A stretch of 64,000 nt of DNA from Mesorhizobium sp. NZP2298. GTDB lineage: Bacteria > Pseudomonadota > Alphaproteobacteria > Rhizobiales > Rhizobiaceae. The translations under genes were made by a program, and so were the position numbers. The stretch lies in NCBI RefSeq assembly GCF_013170825.1, contig NZ_CP033365.1, forward strand, positions 3,360,001-3,424,000. Direction: 5' to 3'. The notes beneath the pieces are model-generated. The model saw only the letters and a program-made list of their open reading frames with translations. It was not told the origin of the DNA and ran no database searches. This document shows, piece after piece, positions 1 to 64,000 of this stretch (position 1 is its first letter; every line of letters begins with the position of its first letter).

Positions 1-2
1 AA

Positions 3-818
3 TCGGGCAATCTGATCAGCTGCGTCGGCGCCATGGGGCTCTATTCCGTTTCGCCGGACCGCGAGGTGAAACGCCTTTCGGCCGAGACGTCGCGCTCCTG
101 GACCTCGATCGTCGACGATGCACGGCTGCGCGATCCCAATGATTGCGACATCGCGCCGGACGGGCGCATCTATTTCACGGATTCAACGAAGCGCTACGAC
201 GCGCATGACTGGGCGCTGGACTCGATCGAGAACCGCGCCACCGGCCGCCTGCTGGTCTACGATCCGAAGGACGGTTCGACGAAAACGCTGCTCGACGGCT
301 ATCGCTACACCAATGGTGTGTGCATGGCCCATGACGGCAAGTCGCTGTTCTTCGCCGAAAGCTGGGCCTGCCGCGTGCATCGCTATTGGCTGGAAGGGCC
401 GAAGGCCGGCACCGCCGAATGCGTCATCCGCGACATGCCGGGCTATCCCGACAACATCAACCGGGCGTCGGACGGCAATTACTGGATGGCGTGGCTGGGC
501 ATGCGCACGCCAAGCTTCGACCTGTCGCTGCGACATCCCGACATGCGCAAGCGCATGACGCGCCGGCTGCCTCAGGACGAGTGGCTGTTCCCCAACATCA
601 ACACCGGCGGCGTGGTGAAATTCAACGAGAAGGGCGGCATCGTCGAGGCACTCGGCGACCTCACCGGCGATGCACATCCGATGGTCACCTCGATGCGCGA
701 GCACAAGGGATATCTTTTCGTCGGCGGCATCCTCAACAACCGCATCGGCCGCTACAAGATCTCGGGCGCCGACCCGAACTGGACCAGCCCCGCTTCCTAT
801 TGGGGAGCAAAGCCATGA
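3..818 (+). CDS. SMP-30/strictosidine synthase-like protein, 5' partial
   Basis: The reading frame is open from the window edge, so the true start lies upstream; a Met at 33 is internal. The protein looks like a six-bladed beta-propeller of the SMP-30/gluconolactonase/strictosidine-synthase superfamily. It shows NDCDIAPDGRIYFTDST, then TNGVCMAHDGKSLFFAES, then MPGYPDNINRASDG, which are the repeated blade motifs of that group. Members hydrolyse lactones or related esters, but the substrate cannot be read here. The stop overlaps the next start (ATGA at 815-818), so the two genes are translationally coupled. The neighbours are a second propeller and a sugar ABC ATPase, which suggests a sugar or lactone catabolic operon. 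Confidence 0.8.
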   Translation, partial: SGNLISCVGAMGLYSVSPDREVKRLSAETSRSWTSIVDDARLRDPNDCDIAPDGRIYFTDSTKRYDAHDWALDSIENRATGRLLVYDPKDGSTKTLLDGYRYTNGVCMAHDGKSLFFAESWACRVHRYWLEGPKAGTAECVIRDMPGYPDNINRASDGNYWMAWLGMRTPSFDLSLRHPDMRKRMTRRLPQDEWLFPNINTGGVVKFNEKGGIVEALGDLTGDAHPMVTSMREHKGYLFVGGILNNRIGRYKISGADPNWTSPASYWGAKP

Positions 819-1864
819 TCCTCGATCCGATCCTGGATATGTTTCGCGGCAAGGCGGTCACCATCCCGCCGCTCGACGGCGCTTTCCGGCCCAACACGCG
901 CCTCGATGACGCGCCTGCGTTTGCCGAACTGACCGAGCCGGACAATCTGCTGGCCTCCGGTGAGGGGTTGCTCGCCTCAAGCGGCAACGCCGTCTATTCG
1001 CTTGGCTCCGGAGCCGAGCCCAAGGTTGTCGAGACCTTTGCGTCCCCCGTCTCGGCACTGGCGCTGTCGCCGTCGGGTGAGCTGACGGTGGCGCTCGAAA
1101 GCGGCAAGCTGCTGATATCGGACAAGGAGGTTTCGCTGCCGACGGACGTGCGTTGCATCACGGCACTTGCCTATGCCGATGATGGCACGCTCTGGCTGGC
1201 CAATGGTTCGGCTGAGCACGCGCCATCGCAATGGGCCGCCGACCTGATGAAGAAGGGCGCGTCCGGTTCGCTGTGGCGATGTGGCCCCGGAGCGATCGGC
1301 TTCCAGAAAGTTGCCGGCGACATCGCGTTCCCCAACGGTCTCCATCCGGCAGGCGAGGGCGTTCTGGTGAGCGAAAGCTGGCGCCATCAGCTCATCCGTT
1401 TCAGCAGCGCGACAGGCAACCGTTCGACGGTGCTGACACATCTGCCCGGCTATCCCGCGCGGCTCGCGCCGGCGCGCGATGGCGGAGCGTGGCTGACCTT
1501 GTTCGCGCCGCGCAACCGGCTGATCGAGTTCGTGCTGCAGGAGACGCACTACCGGCAGGACATGATCGACCAAGTCCCGCCGGCCTACTGGATCGCGCCG
1601 GCGCTTGCCTCCAACCGCAGCTTCCTCGAACCGCTGCAATGCGGTGGCATCCGCACCATGGGCATCCACAAGCCATGGTCGCCGAGCCGCTCCTACGGGC
1701 TGGTGGTCAAACTGGATCAGAACATGCAGCCGCAGTTCAGCCTGCATAGCCGCGCCAACGGCACGCGCCATGGCATCTGCAGCGTGACGGAAAAGGACGG
1801 CCGGCTGTTCATCGCCTCCAAGGGCGGCGACTGCGTGCTGGCCGTCGACTCGGGAGGTTTCTGA
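815..1864 (+). CDS. Second SMP-30/strictosidine synthase-like protein
   Basis: A 349-residue protein starting at the ATG that overlaps the previous stop. It is a diverged relative of the gene before it: IAFPNGLHPAGEGVLVSES and HLPGYPARLAPARDGG match the TNGVCMAHDG and MPGYPDNINRASDG segments of its neighbour. This suggests tandem duplication followed by divergence. It probably folds as a beta-propeller; the catalytic metal ligands of true gluconolactonases are not obvious to me. Its TGA overlaps the ATG of the ABC ATPase (TGATG at 1862-1866), so all three genes form one tight operon. The function is uncertain; lactone or sugar-derivative processing is an inference from family and context. Confidence 0.7.
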   Translation: MILDPILDMFRGKAVTIPPLDGAFRPNTRLDDAPAFAELTEPDNLLASGEGLLASSGNAVYSLGSGAEPKVVETFASPVSALALSPSGELTVALESGKLLISDKEVSLPTDVRCITALAYADDGTLWLANGSAEHAPSQWAADLMKKGASGSLWRCGPGAIGFQKVAGDIAFPNGLHPAGEGVLVSESWRHQLIRFSSATGNRSTVLTHLPGYPARLAPARDGGAWLTLFAPRNRLIEFVLQETHYRQDMIDQVPPAYWIAPALASNRSFLEPLQCGGIRTMGIHKPWSPSRSYGLVVKLDQNMQPQFSLHSRANGTRHGICSVTEKDGRLFIASKGGDCVLAVDSGGF

Positions 1865-3360
1865 TGGAGCCGATCGTTCGCCTGGAGAACGTCACCAAGA
1901 CCTATCGCGGCGTGCCTGCGGTGAGACAAGTCAGCTTCGACCTGCGAAGGGGCGAGATCCACGCGCTGCTTGGCGAGAATGGTGCCGGCAAATCGACGCT
2001 GACCAAGATCATCGCCGGTGTCGTGGACGCCACCTCCGGCAAGATGTTCCACAAAGGGCGCGAGATCGCCTACGCCTCGCCGCATGCGGCACTCGAGGCC
2101 GGGATCGCCATGGTGTTCCAGGAGACCAGCCTGGTGCCGTCGATGACAGTGGCGCAAAACCTTTATCTCGGTACTGAAAAATTCCTCAACCGGCTGCGCG
2201 GCACGTATATTTCGGCACAACAGTTCCTGCAGTCGCTGAATTTCCCGGTCGATCCGAACGCGATGGTGGCGACGCTGGGCGCGGCGAAGCGGCAGATGGT
2301 GGAGATTGCGCGTGCGGTGCACCACAATGCCGAAATCATCATTTTCGACGAGCCGACGGCGACGCTGACGCCGGAGGAGAAGCGGCATTTCTTCGCGCTG
2401 ATCCGCCGGTTGAAAGCGAGCGGCGTGTCGATCGTCTTCATCAGCCATGCGCTGGAGGAGGCGCTTGGCATTGCCGACCGCATCACCATTTTGCGCGATG
2501 GCGAGCTGGTCGTCACCGACGATACATCCGCCTTCGACCGCGACAAGATCGTGGCCGCCATGGTCGGGCGCACCTTGTCCGGCCAGATCTACCGGCAGCG
2601 CGACGAAGCCAAGCTGCGCAAGGCGGGCAAGAAAGTGTTGTCGGTGCAGGACATTTCGATGAGCAATGTCGTGCGCAACAACTCCTTCTCGATCTTCGAG
2701 GGCCAGATCACCGGTGTGTTCGGGCTGATCGGCTCCGGCCGCACGGAGACCTTCAAGATCGTGTCCGGCATCTACAAGCGCGATTTCCTGCGCGGTGGGG
2801 CGATCGAGCTCGATGACAGACCGGTGCGCTATCTCGTGCCGAGCGAGGCGGTGGCCGACGGCATCGTCTATGTCACCGAGGACCGCAAGAGCGAGGGCAT
2901 TTTCGAGACGATGGGCATTGCCGAGAACCTCTTCGGCGGACTGCTGGCGGCAGGCCGCGAAAAGGCCTGGGTGATCAACCAGCAGGAGATGCGGCAGCTC
3001 TCGGCGGAATGGACCAAGACGCTCAATATCAAGGCGATCAACGACAATGCGCGCGTGGTCGAGCTTTCCGGCGGCAATCAGCAGAAGGTGGTGATCGGCA
3101 AGGGGCTGGTGCAAAAGCCGCGCATTGTCATCTTCGACGAGCCGACGCGCGGCGTCGATGTCGGCGCCATCGCCGAGATCCATCAGATCATCAACCGGCT
3201 GGCCGACGAGGGGCTGGCCGTCGTGGTTATCTCCTCCTACCTGCCGGAGATCATGAACCTGTCCGACCGGATTTTGGTCTGCCGCCAGGGCCGCATCGTC
3301 GAGGAGTTTTCGCCGGCGGAGGCGACGGAGGAGAAGATCATGTACGCGGCCGTGCATTAG
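1864..3360 (+). CDS. Sugar ABC transporter ATP-binding protein (RbsA/MglA type)
   Basis: A 498-residue cytoplasmic ATPase with two ABC domains in one chain, the hallmark of the ribose/galactose (CUT2) importer family. The N-terminal domain has Walker A GENGAGKST near residue 38, a degenerate signature (GAAKRQMVEIAR) and Walker B IIFDEPTA. The C-terminal domain has a weak Walker A region (GLIGSGRTE) but a full signature LSGGNQQKVVIGKG and IVIFDEPTRGVDVG. This division of intact motifs is normal for the family. No cognate permease or binding protein follows, so they are presumably upstream of the window with the rest of the operon. The substrate is unknown. Confidence 0.92.
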   Translation: MEPIVRLENVTKTYRGVPAVRQVSFDLRRGEIHALLGENGAGKSTLTKIIAGVVDATSGKMFHKGREIAYASPHAALEAGIAMVFQETSLVPSMTVAQNLYLGTEKFLNRLRGTYISAQQFLQSLNFPVDPNAMVATLGAAKRQMVEIARAVHHNAEIIIFDEPTATLTPEEKRHFFALIRRLKASGVSIVFISHALEEALGIADRITILRDGELVVTDDTSAFDRDKIVAAMVGRTLSGQIYRQRDEAKLRKAGKKVLSVQDISMSNVVRNNSFSIFEGQITGVFGLIGSGRTETFKIVSGIYKRDFLRGGAIELDDRPVRYLVPSEAVADGIVYVTEDRKSEGIFETMGIAENLFGGLLAAGREKAWVINQQEMRQLSAEWTKTLNIKAINDNARVVELSGGNQQKVVIGKGLVQKPRIVIFDEPTRGVDVGAIAEIHQIINRLADEGLAVVVISSYLPEIMNLSDRILVCRQGRIVEEFSPAEATEEKIMYAAVH

Positions 3361-3498
3361 GGGGCTGGCGGGCTCGGCTAACCATCGACGTTCTGCACCA
3401 ATCGGCATCGAAAACTGAATCAGAAGAGCCGATTAGCCATCTTTGCTCGAGACCTGATTCAACGACCTGATCCACCGATCCAACGAAGGAAAAACAAC

Positions 3499-3906
3499 AT
3501 GGCCACCACAAGACTCCTCAGCGATGCCGAGGTCGAAAAAATCCCGGCGGTGAAGGCCGTGTTCGACGATATCCGCGCGACGCGCAAATCCGATTTCGTC
3601 AACAATTTCTGGCGCGGGCTGGCCAATGATCCGGTGTCGCTGAAGCGGGTCTGGGAGCAGCTCAAGACAGTGATGGTGGCCGACAGCGCCATCGATCCAC
3701 TGACCAAGGAGATGATCTATATCGCCGTCTCGACCGCCAATGGCTGTTCCTACTGCGTCCATTCGCACACGGCGGCGGCGCGGGCCAAGGGGATGACCGA
3801 TGCGCAGCATGGCGAGCTGGTGTCGATCATCGGGCTGGCGGGGCAGACCAACCATCTGGTCACGGCGATGCAGATCCCGGTCGACCCGCAATTCGAGGTG
3901 AAGTGA
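3499..3906 (+). CDS. Carboxymuconolactone decarboxylase/AhpD-like protein
   Basis: A 135-residue protein matching the CMD domain family. The core NGCSYCVHSHTAAA has the Cys83-x-x-Cys86 pair followed by His, as in AhpD-type peroxidase partners rather than true decarboxylases. A disulfide or peroxide reductase role is therefore more likely than carboxymuconolactone decarboxylation. An AAGGAAAA ribosome site lies just before the ATG at 3499. It is 138 bp downstream of the ABC ATPase on the same strand, so it may be cotranscribed or have its own promoter. Such proteins often sit at the ends of catabolic operons; the role here is unproven. Confidence 0.85.
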   Translation: MATTRLLSDAEVEKIPAVKAVFDDIRATRKSDFVNNFWRGLANDPVSLKRVWEQLKTVMVADSAIDPLTKEMIYIAVSTANGCSYCVHSHTAAARAKGMTDAQHGELVSIIGLAGQTNHLVTAMQIPVDPQFEVK

Positions 3907-4104
3907 GCGTGATTTCCCGCCGCGCTGTCGCAAGATTGTGAGCGCGGCCGTTCTATAGGCAAGCAGCGGCAAGCAACTGAAATCCGGGCGCTTTCCACGC
4001 TGCGCCGGTTGCCGCCGGCTAGCCTTCGCCAGCCGCTGTCCGCAATTGCGCGGTTTACCCCAGCGTCTGTTAAGGAAGTGACATGGAACGGCACTAAGGA
4101 AGCC

Positions 4105-4143
4105 CCATGCGATGCCGCTCGCCGGGGGCCTCGGCTCGCATGG
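4105..4143. repeat. 8-bp inverted repeat before phosphodiesterase start
   Basis: CCATGCGA at 4105-4112 and TCGCATGG at 4136-4143 form perfect arms around 23 bases, ending 11 bases before the start codon at 4154. It could be an operator half-site pair or an mRNA hairpin near the ribosome site. The rest of the 3907-4153 gap shows nothing I can name. Confidence 0.4.
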
Positions 4144-4153
4144 TGGAGCCGAC

Positions 4154-4990
4154 ATGAAAATCGTTCAGATCACAGACACCCATTTCAGCCCGACCAAGCC
4201 GCATTTCAACGGCAATTGGCAGCCGCTGGCCGCCTGGATCGAGCAGAGCGGCGCCGACCTTGTCATTCACACGGGCGACCTCAGCGTCGACGGTGCCGAC
4301 AAGGACGACGACATCGGCTTCTGCGTGGATCTGATGCGGGAAATCGCCACGCCGATGCTGCTGGTGCCCGGCAATCACGATGTCGGCCATCTCCCCGGCT
4401 CGCTGCAGCCGGTCAATGCCGGACGCCTTGAGCGCTGGCGCCGGCTGGTCGGCCCTGATTACTGGGTGGAGGACACCGGCACCTGGCGTCTCATCGGGCT
4501 CGACAGCCTGCTGATGGGGTTTGACGATGCCGAGGAAGAGGCGCAGTTCGACTGGCTGCGGAGCGCGCTGGAAAGCCGCGGCGGCCGGCGCGTCGCCCTC
4601 TTTGCCCACAAGCCGCTCTTCATCGACGAGCCCGGCGAGGGCGACACGGGTTACTGGAGCGTCAGGCCGGCGCAGCGGCAGCGTCTTTATGACCTGATCG
4701 GCGCCCACGATGTTGCGCTGTTCGCCAGTGGTCACCTGCACCGGGCATGGCAGGGCGAATATGAAAACACGTCGCTTGTATGGGGTCCGTCGGCGGCCTT
4801 CGTGGTCGGCGACATGGAGCGCGATATGCCGGGCGAGCGCTTGCTTGGCGCCGTTGTCCATCAATTCGGCGACACGGTCGCCAGCCAGATCGTCGCCATC
4901 CCCGGCATGACGGTCCATGTCCTGGATGACGTCGTCGAGGAGGTCTATCCGCATGAGGCGCACAAGGTCCGCAAGAAGGTCGCGTCATGA
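4154..4990 (+). CDS. Metallophosphoesterase, cyclic-nucleotide/glycerophospho-diesterase type
   Basis: A 278-residue class III phosphodiesterase of the CpdA/GpdQ type. The dinuclear metal-site motifs are all present: D8-T-H10 in ITDTHF, G41-D42 in HTGDLS, GNHD at 73-76, H152 in FAHKP, and GHLH at 193-196. I chose the ATG at 4154 because GGAG lies 7 bases upstream and MKIVQITDTH is the usual N-terminus; an upstream in-frame ATG at 4112 would add 14 unconserved residues. Its stop overlaps the ATG of a UgpC-like ATPase (ATGA at 4987-4990). Coupling to a Ugp-like importer suggests cleavage of imported glycerophosphodiesters, as GpdQ does, rather than cAMP turnover. That is an inference. Confidence 0.88.
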   Translation: MKIVQITDTHFSPTKPHFNGNWQPLAAWIEQSGADLVIHTGDLSVDGADKDDDIGFCVDLMREIATPMLLVPGNHDVGHLPGSLQPVNAGRLERWRRLVGPDYWVEDTGTWRLIGLDSLLMGFDDAEEEAQFDWLRSALESRGGRRVALFAHKPLFIDEPGEGDTGYWSVRPAQRQRLYDLIGAHDVALFASGHLHRAWQGEYENTSLVWGPSAAFVVGDMERDMPGERLLGAVVHQFGDTVASQIVAIPGMTVHVLDDVVEEVYPHEAHKVRKKVAS

Positions 4991-6138
4991 GCGCGCTTTC
5001 GCTTCGCGGCGTAAAAAAGTCGTTTGGCGGCAATGCCATTCTGAACGGCATCAGCCTTGATGTGGAGCCCGGCGAGTTCATCGCGCTTGTCGGTCCCTCC
5101 GGATGCGGCAAGAGCACCTTGCTGCGCATCCTGGCGGGGCTCGACCATGCCGACAGCGGCGAGATCTTCGTCGGCGACAGGGACATGTCGCCGGTTGCCG
5201 CGGCCGACCGCAACATCGCCATGGTGTTCCAGTCCTACGCCCTCTATCCGCATCTGACGGCCGGCCAGAACATCGCCGTGCCGCTTGCCATGAAGCGGCT
5301 GAGCCTGCCGCAGCGCCTGCCGCTCGTCGGCTCGCTGCTGCCCGGCCAGAAAGAGATCCGCACGGGCATTGCGCGCGATGTCCGTGAGATGGCGGGTCTG
5401 CTCAAGATCGACCATCTGCTCGACCGCAAGCCGGGGCAGATGTCGGGCGGCCAGCGGCAGCGCGTCGCCTTGGCGCGCGCGATGGTGCGCCATCCCAGCA
5501 TCTTCCTGATGGACGAGCCGCTCTCCAATCTCGACGCCAATCTGCGCGTCCATGCCCGCGGCGAGATCGTCGAACTGCACCGCCGCGCCGGCGTGCCGAC
5601 GCTCTATGTGACGCACGACCAGGCCGAGGCGCTTTCGATGGCCGACCGGGTGGCGGTGATGATCGGCGGCAATCTGCTGCAACTCGCATCGCCCGAAGTG
5701 ATCTACAACGATCCCGCCCATATCGAGGTCGCGCGTTTCGTCGGCCAACCGAGGATCAACATCATCGAGGCACAGGCCGAAAGCGGCCGTGTCGGCTTCG
5801 AGGGCATCCGGCTGGCCCTGCTGGAGAAGGTTGCGACCGGTCCGGTCAGCCTCGGCATCCGGCCCGAATTCGTAAGACTTTCCCCCAGCGGCCGGAGCGG
5901 CCTTGCCGGACGGATCGAGCGTCTCGAATTTCTCGGCTCGGAAGTCATGGCCCATTGCCGCCTCGACGCCTCCGGCGACATCATCATCGCCAAGCTGGCG
6001 CCGCACGAGACGAGGGACCTGATTGCCGGAATGCCGGTGGGCATCCTTCTGTCACCCGAACAGGCGATGGTCTTCGGGCCGGAGGGAAAGCGTCTGCGCA
6101 TCGCGGCGGGCGCGCGGCAGGAGCCGGCCTATGTCTAG
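4987..6138 (+). CDS. ABC transporter ATP-binding protein (UgpC/MalK type)
   Basis: A 383-residue ATPase of the CUT1 (MalK/UgpC) family. It has Walker A GPSGCGKST at about 36-44, Q-loop VFQSYALYPH, signature [15 protein letters not shown], Walker B IFLMDEPLSNLDA and the switch His in VTHDQAEAL. A C-terminal TOBE-like regulatory region follows (GIRPEFVRLSPSG onward). Compared with most MalK proteins there is extra sequence (KRLSLPQRLPLVGSLLPG) between the Q-loop and the signature. It energises the two permeases encoded directly downstream. It overlaps both neighbours, the phosphodiesterase upstream and the first permease (start 6131) downstream. Confidence 0.94.
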   Translation: MSALSLRGVKKSFGGNAILNGISLDVEPGEFIALVGPSGCGKSTLLRILAGLDHADSGEIFVGDRDMSPVAAADRNIAMVFQSYALYPHLTAGQNIAVPLAMKRLSLPQRLPLVGSLLPGQKEIRTGIARDVREMAGLLKIDHLLDRKPGQMSGGQRQRVALARAMVRHPSIFLMDEPLSNLDANLRVHARGEIVELHRRAGVPTLYVTHDQAEALSMADRVAVMIGGNLLQLASPEVIYNDPAHIEVARFVGQPRINIIEAQAESGRVGFEGIRLALLEKVATGPVSLGIRPEFVRLSPSGRSGLAGRIERLEFLGSEVMAHCRLDASGDIIIAKLAPHETRDLIAGMPVGILLSPEQAMVFGPEGKRLRIAAGARQEPAYV

Positions 6139-7054
6139 TGTCGCGCTGGCGGGCAACGTCCCGAGCGCGGCGGCGCTGCGCGCGCGCAGCGAGGACCGGA
6201 CCGCCTGGCTGCTGGCGGCGCCGGCCATCGTGCTGTTGCTGCTGTTCGTGCTCTTGCCCGTGGCTGCCGTGATCTTTCTCGGCTTCACCGATTTCGAACT
6301 CGGCTACGGCAAGTTCCGCTTCGTCGGCTTCGAGAATTACGCGCATCTCCTGAACGACCGCACCTTCCGCCGGTCGCTGTGGAACACATCGATCTACACG
6401 GCGATCGTCGCGCCGGTCTCGATCGTGCTTGGCCTGGGGGTTGCCCTGCTGATCGAAGGCGAGGGGCGGGCGCGCGGCTTTTTCCGCACCGTCTATTTCT
6501 TGCCCGTCGCCTCGCTGATCGTCGCCATGGCGACCGTCTGGCAATACATCTTCCACCCGACGATCGGGCCGCTCAACGCGCTGCTTTCATTGGCCGGCAT
6601 TCCCGGCCCGAACTGGCTCGGCGCTTCGAACACCGTGCTCTACAGCCTGTCGATTATCGGCATCTGGCAGGCGGTCGGCTTCAACATGGTGCTGTTCCTG
6701 GCGGGGCTGACGGCGATCCCGCGCGAGCTCTATGCCGCCGCCCATGTCGACGGCGCGAAATCTGCGCTCGACCGGTTTTTCCTGGTCACCTGGCCGATGC
6801 TCGGACCGACGACGCTGTTCGTCGTCACCATCAGCATCACCAATGCGGTGAAGGTTTTCGAAACGGTGAAGATGCTGACCGATGGCGGCCCCAACAAGGC
6901 CTCCGAAGTGCTGCTTTTCACCATCTACCAAGAGGGCTTCGTCTATCTGCGCGTCGGCTATGCCTCGGCGATGACGGTCGTGTTCCTGGCGATCCTGGTC
7001 GTGCTGATGCTCCTGCAATACCGCGTGCTCGACCGGCGGGTGCATTACACATGA
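6131..7054 (+). CDS. ABC transporter permease (UgpA/MalF type)
   Basis: A 307-residue inner-membrane permease of the CUT1 family. The first hydrophobic segment is WLLAAPAIVLLLLFVLLPVA, and the EAA-loop region is AAHVDGAKSALDRFFLVTWP, which docks the ATPase. The ATG at 6131 lies 8 bases inside the end of the ATPase gene and gives the normal N-terminus; an upstream start at 6023 would overlap by over 100 bases and is rejected. It pairs with the permease starting at 7051, which its TGA overlaps (ATGA). Confidence 0.93.
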   Translation: MSSVALAGNVPSAAALRARSEDRTAWLLAAPAIVLLLLFVLLPVAAVIFLGFTDFELGYGKFRFVGFENYAHLLNDRTFRRSLWNTSIYTAIVAPVSIVLGLGVALLIEGEGRARGFFRTVYFLPVASLIVAMATVWQYIFHPTIGPLNALLSLAGIPGPNWLGASNTVLYSLSIIGIWQAVGFNMVLFLAGLTAIPRELYAAAHVDGAKSALDRFFLVTWPMLGPTTLFVVTISITNAVKVFETVKMLTDGGPNKASEVLLFTIYQEGFVYLRVGYASAMTVVFLAILVVLMLLQYRVLDRRVHYT

Positions 7055-7881
7055 CGAGCATTCCGGCCGGCCGCATCATCCGCTTCGCGCTGCTTTCGCT
7101 CGGCGCGCTGATGATCCTTGCGCCCTACATCTTCATGATCTCGACGGCGGGCAAGACGCAGAGCGAGATCTTCACCTCGTCGTTGTCGCTCATCCCTCAG
7201 CATTTCTACTTCGCCGAGAATTTCGCCAAGGCGTTGGCCAAGGTGCCGATGGCAACGCTGCTGTGGAACGGCGTCGTCGTCTGCGGCCTGATCTTCTTTT
7301 TCCAGGTCGTGGTCGCGATCCCTTGCGCCTACGCGATGGCCAAGCTGAAGTTCCGCGCCGCGCGGCTGATGATGGTGCTGGTCATGCTCGGCCTGCTGGT
7401 GCCGATCCACGCAACGGCGCTGCCGCTCTATGTCGCCTTCGACCGGATGTCGCTGTTGAACAGCTACACCTCGCTGGTCGCGCCCTTCACCATATCGGTG
7501 TTCGCGATCTTCATGTTCCTGCAGTTCTTCCGCGCCATGCCCGACGACCTGCTGCACGCGGCAAGGCTCGACGGCATGTCCGAACTCGGCATCGTGGCGC
7601 GCGTCATCGTGCCCAATGCGTGGCCGGCGGTCACCGCCTTCGCGATCTTTTCCGTCGTCGCGCACTGGAACGACCTCTACTGGCCGCTGATCGTCGTCAG
7701 CAAGCAGGCTTATGCCACGCCGCCGCTCGGCCTGATGTATTTCCGCGCCGCCGAGGCTGGCGACGACTACGGCGCGCTGATGGCCGCCACGCTGATCATC
7801 ACCCTGCCTCTCGTCGCCGCCTTCCTGCTCGCGCAGAAGCGTTTCGTCGAGGGCATCACCATGACCGGTCTCAAAGGCTGA
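7051..7881 (+). CDS. ABC transporter permease (UgpE/MalG type)
   Basis: A 276-residue inner-membrane permease. The start overlaps the previous stop. It has the usual MalG-like opening (FALLSLGALMILAPYIFMIS), a multi-span core, and the EAA motif HAARLDGMSELGIVARVIVPN, followed by LIVVSKQAYATPPLGL and a final KRFVEGITMTGLKG tail typical of UgpE/MalG. It forms a heterodimer with the permease upstream. The binding protein follows after 40 bp on the same strand, completing the importer. Confidence 0.93.
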   Translation: MTSIPAGRIIRFALLSLGALMILAPYIFMISTAGKTQSEIFTSSLSLIPQHFYFAENFAKALAKVPMATLLWNGVVVCGLIFFFQVVVAIPCAYAMAKLKFRAARLMMVLVMLGLLVPIHATALPLYVAFDRMSLLNSYTSLVAPFTISVFAIFMFLQFFRAMPDDLLHAARLDGMSELGIVARVIVPNAWPAVTAFAIFSVVAHWNDLYWPLIVVSKQAYATPPLGLMYFRAAEAGDDYGALMAATLIITLPLVAAFLLAQKRFVEGITMTGLKG

Positions 7882-7921
7882 ACTTGCCAATAACTGACTG
7901 GGCCAACAAGGAGCACGAGCG

Positions 7922-9187
7922 ATGAAGCATTTCTCCAGGATTTTTGCCGCAGCAGTGGTGTCGCTGGCGGCGGCCCTCCCGGCCTATGCCGAGACGACGC
8001 TAACGGTTCACTACCCGATGCCCGGCTTCTTCAAGAACGTGATGGACACGATCTCGAAGAAGTTCATGGAGGAAAATCCCGATATCAAGATCCAGTTCGC
8101 CAGCCCGTCGGCAACCTATGAGGAAGGCATCCAGACCATTCTTCGGCAGGCCGGCACCGACGAGATGCCCGACATCACCTTCATCGGCCTCAACCGCCTG
8201 CGCATGCTCAACGAGCGTGACGTTGCCGTCGATCTCGGGCCGCTGGTCAAGAAGGAAGGCAACATGGCGGAGCTCGGTTTCTCCGACACGATCCTGAAGC
8301 TGGCGCAGGTCAACGGCAAGCAGGTTGGCCTCGCCTTCGCCACGTCCAATCCGATCATGTATTACAATGCCGATCTGGTGAAGGCCGCCGGCGGCGATCC
8401 CGACAATCCGCCCAAGACCTGGGACGAGGTCATCGCGCTAGGCGGCAAGATCAAGGCGCTTGGCAACGGCGTCGACGGCATCGACTTCCGCTGGCAGGGC
8501 GATGACTGGATGTTCTCGGCGCTGCTGTTCGGCGCTGGCGGCAAGATGCTGAACGAGGACGAAAGCAAGGTCGCCTTCAACGGGCCGGAAGGCGAGAAGG
8601 CGGTGGAGATTCTGGCGCGGATGGTGAAGGAGGGCGGCATGCCGGTCTTCACCAAGCCGGCGGGCGAGCAGGCTTTCGCGGCCGGCAAGGTCGGCTTCGA
8701 ATTCCAGACCACCGGTGCGCTGGTCAATACGATCAAGAATGTCGGCGACAAGTTCACGCTGCGCACCGCCAAAATCCCGCTGATCGATCCGGTCAACGGC
8801 CATCTGCCGACCGGCGGCAATGCTGTGGTCATCCTGACCAAGGATGCGGCCAAGCAGGAAGCCGCCTGGAAGTTCGCGAAATTCGCCGCTGGCCCTTATG
8901 GCGCTTCCGTCGTCGTGCCGGGCACCGGCTATGTCCCCAACAATGAGCTGGCGGCGAAATCGTCGGACTATCTCGGCGATTTCTACAAGAAGAACCCGCT
9001 CTTCCAGGCCGGGCTCAGCCAGATGCCGCTGATGGTTCCGTGGTATGCCTTCCCGGGCACCAACGGTGTGAAGGTGACGCAGACGATCGTCGACAATCTG
9101 TCGCGCATCGTCGACCAGTCGGCCTCGCCCAAGGAAGCGCTCACTGACGCGGCCAGCGACGTCGAAGGCATGCTGCCGACGCAATAA
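7922..9187 (+). CDS. Extracellular solute-binding protein, family 1 (UgpB-like)
   Basis: A 421-residue periplasmic binding protein. It has a clear Sec signal peptide (MKHFSRIFAAAVVSLAAALPAYA, cleavage after AYA), then an SBP family 1 fold. TIGLNRLRMLNE-like and PIMYYNADLVKAAGGDP segments are typical of glycerol-3-phosphate or maltose binding proteins. GGNAVVILTKDAAKQEAAWKF is the conserved C-terminal lobe segment. It delivers substrate to the importer encoded just upstream. The linked phosphodiesterase makes a phosphodiester or glycerol-phosphate ligand plausible, but the ligand cannot be assigned from sequence alone. Confidence 0.92.
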   Translation: MKHFSRIFAAAVVSLAAALPAYAETTLTVHYPMPGFFKNVMDTISKKFMEENPDIKIQFASPSATYEEGIQTILRQAGTDEMPDITFIGLNRLRMLNERDVAVDLGPLVKKEGNMAELGFSDTILKLAQVNGKQVGLAFATSNPIMYYNADLVKAAGGDPDNPPKTWDEVIALGGKIKALGNGVDGIDFRWQGDDWMFSALLFGAGGKMLNEDESKVAFNGPEGEKAVEILARMVKEGGMPVFTKPAGEQAFAAGKVGFEFQTTGALVNTIKNVGDKFTLRTAKIPLIDPVNGHLPTGGNAVVILTKDAAKQEAAWKFAKFAAGPYGASVVVPGTGYVPNNELAAKSSDYLGDFYKKNPLFQAGLSQMPLMVPWYAFPGTNGVKVTQTIVDNLSRIVDQSASPKEALTDAASDVEGMLPTQ

Positions 9188-9203
9188 GGATTTTTCCAGG
9201 GCA

Positions 9204-9223
9204 ACCGCCGCGCTTGCGGCGGT
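9204..9223. terminator. Hairpin between convergent genes
   Basis: ACCGCCGC (9204-9211), loop GCTT, GCGGCGGT (9216-9223) form a perfect 8-bp stem in the 47-bp gap between convergent stops. It has no clear T-run on either strand, so it may be a weak or Rho-assisted bidirectional terminator. Confidence 0.5.
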
Positions 9224-9234
9224 CGTCCTGGCGA

Positions 9235-10122
9235 TCAGGCCGGCCGGTAAACCCGTTCCGCCGTGTTCCAGAAGATGTCGGCCTCGGCGGCCGCGCCGTG
9301 CTTCGCTACAGCTTCGCGGTGCGCCTTGATCAGCTCGGCGTGGCTGGTCCAGAGCTTCTCGATCGGGAAGTTCGAACCGAACATCAGATGATCGGAACCC
9401 AGGATATCGATCGCGTTGTCGACGATATAGGCGATGAGCGCCGGGTCATTGCGGTGGACGAAGGTGCCGAGACCGGAGAGCTTGGCATAGAGATTGGGTG
9501 CCGCTGAGAGCGTGCGCAACCCCGCCTTCCAGGCCTCGGTGGTCTCTTGATCCGTGCCGGTCAGCATGCCGGCATGGGTGAGGATGAAGCTGGTCTCGGG
9601 ATTCTCCCCGACCAGCGTCAGCCCGTCCTTCATCTGGGCGGGGAAGAGCTGCAGGTCGAAAGACAGGCCATAGTCCTTCAGCCTCGCGACGTTGGCGCGC
9701 ACTTTTGGGTCGATGACCTGGTCGGCCGAAGCGGCGAAGCGGAAGGCCTGCGTTTCATGCCAGTGCAGCTGCATGCGCACGCCGCGCAGCAGTTTGTATT
9801 TCATCAGCCGGTCGATCTGGGGCCTGACATCATCCACCGTCATGTCGGCATAGCCGACGATGGCGTGCGGCCAGCCGGTTTCATCGGCTGTCTTCTGCAG
9901 GAAGGCGACCTCTTTCTCGAAATCCTCCTTCGCCCAGTTGGTCTGGACATAGACGGCCTTTTCGACGCCTGATCCCTTCTGGTCGTCGAGGAATTCGCCG
10001 ATCGGATAATCGCGGCGGATCGGCTCATAGGGGCCGAAGATGCGCGGCACCATCGGCCCGACCAGCCAGGGCTGGTCCTTCTGGCGCCAGATGTGGAAAT
10101 GCGCGTCGATGGCTTTTTGCAT
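9235..10122 (-). CDS. Amidohydrolase family protein (Amidohydrolase_2)
   Basis: A 295-residue TIM-barrel metal hydrolase. DAHFHIW at the N-terminus is the metal-binding HxH motif; FILTHAGM and GSDHLMFGSNFP carry the later His and Asp ligands. Relatives include 2-pyrone-4,6-dicarboxylate and sulfomuconolactone hydrolases and fuconolactonases, so a lactone or cyclic amide is a likely substrate class. It is the last gene of the molybdenum-hydroxylase operon: its ATG (10122-10120) overlaps the stop of the VWA gene. This suggests it hydrolyses the ring or lactone made after hydroxylation, which is an inference. Confidence 0.87.
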   Translation of the reverse strand: MQKAIDAHFHIWRQKDQPWLVGPMVPRIFGPYEPIRRDYPIGEFLDDQKGSGVEKAVYVQTNWAKEDFEKEVAFLQKTADETGWPHAIVGYADMTVDDVRPQIDRLMKYKLLRGVRMQLHWHETQAFRFAASADQVIDPKVRANVARLKDYGLSFDLQLFPAQMKDGLTLVGENPETSFILTHAGMLTGTDQETTEAWKAGLRTLSAAPNLYAKLSGLGTFVHRNDPALIAYIVDNAIDILGSDHLMFGSNFPIEKLWTSHAELIKAHREAVAKHGAAAEADIFWNTAERVYRPA

Positions 10123-11249
10123 CAGGAAACCCTCTTCCAGATTGTCGATGCCTCGGGGGCGGGACGGGCGAGCGACAGGATGAAATCGGTGAGGCTGGTC
10201 AACGACGAGCCATCGATGAGGTCGTCGAGATCAGGCAGGATGGCGCGTAGCGCCGCAGTGGCTGGCCGGAAGCGCGGGTCGCCGGCCAAGGGTGTGGCCA
10301 GCGACAGCCGGAAGGCGCGGGCGCTCAGCCTGCGTATGGCCGTCTCCAACTCGGCATGGTCGCCGCGCTCCAGCGCATCGGACAAAATGATCACGGCTGC
10401 GCCGCGTGCAAAGGCGGAAAAACGCGGCACCGAGAGGAAAGCGAGCAGCGTCGGCCCCATGCGGGTGCCGCCGTCCCAGTCGTCGACCTGGGCCGCCGCG
10501 CGCGCCAGCGCCTGATCGCGGTCGCGGATGCGCAGTGCCGTGGTGATGCGGGTCAGCCTTGTGCCGAAGGTGAAGATCTCGGCGCGGTCGGCGCCTTGCA
10601 CTGCGGCATGCGCCAGCTTGAGATAGTCCGCCGTATGCAGCTTCATCGAGCCGGAGACGTCTATCAGCAGCAGCAGCTTGCGGGGCACGGTCTGGCGGCG
10701 ACGCAACAGCGGTGAGGGCACGTCGCCATCGGCGCTGACGATTTCGCGCAGCGAGCGGCGCAGATCGAGCTTGCCGCGCGAAGGGGTGCGCACGGTGCGG
10801 AAGGAGCGGCGGGCGGGCAGGGCCGACGGGAGCCTCCGTTGAAAGGCGGTCAGCCTGTCCTCGTCGCGCTGGAAGTCGCGGCTGCTCAATTGCTCCAGGG
10901 CCGAGGACAGTTCGCCGCCTTCCTGGCTGTGCTCGGCTTCAATCCGCTCGTCATCAGCGCCGCCATCATCCTTGACGCGGGTTTCCTCGTCCGCGTCGCC
11001 TTCGACCACGGCTGAAGCGTTGCCGTAGAAATGGCTCTGGAAATGCGCTTCGAATTCGTCGCGGCGATCGGGCGGCGGTGCCAGCGTGGCAAGGGCCGCC
11101 TCACGGATATCGGCCATCGACCGGGGACCGAGCAATGTCACCGCCCGCATGAAGCCGGAGACTTGCTCGGGGGCGATGGCAAAGCCGTAGCGGCGCAGCA
11201 GCCGACCGAAGCCGAGGAAGGGCGTTGCGGCGCGGGGCAAGGCGCTCAC
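10122..11249 (-). CDS. VWA domain protein, CoxE-like
   Basis: A 375-residue protein with a C-terminal von Willebrand A domain. The MIDAS motif is LLLIDVSGSMKLH (DxSxS), with DGGTRMGPTL giving a later metal ligand. The N-terminal part (FGRLLRRYGFAIAPEQVSGFM) resembles the CoxE family. I start it at the GTG at 11249, which overlaps the stop of the MoxR gene (GTGA); the longer upstream reading is unlikely because it runs through the ATPase. In CO dehydrogenase operons, CoxD (MoxR) and CoxE (VWA) act together in maturing the active site. The same pair is linked here to a molybdenum hydroxylase. Confidence 0.85.
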   Translation of the reverse strand: MSALPRAATPFLGFGRLLRRYGFAIAPEQVSGFMRAVTLLGPRSMADIREAALATLAPPPDRRDEFEAHFQSHFYGNASAVVEGDADEETRVKDDGGADDERIEAEHSQEGGELSSALEQLSSRDFQRDEDRLTAFQRRLPSALPARRSFRTVRTPSRGKLDLRRSLREIVSADGDVPSPLLRRRQTVPRKLLLLIDVSGSMKLHTADYLKLAHAAVQGADRAEIFTFGTRLTRITTALRIRDRDQALARAAAQVDDWDGGTRMGPTLLAFLSVPRFSAFARGAAVIILSDALERGDHAELETAIRRLSARAFRLSLATPLAGDPRFRPATAALRAILPDLDDLIDGSSLTSLTDFILSLARPAPEASTIWKRVS

Positions 11250-12127
11250 GCAAGCGCCTCCTCGACAATCCGGCCGAGTTCCGGCGCGATATAGGACAGG
11301 TCTTCCTCGTCCTTGATCAGCACGCCGATGGCGCGGCGGAAGGCTTCGGGCCATGGGCTGCCACCCCTTTCGAGGATGGTGGCGGCATTGGCCCATTCGA
11401 CCGCCTCGGCGATGCCGGGCGGCTTGGCCAGCGGGCGGGCGCGGATGGTCTGCACGGCTGCAGCAACGGCGCGCGCGGTGCCTTCAGCGACATCGCCGGC
11501 ACGCAGCATGATGATGGCGGCTTCGCGCTCGGCATCGGGATAACCGATCCAGTGATAGACGCAACGCCGGCGCAGGGCTTCGGCAAGTTCGCGGGTGCGG
11601 TTGGAGGTCAGGATGACAATCGGCTGCGCGGCGGCGCGGATGGTGCCGCGCTCGGGGATGCTGATCTGGAAATCGGAGAGGAATTCGAGCAGCAGCGCTT
11701 CGAATTCGTGGTCGGAACGGTCGATCTCATCGACCAGCAGCACGCGTTGCTCCGGTGCCCGCAACACCTGAAGGAGCGGACGGGCGATCAGGAAGCGGTC
11801 GTCGTAAATGTCGATTTCGTGTTCGCCGGCATGGCGGATGGCGAGCAACTGGCGCTGGTAGTTCCATTCGTAGAGCGCATGCGCGGCGTCGATGCCTTCA
11901 TAGCATTGCAGGCGTACCAGATCGCGGCCGAGCAGCTCGGCGACAGCCTTCGCGGCCTCGGTCTTGCCGACGCCCGGCGCCCCTTCGAGCAGCAGCGGCT
12001 TGCCGAGCCGGATCGCCAGGAATATGGCGGTGGCCAGGCTGTCGTCGGCCAGATAGCGCGAGGCGGCGAGATGCGACGCCACCGCCTCCGGTGAGGTCGC
12101 GACAGTCTCGGCGTTTACCTCGGGCAT
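11246..12127 (-). CDS. MoxR-family AAA+ ATPase, CoxD-like
   Basis: A 293-residue AAA+ ATPase. Walker A is GAPGVGKT at 49-56, Walker B is RVLLVDEIDRSD, and sensor-1 is PIVILTSNRTREL. These match the MoxR/CoxD subgroup, which works with VWA partners to insert or remodel metal centres. The ATG at 12127 gives MPEVNAETVATSPEAV and follows the molybdopterin gene's stop by 1 base; the longer frame into that gene is rejected. The likely partner is the VWA protein just downstream, and the likely client is the molybdopterin subunit upstream. Confidence 0.9.
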   Translation of the reverse strand: MPEVNAETVATSPEAVASHLAASRYLADDSLATAIFLAIRLGKPLLLEGAPGVGKTEAAKAVAELLGRDLVRLQCYEGIDAAHALYEWNYQRQLLAIRHAGEHEIDIYDDRFLIARPLLQVLRAPEQRVLLVDEIDRSDHEFEALLLEFLSDFQISIPERGTIRAAAQPIVILTSNRTRELAEALRRRCVYHWIGYPDAEREAAIIMLRAGDVAEGTARAVAAAVQTIRARPLAKPPGIAEAVEWANAATILERGGSPWPEAFRRAIGVLIKDEEDLSYIAPELGRIVEEALA

Positions 12128-12128
12128 G

Positions 12129-13133
12129 TCAGTTCGCCGCTTGCGCCTTGAGCGCGCGCAGGATGCGTTCGGGTGTGATCGGCAGCGTGTCGATGCGCAC
12201 GCCGACGGCGTCGAAGACGGCGTTGGCGACTGCCGGTATCTGCGGATTGGCGCACATTTCGCCCGGCCCCTTGGCACCGTAGGGACCATCCGCCGAGGGC
12301 CGCTCCAGAACGATGATCTCAGTCTTGGCAAGGTCGCCTGGCCCCGGCATCAGATACTGGTTGAAGTCGGTGCCGCCATGATCGCGGTTGGGGTAGTAGG
12401 GCTCGGTCGTCTCGTAGAGCGCGTGGCTGATGCCCATCCAGGAGCCGCCGACCAGTTGCTGCTCGACCATCTTCGGGTTCAGTGCGCGGCCGATCTCGAA
12501 GACGTTCTTGACCGTCAGCACCGTGACCTCGCCGGTCTCGTCGTCGACTTCGACCTCGGCCACGGTGCAGGCATGCGCGTAGCAGGTCGATGGCTTCATC
12601 GCGCCGGTTTCCTTCTCGGGATAGGAACGCGGGATCAGGAACATGCCGCGCCCCGAGATCGAGCGGCCGCGCTTGAAATGCGCCGACAGCGCGACATCGA
12701 AGATCGAGATCGATTTCTGCGGCGCGCCCTTGACCAGTATGTTGCCCTGACCGTCGGTCTCCAGATCGGAGGCGTTGACCTCAAGTTCTTCCGCCGCCAC
12801 TTCCAGCATCACCTGGCGCGCCTCTTTCGCGGCCTGGATGACCGCATTGCCGGCGCGATGCGTGCCGCGCGAGGCGAAGGTACCCATGCAATGCGGGCCG
12901 GTATCGGTGTCGGCGGTGTCGACGACGACGCGGTCGGTCGGCACGCCGATGGTTTCGGCGCAGATCTGCGCCATGATCTGCTTCATGCCCTGGCCGAGAT
13001 CGACCGACGACAGCGTCACCATGAAATTGCCGGTCGGTGTCGAGTGGACCAGCGCCTGGGTCGGGTCGCCGCCGAGATTCATGCCGGTGGGATAGTTGAT
13101 CGCGGCGACGCCGCGTCCGCGCCTGATCGCCAT
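12129..13133 (-). CDS. Molybdopterin-binding subunit, C-terminal half (xanthine dehydrogenase family)
   Basis: A 334-residue protein equal to the second molybdopterin domain of the xanthine dehydrogenase family. It has SSVDLGQGMKQIMAQICAE (Moco contact), DTDTGPHCMGTFASRGTH, and GAKGPGEMC near the end. The last matches the GxKGxGE segment holding the catalytic Glu. Normally this domain is fused to the N-terminal half (about 770-790 residues in total). Here it begins 1 base after the stop of the partner gene, and GGGAG just upstream can serve as its ribosome site. Natural split subunits are known, for example in nicotinate dehydrogenase, but a frameshift remains possible. Confidence 0.88.
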   Translation of the reverse strand: MAIRRGRGVAAINYPTGMNLGGDPTQALVHSTPTGNFMVTLSSVDLGQGMKQIMAQICAETIGVPTDRVVVDTADTDTGPHCMGTFASRGTHRAGNAVIQAAKEARQVMLEVAAEELEVNASDLETDGQGNILVKGAPQKSISIFDVALSAHFKRGRSISGRGMFLIPRSYPEKETGAMKPSTCYAHACTVAEVEVDDETGEVTVLTVKNVFEIGRALNPKMVEQQLVGGSWMGISHALYETTEPYYPNRDHGGTDFNQYLMPGPGDLAKTEIIVLERPSADGPYGAKGPGEMCANPQIPAVANAVFDAVGVRIDTLPITPERILRALKAQAAN

Positions 13134-13134
13134 C

Positions 13135-14502
13135 TCAAGCTCCCTTCACGTAGGACGACATCGCCATGTATTTCTCCGCCACCGGCCAGTTGGCGGCGCG
13201 CGAGGCTTCCTGCATGCACTCGATGAGTGCTGCCCCTTCCGTCGGCTGGCGATGCGCCTTCATGTCGCCGTCGCGATAGGCGTTGATGAAGCGGAATTCG
13301 AGCGGGTCCATGCCGATCAGCCGTGCCAGCTTGTCCATCTGCACCTCCAGCGCGAAGTCGCCGATGGTGACGCCGAAGCCGCGCATGGCCGACGACGGCG
13401 TGCGGTTGGTGTAGACGCAGTAGGTGTCGATCCACACATTCGGGATTGTGTAGGGGCCGGGATAGTGCCCCGCACCCTTCTGCGCGCCATAGGGCGAGTG
13501 ACGCGAATAGGCGCCGGCATCGGTGTAGCCGGTGACCTTGCGCGCAACGATGCGGCCGTCCTTCATCACGCCATCCTTGATGACCACCTTTTCGGCCGCA
13601 CGGGGTGACGAAATCTGCATCTCCTCCTCGCGGCTGTAGATGAAACAGACCGGTCGCCCGGTCAGCTTGGCGCCGAGGATGGCGATCGGCTCGACGATGA
13701 CGTCGACCTTGCCGCCAAAGCCGCCGCCGACCGTGCCGCCGACGAAATGCAGCTTCGAGCCTGGCATCTGCAGGATGATCGAGGTGTTGTCGAGGGTGAA
13801 GAACATCGCCTGCGTGTTGGTGTAGCAGGTGAAGCGGTCGTTGCCCTCGGGCGCCACGACGCAGCCGGTGGTCTCGGTCGGCGCATGCTCGATCGGCGAG
13901 GACTGATAGCTTTGTTCCAGGATGTGGTCAGCGCCGGCGAAGCCGGCCTCGACATCGCCGAAGCGCACCTTGCGGCACTCGCCGCTGTCATAGAGATAGT
14001 AGTTCTGGCCGTGATATTCGTTGACCAAAGGCGCGCCGGGCTTCAGCGCTTCCTCCATGTCGAAGACGGCCGGCAGCACTTCATAGTCGACCTTGACCTT
14101 CGCCGCGGCTTCCTGCGCGGCGCGCTCCGTCTCGGCCAGCACCGCCACCACGGCCTCGCCCTTCCAGCGCACCTTGCCGTCGGCCAGCACCGTCTCGTCC
14201 TCAGGACCGACCTGGATCAGGATCAGGATGGTGTAGACATTGTGCGGCACGTCCTTGGCGGTCAGCACTTTGACCACGCCCGGATGTTTCTCCGCCTCCG
14301 ACGTGTCGATCGAACGGATGCGGGCGTGATGGTGCGGACTGCGCACCATCTTCAGGTGCAGCATGCCGGGAAAGTTGCGGTCGGCGAAAAAAGCTGTCTT
14401 GCCGGTGACATGGCCGGGCGAATCCGAACGGGGCCTCGGCTGGCCGATCTCGTGCAGATCGTCCTTGCGAACATCGGCGAAGTAGTTCTTGCGCAGTTCC
14501 AT
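13135..14502 (-). CDS. Molybdopterin-binding subunit, N-terminal half (xanthine dehydrogenase family)
   Basis: A 455-residue protein covering the hammerhead domain and first molybdopterin domain. Visible features are TGKTAFFADRNFPGMLHLKM (hammerhead), VGGTVGGGFGGK (Moco contact), and SSAMRGFGV with the substrate-site Arg of xanthine dehydrogenases. The CO dehydrogenase active-site loop with Cys (AYxCSFR) is absent, so this is not a CO oxidiser. It ends with VKGA at the linker just before the second domain, supplied by the next gene. Together they total 789 residues, the usual length of the single-chain subunit. The substrate is unknown, probably an N-heterocycle, aldehyde or purine-like compound. 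Confidence 0.9.
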   Translation of the reverse strand: MELRKNYFADVRKDDLHEIGQPRPRSDSPGHVTGKTAFFADRNFPGMLHLKMVRSPHHHARIRSIDTSEAEKHPGVVKVLTAKDVPHNVYTILILIQVGPEDETVLADGKVRWKGEAVVAVLAETERAAQEAAAKVKVDYEVLPAVFDMEEALKPGAPLVNEYHGQNYYLYDSGECRKVRFGDVEAGFAGADHILEQSYQSSPIEHAPTETTGCVVAPEGNDRFTCYTNTQAMFFTLDNTSIILQMPGSKLHFVGGTVGGGFGGKVDVIVEPIAILGAKLTGRPVCFIYSREEEMQISSPRAAEKVVIKDGVMKDGRIVARKVTGYTDAGAYSRHSPYGAQKGAGHYPGPYTIPNVWIDTYCVYTNRTPSSAMRGFGVTIGDFALEVQMDKLARLIGMDPLEFRFINAYRDGDMKAHRQPTEGAALIECMQEASRAANWPVAEKYMAMSSYVKGA

Positions 14503-14514
14503 TCTCTTGTTCCC

Positions 14515-14997
14515 TCAAGCCGCGTTCTGAGAGTTGGACCGCGCGGCGGTGAGCACCGCCTGGATGATCGGCTCGTAGCCGGTGCAGCGGCAGATGTTGC
14601 CCGACAGCGCCTCGACCACGTCGCCGCGGGTGGGGTTGGGCGTGTGGTCGAGCAGTACCTTGGCCGCCATGATCATGCCCGGCGTGCAGAAGCCGCACTG
14701 CGTGGCGAACGTGTCGAGGAAAGCGCGCTGCAGCGGATGCAGGACGCCGCCCTCGGCGAGGCCCGATGTCGTGGTGATGGCTGTTCCGCTGCAAGTTTCA
14801 GCCAAGGTCAGGCAAGACAGCCGGAGCTCGCCGTCGATGATGACGGAGCAGGCGCCGCAAGTGCCCTGGTGGCAGCCGCCTTTCGGCGAAGTGTCGCCGA
14901 TCTTGTCGCGCAAGGCGTTGAGCAGCGTCGTGCCACTGTCGATGAATTCGGCTTTTTCGGAGCCGTTGAGCGTGAATTGAACCGGGACCTTCGCCAT
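14515..14997 (-). CDS. (2Fe-2S)-binding subunit of molybdenum hydroxylase (CoxS-like)
   Basis: A 160-residue iron-sulfur subunit carrying both clusters. C42, C47, C50 and C62 bind the plant-ferredoxin-type 2Fe-2S centre. C101, C104, C136 and C138 (CGFCTPG, then NICRCTGY) bind the second centre next to the molybdopterin. All eight Cys are present. It relays electrons from the molybdenum site to the FAD subunit. It lies between the FAD and molybdopterin genes, the CoxM-CoxS-CoxL order. The gap to the molybdopterin gene is only 12 bases. Confidence 0.95.
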   Translation of the reverse strand: MAKVPVQFTLNGSEKAEFIDSGTTLLNALRDKIGDTSPKGGCHQGTCGACSVIIDGELRLSCLTLAETCSGTAITTTSGLAEGGVLHPLQRAFLDTFATQCGFCTPGMIMAAKVLLDHTPNPTRGDVVEALSGNICRCTGYEPIIQAVLTAARSNSQNAA

Positions 14998-15058
14998 GTT
15001 TCCTCCTTGCGCGTCCGTCCGAAGGATCGGACAGACGCGCGCCCCCCAACTCGTTATT

Positions 15059-15853
15059 TCAACTCAGCAGCAGCCGGCCGAGATGGACCGGCAGCACTTC
15101 GGCGCGATACCAGGCGCTGGCGATCGGATCGGTGATAGGCGTGGTGCCTTCGGTGGAGGCGGCCAGTGCTGCCGCGATGCCGCCCTGGTCGAGCGACTTT
15201 CCCTTGAGCGCCTTTTCCGCCGCCCTGGCCCGTATCGGCCGGTCAGCCATGCAGCCAAGTGCGATCCGTGCCGAAGAGACGGTGCCGTCCGCGGCCTGCT
15301 CCAGAACGGTGGCGATGCTCAGCACCGAGACGCCCTTGGGCTTGATCCGCGATACTTTCAGGAAGCGGAAGCCGTCGGCCTTCGGCAGCGTGAAGGCGAC
15401 CGACGTGACAATGGCGTGGCTGTCGTCCCGCCCGGCCAGGAAGGTCTCGATCGGCAATTCGCCATCATCGGTTCCGACCGTGGCGTCGAGCGCCAGCAGG
15501 GCAACGGCGAAATCGCCGTAGGGCGCGGGCGCGAACAGATTGCCGCCGACGGTTGCCATGTTGCGCACCGCCGGGCCGCCGACGGCGCGCGCGGCCTTGG
15601 CGAGCGTGCCGAGTTCCGGATGGCGCGCGATCGCCGCCATGGTCACCGAGGCGCCGATGCGGATCTTGCCGTCGGCGACCGTGATGGCCAACAGGGTCGG
15701 GTCGGTTGACCTGACAAGACCGGAGACCGAGACATCGCCTTCATTGGCCGCGCGGACCACGAGTGTGCCGCCACCGAGATAGCGGGTGCCGGCCGTCTTC
15801 AACGCGGCATTGGCGTCCTTCACGGTCGGGAATGTCTGGAGGGCAAGCGCCAT
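15059..15853 (-). CDS. FAD-binding subunit of molybdenum hydroxylase (CoxM-like)
   Basis: A 264-residue flavoprotein subunit of the xanthine dehydrogenase/CO dehydrogenase medium-chain family. The two FAD pyrophosphate motifs are GTRYLGGGTLVVRA and NMATVGGNLFAPAPYGD. The C-terminal CO_deh_flav_C domain begins around the KADGFRFLKVSRI region. It passes electrons from the 2Fe-2S subunit to an external acceptor. It is the first enzyme-subunit gene of the operon after the SRPBCC gene, and 61 bases separate it from the 2Fe-2S gene. Confidence 0.93.
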   Translation of the reverse strand: MALALQTFPTVKDANAALKTAGTRYLGGGTLVVRAANEGDVSVSGLVRSTDPTLLAITVADGKIRIGASVTMAAIARHPELGTLAKAARAVGGPAVRNMATVGGNLFAPAPYGDFAVALLALDATVGTDDGELPIETFLAGRDDSHAIVTSVAFTLPKADGFRFLKVSRIKPKGVSVLSIATVLEQAADGTVSSARIALGCMADRPIRARAAEKALKGKSLDQGGIAAALAASTEGTTPITDPIASAWYRAEVLPVHLGRLLLS

Positions 15854-15878
15854 GGAACACTCCTGTTCTCAGCCCGAT

Positions 15879-16322
15879 TCAGCTCTGGCCGGCAAAGTGG
15901 CTCTTCAGGGCGTTGAAGCCGCCCTGGAAGACATTGGCGCCCATGCCCTCGGCCAGCTTGTCCGCATCCTCCGGGGCGGCGTCGAAGCTGGCGGTCCATT
16001 CGGCATAGGTACGGTCGCCATCGGTGACGCGCCGAAGCTGCAGCGTCGCCTTGTGGTTGGTGAGCGGCTGCGGCGTTTCGAGGATGGAATAGCTGACGAG
16101 GAAATTGTCGTCGGAGAAGTCGAGCAGTTTTTCACGGATGCGCGCGCCGCTGGCGAGCTGGAAGTTGCGCACGCAGCCGATCGCGGTGGCGTCCTTGCCA
16201 TCCTCGATATGGCTTTCGACCATGCGCGGGTGCCAGCCCGGCAGGCCGTTGAAGTCGCGTATGCGCGCCCAGACTTTCTCGACCGGCGCGTCGATGACGC
16301 TGGAGATGGTGACCTTGGCCAT
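15879..16322 (-). CDS. SRPBCC family protein (CoxG-like)
   Basis: A 147-residue START/SRPBCC-fold protein. It opens with MAKVTISSVIDAPVEKVWAR and continues IRDFNGLPGWHP, the classic start of polyketide-cyclase-like or CoxG-like members, and ends with a long helix (EGMGANVFQGGFNALKSHF). The ATG at 16322 fits the conserved start; a longer frame to 16547 has no support. CoxG proteins occur in CO-dehydrogenase-type operons, where a role in membrane recruitment or quinone delivery has been described. A ligand-binding or membrane-attachment role for the hydroxylase is therefore plausible here. It is the first gene after the AraC regulator. Confidence 0.83.
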   Translation of the reverse strand: MAKVTISSVIDAPVEKVWARIRDFNGLPGWHPRMVESHIEDGKDATAIGCVRNFQLASGARIREKLLDFSDDNFLVSYSILETPQPLTNHKATLQLRRVTDGDRTYAEWTASFDAAPEDADKLAEGMGANVFQGGFNALKSHFAGQS

Positions 16323-16437
16323 ATGATGTTCCCTTGCGAATGATCGTTGTGACAAGGGTAGGGGGCTGGCCCGGGTGACGCTTATCAATGCGTCTTGAGC
16401 GCGTATCAAGGAGTCTGAAAAAACAGGCGGCTTGAGC

Positions 16438-17265
16438 TCAGGCCGTTGCCCGCGCTGCCTCGCGGTAGAGTGTCGGCGGCACGCCGACATGGTCGCGGAA
16501 GAAGCGCGAGAAATTGCCCTGCGTGGTGAAGCCCAGATTGCAGGCAACCGAGATCAGCGGCTCCTGCGACCACTGCAACTGGCGCACCGCTTCTTCCATG
16601 CGCAGCGTGTTCCAGTAGACGTTGGGCGTCAGGTTGGTCTGTTCCTTGAACAAGGCAAAGAAATGCGGCCGCGACAGCCCGACGCTGCGCGCCACGTCAT
16701 CGAACGAGATGCGCTCGCAGACATTGGCCTTCATCAGCTGGATCGCCTTGCGGACACGGAAATCCTGCATCGTGCTGATGCGGATGCGCGTGTCCTGTGG
16801 CGCCGAGGCGTCGGCGGCATCGAGCACGCTATCGATGAAGCGCTCGATCTCGTAATTGGCGACGTCGTCGACGCTTTCATTGTCGGTCAGATGGTCGAGC
16901 AGGCTTGCGGCGGCCTGGTGCAGCCAGGGCTCCAGCGTGATCGCCGCCTGGGCAAACAATGGCGCGGAGGAGGGCAGGTCGCGGCGGCGCCGCGCCCAGT
17001 CGGGATCGATGTAGAAGGCCAGGAACAGGCCCGGCCTGCCATCCTGCGACAGGACGTGGCTGTGCGGTTGCAGAGAATTGATGCCGGCGGCGGTGTGTGG
17101 TCCCAGCCGAACCGTCTCGCGGCCGACCGTCATTTCGCCGGCCGTGCCTTCCAGCCAGATGATCAGGTGTGCCTCGACATGGGCATGGGTGACGAAGTCG
17201 CTTGCGACATTCAGGACAGAAACATGTCCGAACCGGCCCCAGTAGAGCCTGATCGCTTCCGTCAT
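16438..17265 (-). CDS. AraC-family transcriptional regulator
   Basis: A 275-residue regulator. The N-terminal half looks like a cupin-type sensor (HVEAHLIIWLEGTAGEMTVG). The C-terminal 100 residues form the double helix-turn-helix of AraC proteins: FDDVARSVGLSRPHFFALFK and ISVACNLGFTTQGNFSRFFR. CGGGAGGATATACCC gives a strong ribosome site before the ATG at 17265. It lies 115 bp upstream of the molybdenum-hydroxylase operon on the same strand and is the probable activator of that operon, perhaps as its first gene. The inducer is unknown. Confidence 0.93.
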   Translation of the reverse strand: MTEAIRLYWGRFGHVSVLNVASDFVTHAHVEAHLIIWLEGTAGEMTVGRETVRLGPHTAAGINSLQPHSHVLSQDGRPGLFLAFYIDPDWARRRRDLPSSAPLFAQAAITLEPWLHQAAASLLDHLTDNESVDDVANYEIERFIDSVLDAADASAPQDTRIRISTMQDFRVRKAIQLMKANVCERISFDDVARSVGLSRPHFFALFKEQTNLTPNVYWNTLRMEEAVRQLQWSQEPLISVACNLGFTTQGNFSRFFRDHVGVPPTLYREAARATA

Positions 17266-17443
17266 GGGTATATCCTCCCGCAGGCGACTGGCCTCCCTTC
17301 GCCTGCATTGGGATTGTGCGGCCGGTTTCCGGTTTCCGTCAAGGCATCGGCTCGCGGCCGGTACCGATGGCGGGCCGCCTCAGCCGATTTTCAGACTGAG
17401 CGATAGGAACCGGAACGAATAGCGCTTCGGCGGCAGAGGCCTC

Positions 17444-18442
17444 TCAATCGCTGCGGCGGAAGTTGCGGATGCGGTCGAACAACACCGCCAGCAAGATGGC
17501 GCCGCCGATGAAGGTGCCCTGCCAGAAGGCGTTGATGCCAAGCAGGCCAAGGCTGTTGCGGATCACCTCGATGAGCGCGGCGCCGACGATGGCACCAAAG
17601 GCGGTGCCGACGCCGCCGGCCAGGTTGGCGCCGCCGATGACGGTGGCTGCGATGACCTGCAGCTCCATGCCGGTGCCGAGATTGGTGGTGACGGCGCCGA
17701 GCCATCCGGTCTGGATGATGCCGGCAATGCCCGCCGACAGCGCCGAGATCATGTAGACGGCGACCTTGATCTGGCGCACCGGCACGCCGGTCAGCGTTGC
17801 AGCGTGCTCGTTGCCACCGATGGCGAAGATGTGGCGGCCGAACTTGGTCCAGCGCAGGACGAAGCCGGTGATCAGCGCCAGCAGGATCATGTAGAGCACC
17901 GGATTGGCGATGCCGAACAGCCAGGCGCCGCCGCCCAACGCCAGCAGCTTGTTGTGGTCCGGCCCGAACTGGAAGACGACGGTGTTGTTGGAGGCGACCA
18001 TGGCCAGGCTGCGGGCAATCGACAGCATGCCGAGCGTCACCACGAAAGGCGGGAAACCGAGATAGGCGATCATGACACCGTTGAAGGCGCCGATGGCAAG
18101 CGCGGTGGCGATGGAGGCCAGGATGCCGATTTCGATCGAATAGCCGGCATGCATGGTGACGGCCAGCACCATCGACGACAGGCACAGCACCGACCCGACC
18201 GACAGGTCGATACCGCCGGTGATGATGACGAAGGTCATGCCGAGCGCGACGATGGCGACGAAGGTGACGTTGCGGGTGATGTTGTAGAGGTTCTTCGAGG
18301 TGGCGAAGGCATCGGTGGCAAACGACAGGAAAATGCAGGCGAGGATGACGGCGATCACCACCCAGAACGTCTGGCTGGAGAACATCCGCGACAGAAAACT
18401 GTGCTGCTTCTGCGCGATCGTCTGGTCAAGGGTGACTGCCAT
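17444..18442 (-). CDS. Sugar ABC transporter permease (RbsC type)
   Basis: A 332-residue inner-membrane permease of the CUT2 family. ITGGIDLSVGSVLCLSSM is the diagnostic RbsC motif, and ATVIGGANLAGGVGTAFGAI is the conserved C-terminal segment. AGGAAAGG precedes the ATG at 18442. It follows the ATPase gene by 61 bases on the same strand. Its binding protein is encoded divergently at 19696. The 178-bp stretch 17266-17443 between this gene and the AraC start carries nothing clear beyond promoter-sized space. Confidence 0.94.
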   Translation of the reverse strand: MAVTLDQTIAQKQHSFLSRMFSSQTFWVVIAVILACIFLSFATDAFATSKNLYNITRNVTFVAIVALGMTFVIITGGIDLSVGSVLCLSSMVLAVTMHAGYSIEIGILASIATALAIGAFNGVMIAYLGFPPFVVTLGMLSIARSLAMVASNNTVVFQFGPDHNKLLALGGGAWLFGIANPVLYMILLALITGFVLRWTKFGRHIFAIGGNEHAATLTGVPVRQIKVAVYMISALSAGIAGIIQTGWLGAVTTNLGTGMELQVIAATVIGGANLAGGVGTAFGAIVGAALIEVIRNSLGLLGINAFWQGTFIGGAILLAVLFDRIRNFRRSD

Positions 18443-18503
18443 TATCGACCTTTCCTGCCGGCGGCGATGCGCGCCAGCGTGGTGAAATACGGGTTTTGCG
18501 CCC

Positions 18504-19247
<744 letters not shown>

Positions 19248-19695
19248 CAGCCTTTGCCTCCCTGTGCTTGCCGCATGCCCGGGACAGGGGCGGCTTTCGC
19301 GTCGCTCTCCCAGCTCCTCCCGGAAACAGCGATGTCAGGCATTTACGCAAATGCCCGTGCGGGCGTCAATTGTCCGATGAATAGGAAATAGGGCAATTGT
19401 CGGACGAATAGGGGATAGCGGTTCCGAAAAATCCGTTTTGTAGGACAAATAGCAATTGACGTTGGCGGCTTGCCGTTATTAGCTGAGGGTCGGAGGAAGA
19501 TTTGCCGGTCCCGAGCCATGATCGACGGCGGGGTCGGCGCGAGATCATCGACCGTGCCGGCGCTGCCGGTCCGGTCGCATCTGGAAATGCTTATCGGTCT
19601 TGCCAGGCGGCACGGGCATTCCCTGCCATCTCGCGTTGGGGCCGATTTGTGTGGCGGGCACGCCGTGTCCGTCTGTTTTTCAAGGGAGGACTGAT
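19248..19695. promoter_or_regulatory. 448-bp divergent promoter region with three operator-like repeats
   Basis: This gene-free stretch separates the ATPase/permease operon (minus) from the binding-protein gene (plus). It carries three related elements: ATTGTCCGATGAAT at 19369-19382, ATTGTCGGACGAAT at 19396-19409, and the inverted repeat TTTGTAGGACAAA at 19437-19449. All resemble the perfect palindrome ATTGTCTGACAAT at 22681-22693. The first two have the same ATAGG sequence directly after them. They are probably binding sites for the FadR-type regulators encoded nearby. The remainder, 19460-19695, holds the binding-protein leader and no credible gene. Confidence 0.6.
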
Positions 19696-20685
19696 ATGAG
19701 GAAAACAGTTTTGCTCGCCGCCGTCGCCGCCATGGCGTTGGGCGCCGGGCCGGCTTTGGCCAAGAAGCAACTCGTCATCGTGGTGAAAGGTCTCGACAAT
19801 CCGTTCTTCGAGGCCATCCACCAGGGCTGCGAGAAATGGAACAAGGAAAACGCCAGCTCGGAATATGAATGCTTCTACACTGGTCCGGCGTCGACTTCCG
19901 ACGAGGCCGGCGAGGCCCAGATCCTTCAGGATATACTGAGCAAGCCTGACACGGCGGCGGTGGCGATCTCGCCGTCCAACGCGCCACTGATCGCGCAGAC
20001 GCTCAAGACCGCCAATCCGACGATCCCGATCATGACCGTCGACGCCGACCTCGCCAAGGAGGACGCAGCCCTTCGCAAGACCTATCTCGGCACCGACAAC
20101 TACCTGATGGGCAAGAAGATCGGCGAATACATCAAGAAGGCCAAGCCGAATGGCGGCACGATCTGCACCATCGAGGGCAACCCGGCAGCCGATAACATCC
20201 TGCGCCGCGCGCAAGGCATGCGCGACGCCCTGACGGGCAAGGAGGGGCTTGCGGCACTCGCAGGCGAAGGCGGCTGGACCGAAGTCGCCGGCTGCCCGGT
20301 GTTCACCAATGACGACGGTGCCAAGGGCGTCCAGGCAATGACCGATATCCTTGCCGCCAACCCCAAGCTCGATGCTTTCGGCATCATGGGTGGCTGGCCG
20401 CTGTTCGGCGCGCCGCAGCCTTATCGCGACCTGGTTGGACCGTTGAAGGACCGGCTGGCCAAGAACGACTTCGTCATCGGTGCCGCCGACACGATCGGCG
20501 ACGAGGTGGCGATCGCCAGGGATGGCCTTGTCACCGCGCTGGTCGGCCAGCGGCCCTTTGAAATGGGCTACAAGGCGCCGTCGGTGATGATCGACCTGAT
20601 CACGGGCAAGAAGGTCGACGATCCGGTCTTCACCGGCCTCGACGAATGCACCAAGGATACGGTCGACACCTGTATCCAGAAGTAG
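19696..20685 (+). CDS. Sugar ABC transporter substrate-binding protein (RbsB type)
   Basis: A 329-residue periplasmic binding protein. I start it at the ATG at 19696, preceded by GGGAGGA; this gives an ideal Sec signal peptide (MRKTVLLAAVAAMALGAGPALA). The mature part is a Peripla_BP_4-type fold: VVKGLDNPFFEAIHQGCEKW, AVAISPSNAPLIAQTL and CTIEGNPAADNILRRAQGM are typical sugar-binding segments. Two extra Cys pairs may form disulfides. It is divergent from its ATPase and permease genes, so the shared 448-bp region probably co-regulates all three. Confidence 0.93.
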   Translation: MRKTVLLAAVAAMALGAGPALAKKQLVIVVKGLDNPFFEAIHQGCEKWNKENASSEYECFYTGPASTSDEAGEAQILQDILSKPDTAAVAISPSNAPLIAQTLKTANPTIPIMTVDADLAKEDAALRKTYLGTDNYLMGKKIGEYIKKAKPNGGTICTIEGNPAADNILRRAQGMRDALTGKEGLAALAGEGGWTEVAGCPVFTNDDGAKGVQAMTDILAANPKLDAFGIMGGWPLFGAPQPYRDLVGPLKDRLAKNDFVIGAADTIGDEVAIARDGLVTALVGQRPFEMGYKAPSVMIDLITGKKVDDPVFTGLDECTKDTVDTCIQK

Positions 20686-20696
20686 GTCTTCGATCC

Positions 20697-20721
20697 GGGG
20701 CGCTCGGCAAACGGGCGCCCC
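20697..20721 (+). terminator. GC-rich hairpin after binding-protein gene
   Basis: GGGGCGC (20697-20703) and GCGCCCC (20715-20721) form a perfect 7-bp stem 12 bases after the stop at 20685. Only GTCAATTCC follows, so the T-run is weak. It may also stabilise the upstream mRNA. Confidence 0.5.
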
Positions 20722-20867
20722 GTCAATTCCTGAGCGAGACGCCGTGGCGAGGGGCAACAGGCTCCGGCCTTGTCGCGTCCATGGTTTGGATTTTCGGCAA
20801 CGGGATCGGCGCGCCACGCAGGTTCGGATCCATCCGGGCGACGGGCAGCCGACCTATTGGAACGTGG

Positions 20868-21650
20868 ATGCCGCACGAGAAGGCAGAAAGAAAAGCCAGC
20901 CGGGCCAAGGCGCAAGCCAGCCGCGATCCGGCGGTCATGCGCAGGGCCGACGCGGCGCACTTTCCCGGATCCAGTGTTCATGCCTCGCTCGCCAGCGAGA
21001 TCGGTCTGCGGATCGTGCGCGGCGATTATCCGCCCGGCAGCATCCTGCCCAACGAGGCCAAATGGGCCGAAACCTTCAATGTCAGCCGTTCGGCGGTGCG
21101 CGAGGCGATCAAGATGCTGATGGCCAAGAGCCTTTTGGCATCACGCCCCAAGATCGGCAGCTGGGTCGAGCCGAAGGAGCGCTGGAACCTGCTCGACCGC
21201 GACGTGCTCGCCTGGTACGCGACCGCGCCCGACCGCGAGGCCTTCCTGCGCACCGTGCAGGAGTTCCGCCATATCATCGAACCGGAAGCGTCGGCCTTTG
21301 CCGCCATGCGGCGCAGCGACGAGCAGATGGCCGAGATCAGCCTTGCCTGCCGCGAGATGGGCGAGGCGGCCAACCTGCCTGAACGCATCCGCGCCGACAC
21401 ACGCTTTCACCTCGCCATCCTGCGGGCCTCGGGCAATGACCTTCTGGTGCCGCTCGGCGTGCTGATCGAGTCCGCGCTCGACCATCTCTTCGTCTTCACC
21501 ACGCGGCAGGTCGGCGACCAGCGGCGAGCGCAGAAACTGCATGAAGCGATCGAGAAGAACATCCGACTGCAACGGCCGGCGGCGGCCCGCAATGCCGTGC
21601 ACAAACTGCTCGCAGACACCGATGAAGGGATTGGAAGCAGGCGGCGGTGA
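20868..21650 (+). CDS. FadR/GntR-family (FCD) transcriptional regulator 1
   Basis: A 260-residue regulator. The winged helix-turn-helix is ASEIGLRIVRGDYPPGSILP followed by VSRSAVREAIKMLMAK. The C-terminal FCD effector domain contains EFRHIIEPEASAFAAM and ADTRFHLAILRASGN, which carry the metal- or ligand-binding Asp and His residues. I choose the ATG at 20868 because the first 46 residues then align without gaps to the paralogue at 23728; a start at 20646 would overlap the binding-protein gene and is rejected. FCD regulators usually repress sugar-acid or carboxylate genes. The candidate operators are the ATTGTC elements at 19369-19449 and 22681-22693. Confidence 0.92.
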   Translation: MPHEKAERKASRAKAQASRDPAVMRRADAAHFPGSSVHASLASEIGLRIVRGDYPPGSILPNEAKWAETFNVSRSAVREAIKMLMAKSLLASRPKIGSWVEPKERWNLLDRDVLAWYATAPDREAFLRTVQEFRHIIEPEASAFAAMRRSDEQMAEISLACREMGEAANLPERIRADTRFHLAILRASGNDLLVPLGVLIESALDHLFVFTTRQVGDQRRAQKLHEAIEKNIRLQRPAAARNAVHKLLADTDEGIGSRRR

Positions 21651-21670
21651 ACCGTCCGGCCGTTTGAGCC

Positions 21671-22609
21671 TCAAATCGTCTGCTTCTTGCCATCCTTCGT
21701 TGGCATCAGGTCGACGCCGTTGATCTTGGCGATATGCGTCGCCAGCATAGGCACGAACTGTTCTGCCGGACCGGTGGCATGGGCGCCGGCGAAGGAATTC
21801 TTGGTGGCGTTGCCGAGCGGGTTGGCGATACCGGCCGCACCCGCCATGGACTCCAGGTACGTCAGGTCCTTGAAGGCGTTGGCGATGGTGAATTTGTGGG
21901 CGTCGCGGTCGCCTTCCAGCGTCCAGCGCATGAAGGTCTGGTAGAAGCCGCAATCCATTCGGCCGTTGCGGATGACGCTGTCGAAACGCGGCGGCGAGAT
22001 GCCGACCTTTTCAGCCAGGGCCAATGCTTCGGAATAGATGGCGGCATAGCCCAGCGAGATGAAGTTGTTGAGCAGTTTCATGCGGTGGCCATCGCCGGTG
22101 TCGCCGATGTGGACGATACGGCCGGCCCAGGTTTCGATCACCGGTTTCACCCGGGCAAAGACGGCATCCGGCGCGCCGACCATGGCATCGAGCGTGCCTT
22201 CCCAGGCCTCCTTCGGGGTGCGGCTCAGCGGCGCATCGACATAGTCGATGCCAAGCGCGTTGAGTTCGGCCGCGAGCGCGACGGTCGAGACCGGGTCCGA
22301 GGTTGAACAGTCGACGACGACCGAACCTTTCTTCAAGCCTTCCTTGAGGCCACCGGGGCCGCGGATGATGGCTTCCACTTCGCGCGACCCGGTGACGCAG
22401 ATGAAAACAATATCAGACGCCGCCGCGACATCGCGCGAGGTCGATGCTTCCCTGGCGCCTCGGCCAAGAAGGTCCTCCGCCGGCTTGCGGTTCTTGCGGC
22501 CAAGGAATGTCAGGGGATAGCCCTTGTCGACGATGTTCTTGGCAATGCCGTGCCCCATCAGGCCAAGGCCGATGAAGCCGATCGTCTCGCGCGCGGCGGA
22601 GGTGTTCAT
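21671..22609 (-). CDS. NAD(P)-dependent oxidoreductase, 3-hydroxyisobutyrate dehydrogenase family
   Basis: A 312-residue beta-hydroxyacid dehydrogenase. It has the Rossmann motif IGFIGLGLMGHG at the N-terminus and DAPLSRTPKEAWEGTLDAMV in place of the usual DAPVSGG substrate loop. KLLNNF carries the catalytic Lys. The altered loop suggests a substrate other than 3-hydroxyisobutyrate, perhaps a tartronate-semialdehyde or sugar-acid derivative. It is convergent with the regulator at 20868 and divergent from the epimerase gene, sharing the promoter region 22610-22728 with its two palindromes. Confidence 0.88.
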   Translation of the reverse strand: MNTSAARETIGFIGLGLMGHGIAKNIVDKGYPLTFLGRKNRKPAEDLLGRGAREASTSRDVAAASDIVFICVTGSREVEAIIRGPGGLKEGLKKGSVVVDCSTSDPVSTVALAAELNALGIDYVDAPLSRTPKEAWEGTLDAMVGAPDAVFARVKPVIETWAGRIVHIGDTGDGHRMKLLNNFISLGYAAIYSEALALAEKVGISPPRFDSVIRNGRMDCGFYQTFMRWTLEGDRDAHKFTIANAFKDLTYLESMAGAAGIANPLGNATKNSFAGAHATGPAEQFVPMLATHIAKINGVDLMPTKDGKKQTI

Positions 22610-22628
22610 GTCGTCTGTCCTATCCCGG

Positions 22629-22640
22629 ATTATCGATAAT
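22629..22640. promoter_or_regulatory. Perfect 12-bp palindrome in divergent promoter
   Basis: ATTATCGATAAT is self-complementary and lies 20 bases before the oxidoreductase start on the minus strand. It differs from the ATTGTC motif, so it may bind another factor or be a degenerate relative. Confidence 0.4.
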
Positions 22641-22680
22641 TGCGCCGCCGTTTTAGACCTATGTGGTTGCGGAATGCAAT

Positions 22681-22693
22681 ATTGTCTGACAAT
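22681..22693. promoter_or_regulatory. Operator-like palindrome ATTGTCTGACAAT
   Basis: Perfect 6-bp arms (ATTGTC and GACAAT) around a single T, placed 35 bases before the epimerase start at 22729. FadR-family proteins bind short palindromes of this size. Related elements sit at 19369-19449 in front of the transport genes, so this is the best candidate site for the FCD regulators. Confidence 0.65.
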
Positions 22694-22728
22694 AGACGGG
22701 AATTCCAGAGCCTGTCATGGAGACCAGA

Positions 22729-23625
22729 ATGACGAAGCGGATCATGTTCACCGGCGGCAGCGGCAAGGCTGGGCGCCATGTCGTGCAATATCTTGTCGAG
22801 CAGGGCTGCCAGGTGCTCAACATCGACACCAAGCCGCTCGACAATCCCAAGGTGCGCACGCTGATCACCGACATTACCGACAGCGGGCAGGTGTTCAACG
22901 CGCTGTCGAGCTATATGGGCCTGCACGAATTCGACCCGTCGCTGCGCCCGCAGCCGGTGGATGCGGTGGTGCATTTCGCCGCCATCCCGCGCATCATGAT
23001 CACGCCCGACAACGAGGTGTTCCGGATCAATGCGATGGGCACCTATAACGTCATCGAGGCGGCGGTGAAGCTCGGCATCCGCAAGATCATCATCGCTTCC
23101 TCCGAGACAACCTATGGACTGGTGTTCGCCAACGAGCCGCGCGATCCCAAATATTTCCCGCTCGACGAGGAGTATGATGTCGATCCGATGGATAGCTACG
23201 CGCTGTCCAAGATCGTCAACGAGAAAACCGCGCGGGCTTTCGCGCAACGCAACGGCACCGACATCTATGCCTTGCGCATCGGCAATGTCATCGAGCCGCA
23301 CGAATATTCGCTGTTTCCGAAGTGGTTCGCCGATCCCGGTTTTCGCAAGCGCATTGCCTGGAGCTATGTCGACGCGCGCGATCTCGGCCAGATCACGCTA
23401 CGCGCCATCGAGAAGGACGGTCTCGGCTACCAGGTGTTCAACGCGGCCAATGACGATACCTCGTCCGACCTGCCGACGGCGGAACTCCTGAAGCGCTTCT
23501 ATCCGGGCGTGCCGGTCAAGGCCGAACTTGGTGAATATGAGACGCTGCTGTCGAACCGCAAGGCGCGCGACATGCTGGGCTTCCGCCCGGAACACAGCTG
23601 GCGCAAATACGTCAAAACGGCCTGA
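22729..23625 (+). CDS. NAD(P)-dependent epimerase/dehydrogenase (extended SDR)
   Basis: A 298-residue extended short-chain dehydrogenase. MFTGGSGKAGRHVVQYL is the NAD-binding glycine motif, VVHFAAIPRIM is the conserved HxAA segment, and SYALSKIVNEK holds the catalytic Tyr-x-x-x-Lys. I favour the ATG at 22729 because GGAG lies 6 bases upstream; the ATG at 22717 would add METR. It could be a sugar-nucleotide epimerase, but location in a catabolic, FCD-regulated cluster favours a sugar or uronate dehydrogenase. It precedes the second FCD regulator by 102 bases. Confidence 0.9.
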   Translation: MTKRIMFTGGSGKAGRHVVQYLVEQGCQVLNIDTKPLDNPKVRTLITDITDSGQVFNALSSYMGLHEFDPSLRPQPVDAVVHFAAIPRIMITPDNEVFRINAMGTYNVIEAAVKLGIRKIIIASSETTYGLVFANEPRDPKYFPLDEEYDVDPMDSYALSKIVNEKTARAFAQRNGTDIYALRIGNVIEPHEYSLFPKWFADPGFRKRIAWSYVDARDLGQITLRAIEKDGLGYQVFNAANDDTSSDLPTAELLKRFYPGVPVKAELGEYETLLSNRKARDMLGFRPEHSWRKYVKTA

Positions 23626-23727
23626 CCGAGCGAACAAGAGAGGCTGGGCTGTGCATAGCGGGGCGCTTTGCGGCCCAACCGTTCCGTGGTGCTTGACAGC
23701 TTCCGCAAACCAGCCTTTCTGAAGCGT

Positions 23728-24504
23728 ATGCGGGACGCGAAGCCGAACAAGGAAAAATCGCCTGTTAAGGCGGATGCCGCCGAGCGCTCGACCGGTGTTC
23801 GCCGGCCCGACGCGGCGCGTATTCCCGGCGCCAGCGTGCACACGTCGCTGGCGAGCGAGATCGGTCTGCGGATCGTGCGCGGCGACTATCCGCCCGGCAC
23901 CATCCTGCCCAACGAAGCCAAATGGTCGGAGACCTTCAGCGTCAGCCGCTCGGCGGTGCGTGAGGCAATCAAGATGCTGATGGCCAAGAGCCTGCTTGCA
24001 TCACGGCCCAAGATCGGCAGTTGGGTGGAGCCGAAAGAACGCTGGAACCTGCTCGACCGCGATGTGCTCGCCTGGTACGCGACGTCGCCGGACCGCGAGG
24101 TGTTCCTGAAGACGGTGCAGGAGTTCCGCCACATCATCGAGCCGGAAGCGACCGCTTTCGCGGCGATGCGGCGGACCGACGAGCAGATGGCCGAGATCAG
24201 CCAGGCCTGCCGCGAGATGGGCGAGGCCGCCAGCCTGCAGGAGCGCACCCGCGCCGACACGCGCTTTCATCTCGCCATCCTGCGCGCCTCCGGCAACGAT
24301 CTTCTGGTGCCGCTTGGCGTGCTGATCGAATCCGCGTTCGATCACCTGTTCACCTTCACCACCCGGGAAGTCGATGATCTCAACCATGCGCAAAAGCTGC
24401 ATGAGGCGATCGAGAAGAACATCCGGCTGCAACGCCCGGACGCGGCGCGAGCCGCGGTTCGCAAGCTGCTGGCCAACACCGACCACGTGATCAAGTCGCG
24501 CTAG
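23728..24504 (+). CDS. FadR/GntR-family (FCD) transcriptional regulator 2
   Basis: A 258-residue close paralogue of the regulator at 20868-21650. The two align end to end with long identical runs in the DNA-binding domain, for example VSRSAVREAIKMLMAKSLLA and IGSWVEPKERWNLLDRDVLA, so they very probably bind the same sites. They differ mainly in the first 20 residues and the extreme C-terminus. The chosen ATG at 23728 matches the paralogue exactly in length up to the helix-turn-helix. It is downstream of the epimerase on the same strand, and a TTGACA at 23693-23698 is too close to the start to be a convincing promoter. Confidence 0.92.
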   Translation: MRDAKPNKEKSPVKADAAERSTGVRRPDAARIPGASVHTSLASEIGLRIVRGDYPPGTILPNEAKWSETFSVSRSAVREAIKMLMAKSLLASRPKIGSWVEPKERWNLLDRDVLAWYATSPDREVFLKTVQEFRHIIEPEATAFAAMRRTDEQMAEISQACREMGEAASLQERTRADTRFHLAILRASGNDLLVPLGVLIESAFDHLFTFTTREVDDLNHAQKLHEAIEKNIRLQRPDAARAAVRKLLANTDHVIKSR

Positions 24505-24560
24505 GGTGAATTGATGTCCAGGTGATGCCGGCCCGCGAACGGCAGTTTACGCTCCGCACC

Positions 24561-24574
24561 GGTTCTCGAGAACC
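24561..24574. repeat. Perfect 14-bp palindrome between convergent genes
   Basis: GGTTCTCGAGAACC lies in the 115-bp gap between the second FCD regulator (plus) and the DUF3175 gene (minus). No T-run follows on either strand. It may be a weak bidirectional terminator or a protein-binding site. Confidence 0.4.
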
Positions 24575-24619
24575 ACCATTCTCGGCTCGTCCTGAATCTC
24601 AACAAACCCCAGGCCGGAG

Positions 24620-24910
24620 CTACTCTTCCTTCTCGCGGCCGAAGGCCACGCGCAGTTCGTCCTTGGCGTGCTCGAGCACCTGTCTGCGCGCGGCGGGCAG
24701 GTTCTTGCCGGCGCGGTTGATGTAGAAATTCAGCATCGACATCGCTGACTGGAAGGGTTCGGCCTTGCGGCGGTGGCTGTGCTCGGCCGACCGCTTGAGC
24801 GAGGCGGCGATCTTTTTGGCGTCGTCGGATTCGAAGACGTGATCCTCAAGATCCATCGCGTCGCTGTGCTCGGTCACCTCGGCCGACCATTTCTTCTTGG
24901 CTGTGGTCAT
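24620..24910 (-). CDS. DUF3175 domain protein
   Basis: A 96-residue charged protein. KKWSAEVTEHSDAMDLEDHV, then SLKRSAEHSHRRKAEPFQSA and MLNFYINRAGKNLP, match what I recall of the DUF3175 family, which is small, cytoplasmic and of unknown function. I start it at the ATG at 24910, with AGGAG 8 bases upstream; a longer frame to 25126 is not conserved-looking. It stands alone, convergent with the regulator on one side and divergent from the MFS gene on the other. Confidence 0.8.
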   Translation of the reverse strand: MTTAKKKWSAEVTEHSDAMDLEDHVFESDDAKKIAASLKRSAEHSHRRKAEPFQSAMSMLNFYINRAGKNLPAARRQVLEHAKDELRVAFGREKEE

Positions 24911-25088
24911 GGCTGGGACTCCTATGCGGGTTCGCTGATCGGAAAACTCCAGACATTGGCGTCGGTTCCCGCCTTCGTGCACGCTCTGGAGCCACGGATT
25001 TGCTGGCCGTGGCGCTGCTGTGGGCTGAGAATGTGCCGATAGTGGCCGAAACGGCAGCCGATTTCGAGACCGCCGACAGGAAACGCCT

Positions 25089-26318
25089 TTGACCCGAACC
25101 GACTTGAGCCGGCCCAGTCCCGGCATCGACAGTTCCTACGCGTGGATGCGGCTGGCCATCTCAATGCTGCTGGCGACGATCGGTGCGGTCGGCATGTGGG
25201 CGGTGGTCGTGGTGCTGCCTGCCGTGCAGGCCGAGTTCGGCGTCGACCGTGCCGCGGCATCGATGCCCTACACCGCGACCATGGTTGGCTTTGCCGCCGG
25301 CAATGTGCTGGTCGGCCGCGCCATCGATCGCATGGGCTATTGGATCCCGGCACTGTTCTCTTCCGTGGCGCTCTCCGCCGGCCTGCTGCTCGCCGCGCTT
25401 TCGACCTCGATCCTGCAATTCACCCTTGCCCAAGGGGTGCTGATCGGTGTCGGCACTTCGGTGATCTTCGGGCCGCTGATCGCCGACATCTCGCACTGGT
25501 TCAACCGGCGGCGCGGCGTCGCCGTGACAGCGGCCGCGGCCGGCAACTATCTCGCCGGCGCGCTCTGGCCCACCATCATGCCGACGCTGATCAAGGCGGA
25601 AGGCTGGCGCTTCACCTACGCGGCGATTGGTGTCTTCTGCCTGGTCACCATGGTGCCCCTGGTGCTGTTGCTGCGACGAGGTGCTCCTGACGCGGCCGCT
25701 GCTGGCTCGCCCGGGAGCCGGCCGGTGCAGCCGATTCCCATGTCGCCGGCGGCGCTGCAAATGCTGCTGGTCGTTGCCGGCCTCGGCTGTTGCGTGGCGA
25801 TGTCGATGCCACAGGTGCACATCGTCGCCTATTGCATGGATCTTGGCTACGGCATGGCGCATGGCGCCGACATGTTGTCGATCATGATGGCGGCGGGCGT
25901 CGTCAGCCGGCTTGCCTCCGGCTTTATCGCCGATCGCATCGGCGGTGCGAAAACCTTGCTCATCGGTTCGGTGCTCCAGTGCCTGTCGCTGCTGTTTTAC
26001 ATTCCGTTCGACGGACTGGCCTCGCTCTACGTCGTGTCGCTGGTGTTCGGCCTGTCGCAAGGCGGCATCGTGCCTTGCTACGCGATCATCGTGCGCGAGT
26101 ACCTGCCCGCCAAGGAGGCCGGCCAGCGTATCGGCATCGTCATGATGGCGACGATCTTCGGCATGGCGATCGGCGGCTGGATGTCGGGTTGGATCTACGA
26201 CCTGACCGGTTCCTACGCCGCCGCCTTCCTCAACGGCATCGCGTGGAATCTGCTGAACATAGTGGCGATCGGGCTGTTCATGTGGAAGGCAAGGCACAGA
26301 GCCGTCATGGCAGCCTGA
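25089..26318 (+). CDS. MFS transporter
   Basis: A 409-residue major facilitator with about 12 hydrophobic spans. The first half carries the loop 2-3 motif GRAIDRMGYW and the second half repeats it as IADRIGGAK. It resembles the oxalate/formate (OFA) or monocarboxylate branch. The start is a TTG at 25089 with AGGAAA upstream; the first ATG in frame (25146) would begin inside the first span. It probably moves a small organic acid across the inner membrane. The 156 bp after it, up to the LacI gene, show no feature I can name. Confidence 0.85.
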   Translation: MTRTDLSRPSPGIDSSYAWMRLAISMLLATIGAVGMWAVVVVLPAVQAEFGVDRAAASMPYTATMVGFAAGNVLVGRAIDRMGYWIPALFSSVALSAGLLLAALSTSILQFTLAQGVLIGVGTSVIFGPLIADISHWFNRRRGVAVTAAAAGNYLAGALWPTIMPTLIKAEGWRFTYAAIGVFCLVTMVPLVLLLRRGAPDAAAAGSPGSRPVQPIPMSPAALQMLLVVAGLGCCVAMSMPQVHIVAYCMDLGYGMAHGADMLSIMMAAGVVSRLASGFIADRIGGAKTLLIGSVLQCLSLLFYIPFDGLASLYVVSLVFGLSQGGIVPCYAIIVREYLPAKEAGQRIGIVMMATIFGMAIGGWMSGWIYDLTGSYAAAFLNGIAWNLLNIVAIGLFMWKARHRAVMAA

Positions 26319-26474
26319 CGCGAGGGGCGGGGCGCGGTTCTGAGCACCTCGGCTTGACAACGGGCAGGCACTGCGCGACCCCAGAGGCCGAAGGGTGCGG
26401 CAACAGGCCGGTGAGATGGCGACAGCTGGGATGATCATATTGCGGGCGCGCTTCGGCTGCCATGCGCACGAGCC

Positions 26475-27509
26475 GTGGCCTTGATCAAGCCGCGCTCGCG
26501 CCGGGGCGGCGGCCGCCCGACCATATCGGATGTCGCGCGCAAGGCCGGCGTCGGCGCCATCACAGTGTCGCGCGCGCTGCGTGAGCCGGAGCGTGTGAGC
26601 CTGGATTTGCGCCGTCAGATCCAGGCCGCCGTCGACGAGCTTGGCTATGTGCCGGACCCCAATGCGCGGGCTCTGGCCTCGGCGCGCGCCGAAGTGTTCG
26701 GCGTGCTGGTGCCCTCGCTCACCAACAACGTCTTCGCCGAGGTGGTGCGCGGCATCTATGACAGCCTGTCGGACAGCCCGTTCCGCATCCAGCTGGGGAA
26801 CACGCATTATTCGGGACTGGAGGAAGAGCGGCTCTTGCAGGTGTTCGGCTCGCAGCGGCCGGCGGCGCTGATCGTGGCCGGCATCGACCAGACGCCAACC
26901 TCGCGAAAACTGCTGGAAAATGCCGGTTGCCCGGTGGTGCAAGTGATGGAGACCGGGCCGGATCCCGTCGACATGATGGTCGGCTTCTCGCATCTCGACG
27001 GCGGCAGGACGGCGACCGAGCACCTGATCGAGGTGGGATATCGCCGCATCGGCTTCATCGGTGCGCGCATGGATCCGCGCTCGCAGCGGCGCCTGGCTGG
27101 TTATCGCGCCGCGATGGAGAAAGCCGGCCTGTTCGACCCGCGCCTGATCACCACCACGCCGGTGCTGTCCAGCGTGTCGCTCGGCCGCGAAATGTTTCGC
27201 GATGCCCTTGCCAAGATGCCGACGCTCGACGGCGTGTTCTGCAACAATGACGATATCGCGCTCGGTGTGCTGTTCGAATGCCATCGCGCCGCGATCGATG
27301 TGCCGAAGACGATCGGCATCGTCGGCTTCAACGATCTCGATATGATGCAGGTGGCCTTTCCCTCGATCACCAGCATCCGCACCCATCGCTACGAAATCGG
27401 GCGGCGCGCGGTGGCCATGGCGCTGGCGGCGATCGCCGGCGACCGACCGGAGCAACGCATCGTTGACCTCGGCTTCGAGCTCAAGCGCCGCGAGAGCACG
27501 GCCCGCTGA
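26475..27509 (+). CDS. LacI-family regulator, GntR(gluconate)-like
   Basis: A 344-residue repressor. The N-terminal helix-turn-helix is ISDVARKAGVGAITVSRALR, followed by a hinge and a periplasmic-binding-like sensor domain. Several segments closely match E. coli GntR, the gluconate repressor: PSLTNNVFAEVVRGI, FIGARMDPRSQRRLAGY and LDGVFCNNDDIALGVLFECH. The start is GTG at 26475, or TTG at 26481. It lies just upstream of an ABC importer and a gluconokinase gene, with a perfect 16-bp palindrome between. Gluconate or 6-phosphogluconate is a reasonable guess for the inducer. Confidence 0.92.
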   Translation: MALIKPRSRRGGGRPTISDVARKAGVGAITVSRALREPERVSLDLRRQIQAAVDELGYVPDPNARALASARAEVFGVLVPSLTNNVFAEVVRGIYDSLSDSPFRIQLGNTHYSGLEEERLLQVFGSQRPAALIVAGIDQTPTSRKLLENAGCPVVQVMETGPDPVDMMVGFSHLDGGRTATEHLIEVGYRRIGFIGARMDPRSQRRLAGYRAAMEKAGLFDPRLITTTPVLSSVSLGREMFRDALAKMPTLDGVFCNNDDIALGVLFECHRAAIDVPKTIGIVGFNDLDMMQVAFPSITSIRTHRYEIGRRAVAMALAAIAGDRPEQRIVDLGFELKRRESTAR

Positions 27510-27553
27510 ACACACTTTCGGGAACGACCGCAAATGGCGCTTTACACAACGTC

Positions 27554-27569
27554 ATGGTAGCGCTACCAT
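27554..27569. promoter_or_regulatory. LacI-type operator, perfect 16-bp palindrome
   Basis: ATGGTAGCGCTACCAT is fully self-complementary with a central CG, as in typical LacI-family operators. It lies 44 bases after the LacI gene and 248 bases before the binding-protein gene, the natural place for repression of the importer operon by that regulator. Confidence 0.8.
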
Positions 27570-27816
27570 TTTCACTGAACGGGCACCGCCAGCAAAGGTA
27601 TTGCGCCTGTTTATTATACATAAGCAACAGTTCATGCTTGTTTATTATGTATAATATGATAGATTTTCCCCTGATCGATGGGGACGGCAAGGGGAGGGAT
27701 CGCGGAGGTCTTCGGCACCTGGCAGGCGTGACTGGGCAAGGCGGAGGGGCCAGCCGGAAACGCGAAAATTCCATAAACTGAACCGACACTCAGAACTGCA
27801 ATCGGGAGGATTATCG
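27570..27816 (+). promoter_or_regulatory. AT-rich leader of the importer operon
   Basis: The stretch 27600-27665 is strikingly AT-rich against the GC-rich background. It holds two related segments, TTATTATACATAA at 27611-27623 and TTATTATGTATAATA at 27642-27656. The second contains an exact TATAAT at 27650-27655, a possible -10 box, although no good -35 sits at the right distance. CGGGAGGA precedes the start codon at 27817. With the palindrome at 27554, the whole 307-bp gap appears regulatory. Confidence 0.5.
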
Positions 27817-28944
27817 ATGATCAAGTCACTTGTCGGTGGCGTTGTTGCCGCCAGCGCTTTCGTCATGCTCAACTCGGCCGCCATGGCCGCCGGCCCGGAA
27901 ATCGTATCCGGTCCCGCCGCCCAGGCCGACTGCTTCGTGCCGTGGAGCGCGGACACGAAATTCTTCAAATATCCAAAGAAGGAAGGCCCGTTCCGCATCG
28001 CCTTCGCCAATGGCTATATCGCCAATACCTGGCGCATCCAGATGGTGCAGACGGCCAAGGCCTATGCGGCCCAGCCCGAGGTCAAGGCCAAGATCAAGGA
28101 ATTCAAGGTCGTCTCGACCGGCGAGGACGTCCCGGCGCAGATCTCGGCGATCAACAATTTCATCGATTCCGGCTATGACGCCATCGTCACGGACGCGCAG
28201 AATCCGACCGCTTTCGGTCCGGTCATCAAGCGCGCCAAGGAAGCCGGCATCGTTCTGGTCGCCTTCGACAACATCCTCGACACCAAGGATGCCATCAACG
28301 TCAATGTCGACCAGAAGGGGCTTGGCGAATTGTGGGCCAAGTGGCTGGTCGAGAAGGTGCCTAATGGCGGCAAGATCCTCGAGGTGCGTGGTGTGGCCGG
28401 CACCTCCGTCGATACCGATCGCCACAATGGCATCCATGAAGTGCTCGACGCCTCCGGCAAGAAATGGGACGTCACCGAAGTCGCCGGCAAATGGGATGAC
28501 GGCGTGGCGCAGAAGGTGACCGCCGACGCCATCGCCACCAACGGTCCGTTCGACGGCATCACCGGCCAGGGTGGCGATACCGGCATCGTCCAGGCGATGA
28601 TCGATGCCAAGCATCCGTTCGTGCCGTTCGGCGGCGAAACCGAAAACGGCTTCCGCAAGTTCTGCGCGGCCCATTCCGCCGATGGCCTGAAATGCACCTC
28701 CGCTGGCTCCGGTCCGGCCCAGGTTGCCGTCGCCATCAAGACCGCGATCGCGGCACTCGAAGGCGAGGTGGTGCCGCAGGAAGTGAAGCTGCCGCTGGCT
28801 GTCGCCACGGATCCGGACATGAAGGAAGGCACCGATTACTTCCCGAAGGAATCCGACAATTTTTTCGTCGGCAATTCCTTCCCGACCTGCGGCATCAATT
28901 TCAGTGCCCAGGAAATCATGGGGCAGACCAAGGAAAACCAGTAA
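27817..28944 (+). CDS. ABC transporter substrate-binding protein (CUT2, sugar-acid candidate)
   Basis: A 375-residue periplasmic binding protein. It has a signal peptide (MIKSLVGGVVAASAFVMLNS, cleavage near AMA) and a Peripla_BP_4-like fold. RIAFANGYIANTWRIQMVQT, then DAIVTDAQNPTAFGPVIK, then FDGITGQGGDTGIVQAM are the ligand-lobe segments. It has three Cys in the second half. It is the first gene of the importer operon behind the LacI operator, and gluconokinase closes the set. Gluconate or a related aldonate is therefore the favoured ligand, by inference. Confidence 0.9.
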   Translation: MIKSLVGGVVAASAFVMLNSAAMAAGPEIVSGPAAQADCFVPWSADTKFFKYPKKEGPFRIAFANGYIANTWRIQMVQTAKAYAAQPEVKAKIKEFKVVSTGEDVPAQISAINNFIDSGYDAIVTDAQNPTAFGPVIKRAKEAGIVLVAFDNILDTKDAINVNVDQKGLGELWAKWLVEKVPNGGKILEVRGVAGTSVDTDRHNGIHEVLDASGKKWDVTEVAGKWDDGVAQKVTADAIATNGPFDGITGQGGDTGIVQAMIDAKHPFVPFGGETENGFRKFCAAHSADGLKCTSAGSGPAQVAVAIKTAIAALEGEVVPQEVKLPLAVATDPDMKEGTDYFPKESDNFFVGNSFPTCGINFSAQEIMGQTKENQ

Positions 28945-28958
28945 TCGCTGGCCAATGC

Positions 28959-28988
28959 CTGGCGCCGCGGCTTGCTCCGTGGCGCCAG
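28959..28988 (+). repeat. Intercistronic hairpin after binding-protein gene
   Basis: CTGGCGCCGCGG (28959-28970), loop CTTGCT, CCGTGGCGCCAG (28977-28988). The arms pair over 12 positions with one G-T. It sits between the binding protein and ATPase genes, where such hairpins commonly raise the amount of binding protein relative to the membrane parts. Confidence 0.6.
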
Positions 28989-29019
28989 CCTGCAATCCCA
29001 CAATGGCCCTGGAGGGTTG

Positions 29020-30567
29020 ATGGACGGTGCGGCTCCTCTCTTTCGCATGGAAGGCATATCCAAGCGCTACGGCGGCGTGCGGGCGCTGGAAAAGGCCGAG
29101 CTTGCGGTCGAAGCCGGCAGCATCCACGCCATTCTCGGTGAAAACGGCGCCGGCAAATCGACGCTGATCAAGGTCATGGCCGGTGTCGTGGCGCCCGACG
29201 AGGGCCGCATGATGCTGGACGGCCGCGAAGTGACTTTCGCGTCGCCCGGTGCGGCGAACAAGGCCGGCATCGTCTGCATCTTCCAGGAACTGTCGCTGAT
29301 CCCCGAGCTCAGCGTTGCCGACAACATCGTCATTTCCGACCCGCCCAAACGCTTCGGCATGATCGACCGCAAGGCGCAGCGCCGCATCGCGGAGGAAGCC
29401 CTTGCCCGCGCCGGCGCGGCCGACATCCATCCGCTGGCGCTGGTCAAGGACCTGCCGCTGTCGCGCCGGCAGATGGTCGAGATCGCCAAGGCGTTGGCCA
29501 GAAAACCGCGAATCCTGATCCTCGACGAGGCAACCTCGGCGCTGACGGCGGCGGATGTCTCGAAGATATTCGGCGTCTTGAAGCGGCTGCGCTCGGAAGG
29601 GTTGGCGCTGCTCTACATCTCGCACCGCATGAACGAGATCGCCGAACTTGCCGATCAGTGCACGGTGTTCCGCAACGGCCGCAACGTCGCCAGCTACAAG
29701 GCCGGCTCGAAGAGCGACAATGAGGTGGTCGAACTGATGATCGGCCGCGAATACAGCCACATCTTTCCGCCCAAACCGGCGGCTGCACCGGCCAGCGCCG
29801 CCCCCAGGCTCGAAGCGCGCAAGCTCTCCTGGGCCGACCGGCTGCACGACATCTCGCTGACCGTCAGGGCGGGCGAGGTCGTCGGCCTCGGCGGTCTTGA
29901 CGGCCAGGGCCAGCGCGAATTGCTGCTTGCCTTCTTCGGGGTGCTGCGCGGCCTTGCCGGCGAGGTGCTGATCGACGGCAAGCCGGTGGCCATCAGCAGT
30001 CCCGCCGTGGCCCGCCAGGACGGCATCGGCATGGCGCTCATTCCGGAGGACCGCAAGACGGAAGGCTTGATGCTGCCGATGACGGTGCGCGAGAACCTGT
30101 CCTTTGCCGCGCTCGACCGGCTGTCCAGGAGCGGCATCATCGATCGCGCCGCCGAGCAGCGGCTGATCGACGATATGGTTGGCCTGCTCGCCATCAAGAC
30201 GGCGGGTCTCGACATTCCGGTCGGCGCGCTGTCGGGTGGCAACCAGCAGAAGGTGGTCATCGCCAAATGGCTGATGCGCCAGCCGCGCATCATCCTGCTC
30301 AACGATCCGACGCGCGGCATCGATGTCGGCACCAAGCAGGAGATCTACCAGCTGATGCGCAAGCTGGCGGATGCGGGTGCGGCGATCCTGTTCTATTCGA
30401 CCGATTATGACGAGCTGATCGGCTGCTGTGACCGTGTGCTGGTGCTTTACGATGGCGCGGTCAAGCGCGAACTGGTCGGCGCCGAGATCACCGAGCGGGC
30501 GCTGATATCGAGCGCGCTCAACATCCATGGCGAGGAGAGCCCGGTGGGCCTGGGAGCAAGCGTGTGA
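29020..30567 (+). CDS. Sugar ABC transporter ATP-binding protein (RbsA type)
   Basis: A 515-residue double ABC ATPase. The N-terminal domain has GENGAGKST, signature-like LPLSRRQMVEIAKAL and ILILDEATSALT. The C-terminal domain has the full LSGGNQQKVVIAKWL and NDPTRGIDVGT. I start it at the ATG at 29020 preceded by GGAGGG; the upstream frame to 28972 runs into the hairpin. It powers the two permeases downstream, overlapping the first by ATGA-type coupling at 30564. Confidence 0.93.
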   Translation: MDGAAPLFRMEGISKRYGGVRALEKAELAVEAGSIHAILGENGAGKSTLIKVMAGVVAPDEGRMMLDGREVTFASPGAANKAGIVCIFQELSLIPELSVADNIVISDPPKRFGMIDRKAQRRIAEEALARAGAADIHPLALVKDLPLSRRQMVEIAKALARKPRILILDEATSALTAADVSKIFGVLKRLRSEGLALLYISHRMNEIAELADQCTVFRNGRNVASYKAGSKSDNEVVELMIGREYSHIFPPKPAAAPASAAPRLEARKLSWADRLHDISLTVRAGEVVGLGGLDGQGQRELLLAFFGVLRGLAGEVLIDGKPVAISSPAVARQDGIGMALIPEDRKTEGLMLPMTVRENLSFAALDRLSRSGIIDRAAEQRLIDDMVGLLAIKTAGLDIPVGALSGGNQQKVVIAKWLMRQPRIILLNDPTRGIDVGTKQEIYQLMRKLADAGAAILFYSTDYDELIGCCDRVLVLYDGAVKRELVGAEITERALISSALNIHGEESPVGLGASV

Positions 30568-31544
30568 AAGATTGGCGCTACTGGCTGGCCGAGCAGCGCG
30601 GAACGCTGCTGGCGCTAGGCATCTTCATCGTCATGTTCGTCATCTACACCTCGAACCATCCGGCCGGATTTACCGCCAATGTGGTGCAGACGGCGGCCAA
30701 CAAGGGCGTGCTGCTCGCCTTCGTCGCCATGGCGCAGACGCTGGTGGTGATCACCGCCGGCATCGACCTGTCCGTCGGCATGATCTTCCTGCTCACCAAC
30801 TGCCTGGCTTCCTGGCTGGTGGTGGGCACGCCGGCGCAGACGGCGCTCGGCGTCATCGCCGTGCTGGCGGTCGGCCTTCTGTGCGGCGCCATCAACGGCG
30901 CCATCGTCATCTATGGACGACTGCAGCCGATCGTCGCCACCATCGCCACCGGCGCCGTCTATTACGGTATCGGCCTTTTGCTGCGGCCATTCCCGGGCGG
31001 CTCGGTCAATGAGGATCTTGCCGATGCGCTGACCGGCCGCGTGTTCGGCGTGGTGCCGGCGAGCCTCGTCGTGCTGCTCGCCATCGTGCTGGTGGTCTGG
31101 GTGCCGTTCAGCCGCTCGGTGCTTGGCCGGGCGGCTTACGCGGCGGGATCGTCGGAGACGGCGGCCTACATGTCGGGCGTGCCGATCCGGCGCGGCAAGT
31201 TCGCCGCCTACACGCTGGCCGGCCTGCTGGCATCGATCGGCGGTCTGTTCCTGACCTTCTTCACCTATACGGGCGAAGCGGCCTATGCCAGCGGCAACTC
31301 CTACACGCTGTTCTCGATCGCCGCCGTGGTGCTCGGCGGCGTCTCGCTGTTCGGCGGCAAGGGCAGCGCCATTGGCGCCATCTTCGGCGCGCTCGCTTTC
31401 CGCACCATTGGCGATCTGTTGTTCGTGTTCGATTTCGATCCGCTCTGGCAGCCTTTGTTCCAGGGCGTTATCCTGCTGGTCGCCGTCAGCCTCGGCGCCT
31501 TCGCCCTGTTTCGGGTCCGCAACCGGCTGGAGTGGTTCCTGTGA
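30564..31544 (+). CDS. Sugar ABC transporter permease 1 (RbsC type)
   Basis: A 326-residue inner-membrane permease. VVITAGIDLSVGMIFLLTN is the family motif, followed by VLGGVSLFGGKGSAIGAI near the C-terminus. The start (GTG at 30564) overlaps the ATPase stop. It is distinct in sequence from the second permease, so the importer probably uses a heterodimeric channel. Confidence 0.92.
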   Translation: MKDWRYWLAEQRGTLLALGIFIVMFVIYTSNHPAGFTANVVQTAANKGVLLAFVAMAQTLVVITAGIDLSVGMIFLLTNCLASWLVVGTPAQTALGVIAVLAVGLLCGAINGAIVIYGRLQPIVATIATGAVYYGIGLLLRPFPGGSVNEDLADALTGRVFGVVPASLVVLLAIVLVVWVPFSRSVLGRAAYAAGSSETAAYMSGVPIRRGKFAAYTLAGLLASIGGLFLTFFTYTGEAAYASGNSYTLFSIAAVVLGGVSLFGGKGSAIGAIFGALAFRTIGDLLFVFDFDPLWQPLFQGVILLVAVSLGAFALFRVRNRLEWFL

Positions 31545-32527
31545 GCGAAACGACGCTTGGCGGCATTGCCGGCCGCATGCCGAAATTCATCCGCCGCGCC
31601 GATCCGGCGGTGCTGACGGCTTTTGCCTGCATCGTGGTGCTGCTGTTGCTGGGCAGCCTCTATTCGCGCAGCTTCCTGTCGCCTGAATATCTGCTGCAGC
31701 AGCTCAAGGTGGCCTCATTCCTCGGTGTCATCGCCACCGGCATGATGCTGGTCATCCTGCTGGGCCAGATCGACCTGTCGGTGCCCTGGGCGGTGGCGGC
31801 GGGCGCTATGATGGCATGCGCGGCGGCGGCCTACGGTCCGGTCGGCGTCGCGCTGGCCATCCCGTTCGGCATCTTCTGCGGCGTGCTGATCGGCGTCGTC
31901 AACGGCATCGGCGTTGCCTATCTGCGCATCCCCTCGATGATCATCACACTTGCCACCAACGCCGTCGCGCAAGGGCTGATGGTGGTCTACACCGGGGGCT
32001 TCTCGCCGCAGGATTCGGCCACCGGCGCCATGCGTTACCTCGCCACCGGCTTCGCCATTCCGGGCGTCCCCAACGCGGTCATCATCTGGGCGTTGATCGG
32101 GGCCGCGATGGTGTTCGTGCTGACCCGCACCGGTTTCGGCCGCACCGTCTACGGCATCGGCAACCGCGAGCGCGCCGCCTATCTCTCGGGCATCGACACA
32201 AGGCGCGTGGTGATGATCGCCTTCGCCGTCTCCGGCGGGCTCTCCGCCTTCGGCGGCGTGCTTCTGGCCGGCTATGCCTCCAAGGCGGCGCAGTCGATGG
32301 GCGATGCCTATCTCTTGCCGTCGATCGCCGCGGTCGTGCTTGGCGGCACCTCGATCCTCGGCGGGCGCGGGTCCTATCTCGGCACCGTTGCCGGCGTCAT
32401 CCTGATCACGCTCCTGCAATCCATCCTGTCGGTCATGCAGATGCCGGAGGCGGGGCGACAGATCATCTATGGCGTCGTTATCGTCGCCATGCTGTTGCTC
32501 TACGGCCGCGCGCCGGCAAGCCGCTAG
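31541..32527 (+). CDS. Sugar ABC transporter permease 2 (RbsC type)
   Basis: A 328-residue permease starting at the GTG at 31541, which overlaps the previous stop (GTGA). It has VILLGQIDLSVPWAVAAGAM, a variant of the RbsC ITGGIDLSVG motif, and VVLGGTSILGGRGSYLGTVA. Two permeases in tandem with one double ATPase is common in rhizobial CUT2 operons. Confidence 0.92.
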   Translation: MSETTLGGIAGRMPKFIRRADPAVLTAFACIVVLLLLGSLYSRSFLSPEYLLQQLKVASFLGVIATGMMLVILLGQIDLSVPWAVAAGAMMACAAAAYGPVGVALAIPFGIFCGVLIGVVNGIGVAYLRIPSMIITLATNAVAQGLMVVYTGGFSPQDSATGAMRYLATGFAIPGVPNAVIIWALIGAAMVFVLTRTGFGRTVYGIGNRERAAYLSGIDTRRVVMIAFAVSGGLSAFGGVLLAGYASKAAQSMGDAYLLPSIAAVVLGGTSILGGRGSYLGTVAGVILITLLQSILSVMQMPEAGRQIIYGVVIVAMLLLYGRAPASR

Positions 32528-32535
32528 AGCCGGAT

Positions 32536-32640
32536 GATTTCAGGTCGAATCGACCTGAAATCTGAATCCGCCTCTAAATCAAGGAGATAGAGCATGATGT
32601 CGTCCGAAAGCCGCTTCACACTTTTCGGCATCATGCTCTA
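32536..32640. repeat. Rhizobial palindromic intergenic element (RIME-like)
   Basis: Two hairpins in series. GATTTCAGGTCGA (32536-32548) pairs perfectly with 32550-32562 around one base. TAGAGCATGATG (32588-32599) pairs perfectly with CATCATGCTCTA (32629-32640), with an inner CCGAAA/TTTCGG pair. I recall similar mosaics as abundant in Mesorhizobium intergenic DNA. It separates the second permease from the gluconokinase and ends 3 bases before that gene's start. Confidence 0.75.
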
Positions 32641-32643
32641 GCC

Positions 32644-33192
32644 GTGGACGAAGAAGCAGCGCAGGCGCCGACGCGCCCCCCCGGCTCAGTGCCTCCGGCC
32701 ATCGTGGTGATGGGCGTCGCCGGCTGCGGCAAGTCGGCCGTCGGCACCGCGCTGGCGGCCGCGCTGGGCGCCATCTTCATCGAGGGCGACAGGCTGCACC
32801 CGCCCGAGAATGTCGCCCGCATGGCAAGCGGCGAGCCGCTCACCGATCAGCTGCGCGAAGGCTGGCTCGATGCGATCGGCGAACACATCGCGGCATCGGT
32901 CGGCAAAGGGCAAGGCGTGGTCGCGGCCTGCTCGGCGCTGAAGCGCGGCTATCGCGAACGTCTGCGCGGCTTTTGCCTTGATATCACCTTCCTCTACCTG
33001 GAGATCGACCCGGCGACGGCGAGCGAGCGGGTCGCCAGCCGGAAGGGGCATTTCATGCCGGCCAGCCTGGTCGACAGCCAGTTCGCCATACTGGAGCCGC
33101 CGAGGAGGGATGAGCGGGCACTGACGATCGACGCGACGAAACCCGTCGCTGATGTGATTGCCGACGCGATCCGGCTGCTGGCCAAATCATGA
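32644..33192 (+). CDS. gntK: Gluconokinase
   Basis: A 182-residue kinase of the GntK/IdnK family that phosphorylates gluconate to 6-phosphogluconate. The P-loop is MGVAGCGKSAVG; FIEGDRLHPPENVARMASGE is the substrate region; ACSALKRGYRERL and RKGHFMPASLVDSQFAILE are family signatures. The usual DxDRxPWL after the substrate loop reads TDQLREGWL, a small deviation. The frame opens only after 32641, so the GTG at 32644 is the earliest start. No Shine-Dalgarno is visible because the repeat element abuts it; a later ATG at 32708 would remove the strand before the P-loop. It closes the importer operon. Confidence 0.93.
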   Translation: MDEEAAQAPTRPPGSVPPAIVVMGVAGCGKSAVGTALAAALGAIFIEGDRLHPPENVARMASGEPLTDQLREGWLDAIGEHIAASVGKGQGVVAACSALKRGYRERLRGFCLDITFLYLEIDPATASERVASRKGHFMPASLVDSQFAILEPPRRDERALTIDATKPVADVIADAIRLLAKS

Positions 33193-34323
33193 GCCGGTAT
33201 CGTCGGTTGTCATGGCATCGTCCGGGGCTTCCGTCAGCCTTCGGCTGCTGGACCAGATCAGCATCTGTTCGGGAAACTGTTTCAGCGCTTCGAGCAGCCG
33301 GTCGCGCTTGAGCAGGATATAGCGTGCCTGTCGCACCATGTCCTTGGTTCCGTCCCGTCCCATTTCCGCTTCAGGCGGCAGCAGCTCCGGGCTGATGACG
33401 GCCCGGTATTCACGGAAGGGAATGGTCTCGAAGGTCGACATTGCAAACAGCGCCGCCTTGCCCCTTGCGGCGAAATTCGCCGGTGCGGAGGCAAGGTGTG
33501 TCCAGCCGCCTTCGCCGATCGCGACCTCGGTGAAGGTCGAGCCTGCATGGATGGTGTTGGTCATCAGCACCACGCCATTGCGCTTCAGGATCTTCTGGAT
33601 GCGGATGGTGACCTGATAGGCATCGTCGCGCTCAAAGACGATACGGCTCTTGAGGTAGCGGTTCTCGACCTTGACCATCGGCGGGTTCAGGAAACGCAGA
33701 CCGAACATCGATTCCGAGACACCGTGTGAATTGACGCTCACCTGATGCGCCTCGATGCCCGCCTCGTGCAAGGCGCGCTTGCCGAAGATGGTCTGGGAGG
33801 TGAACTGATCGCACCAGATGATGGCGCCGTGGCCGCGCCGCAGTCCCGCCTGCAGTCCTTCCTGTCCCTCCAGCCGGACAATCGGGGACCACCGGAAACC
33901 GGCGAGGTGCGCTGCAAACTGCAGCCGGCGGCGGTGGCGCGCCGCGAGCAATGCCTCGAACAGCTTGCGTGCGTCGACGCCGCCGCCCAGCACCGCGCGC
34001 GTCGCGGCGGCATAGCCTGGAAATTGCTTGCGCATATGGCGTTTCAGGCGAAGCCTGGACATCCGATCGCAAACCGATGCCCACCAGCGCACCGGCACTG
34101 AAGCCGCGACCATGATATAGAAGGCGGCCAGGAGGGTTTCGCGCAGGTCCTGGTTCGAGAACCGGCGCACCTTGCCGGGGCGGACGATCCTGCGGCTGAA
34201 GAAGCGCACGTCCTCAGCCCTTTCCGGCACAAGGACATCGGCGATGATTTCAGTCTGGAACCTGGCCGTGGGCGTCGGTCCGCGGGCAGCCTTTCGGGAT
34301 TTCGCGAACGTCGACAGCCTCAT
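33187..34323 (-). CDS. Putative LPLAT-like acyltransferase
   Basis: A 378-residue protein I only partly recognise. GHGAIIWCDQFTSQTIFGKR, then QKILKRNGVVLMTNTIHAGS and PEQMLIWSSSRR at the end, resemble the layout of lipid A acyltransferases (LpxL/LABLAT type, LPLAT superfamily). The canonical HxxxxD catalytic motif is not clear, so activity is uncertain. The segment LLAAFYIMVAASVPVRWWAS could be a membrane anchor. Its end overlaps the gluconokinase end by 6 bases, convergently. The 98 bp before it (34324-34421) separate it from the Rrf2 gene on the same strand and show nothing clear. Confidence 0.5.
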   Translation of the reverse strand: MRLSTFAKSRKAARGPTPTARFQTEIIADVLVPERAEDVRFFSRRIVRPGKVRRFSNQDLRETLLAAFYIMVAASVPVRWWASVCDRMSRLRLKRHMRKQFPGYAAATRAVLGGGVDARKLFEALLAARHRRRLQFAAHLAGFRWSPIVRLEGQEGLQAGLRRGHGAIIWCDQFTSQTIFGKRALHEAGIEAHQVSVNSHGVSESMFGLRFLNPPMVKVENRYLKSRIVFERDDAYQVTIRIQKILKRNGVVLMTNTIHAGSTFTEVAIGEGGWTHLASAPANFAARGKAALFAMSTFETIPFREYRAVISPELLPPEAEMGRDGTKDMVRQARYILLKRDRLLEALKQFPEQMLIWSSSRRLTEAPDDAMTTDDTGS

Positions 34324-34421
34324 TCAGGGGGCGTCCATCTGTTCCTGTTGCAAGACCGCTTTAATGCGCCTGCGCCCATCGCGCAATCTCACGGGATGAA
34401 CGGTGTTCGCCAGCCGTCGAT

Positions 34422-34871
34422 CTAGATCTGCGAGGACAGTTCGACCGGGAAATCGTCGTTATCGGCATCGCGCATGGCGGCGAGGCTTCTGTTGTCGAGC
34501 ACCTCGGCGATCGCCTGCCGCACTTCCAGCATCATGTGCCGGACCTGGCAGGTCGCTTCGTCGCAATCCTCGCAGCGCTGGTACTGTGTGCGGCTGGCGC
34601 AGGGAATGGGCGCCAGCGGCCCGTCGAGCACGCGCACGACGTGGCCGATCTTGATCTCCGAGGCCGGGCGGGCGAGGCGATAGCCGCCTTCCTTGCCCTT
34701 GCGGCTCTGGACGAAGCCCGCATTGCGCAATTCGCCCAGGATGGCATCCAGGAATTTCTTCGGGATGTTGTTGGCGACGGCGATGTCGTTGACGAAGGCC
34801 AATTGCCCAATCGGGAGACTGGAAAGATGCACGAGGGCCTTGAGGCCGTATTTGCCTTTTTTTGTCAGCAT
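34422..34871 (-). CDS. Rrf2-family transcriptional regulator
   Basis: A 149-residue winged-helix regulator. It opens MLTKKGKYGLKALVHLS and has the conserved wing RKGKEGGYRLARP. CEDCDEATC supplies closely spaced Cys in the region where Rrf2 proteins such as IscR or RirA bind an Fe-S cluster; one more Cys lies just upstream (PIPCASR). I start at the ATG at 34871; an upstream TTG at 34898 would add 9 residues. It lies directly beside a sulfate-binding protein gene on the same strand, which suggests a link to sulfur or Fe-S status, as for CymR. That link is an inference. Confidence 0.88.
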   Translation of the reverse strand: MLTKKGKYGLKALVHLSSLPIGQLAFVNDIAVANNIPKKFLDAILGELRNAGFVQSRKGKEGGYRLARPASEIKIGHVVRVLDGPLAPIPCASRTQYQRCEDCDEATCQVRHMMLEVRQAIAEVLDNRSLAAMRDADNDDFPVELSSQI

Positions 34872-34948
34872 GCCCGAGTCAACCCGTTGAAACCCCAACC
34901 ACCCCGCATCTGGCGGCTGTTTGTGTGCAAATAATGACGGTTTTGCCG

Positions 34949-34965
34949 CGCAATGGTATTTTGCG
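34949..34965. promoter_or_regulatory. Inverted repeat upstream of Rrf2 gene
   Basis: CGCAA (34949-34953) and TTGCG (34961-34965) flank 7 bases, about 80 bases before the Rrf2 start. It could be an autoregulatory site, but the arms are short. Confidence 0.25.
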
Positions 34966-35055
34966 AAAGCGAGACGCCAAATGGCACGTTAGGCACAAAC
35001 GCGTTGATTCTTTGTAACGTTTCGCAGGGATGGCGCTGTATTCGCCATGGCTGAA

Positions 35056-35091
35056 GGCAAAAACGAAGAAAGCCGGCTCATTGCCGGCTTT
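35056..35091 (-). terminator. Rho-independent terminator of sulfate-binding protein gene
   Basis: On the minus strand AAAGCCGGC (35091-35083), loop AATGA, GCCGGCTTT (35077-35069) form a perfect 9-bp stem. CTTCGTTTTT follows at 35068-35059. It lies 31 bases after the stop at 35122, a textbook position. Confidence 0.9.
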
Positions 35092-35121
35092 GCTTATCTG
35101 CTCAATATGTGCCGTGAGCCT

Positions 35122-36108
35122 TCAGCGGCTGCCATAGGCCTGATCGAGCAGGCCGCCGGCGGCGAAATGCTCTTTCTGGATCTTGTCCCAGCCGCCGAAG
35201 ACGTCTTCCACGGTCAGCAGGCGTACCTCAGGGAAGTCAGCCTTGTATTTGGCTGCGACGGCTGCGTCACGCACGCGGTTGCCGTTCTGTGCGAGGATGT
35301 CCTGGCCTTCGGGTGTGTAGAGGAAGTCGAGATAGGTCTTGGCCAGGTCGCGCGTGCCGTGCTCGTCGGCGACCTTGTCGACGATCGCCACCGGGAATTC
35401 GGCGAGCAGGCTGACCGAAGGCGTGACCTGCTCGAACTTGTCGTCGCCATACTCCTTGCGGATGCCGCGCGTCTCGGATTCGAAGGTGATCAGCACGTCG
35501 CCGATTTCGCGCTGCACGAAAGTGGTGGTCGCGGCGCGGCCGCCCGTGTCGAAGATCGGAACATTGTTGAACAGCTTGGTGATGAACTCCTTCACCTTGG
35601 CATCGTCGCCCTTGAAGGCTTCCTTGGCGTAGGCCGTGGCCGCCAGATAGGTGTAGCGCGCATTGCCCGAGGTCTTCGGGTTGGGGAAGATCACCTGGAC
35701 GTCGTCGCGCACCAGATCGTTCCAGTCCTTGATATGCTTGGGGTTGCCCGCTCGGACAAGGAACGAGGGCAGCGAATAGAACGGCGAGGCGTTGTCGGGA
35801 AAGTCCTTCTGCCAGTCGGCGGATACGAACCCTTTCTTGGCCAGGAAATCGATGTCGGTGACCTGGTTGAAGGTGACGACATCGGCGCCAAGGCCTTCGG
35901 CGATCGCGCGCGCCTGCGCCGAGGTGCCGGCATGCGACTGGTCGACGGTCACGCCCGGATGCCCTGATATGAAGGCCTTGTTGACCTGAACGAACAGTTC
36001 GCGGCCAACGTCATAGGAGGCGTTGAGCAGCTTGTCGGCCGACCAGGCTTGGGAGGATGCGAGGAACAGGCCGGCGACGGTGGCAACGCCGAGGAAAAAT
36101 CGCTTCAT
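35122..36108 (-). CDS. Sulfate-binding protein 2
   Basis: A 328-residue periplasmic sulfate-binding protein. The signal peptide is MKRFFLGVATVAGLFLASSQ with cleavage near AWSA. The mature protein has LLNASYDVGRELFVQVNKAF, SHAGTSAQARAIAEGLGADV and FPNPKTSGNARYTYLAA, hallmarks of the Sbp/CysP family. The ATG at 36108 with GGAGCC upstream is preferred over a longer frame to 36366. It is a diverged paralogue of the protein at 39876-40904 and stands outside the cysTWA operon, separated from it by vapBC. It has its own terminator, so it is probably transcribed alone. Confidence 0.93.
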   Translation of the reverse strand: MKRFFLGVATVAGLFLASSQAWSADKLLNASYDVGRELFVQVNKAFISGHPGVTVDQSHAGTSAQARAIAEGLGADVVTFNQVTDIDFLAKKGFVSADWQKDFPDNASPFYSLPSFLVRAGNPKHIKDWNDLVRDDVQVIFPNPKTSGNARYTYLAATAYAKEAFKGDDAKVKEFITKLFNNVPIFDTGGRAATTTFVQREIGDVLITFESETRGIRKEYGDDKFEQVTPSVSLLAEFPVAIVDKVADEHGTRDLAKTYLDFLYTPEGQDILAQNGNRVRDAAVAAKYKADFPEVRLLTVEDVFGGWDKIQKEHFAAGGLLDQAYGSR

Positions 36109-36292
36109 GAAAAAGGCTCCGGATGCAATGCGTAACTGCTGGACGATAGCCTTGGCGCAGGGGTGGGGCGAGGCATGCATAACGGTTCCGCGACCTTGCC
36201 GCGAGAAAAGATGTGGCCAACACAATGGGTCCTTAGAATTCTGTTCCAGATGACACTTCGGCCTGCGTTTTTGTTCCTTGTCCAAGGCTGTC

Positions 36293-36322
36293 GTTTGGCA
36301 TATACATATGGCATATACAAAC
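36293..36322. promoter_or_regulatory. VapB-type operator candidate
   Basis: GTTTG (36293-36297) and CAAAC (36318-36322) are inverted around two direct GGCATATAC copies at 36297-36305 and 36310-36318, with CATATG at the centre. It ends 11 bases before vapB, the usual position for autoregulation by a VapBC complex. The rest of 36109-36332 is promoter space for this pair and the divergent binding-protein gene. Confidence 0.6.
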
Positions 36323-36332
36323 GGAAGCAACC

Positions 36333-36608
36333 ATGCCCCAACACCGTCATTCAACAACGCCGCCACCGAAGGAGGCGAAGCTGTTCCGCAACAATCGCAG
36401 CCAGGCGGTGCGCATTCCTGTCGAGTTCGAGCTTCCCGGCGAGAAGGTTCTGATCAGCCGCGAAGGCGACCGCCTTGTCATCGAGCCGCTCCGCAAACCC
36501 GGCCTTACCGCGCTGCTCGCCCAATGGGCGAAAGAGCCACCGCTTGGTCCTGAGGACGACTTTCCCGAGATCAAGGATGCGCCCGTTGAAGCTGAGGACA
36601 TTCTTTGA
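36333..36608 (+). CDS. vapB: VapB-type antitoxin (AbrB/MazE fold)
   Basis: A 91-residue antitoxin. AKLFRNNRSQAVRIPVEF is the diagnostic start of the SpoVT/AbrB DNA-binding domain of VapB proteins, followed by GEKVLISREGDRLVIEPL. The acidic tail (EDDFPEIKDAPVEAEDIL) is the usual toxin-wrapping segment. GGAAG lies a few bases before the ATG. Its TGA overlaps the toxin ATG (TGATG at 36606-36610), giving tight coupling. Confidence 0.9.
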   Translation: MPQHRHSTTPPPKEAKLFRNNRSQAVRIPVEFELPGEKVLISREGDRLVIEPLRKPGLTALLAQWAKEPPLGPEDDFPEIKDAPVEAEDIL

Positions 36609-37006
36609 TGCGGTTCATGCTGGATACGAACATTATCAGCGACATGATCCGCAACCCGGCCGGCAAGGCCGCCAGTGCAATGGTGCGCGAAGGAGACGCG
36701 GCTGTTTGCACCAGCATCGTCGTCGCCTCTGAATTGCGATATGGCTGCGCCAGGAAGGGGTCGGCCAAGCTCCTCAAGAAGGTCGAGGACCTGCTGGCCG
36801 AGATCCCTGTCTTGCCACTCGACGTGCCCGTGGATGCCGAGTACGGCGCACTTCGCGCCGAGTTGGAGTCCGTTGGCCAACCCATTGGCCACAATGACCT
36901 TTTTATTGCCGCTCACGCCTGTGTATTGGGTACCACGCTGGTGACGGCCAATATTGGGGAGTTCACCCGGATAGGGAAGCTGAAGGTCGAGAACTGGCTG
37001 GAATAG
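36608..37006 (+). CDS. vapC: VapC-type PIN-domain ribonuclease toxin
   Basis: A 132-residue PIN-domain protein. The acidic metal-site residues are D6 in MLDTNIIS, E42 in ASELRYG and D97 in HNDLFIAAHA, with LVTANIGEFTRIGKL at the C-terminal site. VapC toxins cut tRNA or rRNA when the antitoxin is lost. All key residues are present, so it is probably functional. It ends 15 bases from the convergent cysA stop. The pair interrupts a sulfate transport locus, so it may be an insertion. Confidence 0.92.
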   Translation: MRFMLDTNIISDMIRNPAGKAASAMVREGDAAVCTSIVVASELRYGCARKGSAKLLKKVEDLLAEIPVLPLDVPVDAEYGALRAELESVGQPIGHNDLFIAAHACVLGTTLVTANIGEFTRIGKLKVENWLE

Positions 37007-37021
37007 CGCCTGACCCGAAGA

Positions 37022-38062
37022 TCAGACTACCGGAAATAGCTTCCAACGCCCGGGACGGAACGCCACCCGGCTTTTCTGTGCCGCTGGATGATCGACGGGC
37101 AGTTCGATCTCGACCCGCTGGCGATCGCCGCCGATCTCGAGCTCCACCCGGCGCGTGCCCGCGACGCGGCGGCTGGCGGCGACCGTGCCGGCGATGCAGC
37201 CGCTGCAGCCATCCAGCAATTCGACATCGTGCGGGCGGAAGTAGAGCGTCGCCTCGCCCTCGGGCGCGTGCGGCGCCGAGAGCCCGATCGGACGGTCGGT
37301 GAGCCAGATCTCGCCGTTCTCGACCTTGACGGGAAGCGAGCTCGATTCGCCGATGAAGCCATAGACGAAGGGCGAGTTCGGGGTGTCGTAGATGTCGTCG
37401 GCGGTGCCGACCTGTTCGATGCGGCCCTGGCTCATCACCACGACGCGGTCGGCGAGTTCCAGCGCTTCTTCCTGGTCGTGGGTGACGAAGACGGTGGTGT
37501 GGCCGGTGCGGTCATGGATCTCTCGCAGCCAGCGGCGCAGTTCCCGGCGCACCTGCGCGTCAAGCGCGCCGAACGGCTCGTCGAGCAGCAGCACCTTGGG
37601 TTCGATCGCCATGGCGCGGGCCAGCGCGACACGCTGGCGCTGGCCGCCAGACAACTGCGCCGGATAGCGCTTCTCCAGCCCTGAAAGCTGGACGAGGTCG
37701 AGAAGCTCGGAGGCGCGGCGGCGGATTTCCTGTGCCGGCGGCCGCGAAGGCCCATGCCGGACCTTCAGGCCGAAGCCGATATTGTCAGCCACGGTCATGT
37801 GCCGGAACAGTGCATAATGCTGGAACACGAAGCCGACATTGCGCTCCTGGATCGACTTCTGCGAAGCGTCCTCGTCGCCGAAGAAGATTTTTCCACGGGT
37901 CGGCCGCTCCAGCCCGGCGATCAGCCTGAGCAGCGTCGTCTTGCCGGAGCCGGACGGCCCCAGCAATGCGATCAGTTCGCCCGACTTGATGTCGAGCGAT
38001 ACGTCGTGGAGCGCCGGAAACCGCTCGAACTCCTTGCGCACGTTGGCAACGCGAACTTCCAT
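37022..38062 (-). CDS. cysA: Sulfate ABC transporter ATP-binding protein CysA
   Basis: A 346-residue ATPase of the sulfate/thiosulfate importer. Walker A is GPSGSGKTT at about 35-43, the Q-loop is [13 protein letters not shown] (the FRHMTV form is typical of CysA), the signature is [15 protein letters not shown], and Walker B is [18 protein letters not shown]-terminal TOBE-like regulatory domain follows ([10 protein letters not shown]). It is the last gene of the operon, 13 bases after cysW. Confidence 0.95.
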
Positions 38063-38075
38063 ACAAATCCCTCTG

Positions 38076-38960
38076 TCAGTGTCCGCGCGTCGCGGCGAGT
38101 TCGGCGCCGTAGCGCATCTCGAGCAGTGTTTTCAAGACCAGCGTGACGAGCGCCAGCCCGGCAAGCAGTGAGGCGACGGCAAAGGCGCCGACCGCGTTGT
38201 ACTCGTTGTAAAGAATTTCGACATGCAGCGGCATGGTGTTGGTCAGGCCGCGTATATGGCCCGACACCACCGACACCGCGCCGAATTCGCCCATGGCGCG
38301 GGCGTTGCACAGGAGCACGCCATAGAGCAGGCCCCATTTGACATTGGGCAGCGTCACATACCAGAAGGTCTGCCAGCCATTGGCGCCGAGCGAAAGGGCT
38401 GCCTCCTCATCGCCATTGCCCTGTTCCTGCATCAGCGGGATCAGTTCGCGGGCGACGAAGGGGAATGTGACGAAGACGGTGGCCAGCACAATACCTGGCA
38501 CGGCGAACAGGATTTGGATGCCATGTCCCTTCAGCCAATCTCCGAGCAACCCTTGAGCGCCGAACAAAAGCACATAGACCAGGCCGGAGATGACCGGCGA
38601 GACTGAGAAGGGCAGGTCGATCAGCGTGGTCAGGAACGCCTTGCCCTTGAATTCGAACTTGGCGATGGCCCAGGCGGCGGAGATGCCGAAGACGACATTG
38701 AGCGGCACCGAGATTGCCGCGACGAGCAGCGTCAGGCGGATGGCCGAGCGTGCGTCCGGCTCGCCCAGCGCTTGCGTATAGGCGCCGACGCCTTTCGCCA
38801 GCGCTTCGTGGAAGACGATGATCAGCGGCAAGAGCAGAAAGACGCCGAGGAAGACGAAGGCGATGGCCATCAGCACGGCTTGTGCCGGACGGCTTTCGGT
38901 CACCGCCGCCGAGCGGCTCTCATGATACGGTTCGTAGGATTTGATTTCGGGATCAGCCAT
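38076..38960 (-). CDS. cysW: Sulfate ABC transporter permease CysW
   Basis: A 294-residue inner-membrane permease. [20 protein letters not shown] is a characteristic CysW segment and [20 protein letters not shown] is the EAA loop that meets CysA. Its start overlaps the end of cysT by 8 bases. It forms the channel with CysT. Confidence 0.94.
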
Positions 38961-39804
38961 AGCGCTTGCGGCTCCATGTCTGCACGAGATTGACGACCAG
39001 AAGCATGACGAACGACAGAGCGAGCATGATCGCCGCGATCGCGGTCGCCGCCGGATAGTTGTACTCCTCCAGCCGGATGACGATCAAAAGCGGCGCGATC
39101 TCGGACTTGTAGGGCAAATTGCCCGCGATGAAGATGACCGAGCCGTATTCGCCGACGCCGCGCGCGAACGCCAGCGAAAAGCCGGTGATGATGGCCGGCG
39201 CCAGGCCCGGGAACAGCACACGGGTGATGATCTGGAAGCGGCTGGCGCCAAGAGTGGCGGCGGCTTCCTCCACCTCCTTGTCGATCTCCTCCATGATCGG
39301 CTGCACGGTGCGTACGACGAAGGGCAGGCCGATGAAGACCAGTGCGACGACGATGCCGAGCGGCGTGTAGGCGACCTTGATGCCGAGCGGCATCAGCAAT
39401 TTGCCGATCCAGCCGTTCGGCGCGTAGAGCGTGGTCAGCGCGATACCGGCGACCGCGGTCGGCAGCGCGAAGGGCAGGTCGACCATTGCGTCGACGATGC
39501 GGCGGCCGGGAAAGCGGTAGCGCACCAGCACCCAGGCGACGAGCGTGCCGAAGACGACATTGACGGCAGCCGCGAGAAAGGCGGTGCCGAAGCTGATTTC
39601 CAGCGCATTGATGGTGCGGCGGTCGCTGGCGATCGCCCAGAATTCAGCCCAGCCGAGAGAGGCCGAGCGCCAGATCAGCCCGGATAGCGGAATGAGGATG
39701 ATGAGGGTGAGGTAGGCAAGCGAGAAGCCGAGCGTCAATCCGAAACCCGGAATGACACTCGGCTGCTTGAACCGCCACCCCGCCTGCGCGGGAGCTGTCG
39801 TCAT
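38953..39804 (-). CDS. cysT: Sulfate ABC transporter permease CysT
   Basis: A 283-residue permease, opening with [20 protein letters not shown] and carrying [20 protein letters not shown] and [20 protein letters not shown] (EAA loop). These match CysT/CysU. It follows the binding protein gene after 71 bases on the same strand, with no clear hairpin between them. Confidence 0.94.
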
Positions 39805-39875
39805 GAAATTCTGGATCGTCCCTTCTTATTCAACCGGACTTTGCTTGAAGCTAGCTTCCTCAGCACAACCGAACC

Positions 39876-40904
39876 TCACTGGGCCGGCTTGTAGATCTGG
39901 TCGAATATACCACCGTCGCCGAAATGATAAGGCTGCGCTTTCTTCCAGCCGCCGAAAAGCGGATCGTCGATCGAGATCAGCTTGATGTCGGGGGTCTTGG
40001 GCAGATCCGCTGGTGCGACGAGCTCGGGCTTGGCCGGACGATAGTGGTTCTTGGCGATGATCGTCTGGCCTTCCTTGGAATAGAGCCAGCCGAGATAGGC
40101 CTCGGCCACCTTGCGCGTGCCCTTGGCATCGACGTTGGCGTCGACAATCGCCACCGGCGGCTCGGCCAGGATCGACGTCGGCGGATAGACTATCTCGAAA
40201 TTGTCGGCGCCGAATTCGTCGAGCGCCAGATAGGCATCGTTTTCCCAGCCGATCAGCACGTCGCCGATGCCCTTTTGCGCGAAGGTGACGGTCGAGCCGC
40301 GCGCACCGGTGTCGAGAACCGGGGCATTGGCGTAAAGCTTGCCGACGAATTCCTTGGTCTTGGCCTCGTCGCCGCCGTCATGGGCATTGGCATAGGCCCA
40401 GGCGGCCAGATAGTTCCAGCGTGCGCCACCCGAGGTCTTGGGGTTGGGGGTGATCACCTGGGTGCCGTCCTTGACGAGGTCATTCCAGTCGTGAATCCCC
40501 TTGGGATTGCCCTTGCGAACCAGGAAGATGATGGTCGAGGTGTAAGGCGCTGAATTGTTTTCGAATTTCTTGCGCCAGTCGGGATTGATCTTCTTCGACT
40601 TCGAGACGATGGCGTTGATGTCGCCCTCGAGCGCCAGCGTGACCACGTCGGCGTCGAGGCCGTCGATCACGGCGCGGGCCTGGGCACCCGATCCGCCATG
40701 CGACTGCTGGATCGTCACCGTCTCGCCGGTCTCGGCTTTCCAATGGGCGACGAAAGCCTCGTCATAGGCCTTGTAGAGCTCGCGTGTCGGATCATAGGAC
40801 ACGTTGAGGATGGTGGTGTCGGCGAACGCGAAACCGAGCGTGCCGAACTGGACAGATGTGGCGACCAGTGCGCCGAGCAGTTTCCTGAAATGAGGTTTGG
40901 TCAT
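39876..40904 (-). CDS. Sulfate-binding protein 1
   Basis: A 342-residue periplasmic sulfate-binding protein heading the sulfate operon. The N-terminus has a hydrophobic signal segment ([20 protein letters not shown]). [40 protein letters not shown] and [20 protein letters not shown] are the Sbp-family motifs. The 209 bp upstream (40905-41113) is the probable promoter. It has an AT-rich patch around 40940-40995 and two CTTCxxCGATCTTCC-like segments but no site I can name. Confidence 0.94.
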
Positions 40905-41113
40905 TTCCGCCTCCGTTGAACCGCGCCAAATCTAGCGAATTGATAGAAATTAGATGCATCGAATGTTGCCTTTTTTGCCCTCCTGAAGAAAATCTTCGAC
41001 GATCTTCCGCCACATCGGGAAATATCTTCCTCGCCGACGCACTACGCGGACTAGAGGGTCCTATCTAGAGATGCGCCATGCCGCGGCAAGGCCGTTTGGG
41101 CTTGGTCCGGCAA

Positions 41114-41842
41114 TTACTCGGCGCTCACCGGGAAATCGAAGCGCTGCTTTGGAAAGGGCTCGTGCCCGAGCGTAAAATGCCACCATTCGCGGGCGTAGTT
41201 CTTGAAGCCGCCGGCAAGCATGGCCTCGACAAGCCGCTTGCGGTTTGCTGTCACTTGACTGCCGAGCGGTCTGTGCGCTGTCTCGCTCATCGGGTCGAAA
41301 CAGTCGAAACCGGTGCCGAAGTCGAGTGTATCGGCATCGATGGCGCCACAGGCAGGTTTGGAGACGGATGGACCGTCGACCCGCGCAATCGCGACATCGA
41401 CGGTCGAACCGCGCGAATGGGTTGACAGTTCACCGACATACCCCTTGGCGATGAGATCGCCACGCCGGACCCTGGGATACCATTGCGGGTCGGGTGGACC
41501 GCCCGCTCGCGTCCATTCGCCCATGTCGGCGACAGCGCGGGCAGGGCGGTAGCAGTCGAACACGACCAGCGTCAGGCCTTTCGCGGCGATCGCCTGCTGG
41601 ACGCCGGCAAGAGCTTGCGCCGCCTGCCGGGTGAGAATGCAGATCGGTGCGTCGTAGCCATTCACCTTGCGGTGCAGGAAATCGTCCGGTCCGGCGTAAC
41701 GAATGTCCTGGCGGATGGAGGGATCGATATCGGCGAGCCGAACGAAGCCGGTTGGGAGGGGGTCGGCATGTGCCGGCAGAACGGGAGCGACCGTCAGCGC
41801 GTAAAAGCCAACGCGCAGAATCGCCTGGTGCACTCTATTCAA
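41114..41842 (-). CDS. D-alanyl-D-alanine dipeptidase (VanX/DdpX family)
   Basis: A 242-residue M15D metallopeptidase. An N-terminal signal peptide (about 26 residues, ending PAHA) sends it to the periplasm. STHSRGSTVDVAI matches the zinc-binding SxHxxGxAxD motif, and EWWHF has the catalytic Glu and third zinc His. VVFDCYRPARA carries the conserved Arg. It cleaves D-Ala-D-Ala dipeptides, so cell-wall recycling is likely; vancomycin resistance is not implied because no VanH or VanA partner is here. Its start overlaps the pbpC stop by 8 bases. Confidence 0.93.
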   Translation of the reverse strand: MNRVHQAILRVGFYALTVAPVLPAHADPLPTGFVRLADIDPSIRQDIRYAGPDDFLHRKVNGYDAPICILTRQAAQALAGVQQAIAAKGLTLVVFDCYRPARAVADMGEWTRAGGPPDPQWYPRVRRGDLIAKGYVGELSTHSRGSTVDVAIARVDGPSVSKPACGAIDADTLDFGTGFDCFDPMSETAHRPLGSQVTANRKRLVEAMLAGGFKNYAREWWHFTLGHEPFPKQRFDFPVSAE

Positions 41843-43925
41843 CGAACACTTTCACGCTGGCCGCTCGCCCGGCCGCGTCGATCACCGTCAACGTCGAATA
41901 GCCCGCGCCATCGGGCAGCCAGGTCGCGGTGCGGCGTCGATCGATGCCAGTGAGCGGCTTGCCGTTGGCCAGCCAGCGAAACGGCGCGCGGCCGCCTTGC
42001 AGTTTCAGCACCAGCGGCGAGGCATCGGGCGAATTCGTGGCGAGATCGACACGGGCGCCGTCCGGCGGGAAGATGATGGTTGGGGCGGGCTCGGTCGGTG
42101 TCGCCTGCACCAGCCCGTCGGCACCGGCGCCGAAGCGGGCGAGTGTCACCGGCAGATCCTCGCGCTTGGGGGTGAAGGCGCCAGGCGGCTTGCCCGGCAG
42201 CGGCACGGTGGCGAGGCCGGAGCGGACAAAGCCCTCGAACAGGATCGGGGCCGCCGAGACATAGCCGGAGAGGCCCGGCACGGCGCTGGCATCGGGACGG
42301 CCAACCCAGACGCCCAGCACATAGCGGCCGTCGAAGCCGACCGACCATGCGTCGCGGTAGCCGTAGGACGTGCCGGTCTTGTAGGCGATGCCGCGCTGCA
42401 GGGCGCCTTCCGGCGGTTTCACGCCCGACAATATGTCGATGATCTGCCAGTTGGCCTGGTCGTTGAGGATGGTGGCGGTGGTGCGTTCGGCATTGGCGGG
42501 CTCGGTGCCGTCATGCAGCGTGTGCGTCTTGCCGCCATTGGCGAGGCCCGTATAGAGTTGCACGAGATCGCGCAGCGTGACGCCAACGCCGCCAAGGCCG
42601 ATGGCCAGGCCGGGCGCCTCGTTGACCGGCAGGATCGGATTGACGCCGGCCTGGCGGAAGCGCGCTGTGAGCCGCGCCGGGCCGACCGCGTCGAGCACGC
42701 GGATCGCCGGCACGTTGAGCGACAGTTGCAGCGCCTGGCGGACGCTGACATCGCCCTGGTAGCCCATGTCGAAGTTCTTGGGCCTGTAGCCGCCGAAATC
42801 GACCGGGCTGTCCTCGATCAGCGTTTCCTGCGCCACCAGTCCCTGCTCGAAGGCGAGGCCATAGATGAACGGCTTCAGCGTGGAGCCGGGCGAACGCACG
42901 ATCTTGGTCATGTCGATCCAGCCGGAGCGGCTGGAATCGAAGAAATTGGCCGAGCCGACTTCGCCAAGGATGTCGCCGGTTCGGGAATCGGCCAGCACCA
43001 TGGCGACGGAGAGGCGCGGCCCGAGCTTGGTGGCGGCGTCGCGCGCCACCTGCTCCAATCCTTGCTGGACGCTTTTGCGGATCGTCAGCTTGAGCGGCTG
43101 GCCGGGAACGGCCCTGGGCAGCATCGCATAGGCGGCGTGCGGGGCAAGTGCCGGCAGAGTGCGGCGCAGGCCAGACACGTCGTCGAGGGCGGCGCGTGCC
43201 GCCTCGCGTTCGCCGATCAGGCCCGAGGACACCATGCGGGTCAGCACCCGGTCGCGGGCGGCGTGGGCGATTTCGAGATTGCGGTCGGGCCGGCGCTTTT
43301 CCGGCAATTGGGGCAGCGCCACGAGCAAGGCGGCTTCGGAGACGGTGAGCCGCTTCGGCTCCTTGCCGAAATAGGCGAGCGAAGCGGCGCGCACGCCTTC
43401 CAGGTTGCCGCCATAGGGCGCCAGTGTCAGATAACGTTCGAGGATCTCGCGCTTGGACAGCCGCCGCTCGATCTGGATGGCGCGCAGCATCTGCTTGACC
43501 TTGGAGCCGAGGGTGCGGCTTTCGCGCGGCTCGATCAGGCGCGCAAGCTGCATCGAGAGCGTCGAGCCGCCGGAGACGATGTGGCCGCTGGTTGCGAACT
43601 GGCCGGCGGCTCGGCAAAGCGCCAGCACGTCGACACCCTCATGGTCCCAGAAGCGCTTGTCCTCATAGGTGACCAGCATGTCGACGAACTGCTTGTCGAC
43701 CTGGTCGAGATGGGTTTCGAGCCGCCAGTAGCCGTCCGGCGTGGCGAAGGCGCGCAACAGCTGGCCATCGCGGTCCTGGACTTCCGTCGAGACGGTGAGC
43801 TCCGCCGGCAAGGGGGGAGGGAAGGCGCGGTCGAGTTCCCAAAGGGTAGCGGCGGAGACCGCGAGAATGCCGGCGCAGGAAGCTAGCGTTATGGCGGCGC
43901 GGCGAAGAAGTTTTCTTGAAAGCAT
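41835..43925 (-). CDS. pbpC: Penicillin-binding protein 1C
   Basis: A class A penicillin-binding protein of 696 residues. After a short cytoplasmic part and one membrane span comes the glycosyltransferase GT51 domain: TYEDKRFWDHEG with the catalytic Glu near 88, and GGSTLSMQLARL near 120. The transpeptidase follows: STLK near 346, a likely SLN, and KTGTS near 517. The C-terminal domain (IIFPPDGARVDLA onward) is the PBP1C-specific module. I start at the ATG at 43925; the ATG at 43940 would add five residues, and longer frames run into the repeat at 43953. It pairs with the alpha-2-macroglobulin gene upstream, as in many bacteria. Confidence 0.93.
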   Translation of the reverse strand: MLSRKLLRRAAITLASCAGILAVSAATLWELDRAFPPPLPAELTVSTEVQDRDGQLLRAFATPDGYWRLETHLDQVDKQFVDMLVTYEDKRFWDHEGVDVLALCRAAGQFATSGHIVSGGSTLSMQLARLIEPRESRTLGSKVKQMLRAIQIERRLSKREILERYLTLAPYGGNLEGVRAASLAYFGKEPKRLTVSEAALLVALPQLPEKRRPDRNLEIAHAARDRVLTRMVSSGLIGEREAARAALDDVSGLRRTLPALAPHAAYAMLPRAVPGQPLKLTIRKSVQQGLEQVARDAATKLGPRLSVAMVLADSRTGDILGEVGSANFFDSSRSGWIDMTKIVRSPGSTLKPFIYGLAFEQGLVAQETLIEDSPVDFGGYRPKNFDMGYQGDVSVRQALQLSLNVPAIRVLDAVGPARLTARFRQAGVNPILPVNEAPGLAIGLGGVGVTLRDLVQLYTGLANGGKTHTLHDGTEPANAERTTATILNDQANWQIIDILSGVKPPEGALQRGIAYKTGTSYGYRDAWSVGFDGRYVLGVWVGRPDASAVPGLSGYVSAAPILFEGFVRSGLATVPLPGKPPGAFTPKREDLPVTLARFGAGADGLVQATPTEPAPTIIFPPDGARVDLATNSPDASPLVLKLQGGRAPFRWLANGKPLTGIDRRRTATWLPDGAGYSTLTVIDAAGRAASVKVFVE

Positions 43926-43952
43926 GGCGCTGGCCCTCATTGCCCTGCCGGG

Positions 43953-44101
43953 CATTTCCCCCCGTATAGAGACGGGGAGAAATGGGCCTTCACTGAAGCT
44001 TTCGCCAATTTCCAAAGTTGCAGAATTGGTGCCGACGATCGGCACAGTCCCCTTCTCCCCGTCACTATACGGGGAGAAGGTGCCGGCAGGCGGATGAGGG
44101 A
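43953..44101. repeat. Two-hairpin intergenic repeat between pbpC and the macroglobulin gene
   Basis: Hairpin A pairs 43953-43965 with 43972-43984 (one mismatch, loop ATAGAG). Hairpin B pairs CCTTCTCCCCGT (44051-44062) perfectly with ACGGGGAGAAGG (44069-44080), loop CACTAT. Both share the CTCCCCGT core. The tail GGTGCCGGCAGGCGGATGAG is one I recall as recurrent in rhizobial intergenic DNA. It may act as an mRNA processing or stabilising element. Confidence 0.7.
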
Positions 44102-44137
44102 CAGTTCCATCGGCGTGTTCATCTTCGCCAAGGCACC

Positions 44138-47100
44138 TTACGGCGCCTTGATCTCCATCATGCCGGTGGCGGTCCGGGCCGAGAATTGCGGCCGGTACAT
44201 GTCTTCCACCGTTGCCGCCGGATGGGCATAGGTGCCCGGCGTCACGGCGCGCACGACATAGGCGAGCGTCAGATTGTGGTCGTGCTCGCCATCGGCCGGG
44301 TTGAACGCCGCGACGAAACGGTCGTCGCGGAATTCGAGATGCGCGGCGTCGGTCTGTGCCAGCCAGGAGAAGTTCGTCAATTGCGCGCTGGAAACCAGGC
44401 CGGGATTGTCGATCTCGAAGCCGGCGGGCAGGAGGTCGGTGACCAGCAGGCGCGACGGCCAGCTGTTCTGTTCGGTGACCTTGAGCACGACGACATAGCG
44501 TTCGTTCTGGGTGGCCTCGGTGACATTGGCTTCGGTGCCATCGAGCTTGTAGTAGGTACGGCTGATGGTGAAGCCATCACCGCCGGCCGGCAGGGGCTGG
44601 ATCGGCGACGCCACGGTGGTGACGACGGCCTGCAGCGGGGTCTTGCCGGTGTTGGCGATTTCGAGCGGGCTATCGACCAGCTCGGAGCCGTTGACCTGGT
44701 TGGAATAGCCGCCCGAATGCGGCGCGCCGTTGACGGTCAGAGTGATCGAATCATTGCCTTCCTTCAGCGCACGGGCCGCCAGCAGCATCCAGGAATCGTC
44801 CTGGGTGCTGGTCCAGCGCACTTCGGCGCGCTGCCTGGTCACCAGCTTGATCAGTTCAGGCACGACCGTCGAAACCGGCTTCGATTCCGCCGCCAGCGAC
44901 AGCATCGCCGCGCCGTCACGCAGCGCCGAGCCGTAGTCGGAGCGGTACCAGTCATAGTCGGTCTGCGACTTGGCGAGCTGCAGCGCGGTCTTGAACGTCG
45001 CTTCCGAGCGCTGGGTGTCGCCGTAGAGCGCAAGGCTCGCCGCCAGCTGGGCAACGGCCATCGGGCTCGTGAAGGCTTCGAGCTGGGTGTCCGCGTAGTA
45101 GCGCAGATCGCCGATCGAGGCCTTCTTGTTGCGGGCCAGAACGTAAAGGGCGTAGGCGATCTCGCTGCCGCGGTCCTGTACGCTCTGGTCGTAGCCGAGC
45201 GAGTTCTGCAGATTGCTCAGCGCCTGGTTCATGGCCAGAGCCGGCACGTCGTATTTCTGCTCGCGCGCCCTGGTCAGGAACTCGCTGACATAGGCGTCGA
45301 GCCACAGATCGCCGGAGCCCGGGCCCCAGAGGCCGAAGCTGCCGCTCGAGGATTGATAGCTCAGCACCTTGTAGATGGCATCCTGGATACGGCCGTGCAG
45401 GTCAGGGTCGCTTTCCATGCCGATGCCCGAGGCCATCTCGTTGACATAGAGAAGCGGCATGGCGCGGCTGGTGGTCTGTTCGGCGCAGCCATAGGGATAG
45501 CGGTCGAGCGTCATCAGGAGCGAGGGCACGTCGAAGGCTGCCGCCTGCGAAACGCCGACGCTGACGGAGGCGCCTTCGAGCAGGCTTGCCGCAAGCAGCT
45601 CCTTGTCGACGCGCAGCGCGCCGCCATTGCCCTTGAGGTCGACCACAAGGCGCGTGGTGACCGGCAATTGCGCCGGACGTACCGGCACATAGAGCGTCTG
45701 CTCGACCTTGGTGCCGTCGGCATGCGCCAGCTTGATGGTAAGCGAGGCATTGCCCGCCGTCTTCGCGATCAGCGGCACGGTCAGCGTCTGGCGCTTGCCC
45801 TGGGCGAGCGTCAGTTTCTGGGGCAGGGGCTTGTCGCCCGTCGACAGGTCGCCGGTCGTGTCGATCGAGAAGGCATAGTCGCCGGCCGGGCCGTCGGTGT
45901 CGGCCACGTCAAGCCGCATGACGGCGTTGTCGCCAGGCGCCAGGAAGCGCGGCAGACCGGCGGTGATGACTACCGGATCGCGCACGATCACATCGGACTG
46001 GGCATGGCCGACCGCTTCCTTGGTCCAGGCGACGGCCATGACGCGCACGGTGCCGTTGAACTGCGGAATGTCGAAGTCGATCCGCGCCTTGCCGTCGGCG
46101 TCGAGTTCGACCGGGCCGGAGAAGAAGGCGACCAGCTTCTCGGTCGGCGGGCTGCCTTGCGCCTGCATGTTGGCGCCGTCACCGCCGGTCCTGAGCTTGC
46201 CGGTGGTGCCGAGCGACCCATCGATCAGGCGGCCATAGATGTCGCGGATCTCCATGCCCAGCATGCGCTGGCCGAAGAACCAGTTCTCAGGGTCCGGCGC
46301 CTTGTAGTTGGTCAGGTTGAGGATGCCGACATCGACGGCGGCAACCATGACGTAGGCGTTCGTGCCCGGCTGCACGCCGGCCACGGAAACCGGGATAGAC
46401 AGCTGCTGGCGCGGCATCGTCTTGGCCGGCGGCGTCAAGGTGACCGCGAGCTTCTTCGAGCCCGGATCGACCGTCAGCCATTTCACGCCGATGGCGCGGG
46501 CCGGCATGCGCGTTTCCTGCGCATCGCCCGGCCGGAACAGGGTGGCCGTGACATAGGCGCCGGCACCCCAATCGTCGCCAACCGGAATATCGACGGTGCT
46601 GCCGCCGGCCGGCACGGTCGCCGTGATGGTCTTCAAGAGCTTGTCGGAACCGATATTGACCAGAAGTTCGCCGGCAAAATGCGGCGAGACTTTCAGCTTG
46701 GCCACTTCGCCCGCGGCATAGTTGTCCTTGTCGAGGGCGATCTCCAGTCCGTCAGGCGTTTCGGTGGTCGTCGAGGCGACATACCAGCCGGCGTCGAATT
46801 CATAGCTGGTCGCCGGCCCCTCGGGATCCGAGGTCTCGACCTCGAGCCGGTACTGGCCCCAGTCGACCGGCACGGAGACGGTGGCGTCGCCCTCGGCGTT
46901 GAGGTCGACCTGGCCATTGGCGATCGACTTGGTGAAGGTAACCGGCTCGTAGTTCCACGAATTGTTGGAGCGGTACCATTGGTAACTGCGTTCGACCTTG
47001 ACCAGCGTCCACTGCGCGCCCTTCAGTGCCTCGCGCTTGCCATCGGGGTCAACGGCGATCAGGCTGAACTTGGCCGTGCCGCCCTGCGGCACTTCACCAT

Positions 47101-49636
47101 CGGCGAAGTCCGGTCTAATGCCGATCATATGGCCTTGCGGGCGGATGCCGATGTTGAGCGAGCGTTCGATGGCGCGGCCACCGGTTTCGCGCATGCGCAC
47201 CGTCACCTTGCCGTCGACCAGCTTGGTGGTCGAGGGCAATTGGTCAACGGAGATCGGGAAGGTCGCCTTGCCGTCATCGCCAACGACGGGCAGGTTGGTG
47301 AGCGGCGTTACCGTCGGCTCCGCCGACTGCTCGTCGGCGAGACCGAAGGAAAAGTTGGGGAAGCGGTCCCAGTCGCGCGCGGTCGACAGCGTCAGTTCGC
47401 CTTCAAGCGCCAGGCCCGCCGCCGGCGCGCCATAGAGGAAGCGGCCGTCAATGTTGATGTTGGCGGTTTCGCCGCGCTCGATCTCCTGCTTGTCGGCCTT
47501 CATGTCGAATTCGATGCGATCCGGCACGAAGTCCTCGACCAGGAACATCTGGCTGGCGACCGCCGGCTGCTTTGGGTCGGTGTAGATCGACACCGACCAG
47601 GTGCCGCGCATGGCATTGGGTTCAAGCGGCAGGTCGACGGCATGGCCGCCGGCCGAAGCGCCGTCGCTGACGATGCGGCGGTCCTCGACGCCGTCGGGGC
47701 GCGAGAAGATGAAGGTCAGCGGCAGGTTCTCAACCGCTTTGGCGGCGCCATCGCGGGCAAGGGCGGCGACATGGACATCCTCGCCGGCGCGGTAGATACC
47801 GCGTTCGGTCCAGGCATAGACGTCGAGCGCGCCGGGTGCGGCGCGTCCGGTGACGCCACGGTCGGAGAGGTCGAAGCCGGCCTTGGACATGTCGAGGAAG
47901 ACGAAATCATTGTCGCCTTGCTTGGCCATCAGCACGGCCGGCACCATGCCGCCGTCGCCGCGTGTCAGGCCGGGGTTGAAGACGGCGTAGCCCTCGGCAT
48001 CCGACGTCGCGGTGCCGAGAACCTCGTTGTTCCTGGCAACCAGCGTCAGTTCGGCGCCGGCGATCGGCTTGGCCGAGCCCAGCGAACGGGCAAAGACATT
48101 GAGCCCATCCTGGCCGGTATAGGTCGACAGGCCGATGTCGGAGACGACGAACCACTGGGTGGCCAGCGAATTGTAGCTGTCGCTCTTGTCGTTGACGGCC
48201 TGGGCGGTCAGCACATAGACGCCCGGCTTGCGCTGCGGCAGCGCTTCGTCGACCGGGAAGGAGGTGGTGACTTCCTTGTTGAGGTCGTTGACGATGTCGA
48301 GCTGGCCCTGCCAGACCGGCGCGCCCATCTGCTCGGAAATGTTGGAGATGTCATAGCCGTCGAGCTGGTGCAGGAACTGGTAGCCCGACAGAAGCTGCGC
48401 CAGCGAACGGTCGCCGATGCGGTAGAGCTTCATTTCGGCGGCGTTCATGTTGACGGTAACGACCGGAATGCCGCGGCGCGCGCCGGCCGGCAGCACGAAA
48501 CTGTCACCGGTGAAGCGGGCGGACGGGGCGCGGTCCTGCACATAGATCGACAGCACCACGGGAGCGGCGGTCACTTCGCCGATCGCCGCCGGCAGGCCGG
48601 CGCGGAAGGTCACCTCGTAATGCTGGCCGTGTTCGAGCCCTTCGACGCAGATCTGCTTGTCCTTGGCCTCGACGCCCTTCGGCGGCGCGTTGTCGACGGT
48701 GACAAACTGCGCATAGTCGACGCCGGTCTTGACCAGATCCTCGGAGAATTGCGCGCAGATGCGCGGCGCGCTGGTGTCGGCATCGACGCTGTGGTCGATG
48801 ACGCGGAAACCCTTGCGAGCCTTCAGATCGGCATAGTCGGCCTGGACGGCGGGGGACGTTACGAGCGCAAGGCTTGCCTCATAGGCCTGCAGGGCAGGCC
48901 GATAGAGATCGCGCTTGTCGAGGCCGGCGCCGAGCAGCGCCAGCACATCGGCGCGGGTCTTGGTGGTGCGCAAAAGCTTGTAGGCGTTGAAGGCGGCCGA
49001 AGTGGCGTTCATCGGCAAGGTAGACGCTTCGGAGGTGTTGGCGGCGGGCTGCACGGCCAGCGTTTCGCGCGCCAGATTGAGCCAGAGCTGGCCATCATCG
49101 GGCATTACCGAGACCGCGGCCTCGTATTTCTGCATGGCGGAACGATGGTCGCCGGTCAGCACGGCCTGCTCGGCCGCGTTGATCAGGGCCGCCATGCCTT
49201 CGGTCGGCTTGTCATAGGCCGGGCCAAGCAGCCTGTTGCGGTATTGCTGCGCCTGATCGGCCATCCAGTTGGGGAAGAAGGCGAGTTCCGGCGGCGCGCC
49301 GATATCCGGATCGCCGTCAATGTTGACGATCTTGCCGGCAACTGCTCCGTTGAAGGGCTTCAGCTGGTTGTAGTCGGATTTGAGGAAGCACCATTTGGCC
49401 TTGGTGTTGTAAGTGAAGGCGCGGCAGGCCGGGTCGCCAAGGCATGTTGTCTTGCACTGGTCGAGGGTGACATTCTGGTCGGATCGCAGATCGAAGCCGA
49501 AATAATCGGAATTGTCGGTCGTTGCGATTCGCCGGGCCTCGGCCGCTTGCGCGATGCCGTTCCAGGCCAAGGCATTGGCCCAGGCGAAGAAAAGAAGGAT
49601 CAGAATCGACAGACCACGAGCCGTGCGCATTGCCAT
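44138..49636 (-). CDS. Alpha-2-macroglobulin family protein with N-terminal PAN-like domain
   Basis: A 1832-residue envelope protein of the bacterial alpha-2-macroglobulin (YfhM) type, which traps proteases through a reactive thioester. A signal peptide covers about residues 1-33; no lipobox Cys follows, so it is probably soluble periplasmic rather than a lipoprotein. Residues about 36-95 hold a PAN/apple-like domain with C61, C65, C71 and C83. Then come macroglobulin domains, and near residue 1380 the thioester motif YPYGCAEQTTS (CxEQ). Partnership with PBP1C just downstream is the classic arrangement, in which repair of the wall after attack has been proposed. Confidence 0.93.
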   Translation of the reverse strand: MAMRTARGLSILILLFFAWANALAWNGIAQAAEARRIATTDNSDYFGFDLRSDQNVTLDQCKTTCLGDPACRAFTYNTKAKWCFLKSDYNQLKPFNGAVAGKIVNIDGDPDIGAPPELAFFPNWMADQAQQYRNRLLGPAYDKPTEGMAALINAAEQAVLTGDHRSAMQKYEAAVSVMPDDGQLWLNLARETLAVQPAANTSEASTLPMNATSAAFNAYKLLRTTKTRADVLALLGAGLDKRDLYRPALQAYEASLALVTSPAVQADYADLKARKGFRVIDHSVDADTSAPRICAQFSEDLVKTGVDYAQFVTVDNAPPKGVEAKDKQICVEGLEHGQHYEVTFRAGLPAAIGEVTAAPVVLSIYVQDRAPSARFTGDSFVLPAGARRGIPVVTVNMNAAEMKLYRIGDRSLAQLLSGYQFLHQLDGYDISNISEQMGAPVWQGQLDIVNDLNKEVTTSFPVDEALPQRKPGVYVLTAQAVNDKSDSYNSLATQWFVVSDIGLSTYTGQDGLNVFARSLGSAKPIAGAELTLVARNNEVLGTATSDAEGYAVFNPGLTRGDGGMVPAVLMAKQGDNDFVFLDMSKAGFDLSDRGVTGRAAPGALDVYAWTERGIYRAGEDVHVAALARDGAAKAVENLPLTFIFSRPDGVEDRRIVSDGASAGGHAVDLPLEPNAMRGTWSVSIYTDPKQPAVASQMFLVEDFVPDRIEFDMKADKQEIERGETANINIDGRFLYGAPAAGLALEGELTLSTARDWDRFPNFSFGLADEQSAEPTVTPLTNLPVVGDDGKATFPISVDQLPSTTKLVDGKVTVRMRETGGRAIERSLNIGIRPQGHMIGIRPDFADGEVPQGGTAKFSLIAVDPDGKREALKGAQWTLVKVERSYQWYRSNNSWNYEPVTFTKSIANGQVDLNAEGDATVSVPVDWGQYRLEVETSDPEGPATSYEFDAGWYVASTTTETPDGLEIALDKDNYAAGEVAKLKVSPHFAGELLVNIGSDKLLKTITATVPAGGSTVDIPVGDDWGAGAYVTATLFRPGDAQETRMPARAIGVKWLTVDPGSKKLAVTLTPPAKTMPRQQLSIPVSVAGVQPGTNAYVMVAAVDVGILNLTNYKAPDPENWFFGQRMLGMEIRDIYGRLIDGSLGTTGKLRTGGDGANMQAQGSPPTEKLVAFFSGPVELDADGKARIDFDIPQFNGTVRVMAVAWTKEAVGHAQSDVIVRDPVVITAGLPRFLAPGDNAVMRLDVADTDGPAGDYAFSIDTTGDLSTGDKPLPQKLTLAQGKRQTLTVPLIAKTAGNASLTIKLAHADGTKVEQTLYVPVRPAQLPVTTRLVVDLKGNGGALRVDKELLAASLLEGASVSVGVSQAAAFDVPSLLMTLDRYPYGCAEQTTSRAMPLLYVNEMASGIGMESDPDLHGRIQDAIYKVLSYQSSSGSFGLWGPGSGDLWLDAYVSEFLTRAREQKYDVPALAMNQALSNLQNSLGYDQSVQDRGSEIAYALYVLARNKKASIGDLRYYADTQLEAFTSPMAVAQLAASLALYGDTQRSEATFKTALQLAKSQTDYDWYRSDYGSALRDGAAMLSLAAESKPVSTVVPELIKLVTRQRAEVRWTSTQDDSWMLLAARALKEGNDSITLTVNGAPHSGGYSNQVNGSELVDSPLEIANTGKTPLQAVVTTVASPIQPLPAGGDGFTISRTYYKLDGTEANVTEATQNERYVVVLKVTEQNSWPSRLLVTDLLPAGFEIDNPGLVSSAQLTNFSWLAQTDAAHLEFRDDRFVAAFNPADGEHDHNLTLAYVVRAVTPGTYAHPAATVEDMYRPQFSARTATGMMEIKAP

Positions 49637-49916
49637 AACACCCTCCAGACAATTGCAGACGTCCGGGCATGTTCAAGCTTCAGTCGAGCTTGTCAACGCG
49701 CGGACGCGGCAGGTTCCGCCTGCCAACGGTTTATTTTCCGGCCAAGGACCGGTATGCGGACAGTAACCTCCATAGGGCGGGGGATCACGCTTTCTTGCGG
49801 AAACGCAGAAGGTGTGAATTCCAAGCCCGTCCTATTTCAGACAATTGGATTGTGGCCCCTTTACGTGCGCTTCAGAACTTCATTCCAATTTTAGTTTTGT
49901 AACCTAGGTTGTCTTA

Positions 49917-51845
49917 ATGCCAGCGCATGAAAAGCAGATGTCAGGAGGGACCGCGCCAGGGCGCGTTCTTTCGCGCGCCCTGCTTTTGGCCATGATCTGC
50001 TCGACCGCGCTGGTCGCCGAATCAAGGTCCGCGGCTGCGTTCGAACTTTTCGGCATCAAGCTGTGGGGGTCGTCCAACGACGAGGACGCCGACATTGTCG
50101 ACCCGCTGCGCTATGCCGTGACCATCACAGCGCCCGATGCGGACAAGGATCTTGTCAAGAAGCTCGAGAACGCCTCGGCGCTGAAGGGCGACGAGGACCG
50201 GCCGGTCTCCGGCTCGCTCGGGCTGATGGCGAAGGCGCGCAGCGACCGCGAACAGCTGGTTGCCGCGCTTTACGCCGATGCCCGCTACGAAGGCGTGGTC
50301 ACCATCACCATCGACGGCAAGTCGCTCGACGAATTGCCGCCGGACGCCGAATTCAAGGGCCCGCAGCCGATTCCAGTGGCGATCAATATCGCGACCGGCC
50401 CCAAGTTCACCCTCGGCGATATCAGGCTGGAAGGGGACGCGGCAGGGCTGATGAGCGCCGACTACGGCCTGATATCGGGCGGCGACGCGGGATCGGGGGC
50501 GGTGCTCAAGGCCGAGGCGCTGATCGTGCGCACGTTGAAAGAACAGGGCCGGCCGCTCGCCAAGGTGACCGACCGGCAGATCGTCGCCGACCATGCCACC
50601 TCGACGCTCGACGTGACGCTGACGGTCGCGGCAGGCCCCGTCGCCGGCTACGGCGCGACAACGGTGGAAGGCACCGAGAAGGTCGACCGCGACTTCACCG
50701 AATACATGACCGGGCTGAAGCGTGGCCGGCAGTACTCGCCGCAGGAGATCAGCGATGCGCGTGACAGGCTGCTGGCGCTCGAGGTTTTCAACAGCGTGAC
50801 CTTCAAGGAGGCCGACAAGCTCGATGCCGACGGCAACATTCCGATCGGCGTCCAGGTCAGCGAGCGCAAGCCGCGCTATTTCGGCCTGGGCGGCACCTTC
50901 TCGAACACGGAAGGCCTCGGCCTGGAAGGCTATTGGGGGCACCGCAACCTGTTTGGTCACGCGGAAAAGCTGCGCATCGATGGCGCCATCAGCGGTATCG
51001 GCAGCAACAATCTGTCCGATCTGAACTACAATGCCGGCATCATGTTCGAGAAACCCGGCGTGATCGGGCCGGCGTCGAAGTTCTTTGCCAGCGTGAAGAC
51101 CGTACTCGAGCATCCCGACGCCTACGACCATTTCTCGGTCAAGGGCAGCACCGGCCTGTCCTATGAACTCGACAAGAAGCAGACCGTCTCGGCGGAGGTG
51201 GCGCTCGACTATTCCAGGATCACGGATGCGTTCGGCAAGCACACCTACCTGATCGCCAGCGTTCCGCTGCAATATGTCTATGACAACAGGGATAGCAGGC
51301 TGAACCCGACCAGGGGCTTCCGGGTTCTGGCCTATGCCGAGCCGAGCTACGACATTATGAGCGGGGCCGCCTTCCTCAAGCTGAAGGGGGAGGGGTCGGC
51401 CTATCAGTCGCTGGATACGGCCTCGAAGTTCGTACTGGCCGAGCGTGTCGCCGTCGGCTCGATCGTCGGCACGGGGCTTGAAAACGTTCCAGCCGACCGG
51501 CGCTTCTACTCCGGCGGCGGCGGCTCGGTGCGCGGCTATGCCTATCAGGGCATCGGCCCGAAAGACTTCACTGGCCAGCCGATCGGCGGCCTGTCCTTCT
51601 TCGAGACCTCGGTGGAGATGCGCATCGCCGTCACCGACACGATCGGCATCGTGCCGTTCGTCGATGCCGGCACGGTGTCGACCAAGTCAGTTCCCAACTT
51701 CTCCGACGTCAAGGTCGGCGCCGGCGTCGGCCTGCGCTATGTGACGCCATTCGGGCCGCTACGCATCGATGCCGCCGTGCCGCTCAACCGCGATCCCAGC
51801 GATCCGCATTTCGGCATCTATGCCGGCATCGGGCAGGCGTTTTGA
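49917..51845 (+). CDS. tamA: Autotransporter assembly factor TamA (BamA family)
   Basis: A 642-residue outer-membrane protein of the Omp85 family. After a signal segment (LLLAMICSTALVAESRSAAA) come POTRA-like domains, including GPKFTLGDIRLEGDAAGLMS and AGPVAGYGATTVEGTEKVDR. The C-terminal barrel is seen in FSNTEGLGLEGYWGHRNLFG, PTRGFRVLAYAEPSYD, SGGGGSVRGYAYQGIGP (the conserved lid-lock loop) and the terminal FGIYAGIGQAF ending in Phe. The start at 49917 is uncertain; the ATG at 49938 is also possible, and neither has a good ribosome site. It is followed by tamB after 1 base, its usual partner. The 280 bp before it (49637-49916) form a divergent promoter region with no site I can name. Confidence 0.93.
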   Translation: MPAHEKQMSGGTAPGRVLSRALLLAMICSTALVAESRSAAAFELFGIKLWGSSNDEDADIVDPLRYAVTITAPDADKDLVKKLENASALKGDEDRPVSGSLGLMAKARSDREQLVAALYADARYEGVVTITIDGKSLDELPPDAEFKGPQPIPVAINIATGPKFTLGDIRLEGDAAGLMSADYGLISGGDAGSGAVLKAEALIVRTLKEQGRPLAKVTDRQIVADHATSTLDVTLTVAAGPVAGYGATTVEGTEKVDRDFTEYMTGLKRGRQYSPQEISDARDRLLALEVFNSVTFKEADKLDADGNIPIGVQVSERKPRYFGLGGTFSNTEGLGLEGYWGHRNLFGHAEKLRIDGAISGIGSNNLSDLNYNAGIMFEKPGVIGPASKFFASVKTVLEHPDAYDHFSVKGSTGLSYELDKKQTVSAEVALDYSRITDAFGKHTYLIASVPLQYVYDNRDSRLNPTRGFRVLAYAEPSYDIMSGAAFLKLKGEGSAYQSLDTASKFVLAERVAVGSIVGTGLENVPADRRFYSGGGGSVRGYAYQGIGPKDFTGQPIGGLSFFETSVEMRIAVTDTIGIVPFVDAGTVSTKSVPNFSDVKVGAGVGLRYVTPFGPLRIDAAVPLNRDPSDPHFGIYAGIGQAF

Positions 51846-51846
51846 C

Positions 51847-54800
51847 ATGAAGACGGTCTGGCGCATCCTTCGCATTGTTTTTTACACGCTGCTGATCGTG
51901 GTCGCGGGCGCGATCGGCGCTCTCGTCGTCCTGACCAAGACCGAGCACGGACGCGACAATCTCGCCGGTATCATTTCGCGGCTGGCCTCGAGCGACGACC
52001 GCAAGGTCACGGTCAGCGGCATCGACGGCATCTGGTCGGGCGCGCTCAGCGTCGACCATGTCGTGCTGGAAGACCGCAACGGTGCCTGGCTGGTGGCGCG
52101 CAAGGTCGCCGTCGACTGGTCGCCGCTGGCGCTGCTGTCGAAAAGCTTCAGTGCCGACCGCATCGCGGCAGAGCGCGTCGAACTGGCGCGCCTGCCGGTG
52201 GCCGGCACGCAACAGCCGGCGCCGAGCGGCGGCACGACGACATTGCCGGTTTCCATCGACATCAAGCAGATCGACCTGCCGGAAATCGCGCTTGGCCAGC
52301 AACTGGCCGGCAGCGGCATCGCCGAACTCGCCGCCAAGGGGATGCTCAAGGCCGATGCGGCGCCGCTGGCGGTCGAGACCACGCTCAACGTCACCCGCCA
52401 TGACGGCAAGCAAGGCAGTGTCGATGCGAACATCCACTTCGCGCCAGCCGACAACAGGCTCGACCTCAAGCTCAAGGCTTCGGAGCCGGCAGGCGGTATT
52501 ATCGCCAATCTGCTCAAGCTGCCCGATACGCCGCCGGTCGATATAACCGTCTCAGGCACGGGGCCGCTCGCCAACTGGAACGGCATTGCCACGTTCACGG
52601 TAGACGGCGAGATCGTCACTCAGCTGACGGGCCGCCACCAGTCGACCGACAAGGGCAGCCACGTCGAGGCGAAGGGTGACGGCGATTTTGCCCGCTTCCT
52701 GCCGGAGAATTTGAAGTCGCTGTTTGCCGGCAAGACCAGTTTCGATGTCGCGGGCACCGCGACATCGGCCGGCGGCATCAGTGTCGACCGCGCCAGCATC
52801 GAAAGCGATGCCATTCATGGCACAGCGACCGGCATCGCCGATCCGGCCGGTGCCAGCGACCTGTCTGTGGAAATTGCCGCCAAGGGCGCGCCTGTACAGA
52901 TCACCGTGGGAAGTGCCGCGCAACCGATCACGCTGGCGATCAGGAACGCGACCGCGCGTGCGTTCGGCGACGGCAAGGCGCCGATCGTCGACATCGGTGC
53001 CTCGCTGGCTTCGGTGGTGGCGGGCGGCACGCAACTGAACGACCTTGCGGCGCAGATCCATTCCGACGGCTTCGACATCCAGAATCGCTCCGGGCCGGTC
53101 GCCGTCAAGCTGACGGCGGGCGGGTTGAAGACCGACGTGGCGACGCTGGCTCCGCTGGTCACCGGCAAGGTCGATGTCGATCTCGCCGGATCGCTGAGCA
53201 AGGATGCCATCATCATCGACCAGGGCACGCTGCGTTCCGATGCGCTCAATGCCTCCCTGACGATGACGGTGGCACTCGCGGACCTGTCGATGCAGCTCAA
53301 GATGAATGCCGATGCGGTGTCGACCGCCTTGCCGCCGCAGATCAGTTCGGTGCTCGGCGAGCGGGTGAAATTCTCGGCCGCCGCGACGCGCGATCCGCAA
53401 GGGGCCTTCGCCGCCAATTCGATCTCGTTGACCTCCGGGACGCTCAGCGCCAGCGGCACCGCCAGCGCGCAGGGTACCGACATCCAGGCCGACATCAAGG
53501 GCACGCTCGGCGACGTTTCGGTGCTGTCGCCGATGGTCGGCGTGCCGGTTGCCGGCGGCGTCGATTTCGCCCTGTCGGCCAGCGGTTCCAGGACGGCCCC
53601 GGATTTCACCGTCTCCGCCAATAGCGACAGCCTGACGGCCTCGGGCCGCACGGTGAAGGCGATCAAGCTGACGGCAAGCGGCAAGGCCGACATAGCGAGC
53701 CCTTCCGCCGATGTTTCGTTGACGGGCGCCGTCAACGATCAGCCGCTCGACGTCAAGGCGGTGCTGGTGACGAGCGAGGGCAAGCGGTCGATCAACGGCT
53801 TGCTCATCTCGCTGGGCGACAACAAGGTTTCGGGCGACCTGGCACTGGATGACAAGTTCATGCCCCTGGGCACGCTGACGCTCGCAGCACCCGCAATCGA
53901 CCAGTTGGCGGCGCTTGCCGGCCAGGCGGTGACGGGTGATATCAACGGCACCATCAATTTCGCCAAGGACGGCGAGTCGCCGTCGGTCACCATCGATGCC
54001 AAGAGCACCTCGATCGCGCGTGGCGAGGTGACCGCCAAGGCGATCGCCGTCAACGCGCTGATCGCCAACTACCTCAAGGCACCGGCGATCTCGGGCACCA
54101 TCAAGGCTGACTCGGTCACGTCGGGCGCCACCGAGATCAGCGGCATCGGCGTCGACCTGAAGCGCGACGGCGACTGGACCAATTTCACCGGCGGCGCGAC
54201 GATAGCGGGCATTCCAGCGACAGCGGCCGGCCGGGTCAAGATCGCTCAGGGCACCACCAGCGTCGAGATCGCCTCGGGGGAAGCGACGGTCCGCGGCATC
54301 AAGGCGGCGATCGCCCAACCCTCGACACTGACCATCGCCAATGGCACCACCAGCATCGAGAAGCTGGCGCTCGACATTGGTGGCGGCGCGGTGACGTTGT
54401 CGGGCAGCGCCGGCCAGACGCTCGATCTCGCCGCACAGTTCTCGGCGCTGCCAGCGGCGCTTGCCGATGATTTTGCGCCCGGCCTCGATGCCCTGGGTAC
54501 ACTTGGCGGCACGGCGCAAGTGACGGGAACGCCGTCCGCCCCGGAAGTTCGGTTCAGCGCGCAGCTTGCCGGCGCCGAAACCAGCCAGACCCGCCAGGCC
54601 GGGCTTGGCCCGCTCGCGGTCGATGCGGCCGGCAGCTACACCTTGGCTGGCGGCATCGTCCTCGATCATGCGACACTGTCCGGCGACAAGATTTCCGGCA
54701 CGGCCGCCGGCACCATCAATCCGAACGGCGCCAGCGATTTTGCCCTGGATCTCACCTCATCCGGCCCCAGCCTGCCGCTGACCGTCGGCAGTGCCGATAG

Positions 54801-57800
54801 CCCTGTGAAGATCGAGGTCAAGTCCTTGTCGGCAAAGGTGGCGGGGGAGAGCACGAAGGCTCGCCTGGATGTCTCCGCGATCCTGCCTTCGGTCGTCACC
54901 AGCCCGGCGAAGGTGGACGGACTTGTCCTGGCGCTGCATTCCGATGCGTTCGATCTCAAGAACCGCGCCGGAGCGGTTTCCGGCACGGTGTCGGTGGACA
55001 AGGTCGGCCTCGACAATGCGGCGATCGCGCCGCTGATCGCCGGCAAGGTCACGGCCGCTCTCAATGCCCGGCTGAGCGCCGATTCCGTCGCGATCGACAG
55101 CGGCTCGCTCAAAAGCGATGCGCTCAACAGCCAGGTTGCCGGACAGGTATCGCTGCGCGACGGCGCCATCGACCTCAAGCTCAATGCGGATGCTCCGTCA
55201 TCGGCCTTGCCGGCCGCGGCACGCGGCTTGCTTGGTGAACGGGCGCAGATCAGCGCCACGCTGAAGCGCGATCCCAACGGCAGCATCAATGTCGATGGGC
55301 TGAAGCTGGTCTCTGGCGCGCTGACCGCCGGCGGGCAAGCCAGCCTTGCCGACAACAAGCTGGCCGCCGACATCAAAGGCGCGCTGAGCGACATCTCACT
55401 GCTATCCAAGGACGCCAAGGGCGCCATTGCCTTCGCGCTGAACGCTCAGGGGCCGGCCATCGCCCCCGACCTGTCGCTGACCATCAACAGCGATCGGCTG
55501 CTGGTGGCGGAGCGCGAGATCACCGGGCTGAAGCTCATCGCCACCGGCAAGGCCGATGCCGCCAACCCGGCGGCGAATGTGCAGTTGACCGGCAATGTCG
55601 CGGGACAGGCCCTGCAGGGCAGCGCGGTGCTGGCGACGGCGGATGGCAAGAGCGCCATCAACGGTCTGCTCCTGTCGCTGGGCCAGAATAAGATCTCCGG
55701 CGATCTGGCGCTGGACGACAAGTTCGTGCCCGAGGGCACGATCTCGCTCGACCTGCCCGATATCGGCCCGCTCGCCGCGCTGGCACTGGAAAAGGCCGAA
55801 GGCGACGTGCGTGGCACGATCGCCTTTACGAAGAATGGCGCCGCACCCCAGGTTGCCATCAAGGTGGCCACCGCCTCGATCACGCGCGGCGACCTGCAGG
55901 CGAAGGCCGTCTCCATCGATGCGCTGATCGCCAACTATCTCGCCGCTCCAGTCATTTCGGGCAAGATCCGCGCCGACAGCGTCATATCAGGCGGCACCGT
56001 GATCAGCGGCATCGATGTCGATCTGAAGCGCGATGGCGACTGGACCGGCTTTTCCGGCGGCGCCACGGTCAAGGGCATTCCGGCCAAGGCCGCGGGCCGC
56101 GTGAAGGTGGCCAATGGCACGACCACGATCGAGCTCGCCTCGGGCCAGGCGACCGTCCAGGGCATCAAGGCGGCGATCGCCCAGGCGTCGACCGTCAGCA
56201 TCGCCAACGGCACGACGACGCTCGACCGGCTGGTGCTCAATCTCGGCGGCGGCACGGCGACGGTGACCGGCAAGGTCGGGCAGACGCTCGACATCAACGC
56301 GACGCTGGCGCGGGTGCCGATGTCGCTCGCCAACAGTTTCTCGCCGGGCCTCGATGCTGCCGGTTCGATTTCAGGCACGGTGAAGGTGACCGGCGCGCCG
56401 GCCAGTCCGGCCGTGGCCTTCAACATCGACGCGACCGGCGTGCAGACGTCGCAGACCCGCGGCGCCGGGGTCGGCGCGGTAAGCGTTTCCTCGTCCGGCA
56501 CGTTTGCCGGCAACAAGCTGACCTTCAACGCCAATGTCAGCGACGGCGCCGGACTTGGCCTCAAGGGCGGCGGCACGGTGACGACGGCGGGCACGCCGGC
56601 GCTCGTGCTCGACTTCAATGGCGCCGTGCCATTCGGCCTCCTCAGCCAGAAGCTTGCCGCGCAAGGCCTGGCACTGACGGGAACCGCCAATGTCAACGTC
56701 CAGGTGCGTGGCCCCGCGACGTCGCCTGTCATCGGCGGCAGCGTCAGCACCTCCGGTGCGCGGCTTGTCGATGCGCGCTCGGGCCTGGCCGTCAACGATC
56801 TCACGGCCGACGTCTCGATCGGCGGCGGCGTCGCCAGGATCAACCGGCTGACCGGAACGCTGTCGACGCGCGGCAGCCTGTCGGCGAGCGGCACGGTCGG
56901 CATCGACCCGGCGCAAGGCTTCCCGGCCGACCTTTCGATCAAGCTGACCGACGGCCGCTATACGGATGGACGCGTTGTGACCGCCAATCTCGGCGGCGAC
57001 CTGACGATCAAGGGGCCGCTGACAGCGGCACCGGTGATTGCCGGTACCGTCAATCTCGCCAAGACCGTCATCACGGTTCCGGACAAATTGCCGGGCTCGC
57101 TCTCGGCGCTCGACGTCAAGCACAAGAACGCGCCAAGCGCCGTCAAGGCGCAGGACAAGGCGCTGCGCCCGGCGACGGCCAGCGGCAAGAGCGGCGGCAG
57201 CGGTCTCGCGCTCGATGTCACCGTCAACGCGCCGAACCAGATCTTCATCCAGGGCAGGGGCGTCGATGCCGAACTCGGCGGCTCGCTCCGCCTGACCGGC
57301 CCGGCCTCGTCACCGCAGGCGGTCGGCACCTTCACCCTGCAGCGCGGCCGGCTGTCGATCCTGGGCAAGCGGCTGACCTTCACCGAGGGCACCGTTGGCT
57401 TCTCCGGCTCGCTGGTGCCCTATCTCAACCTGACGGCGACAACGACGACGACCGGCGCCACCGTCACCATCGTGGTGTCGGGCGAGGCGACCAACCCGAA
57501 ATTCACCTTCTCCTCGGTGCCGGCGCTGCCCGAGGACGAGGTGCTGGCGCAACTGATCTTCGGCCGCTCGATGTCGAACCTGTCGCCGCTGCAGATCGCG
57601 CAGCTTGCCGAAGCCGCCGCGCAACTGGCCGGCGTCGGCGGCTCGACCTCGCTGCTCGAAAACCTGCGCAGTGCCATAGGGGTCGACGATCTCGATGTGA
57701 CCACGGACAGTCAGGGCGGGACGGCGGTCTCGGCCGGCAAATACCTGAACGACCGCACCTATGTGACCATCCAGAAGGGCGACAAGCCGGGTTCGGGCAA

Positions 57801-57903
57801 GGCGACCATCGACCTCAATGTCGGGCGTGGCGTCAAGTTGCGCGGCGAGGCGACGGACGCCGGCGAGGCCAAGGGCGGCATCTTCTACGAAAAGGAATAT
57901 TGA
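51847..57903 (+). CDS. tamB: Translocation and assembly module protein TamB
   Basis: A 2018-residue protein with an N-terminal membrane anchor (ILRIVFYTLLIVVAGAIGAL) and a very long beta-rich AsmA/TamB periplasmic region. The last 400 or so residues are the TamB (DUF490) domain, including ALPEDEVLAQLIFGRSMSNL and ending with a Phe-Tyr-rich strand. It forms a beta-groove that links the membranes and works with TamA. Most TamB proteins are about 1250-1600 residues; this one is longer because residues about 314-1560 consist of two tandem copies of a 620-residue unit. The ATG at 51847 starts 1 base after the tamA stop. Confidence 0.93.
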   Translation: MKTVWRILRIVFYTLLIVVAGAIGALVVLTKTEHGRDNLAGIISRLASSDDRKVTVSGIDGIWSGALSVDHVVLEDRNGAWLVARKVAVDWSPLALLSKSFSADRIAAERVELARLPVAGTQQPAPSGGTTTLPVSIDIKQIDLPEIALGQQLAGSGIAELAAKGMLKADAAPLAVETTLNVTRHDGKQGSVDANIHFAPADNRLDLKLKASEPAGGIIANLLKLPDTPPVDITVSGTGPLANWNGIATFTVDGEIVTQLTGRHQSTDKGSHVEAKGDGDFARFLPENLKSLFAGKTSFDVAGTATSAGGISVDRASIESDAIHGTATGIADPAGASDLSVEIAAKGAPVQITVGSAAQPITLAIRNATARAFGDGKAPIVDIGASLASVVAGGTQLNDLAAQIHSDGFDIQNRSGPVAVKLTAGGLKTDVATLAPLVTGKVDVDLAGSLSKDAIIIDQGTLRSDALNASLTMTVALADLSMQLKMNADAVSTALPPQISSVLGERVKFSAAATRDPQGAFAANSISLTSGTLSASGTASAQGTDIQADIKGTLGDVSVLSPMVGVPVAGGVDFALSASGSRTAPDFTVSANSDSLTASGRTVKAIKLTASGKADIASPSADVSLTGAVNDQPLDVKAVLVTSEGKRSINGLLISLGDNKVSGDLALDDKFMPLGTLTLAAPAIDQLAALAGQAVTGDINGTINFAKDGESPSVTIDAKSTSIARGEVTAKAIAVNALIANYLKAPAISGTIKADSVTSGATEISGIGVDLKRDGDWTNFTGGATIAGIPATAAGRVKIAQGTTSVEIASGEATVRGIKAAIAQPSTLTIANGTTSIEKLALDIGGGAVTLSGSAGQTLDLAAQFSALPAALADDFAPGLDALGTLGGTAQVTGTPSAPEVRFSAQLAGAETSQTRQAGLGPLAVDAAGSYTLAGGIVLDHATLSGDKISGTAAGTINPNGASDFALDLTSSGPSLPLTVGSADSPVKIEVKSLSAKVAGESTKARLDVSAILPSVVTSPAKVDGLVLALHSDAFDLKNRAGAVSGTVSVDKVGLDNAAIAPLIAGKVTAALNARLSADSVAIDSGSLKSDALNSQVAGQVSLRDGAIDLKLNADAPSSALPAAARGLLGERAQISATLKRDPNGSINVDGLKLVSGALTAGGQASLADNKLAADIKGALSDISLLSKDAKGAIAFALNAQGPAIAPDLSLTINSDRLLVAEREITGLKLIATGKADAANPAANVQLTGNVAGQALQGSAVLATADGKSAINGLLLSLGQNKISGDLALDDKFVPEGTISLDLPDIGPLAALALEKAEGDVRGTIAFTKNGAAPQVAIKVATASITRGDLQAKAVSIDALIANYLAAPVISGKIRADSVISGGTVISGIDVDLKRDGDWTGFSGGATVKGIPAKAAGRVKVANGTTTIELASGQATVQGIKAAIAQASTVSIANGTTTLDRLVLNLGGGTATVTGKVGQTLDINATLARVPMSLANSFSPGLDAAGSISGTVKVTGAPASPAVAFNIDATGVQTSQTRGAGVGAVSVSSSGTFAGNKLTFNANVSDGAGLGLKGGGTVTTAGTPALVLDFNGAVPFGLLSQKLAAQGLALTGTANVNVQVRGPATSPVIGGSVSTSGARLVDARSGLAVNDLTADVSIGGGVARINRLTGTLSTRGSLSASGTVGIDPAQGFPADLSIKLTDGRYTDGRVVTANLGGDLTIKGPLTAAPVIAGTVNLAKTVITVPDKLPGSLSALDVKHKNAPSAVKAQDKALRPATASGKSGGSGLALDVTVNAPNQIFIQGRGVDAELGGSLRLTGPASSPQAVGTFTLQRGRLSILGKRLTFTEGTVGFSGSLVPYLNLTATTTTTGATVTIVVSGEATNPKFTFSSVPALPEDEVLAQLIFGRSMSNLSPLQIAQLAEAAAQLAGVGGSTSLLENLRSAIGVDDLDVTTDSQGGTAVSAGKYLNDRTYVTIQKGDKPGSGKATIDLNVGRGVKLRGEATDAGEAKGGIFYEKEY
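52786..56520 (+). repeat. Tandem duplication inside tamB
   Basis: Copy 1 runs from about 52786 to 54663 and copy 2 from about 54664 to 56520. Matching landmarks: INGLLISLG (53791) against INGLLLSLG (55657) and DGDWT (54166) against DGDWT (56032) are both offset by exactly 1866 bases (622 codons). The upstream landmarks VDRAS and LDHAT are offset by 1878, so a four-codon indel lies between. Edges are approximate. Confidence 0.85.
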
Positions 57904-57930
57904 GAGGCTGGCCCTCACCATGGCCGCGAC

Positions 57931-57953
57931 TGGCGCTGTCGTAACCAGCGCCA
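57931..57953 (+). terminator. Hairpin after tamB
   Basis: TGGCGCTG (57931-57938), loop TCGTAAC with one flanking base, CAGCGCCA (57946-57953). It lies 28 bases after the tamB stop. Only a weak T-rich stretch follows (GTCTCAGTTTAAT). The rest of 57904-58146 is leader of the peptide operon, ending in GGGAG before the ATG. Confidence 0.5.
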
Positions 57954-58146
57954 ATGTCTCAGTTTAATCGCCTTGGGAGGAATCTGGGCGCACTAGCAAT
58001 TTTGCGTCAAGACTGTCGCTATCGCGCGTACCGCTCCCTTTTCAAAGTTGCACATTCGCTAACATGTTCCCAATCCAAGCCATCTTTGACATCATGGCCT
58101 GGATGCGGAATGTTAATCGGCGGAAAGCCAACAATGGGAGTTAGTC

Positions 58147-59805
58147 ATGACAATCTATAAAAGTAACGGCGACAGCGTTCCGGATCACATCCTGGCCATG
58201 GCCGAAGAAGCCAAGGCAGGAACAGTGGACCGCCGCGAATTCCTGGCGCTTGCCAGCGTCTTCGGCGCGTCGACGGCCATGGCTTACGGTCTGCTCGGCC
58301 TTGCCGCTCCAACGCCGGCCAGGGCCGAGGACGTGCAAGGCAAGAAGGGCGGCGTGATCAAGGTCGCCATGTCGGTCAAGGATCCCAAGGATCCGCGCAC
58401 GGCGGACTGGTCAGAGATTTCCAATGCCGAGCGCCAGGCGCTCGAACCGCTGGTGAAATACACCAAGGAGTACACCTTCGCGCCGTACCTGCTGGCGAGC
58501 TGGGACATCAACGACGACGCCACCGAATACACGCTGCATGTGCGGCCGGGCGTCGAATGGAACAATGGCGACAAGTTCACGGCCGACGACGTGATCTACA
58601 ATTTCACCCGCTGGGCCGACAAGTCCGCCGAAGGCAACTCGATGCCGGGACGCCTTGGCAGCCTCGTCGATGATACGACCAAGAAGCTGCGCGAAGGCTC
58701 GATCGTCAAGGTTGACGACATGACGGTCAAGCTCAAGCTGACCAAGCCGGATATCGCCATCATCCCGAACCTGTGCGACTATCCCGGCCTCATCGTCCAC
58801 AAGACCTTCGACGAGAAGGGCGCGAACTTCAAGAACTGCCCGATCGGCACCGGTCCGTTCGAACTCGTATCCTACGACGTCGGTCAGAAGGTCGTCTACA
58901 AGCGCCGCACGACCGGCAAGTGGTGGCAGGGCGAGGCCTTCCTCGACGGCGTCGAGTTCATCGACTACGGCACCGATCCGGCCGCGACGGTTTCAGCCTT
59001 CGAATCGGGCGAAGTGCACACCAACCACGAGACGACCGCCGACTACGTCAAGATCATCGAAGGCGTCGGCGCGCCGGCCTCGGAAGTTGTGACCGCGGCC
59101 ACCGTGGTGTCGCGTTTCAACGTCAACGCCAAGCCTTATGGCGACCAGAAGGTGCGTCAGGCGATGTGCCTGGCCGTCGACAATTCGGTGGTGCTGCAGC
59201 TTGGTTACGGCAACGCCGGAACGCCGGCCGAAAACCACCATGTCGCGCCGATCCATCCGGAATATGTCGAACTGCCGAAGATCAAGCGCGACATCGCCAA
59301 GGCCAAGCAGATGCTGACGGAAGCCGGCGTGATCGATTTCGAGCACGAACTGATCAGCAATGACGAGGATTACCACAAGAACACCACGGACGCGATCGCG
59401 GCCCAGCTGCGCGAGGCCGGCATCAAGGTGAAGCGCACCGTGCTGCCGAGCTCGACCTTCTGGAACGACTGGACGAAGTATCCGTTCTCGGAAACCAACT
59501 GGAACATGCGTCCGCTGGGCATCCAGGTCATCGCCATCGCCTATCGCAGCGGTGAAGCCTGGAACGAGACGGCCTATGCCAATCCGGAGTTCGACAAGAA
59601 GGTCAACGAGGCGCTCGGGATCGCCGATGCGGAGAAGCGCAAGGTGGTGATGAAGGATATCGAGCAGATGCTGCAGGATTCCGGCATCATCATCCAGCCC
59701 TACTGGCGCAAGCTCTACATCAACATCAAGCCCGAGGTGAAGAACCACTCGATGCACCCCACCTACGAGCACGACTTCGGCAAGGTCTGGCTCGATCAGG
59801 CGTGA
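58147..59805 (+). CDS. ABC transporter substrate-binding protein (peptide/DppA type)
   Basis: A 552-residue family 5 binding protein. The long N-terminus contains [15 protein letters not shown] followed by a hydrophobic stretch and ARA, which fits a Tat signal (twin Arg then Phe-Leu), so it may be exported folded. The mature part has the DppA layout: [21 protein letters not shown] and [20 protein letters not shown] are conserved family segments. The next genes encode matching permeases and ATPase. The peptide or other ligand is unknown. Confidence 0.9.
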
Positions 59806-59818
59806 CTCACAGCTTGAT

Positions 59819-59886
59819 GAATGCGAAGGGCGCACGTCCCTTCGCATTCGCAGGATCGCCGCCGTTGCATGAGATGCAGCGGCGGC
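59819..59886 (+). terminator. Two tandem hairpins after binding-protein gene
   Basis: GAATGCGAAGGG (59819-59830) pairs perfectly with CCCTTCGCATTC (59838-59849). GCCGCCGTTGCAT (59858-59870) pairs with ATGCAGCGGCGGC (59874-59886) allowing one G-T. They begin 13 bases after the stop and precede the permease genes. No T-run follows, so attenuation or mRNA protection is more likely than full termination. Confidence 0.65.
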
Positions 59887-59954
59887 GTGATGTCACAAGG
59901 TTTTCGTCACAGGGTTGACCATATGACCCCAACCCGGCCGGCAGGGGGGCACAC

Positions 59955-60989
59955 ATGTTCTCATTCATCATCAGACGCATCGGCACAATCCTGCTCACGA
60001 TGCTGTGCCTGACGCTGGTCGTCTTCTTCCTCGTCAATCTCGAACCCAATCTGAAGAAGCTGGCGATCAGCCAGACCGAAATGCACACATCGGCCGATCA
60101 GCTCGAAAGCTGGCTGGTCAACCATGGCTACCGCCAGAACTTCTTCTCGCGCTATGGCCAGTGGCTCGGCGTCCTGCCCAAACAGCCGATCACCGATCCG
60201 GCGACCGGCAAGACGACGCAGCGCTTCACCTTCTGCAACGACCCGACCGTGCCGACATTCTCCGGCGTGATCGAGGGCGATTTCGGCTGCTCGACCAAGT
60301 TCAAGACCACGGTCGCGGCCAAGCTGTTCCCGGCGCTCGGCGCCACCGGCATCCTGATGTTCTGGGTGCTGGTGGTGATGGTGCCGGTTTCACTGCTGAT
60401 CGGCATTCTCGCCGGCATGCGCGAGGGTTCACGAACAGACCGGGTGCTTTCCGTCGCCTCGATCGCCTCGACGGCGACGCCTGAATATGTGTCGGGCGTC
60501 ATCTTCACCGTCGTCTTCGCCTCCTGGCTCGGCTGGCTGAACGGCTCGGCCGCCTCGGCGAGCCAGGGCATCACCTTCTACAATTTCACGCTGCCGGTGA
60601 TCACGCTGGCGATCTACGGCATCGGCTACATCGCGCGCATGACGCGCGCCTCGATGGTCGAGGTGATGACGCAGCAATATATCCGCACCGCGCGGTTGAA
60701 GGGCCTTTCCTTCCGCGGCGTGGTGGTCAAGCACGCGCTGCGCAACGCGCTGATAGCGCCCTTCACCGTCATCATGCTGCAGTTTCCCTGGCTGCTCACC
60801 GGCGTCGTCATCGTAGAGGTCATGTTCCGCTACCAGGGCTTCGGCTACACGCTGGTCGAGGCCGCCGGCAACAACGACATCGATCTCTTGCTCGGCTGTT
60901 CGCTGGTCTCGGTGTTCATCGTCCTGATCACACAGCTCATTTCCGATGTCGGCTACGCGTTCCTCAATCCGCGCATCCGGGTTCAGTAG
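59955..60989 (+). CDS. Peptide ABC transporter permease (DppB type)
   Basis: A 344-residue inner-membrane permease. It opens FIIRRIGTILLTMLCLTLVV, the DppB start, and has the EAA loop YIRTARLKGLSFRGVVVKHA. It carries a long periplasmic loop of over 80 residues after the first span (around NHGYRQNFFSRYGQWLGVLP) with two Cys that could form a disulfide. The next permease starts 11 bases after its stop. Confidence 0.92.
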   Translation: MFSFIIRRIGTILLTMLCLTLVVFFLVNLEPNLKKLAISQTEMHTSADQLESWLVNHGYRQNFFSRYGQWLGVLPKQPITDPATGKTTQRFTFCNDPTVPTFSGVIEGDFGCSTKFKTTVAAKLFPALGATGILMFWVLVVMVPVSLLIGILAGMREGSRTDRVLSVASIASTATPEYVSGVIFTVVFASWLGWLNGSAASASQGITFYNFTLPVITLAIYGIGYIARMTRASMVEVMTQQYIRTARLKGLSFRGVVVKHALRNALIAPFTVIMLQFPWLLTGVVIVEVMFRYQGFGYTLVEAAGNNDIDLLLGCSLVSVFIVLITQLISDVGYAFLNPRIRVQ

Positions 60990-61000
60990 GGAGAAGGCGC

Positions 61001-62158
61001 ATGCAAGCTCAATATATCGGCGCCTCCACCATCATCCTCGAAGTGCTGTGGCGCTTCTGGCCGGTCTGGGTCGCGCTCGCCATCGTCATGGGGGCGAGCT
61101 TTCTCTACAAGAAGAAGCTGGCGCTCTATGGCCAGCTTTTCGACAGCGGCGTCGGCATAGCGGGTGTCTTCATCTGCCTGTTCTGGCTGTTCACGGCGAT
61201 CTTCGCCTCGACCATCTCGCCGTTCGACCCGCTGGGCCAGATCCCGATCATGAAGGACACGCTGCCTGGCGCCATCGAGCCGCAATCGGGGCTCGTCTAT
61301 CTCTTCGGCGGCGACAAGCTTGCGCGCGACGTGTTTTCGCGCATGGTCTACGGCAGCCAGATCGTGCTGATCATCGCCCCGGCGGCAACCGGTTTCGCGC
61401 TGATGGTCGGCATCACGCTCGGCCTGCCGGCCGGCTATTACGGCGGCAAGATCGATTCCATCCTGTCGTTCCTGGCCAACCTCGTGCTGGCCTTCCCGGT
61501 CATCCTGTTGTTCTACCTGCTGGTGACGCCGGGGATCATGGACACGCCGATCCCCTATGCGCTGGCCGGTGTCTTCTTTCTGTTTCCGATCATCTTCTTC
61601 AGCGTGCTGTTCTGGACACGCTACAAGAACCGGCCGGACCGGATCTACATCCTGCTCGGCCTGACGCTGATCGTAGGCGGCTGGATCTATCTCGGCCTTG
61701 TCTTCGACAGGGACCCGCTGCACATCGTGCATATCGACCCCAACCAGCTCAACATCTTCGTGGCGGTGGTGTTCGCCTCCAGCCCCGGCGTGTTCCGCAT
61801 CGTGCGCGGCCTGGTGATGGACATCAAGACGCGCGACTATGTGGCGGCGGCGCAGACGCGCGGTGAATCACCCTGGTACATCATGCTGTGGGAGATCCTG
61901 CCGAATGCGCGGGGTCCGCTGATCGTCGATGCCTGCCTGCGCATCGGCTACACCACGATCCTGCTCGGGACGCTCGGCTATTTCGGCCTCGGCCTGGCAC
62001 CGGAAAGCCCCGACTGGGGCACGGCGATCAAGGATGCCAGCCGGCTCCTGCGCTCCTTCATCCACCCAGCGCTGCCCCCGACGATCGCGCTGATGTCGTT
62101 CGTGCTGGGGCTCAACCTGCTGGCCGATTCGCTGCGCGAGCAATCGATGAAAGACTGA
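61001..62158 (+). CDS. Peptide ABC transporter permease, enlarged DppC type
   Basis: A 385-residue permease, against about 300 for most DppC proteins. The extra length comes from an N-terminal hydrophobic segment (LEVLWRFWPVWVALAIVMGA) and an insertion near the middle (PIIFFSVLFWTRYKNRPDRI then ILLGLTLIVGGWIYLGLVF) that could add two spans. The EAA-type loop DYVAAAQTRGESPWYIMLWE and the end GLNLLADSLRE are conserved. It pairs with the DppB-type protein upstream. Confidence 0.9.
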   Translation: MQAQYIGASTIILEVLWRFWPVWVALAIVMGASFLYKKKLALYGQLFDSGVGIAGVFICLFWLFTAIFASTISPFDPLGQIPIMKDTLPGAIEPQSGLVYLFGGDKLARDVFSRMVYGSQIVLIIAPAATGFALMVGITLGLPAGYYGGKIDSILSFLANLVLAFPVILLFYLLVTPGIMDTPIPYALAGVFFLFPIIFFSVLFWTRYKNRPDRIYILLGLTLIVGGWIYLGLVFDRDPLHIVHIDPNQLNIFVAVVFASSPGVFRIVRGLVMDIKTRDYVAAAQTRGESPWYIMLWEILPNARGPLIVDACLRIGYTTILLGTLGYFGLGLAPESPDWGTAIKDASRLLRSFIHPALPPTIALMSFVLGLNLLADSLREQSMKD

Positions 62159-62200
62159 TTGACGGGCCTTGGCCCGCCTCTGGTATAATTTGGATTGGAG
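62159..62200 (+). promoter_or_regulatory. Possible internal promoter before ATPase gene
   Basis: TTGACG (62159-62164) and TGGTATAAT (extended -10, TATAAT at 62184-62189) are spaced by 19 bases. CGGGCC/GGCCCG at 62163-62176 forms a tight hairpin between them. GGAG at 62197-62200 is the ribosome site. The -10 is an exact consensus, but the spacer is long. Confidence 0.45.
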
Positions 62201-62206
62201 CGACCC

Positions 62207-64000
62207 ATGAACGAGGCAGTTCGAAATCCCGGTAAGCCGACCACTGCGCCGATCATCGAGATCGAGAACCTGTCGATCTCCTTCTTCACCCGCAAGGGCG
62301 AGATACCGGCCGTCATGGATTTTTCCTGCACGGTCATGCCCGGCGAAGCGATGGGCATTGTCGGTGAATCCGGCTGCGGCAAGTCGACCGTGTCGCTCGG
62401 CATCATGCGCGACCTCTCCAACATCGGGAAGATCGTCGGCGGCAAGATCAAGTTCCAGGGCAAGGATATGGGCGAGCTCTCCGAGGAGGAGCTGCGCGCC
62501 ATCCGCGGCAACAAGATCGCCATGATCTACCAGGAGCCGATGGCCAGCCTCAATCCGGCGATGAAGATCGGCCAGCAACTGATGGAAGTGCCGCTGATCC
62601 ACGACAAGGTGTCGAAGGAAGAGGCCTATAAACGCGCGGTCGAAATGGTGCGCTCGGTCAAGCTGCCGGACCCCGAGCGCATGATGCGCTCCTATCCGCA
62701 CCAGCTTTCAGGCGGCCAGCAGCAGCGTATCGTCATTGCCATGGCGCTGCTGTCGAAGCCGGCGCTGCTTCTGCTCGACGAGCCGACGACGGCGCTCGAC
62801 GTGACGGTGGAGGCGGGTATCGTCGAACTGGTCAAGGGGCTGGGTGAAAAGTTCGGCACCTCGATGATCTTCGTCTCGCACAATCTGGGCCTCATCCTCG
62901 AGACTTGCGACAGGATCACGGTCATGTATTCGGGCGAGGCGGTCGAGACCGGCAAGATCAAGGACGTCTTCGACCGGATGCGCCATCCCTACACGCAAGG
63001 GCTGTTCCGTTCGATCCCGCTGCCGGGCGCCGACAAGAACTCGCGGCCGCTGATCGCCATTCCGGGCCAGTTGCCGCTGCCGCATGAGCGGCCCAAGGGC
63101 TGCAATTTCGGCCCGCGCTGCCACCATTTCGTGGAGGGCGTCTGCAACGCCGCCGAAATCCCCATGGTCGAGGTCGCCGGCCACGAAGGTCATTTCTCGC
63201 GTTGCGTGCGCTTCAACGAGATCGATTGGGAAGCGCTGCCGCCCGGCGCCAAGAAGGTCAATGAGCGTGTCGTGCCCGGCGCGCCGGTGCTCAAGATCGA
63301 GGATCTCAGGAAGTACTACAAGGTCGGCGGCAGCGAGGTGTTCGGGTCGAGCGAAGGCCGTGTCGTCAAGGCCAACGAGACCATCTCCTTCATGGCGCGC
63401 GAATCCGAGACGGTCGCCATCGTCGGCGAATCCGGCTGCGGAAAGTCGACGCTGGCCAAGGTTCTGCTCGGCCTGGAGACGGCAAGTGCCGGCACGGTGA
63501 CGCTGGGCAACAAGGAGATCCAGTCGACCGGCATCGAGAAGCGCAGCGTCGACACAGTGTCATCGATCCAGATGGTGTTCCAGAATCCGTTCGATACGCT
63601 GAACCCCAGCCATTCGGTCGGCTCGCAGATCATCCGCACGCTGGAGAAATTCAACGTCGGCAAGACGGTCGCCGACCGCCGCAAGCGCATGCTGGAACTG
63701 CTCGACCTGGTGAAGCTGCCGCGTGCCTTCGAGACGCGCAAGCCGCGCCAGCTGTCGGGTGGCCAGAAGCAGCGCATCGGCGTGGCGCGCGCCTTTGCCG
63801 GTGACGCCAAGGTGGTGGTGGCCGACGAGCCGGTCTCGGCACTCGACGTGTCGGTGCAGGCGGCAGTGACCGAACTGTTGATGGATATCCAGCGCAAGAA
63901 CAAGACGACGATGCTGTTCATCAGCCACGATCTGTCCGTCGTGCGTTATATCGCCGACCGCGTCGTCGTCATGTATCTCGGCTATATCGTCGAGCAAGGC
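62207..64000 (+). CDS. Peptide ABC transporter ATP-binding protein, fused DppD-DppF, 3' partial
   Basis: At least 598 residues; the frame is still open at the window end. Two complete-looking ABC domains are joined. The first has GESGCGKST, YQEPMASLNP, LSGGQQQRIVIAMAL, LLLLDEPTTALDV and an oligopeptide-type C-terminal Cys segment (CNFGPRCHHFVEGVC) that may bind an Fe-S cluster. The second has GESGCGKST, FQNPFDTLNP, LSGGQKQRIGVARAF and VVADEPVSALDV. Most peptide importers use two separate ATPases; here one chain serves. The ATG at 62207 has GGAG upstream, 49 bases after the permease stop. Confidence 0.92.
   Translation, partial: MNEAVRNPGKPTTAPIIEIENLSISFFTRKGEIPAVMDFSCTVMPGEAMGIVGESGCGKSTVSLGIMRDLSNIGKIVGGKIKFQGKDMGELSEEELRAIRGNKIAMIYQEPMASLNPAMKIGQQLMEVPLIHDKVSKEEAYKRAVEMVRSVKLPDPERMMRSYPHQLSGGQQQRIVIAMALLSKPALLLLDEPTTALDVTVEAGIVELVKGLGEKFGTSMIFVSHNLGLILETCDRITVMYSGEAVETGKIKDVFDRMRHPYTQGLFRSIPLPGADKNSRPLIAIPGQLPLPHERPKGCNFGPRCHHFVEGVCNAAEIPMVEVAGHEGHFSRCVRFNEIDWEALPPGAKKVNERVVPGAPVLKIEDLRKYYKVGGSEVFGSSEGRVVKANETISFMARESETVAIVGESGCGKSTLAKVLLGLETASAGTVTLGNKEIQSTGIEKRSVDTVSSIQMVFQNPFDTLNPSHSVGSQIIRTLEKFNVGKTVADRRKRMLELLDLVKLPRAFETRKPRQLSGGQKQRIGVARAFAGDAKVVVADEPVSALDVSVQAAVTELLMDIQRKNKTTMLFISHDLSVVRYIADRVVVMYLGYIVEQG

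Follow-up and report, generated by a model that had tools for sequence, protein, structure and literature searches.

A 64,000-nucleotide stretch of DNA from the soil bacterium Mesorhizobium sp. NZP2298 (termed here the window) has a molybdenum hydroxylase operon that recurs widely in other genomes. Its sequence shows that the enzyme belongs to a new, discrete family whose molybdenum subunit consists of two chains. What appears to be new is the combination of this split subunit with a dedicated CoxD/CoxE pair and a lactonase-type hydrolase, without a linked XdhC gene. On balance it is probable that the operon represents a new two-chain molybdenum hydroxylase whose dedicated CoxD and CoxE proteins would serve in ATP-driven assembly or cofactor loading.

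The operon, its split molybdenum subunit and active site

An earlier sequence-only reading recognized the operon, and its coordinates and gene families agree with the Pfam assignments; all genes are on the minus strand. The AraC-family regulator (16438..17265; HTH_18, HTH_AraC and Cupin_2) keeps its position in clade-1 relatives. It is followed by a CoxG-like SRPBCC protein (15879..16322; Polyketide_cyc2), whose start is taken to be the ATG of MAKVTISS and which has an SRPBCC family protein as its top solved match, by the CoxM-like FAD subunit (15059..15853; FAD_binding_5 and CO_deh_flav_C) and by the CoxS-like [2Fe-2S] subunit (14515..14997; Fer2_2). The molybdenum subunit comes next, as an N-terminal half, MoN, with hammerhead and MoCoBD_1 regions (13135..14502; Ald_Xan_dh_C and MoCoBD_1), and a C-terminal half, MoC, with the motif GPYGAKGPGE (12129..13133; MoCoBD_2), both also assigned by alignment. 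The CoxD-like MoxR AAA+ ATPase (11246..12127; AAA_5) and the CoxE-like VWA protein (10122..11249; VWA_CoxE and alignment) follow. The probable GTG start of CoxE overlaps the CoxD stop, and the VWA_CoxE score of 157 bits was measured on the longer open reading frame 10122-11396. An Amidohydro_2/COG3618 hydrolase (9235..10122; Pfam 131 bits) is the terminal gene. A search for co-occurrence, as the sequence-only reading had advised, found the gene set again in many genera, and thus the operon reflects more than chance.

That reading had left the number of molybdopterin subunits open. The molybdenum subunit is indeed present, and it is encoded by exactly two open reading frames, of 455 amino acids (MoN) and 334 amino acids (MoC). 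The MoN stop codon is at 13137-13135 and the MoC ATG at 13133, with GGGAG just ahead of the MoN stop. The split is common to the 131 distinct relatives on which the family counts are based, and these come from Alphaproteobacteria, an actinomycete and a haloarchaeon. In 127 of the 131 the MoN stop is at most 17 bases from the MoC start, which rules out a frameshift or pseudogene. The four exceptions are L058, where an insertion separates the two genes, L041, where the MoN reading is broken, and L201 and L202, where the MoN stop is 773 and 1148 bases upstream of MoC, respectively. A CoxS–MoN fusion suspected in clade 3 from open reading frame lengths was also ruled out, as the additional residues form a proline-rich tail at the C terminus. 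A model of MoC alone had a mean pLDDT of 56.7 and was set aside.

The MoCoBD domains, the catalytic Gln and Glu and the 2Fe-2S and FAD subunits place the enzyme in the xanthine oxidase superfamily. MoN Gln231, Arg374 and Phe376 and MoC Glu292 are invariant among ten aligned sequences. The active-site loop SSAMRGFG represents MoN residues 370-377, and AMRGFG occurs in the split-family members whose loop was inspected. In the alignment, the window's MoN displays neither the copper-binding AYRCSFR (CSFR) loop of form I CO dehydrogenase nor the AYRGAGR loop of CO dehydrogenase-like enzymes, presumably those named form II. The latter loop is found in own-genome paralogues and in two plasmid enzymes. 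The genome also has a form I CO dehydrogenase that reads AYRCSFR, with its own separate CoxD, CoxE and XdhC. With SSAMRGFG in place of the Cys loop, the original assertion that the enzyme is not a CO dehydrogenase holds.

The loop had also been called xanthine-type, and this is correct only in part. The enzyme resembles xanthine dehydrogenase in the RGFG loop itself and in the active-site Gln and Glu, but differs in its split subunit, its CoxD/CoxE pair and the residues at two purine-binding sites. Glu802 and Arg880 are the purine-binding residues of xanthine dehydrogenase; in the ten aligned sequences this pair is absent from MoN, which has an invariant Val266 at the first site and an invariant Lys342 at the second. 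Rat xanthine dehydrogenase and the own-genome xanthine dehydrogenase paralogue have Glu after GGGFGGK. Chain 2e1q, which we take to be an engineered mutant, has Val at the Glu802 position.

The CoxD/CoxE pair and its proposed role

CoxD has Walker A (GAPGVGKT) and Walker B (VLLVDE) motifs, and CoxE has a VWA_CoxE domain with DVSGS, the DxSxS part of the MIDAS site; their adjacent genes thus have the signatures of a MoxR/CoxD-CoxE pair. The presence of such a pair beside a hydroxylase devoid of the copper loop had been pointed out from the sequence, and the link proves to be conserved, with CoxD linked in 126 of the 131 distinct relatives. CoxE and the hydrolase are each found in 121/131, and for each the other ten loci comprise six contig ends and four absences; at L076 no hydrolase match is present within 8 kb. 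All three genes are linked in 120/131, and in 64 of the 72 relatives outside the Mesorhizobium-rich block L076-L140. In a phylogenetic tree the cassette CoxD is monophyletic (96/96) and apart from the true CO dehydrogenase CoxD of the same genome, and its branching for the most part follows that of the enzymes.

Homologues regularly found without the MoxR/VWA pair and fully active had been named as evidence that would count against the association. Five of the 131 distinct enzymes have no linked CoxD. In one of the five, G315, a CoxD-CoxE-hydrolase set of the cassette clade is on another contig than the genes of the enzyme, and an initial scoring of CoxD/CoxE loss there was revised. Split enzymes without a linked pair are the three basal ones (one on a Salinigranum plasmid, two in G1014) and that of G055; thus a split subunit alone demands no linked pair, which counts against a dedicated assembly role. 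Other CoxD/CoxE pairs occur elsewhere in the genomes of G055 and G1014, and for Salinigranum the search covered the plasmid. A short antisense CoxD match in the Salinigranum locus (L250, residues 26-95) was taken as another ATPase. One open reading frame of a clade-2 cluster (L055:12674-13888) shows no Pfam match.

The operon had been described as a copy of the cox cluster. The M-S-L-D-E order is indeed shared with the form I cluster of Afipia carboxidovorans pHCG3B, in the form M-S-MoN-MoC-D-E, as is a CoxG-type gene. However, in the cassette the CoxG-like gene is upstream, the loop is AMRGFG rather than AYRCSFR, the molybdenum subunit is split and a hydrolase follows CoxE. The XdhC-type CoxF gene, which follows CoxE in Afipia carboxidovorans, is also missing: a scan of 146 split-family loci found no XdhC/CoxF-like open reading frame, and the own-genome CO dehydrogenase and G964 served as positive controls. 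An XdhC gene is linked to 13 of 15 other CoxD/CoxE pairs examined, the exceptions being L299 and L301.

For CoxD and CoxE the main known function is to insert copper into CO dehydrogenase, and their occurrence with a non-copper enzyme had been regarded as unusual. This view is not supported, as CoxD/CoxE with non-CO enzymes are already known from pAO1 and form II clusters. On the pAO1 nicotine plasmid, MoxR, VWA and XdhC genes adjoin 6-hydroxypseudooxynicotine dehydrogenase; two form II clusters and a fused AFRGFG enzyme in G964 also have CoxD/CoxE. The pAO1 cluster resembles the cassette in having a non-CO molybdenum hydroxylase beside MoxR, VWA and SRPBCC genes, but its molybdenum subunit is fused and has an AYRAPGR loop, XdhC is present and the hydrolases are others. 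CoxD/CoxE pairs of the same kind thus also serve fused enzymes, an observation that runs against the favoured proposal.

This raises the question of whether CoxD and CoxE provide a general activation of molybdenum hydroxylases, remodelling them for sulfur or metal insertion. In that case the cassette would simply have another local copy of the pair, without any particular tie to the split subunit. The range of enzymes with MoxR-VWA pairs (the pAO1 dehydrogenase, two form II enzymes, CO dehydrogenase and the fused AFRGFG enzyme) is consistent with this possibility, as are two records of such pairs with no annotated molybdenum subunit within 7 kb. Nevertheless, the cassette CoxD proteins form a clade of their own, inherited together with the enzyme, and do not have the XdhC neighbour of most other pairs, and general activation is considered possible but less probable than dedicated assembly.

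In the dedicated assembly proposal, CoxD and CoxE would be a co-inherited pair of assembly factors. By remodelling the apo-enzyme, they may allow loading and activation of the molybdenum cofactor where MoN and MoC meet. As the Cys loop is absent, the pair would not insert copper into a CO dehydrogenase-type site. Sulfuration might be provided in trans by one of three XdhC proteins encoded elsewhere in the genome, or by CoxD/CoxE; with no linked XdhC, this step is unexplained by the proposal. A stronger version, that the pair is a dedicated machine that joins the separate active-site halves and loads the cofactor at their junction, replacing linked XdhC-type sulfuration, is conceivable but unlikely. 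If correct, CoxD/CoxE would be general remodellers of molybdenum hydroxylase interfaces, and the insertion of copper in CO dehydrogenase would be a particular case. The present data suggest that the work of the pair extends beyond copper, a role at which related plasmids had already hinted. A large, discrete family with its own CoxD/CoxE clade, and with neither copper loop nor linked XdhC, may make separable the possible roles of the pair in copper, sulfur and cofactor insertion and in subunit joining, and these can be tested in tractable Mesorhizobium.

Terminal hydrolase and candidate substrates

As in the enzyme family generally, the FAD and 2Fe-2S subunits should take the electrons of the cassette enzyme. 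CoxG of CO dehydrogenase passes electrons to membrane quinone, and by analogy the SRPBCC protein may do so here. The substrate is perhaps a heterocycle or aldehyde that is small and polar or anionic, and the oxidized product a lactone or lactam that might be opened by the COG3618 hydrolase. The hydrolase model (pLDDT 89) is closest to the COG3618 structures 4do7 and 4dlf, with a query-normalised TM of 0.80 and E of 1.5e-17 to 4do7_A. It scores 102 bits with the L-fuconolactonase equivalog model, against a cut-off of 400.

Perhaps the enzyme is an aldose or sugar-aldehyde dehydrogenase that forms a lactone for this hydrolase. The COG3618 fold and weak fuconolactonase similarity fit such a role, as do a gluconolactonase-type domain in clade 3 and ribose/arabinose-type ABC transporter genes that adjoin the cassette in Mesorhizobium. 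However, in the loci fetched from other genera these transporter genes do not accompany the cassette, and conserved sugar transport was rejected as a substrate clue. In clade 3, moreover, the lactonase domain shares a protein with an isochorismatase-type domain resembling biuret and pyrimidine amidohydrolases, which suggests nitrogen. A sugar substrate is doubtful.

The metal centre and relation to nicotinate dehydrogenase

It is improbable that CoxD/CoxE install an unusual metal or ligand (not Mo=S) in replacement of XdhC-type sulfuration. The lack of XdhC neighbours, at odds with most other CoxD/CoxE pairs, would fit such a centre, and nicotinate dehydrogenase, the nearest solved enzyme, carries Mo=Se. 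On the other hand, the loop has no Cys to hold copper and the XdhC proteins of the genome could act in trans. The absence of a linked XdhC is also common, as in pairs L299 and L301 and in six of seven other own-genome molybdenum loci scanned that do not have CoxD/CoxE (L256, L257 and L259-L262; L255 has a linked gene).

The nearest solved chains are those of Eubacterium barkeri nicotinate dehydrogenase (PDB 3hrd), MoN matching 3hrd_A and MoC 3hrd_B. Both enzymes are split between MoCoBD_1 and MoCoBD_2 (425 + 330 amino acids in nicotinate dehydrogenase, 455 + 334 here) and have a hydrophobic residue in the position of Glu802 and a basic residue in that of Arg880, although the split family has Val where nicotinate dehydrogenase has Leu, and Lys where it has Arg. 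In the tree, however, nicotinate dehydrogenase groups with a fused own-genome paralogue (98/93), and a single clade with the split family is rejected by the AU test (p-AU 0.023), a moderate rejection because of long branches. Despite the best solved match, the same split border and the similar residues at these two sites, it is thus very unlikely that the split enzymes are genuinely related to the E. barkeri enzyme and hydroxylate nicotinate or a near analogue. A common origin of the two splits is likewise rejected, and because of this tree topology the split of the molybdenum subunit probably arose twice. A probable second, independent split at an identical border would provide a useful case of convergence.

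The cassette and its split molybdenum subunit

The cassette at 9235..17265, on the minus strand, is genuine and conserved, and its arrangement is in part new. Open reading frames and Pfam matches give the tightly packed order AraC, SRPBCC, FAD subunit, 2Fe-2S subunit, MoN, MoC, MoxR-AAA (CoxD), VWA_CoxE (CoxE) and Amidohydro_2 (the hydrolase). MoN carries the hammerhead, MoCoBD_1 and the loop SSAMRGFG, and MoC carries MoCoBD_2; one base separates the MoN stop from the MoC start. The MoC/CoxD, CoxD/CoxE and CoxE/hydrolase junctions abut or overlap, and this packing fits the expectation for one coupled operon. Adjoining the cassette, at 17444-22609, are ribose/arabinose-type ABC transporter genes, a FadR-type regulator and a 3-hydroxyisobutyrate-dehydrogenase-like gene, which Mesorhizobium keeps there and the other genera sampled mostly do not.

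Enzymes with MoN and MoC as separate reading frames (the split family) were compared across 146 loci, in which 131 different MoC sequences occur. The block L076-L140 contributes 59 of the 131; MoC identity there is 95-100%, and every locus carries the name Mesorhizobium apart from L127, which comes from a Hyphomicrobiales MAG. In every locus of the set the MoN frame stops before or at the MoC start, and the stop is at most 17 bases from MoC in 127 of the 131. The MoN reading is broken in L041. L058 (G104:C1) has a 214-base insertion between the two genes, with palindrome-like repeats by eye, and both genes stay open. The MoN stop precedes MoC by 773 bases in L201 and by 1148 bases in L202, a gap that may represent a broken gene or an intervening sequence. 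A GGAG-like site is present at many of the junctions printed. In the four aligned sequences of clade 3, a subgroup of the family, the MoN tail is rich in proline and ends in SGLRRR or SGTRRR.

MoC relatives were found in 39 of 199 genomes of the bacterial family (E <= 1e-100), 49 of 297 of the order (E <= 1e-90) and 16 of 398 of a phylum sample (E <= 1e-70), the own genome included each time. With five candidates scored per genome, the phylum sample gave no MoC match between 8e-151 and 1e-70, and a MoN search of 240 genomes of the class has a gap from 5e-142 to 1e-85. By these gaps, the split-subunit enzymes are at the sequence level a discrete family. Plasmid records added one member from Nonomuraea gerenzanensis, at 66% identity, and one from the haloarchaeon Salinigranum rubrum, at 61%, the latter pointing to transfer between domains. 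On the Salinigranum plasmid the split enzyme is found with SRPBCC and cyclase-family genes.

MoN+MoC trees unite the split family in one clade (support 100). Within it, all other members group together to the exclusion of the Salinigranum enzyme and two from G1014 (support for this grouping 96* and 98/97 in two trees). It is probable, from the alignments and trees, that the subunit was split on two separate occasions, each time at the same border. Nicotinate dehydrogenase of Eubacterium barkeri (NDH) joins a fused paralogue of the own genome, L259 (support 98/93). A single clade of NDH and the split family was rejected (p-AU 0.0227, lnL 29.3 lower), only moderately so because of long outgroup branches and several weak deep forks.

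Linkage of CoxD, CoxE and the hydrolase

The co-occurrence proposed as a check by the sequence-only reading is borne out, as CoxD, CoxE and the hydrolase all stand beside the split enzyme in 120 of 131 distinct loci (64 of 72 outside L076-L140). CoxD is linked in 126 and absent from L073, L204, L250, L266 and L267. CoxE and the hydrolase are each present in 121, with a contig end in six and absence in four, which for the hydrolase are L076, L204, L250 and L266. G315, the genome of L204, has a CoxD-CoxE-hydrolase set on another contig, without a molybdenum subunit in the stretch fetched, and this CoxD falls inside the cassette CoxD clade. In G055 the junction of MoC to hydrolase is clean, and an orphan-type CoxD-CoxE-XdhC set lies elsewhere in the genome. 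G1014 has another CoxD-CoxE pair, and a search of the Salinigranum plasmid (L250) found no VWA_CoxE match.

The cassette CoxD proteins, 26 rows of the tree, fall in a single clade (support 96/96). Its branching, also for the actinomycete, largely follows that of the enzyme tree, an exception being L190 and L191, which are paired for the enzyme and not for CoxD. The simplest history would be that CoxD was acquired once, ahead of the spread of the clade that carries it, and was afterwards inherited together with the enzyme, G055 having lost it. Alternatively, CoxD may have been lost in the basal lines.

CoxD/CoxE pairs outside the cassette

Elsewhere in the own genome, at L258 (G000:C1:4978000-4997000), a separate CoxD, CoxE and XdhC accompany a form I CO dehydrogenase (AYRCSFR). 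L263 (G000:C1:4662559-4665763) is an orphan CoxD-CoxE-XdhC set, and the 19 kb retrieved for it showed no molybdenum subunit. Comparable sets, one on pSymB of S. meliloti and one on a plasmid of Paroceanicella, have in addition an NTP-transferase or molybdopterin-binding gene. The MoxR-VWA comparison covered 8 of 53 plasmid records found, four split-family records being left out. Partners are YRCSFR enzymes in three records and AYRGAGR enzymes in two; two records have no annotated molybdenum subunit within 7 kb. On pAO1, the pair lies beside 6-hydroxypseudooxynicotine dehydrogenase (KDH; loop AYRAPGR). CoxD and CoxE with a non-copper hydroxylase had been thought unusual. Since such pairs accompany KDH and two AYRGAGR enzymes in annotated records, CoxD/CoxE beyond copper is a known arrangement.

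XdhC, a sulfuration-type partner, is present in all eight plasmid records and in five of seven further non-cassette pairs (L258, L263, L268, L300 and L302; none in L299 or L301), 13 of 15 in total. A profile of 10 XdhC proteins matched own-genome and G964 controls and nothing in the 146 split-family loci, with a median reach of ~10 kb either way (<3 kb downstream in 7 of 131 and upstream in 5). This absence is not special by itself, because 6 of 7 own-genome molybdenum loci without CoxD/CoxE share it. By gene content, the cassette is set apart by the split subunit, CoxD/CoxE without a linked XdhC, and the fixed hydrolase. Most likely, CoxD and CoxE would here help to assemble a molybdenum enzyme of two chains or to load its cofactor.

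Active site and substrate clues

The loop SSAMRGFG aligns with the RGFG of xanthine dehydrogenase (XDH) and contains no Cys; the earlier assignment to the XDH type, without the CO dehydrogenase Cys loop, is thus upheld for the loop itself. Because the Cys is missing, the CO dehydrogenase copper site is absent, and judged by its loop the cassette enzyme is excluded from having a copper centre of that type. Some other unusual metal centre may be present.

MoN Gln231 and MoC Glu292, invariant in 10 aligned sequences, correspond by alignment to NDH (PDB 3hrd) Gln208 and Glu289. In the XDH paralogue of the own genome and in rat XDH (4yrw), the residue after GGGFGGK is Glu, which is Glu802 in bovine XDH. 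The window has Val266 at this site, and the Salinigranum, Nonomuraea, G957 and G1014 members also have Val. One human XDH chain among those printed, 2e1q, has Val as well; it is presumably an engineered mutant. NDH has a hydrophobic Leu at the Glu802 site and Arg at the Arg880 site, where the window has Val266 and Lys342. These two residues point away from xanthine and towards an NDH-like pocket, and the basic Lys342 could bind an acidic substrate.

The predicted model of the hydrolase (pLDDT 89) best matches COG3618 structures 4do7/4dlf (TM 0.80) and, at a lower level, pyrone-dicarboxylate hydrolases. The NCBIfam fuconolactonase model scores 102 on it, under the cut-off of 400. Among the 28 clade-3 loci, 27 have a flotillin-type protein and two SRPBCC genes and 25 a gluconolactonase-isochorismatase protein, all misses of these being contig ends; 25 have a UPF0261 domain, 24 a PEP-hydrolase-like protein and 21 a metallo-lactonase. 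Of the 12 loci made up of clade 2 together with L190 and L191, 10 have an EthD-type gene. Together, the hydrolase model and neighbour genes suggest that an oxidised ring product is opened as a lactone or lactam, and they name no particular substrate. The large flotillin-domain protein, about 1000 aa, adjoins the enzyme in L063, L066, L067, L069 and other clade-3 loci and suggests a membrane scaffold. In two loci (L252:3343-5505 and L066:16721-18934) one open frame combines an ABC transporter ATPase domain with the UPF0261 (Tm-1-like) domain, and in clade 3 the PEP-hydrolase-like gene lies near this frame.
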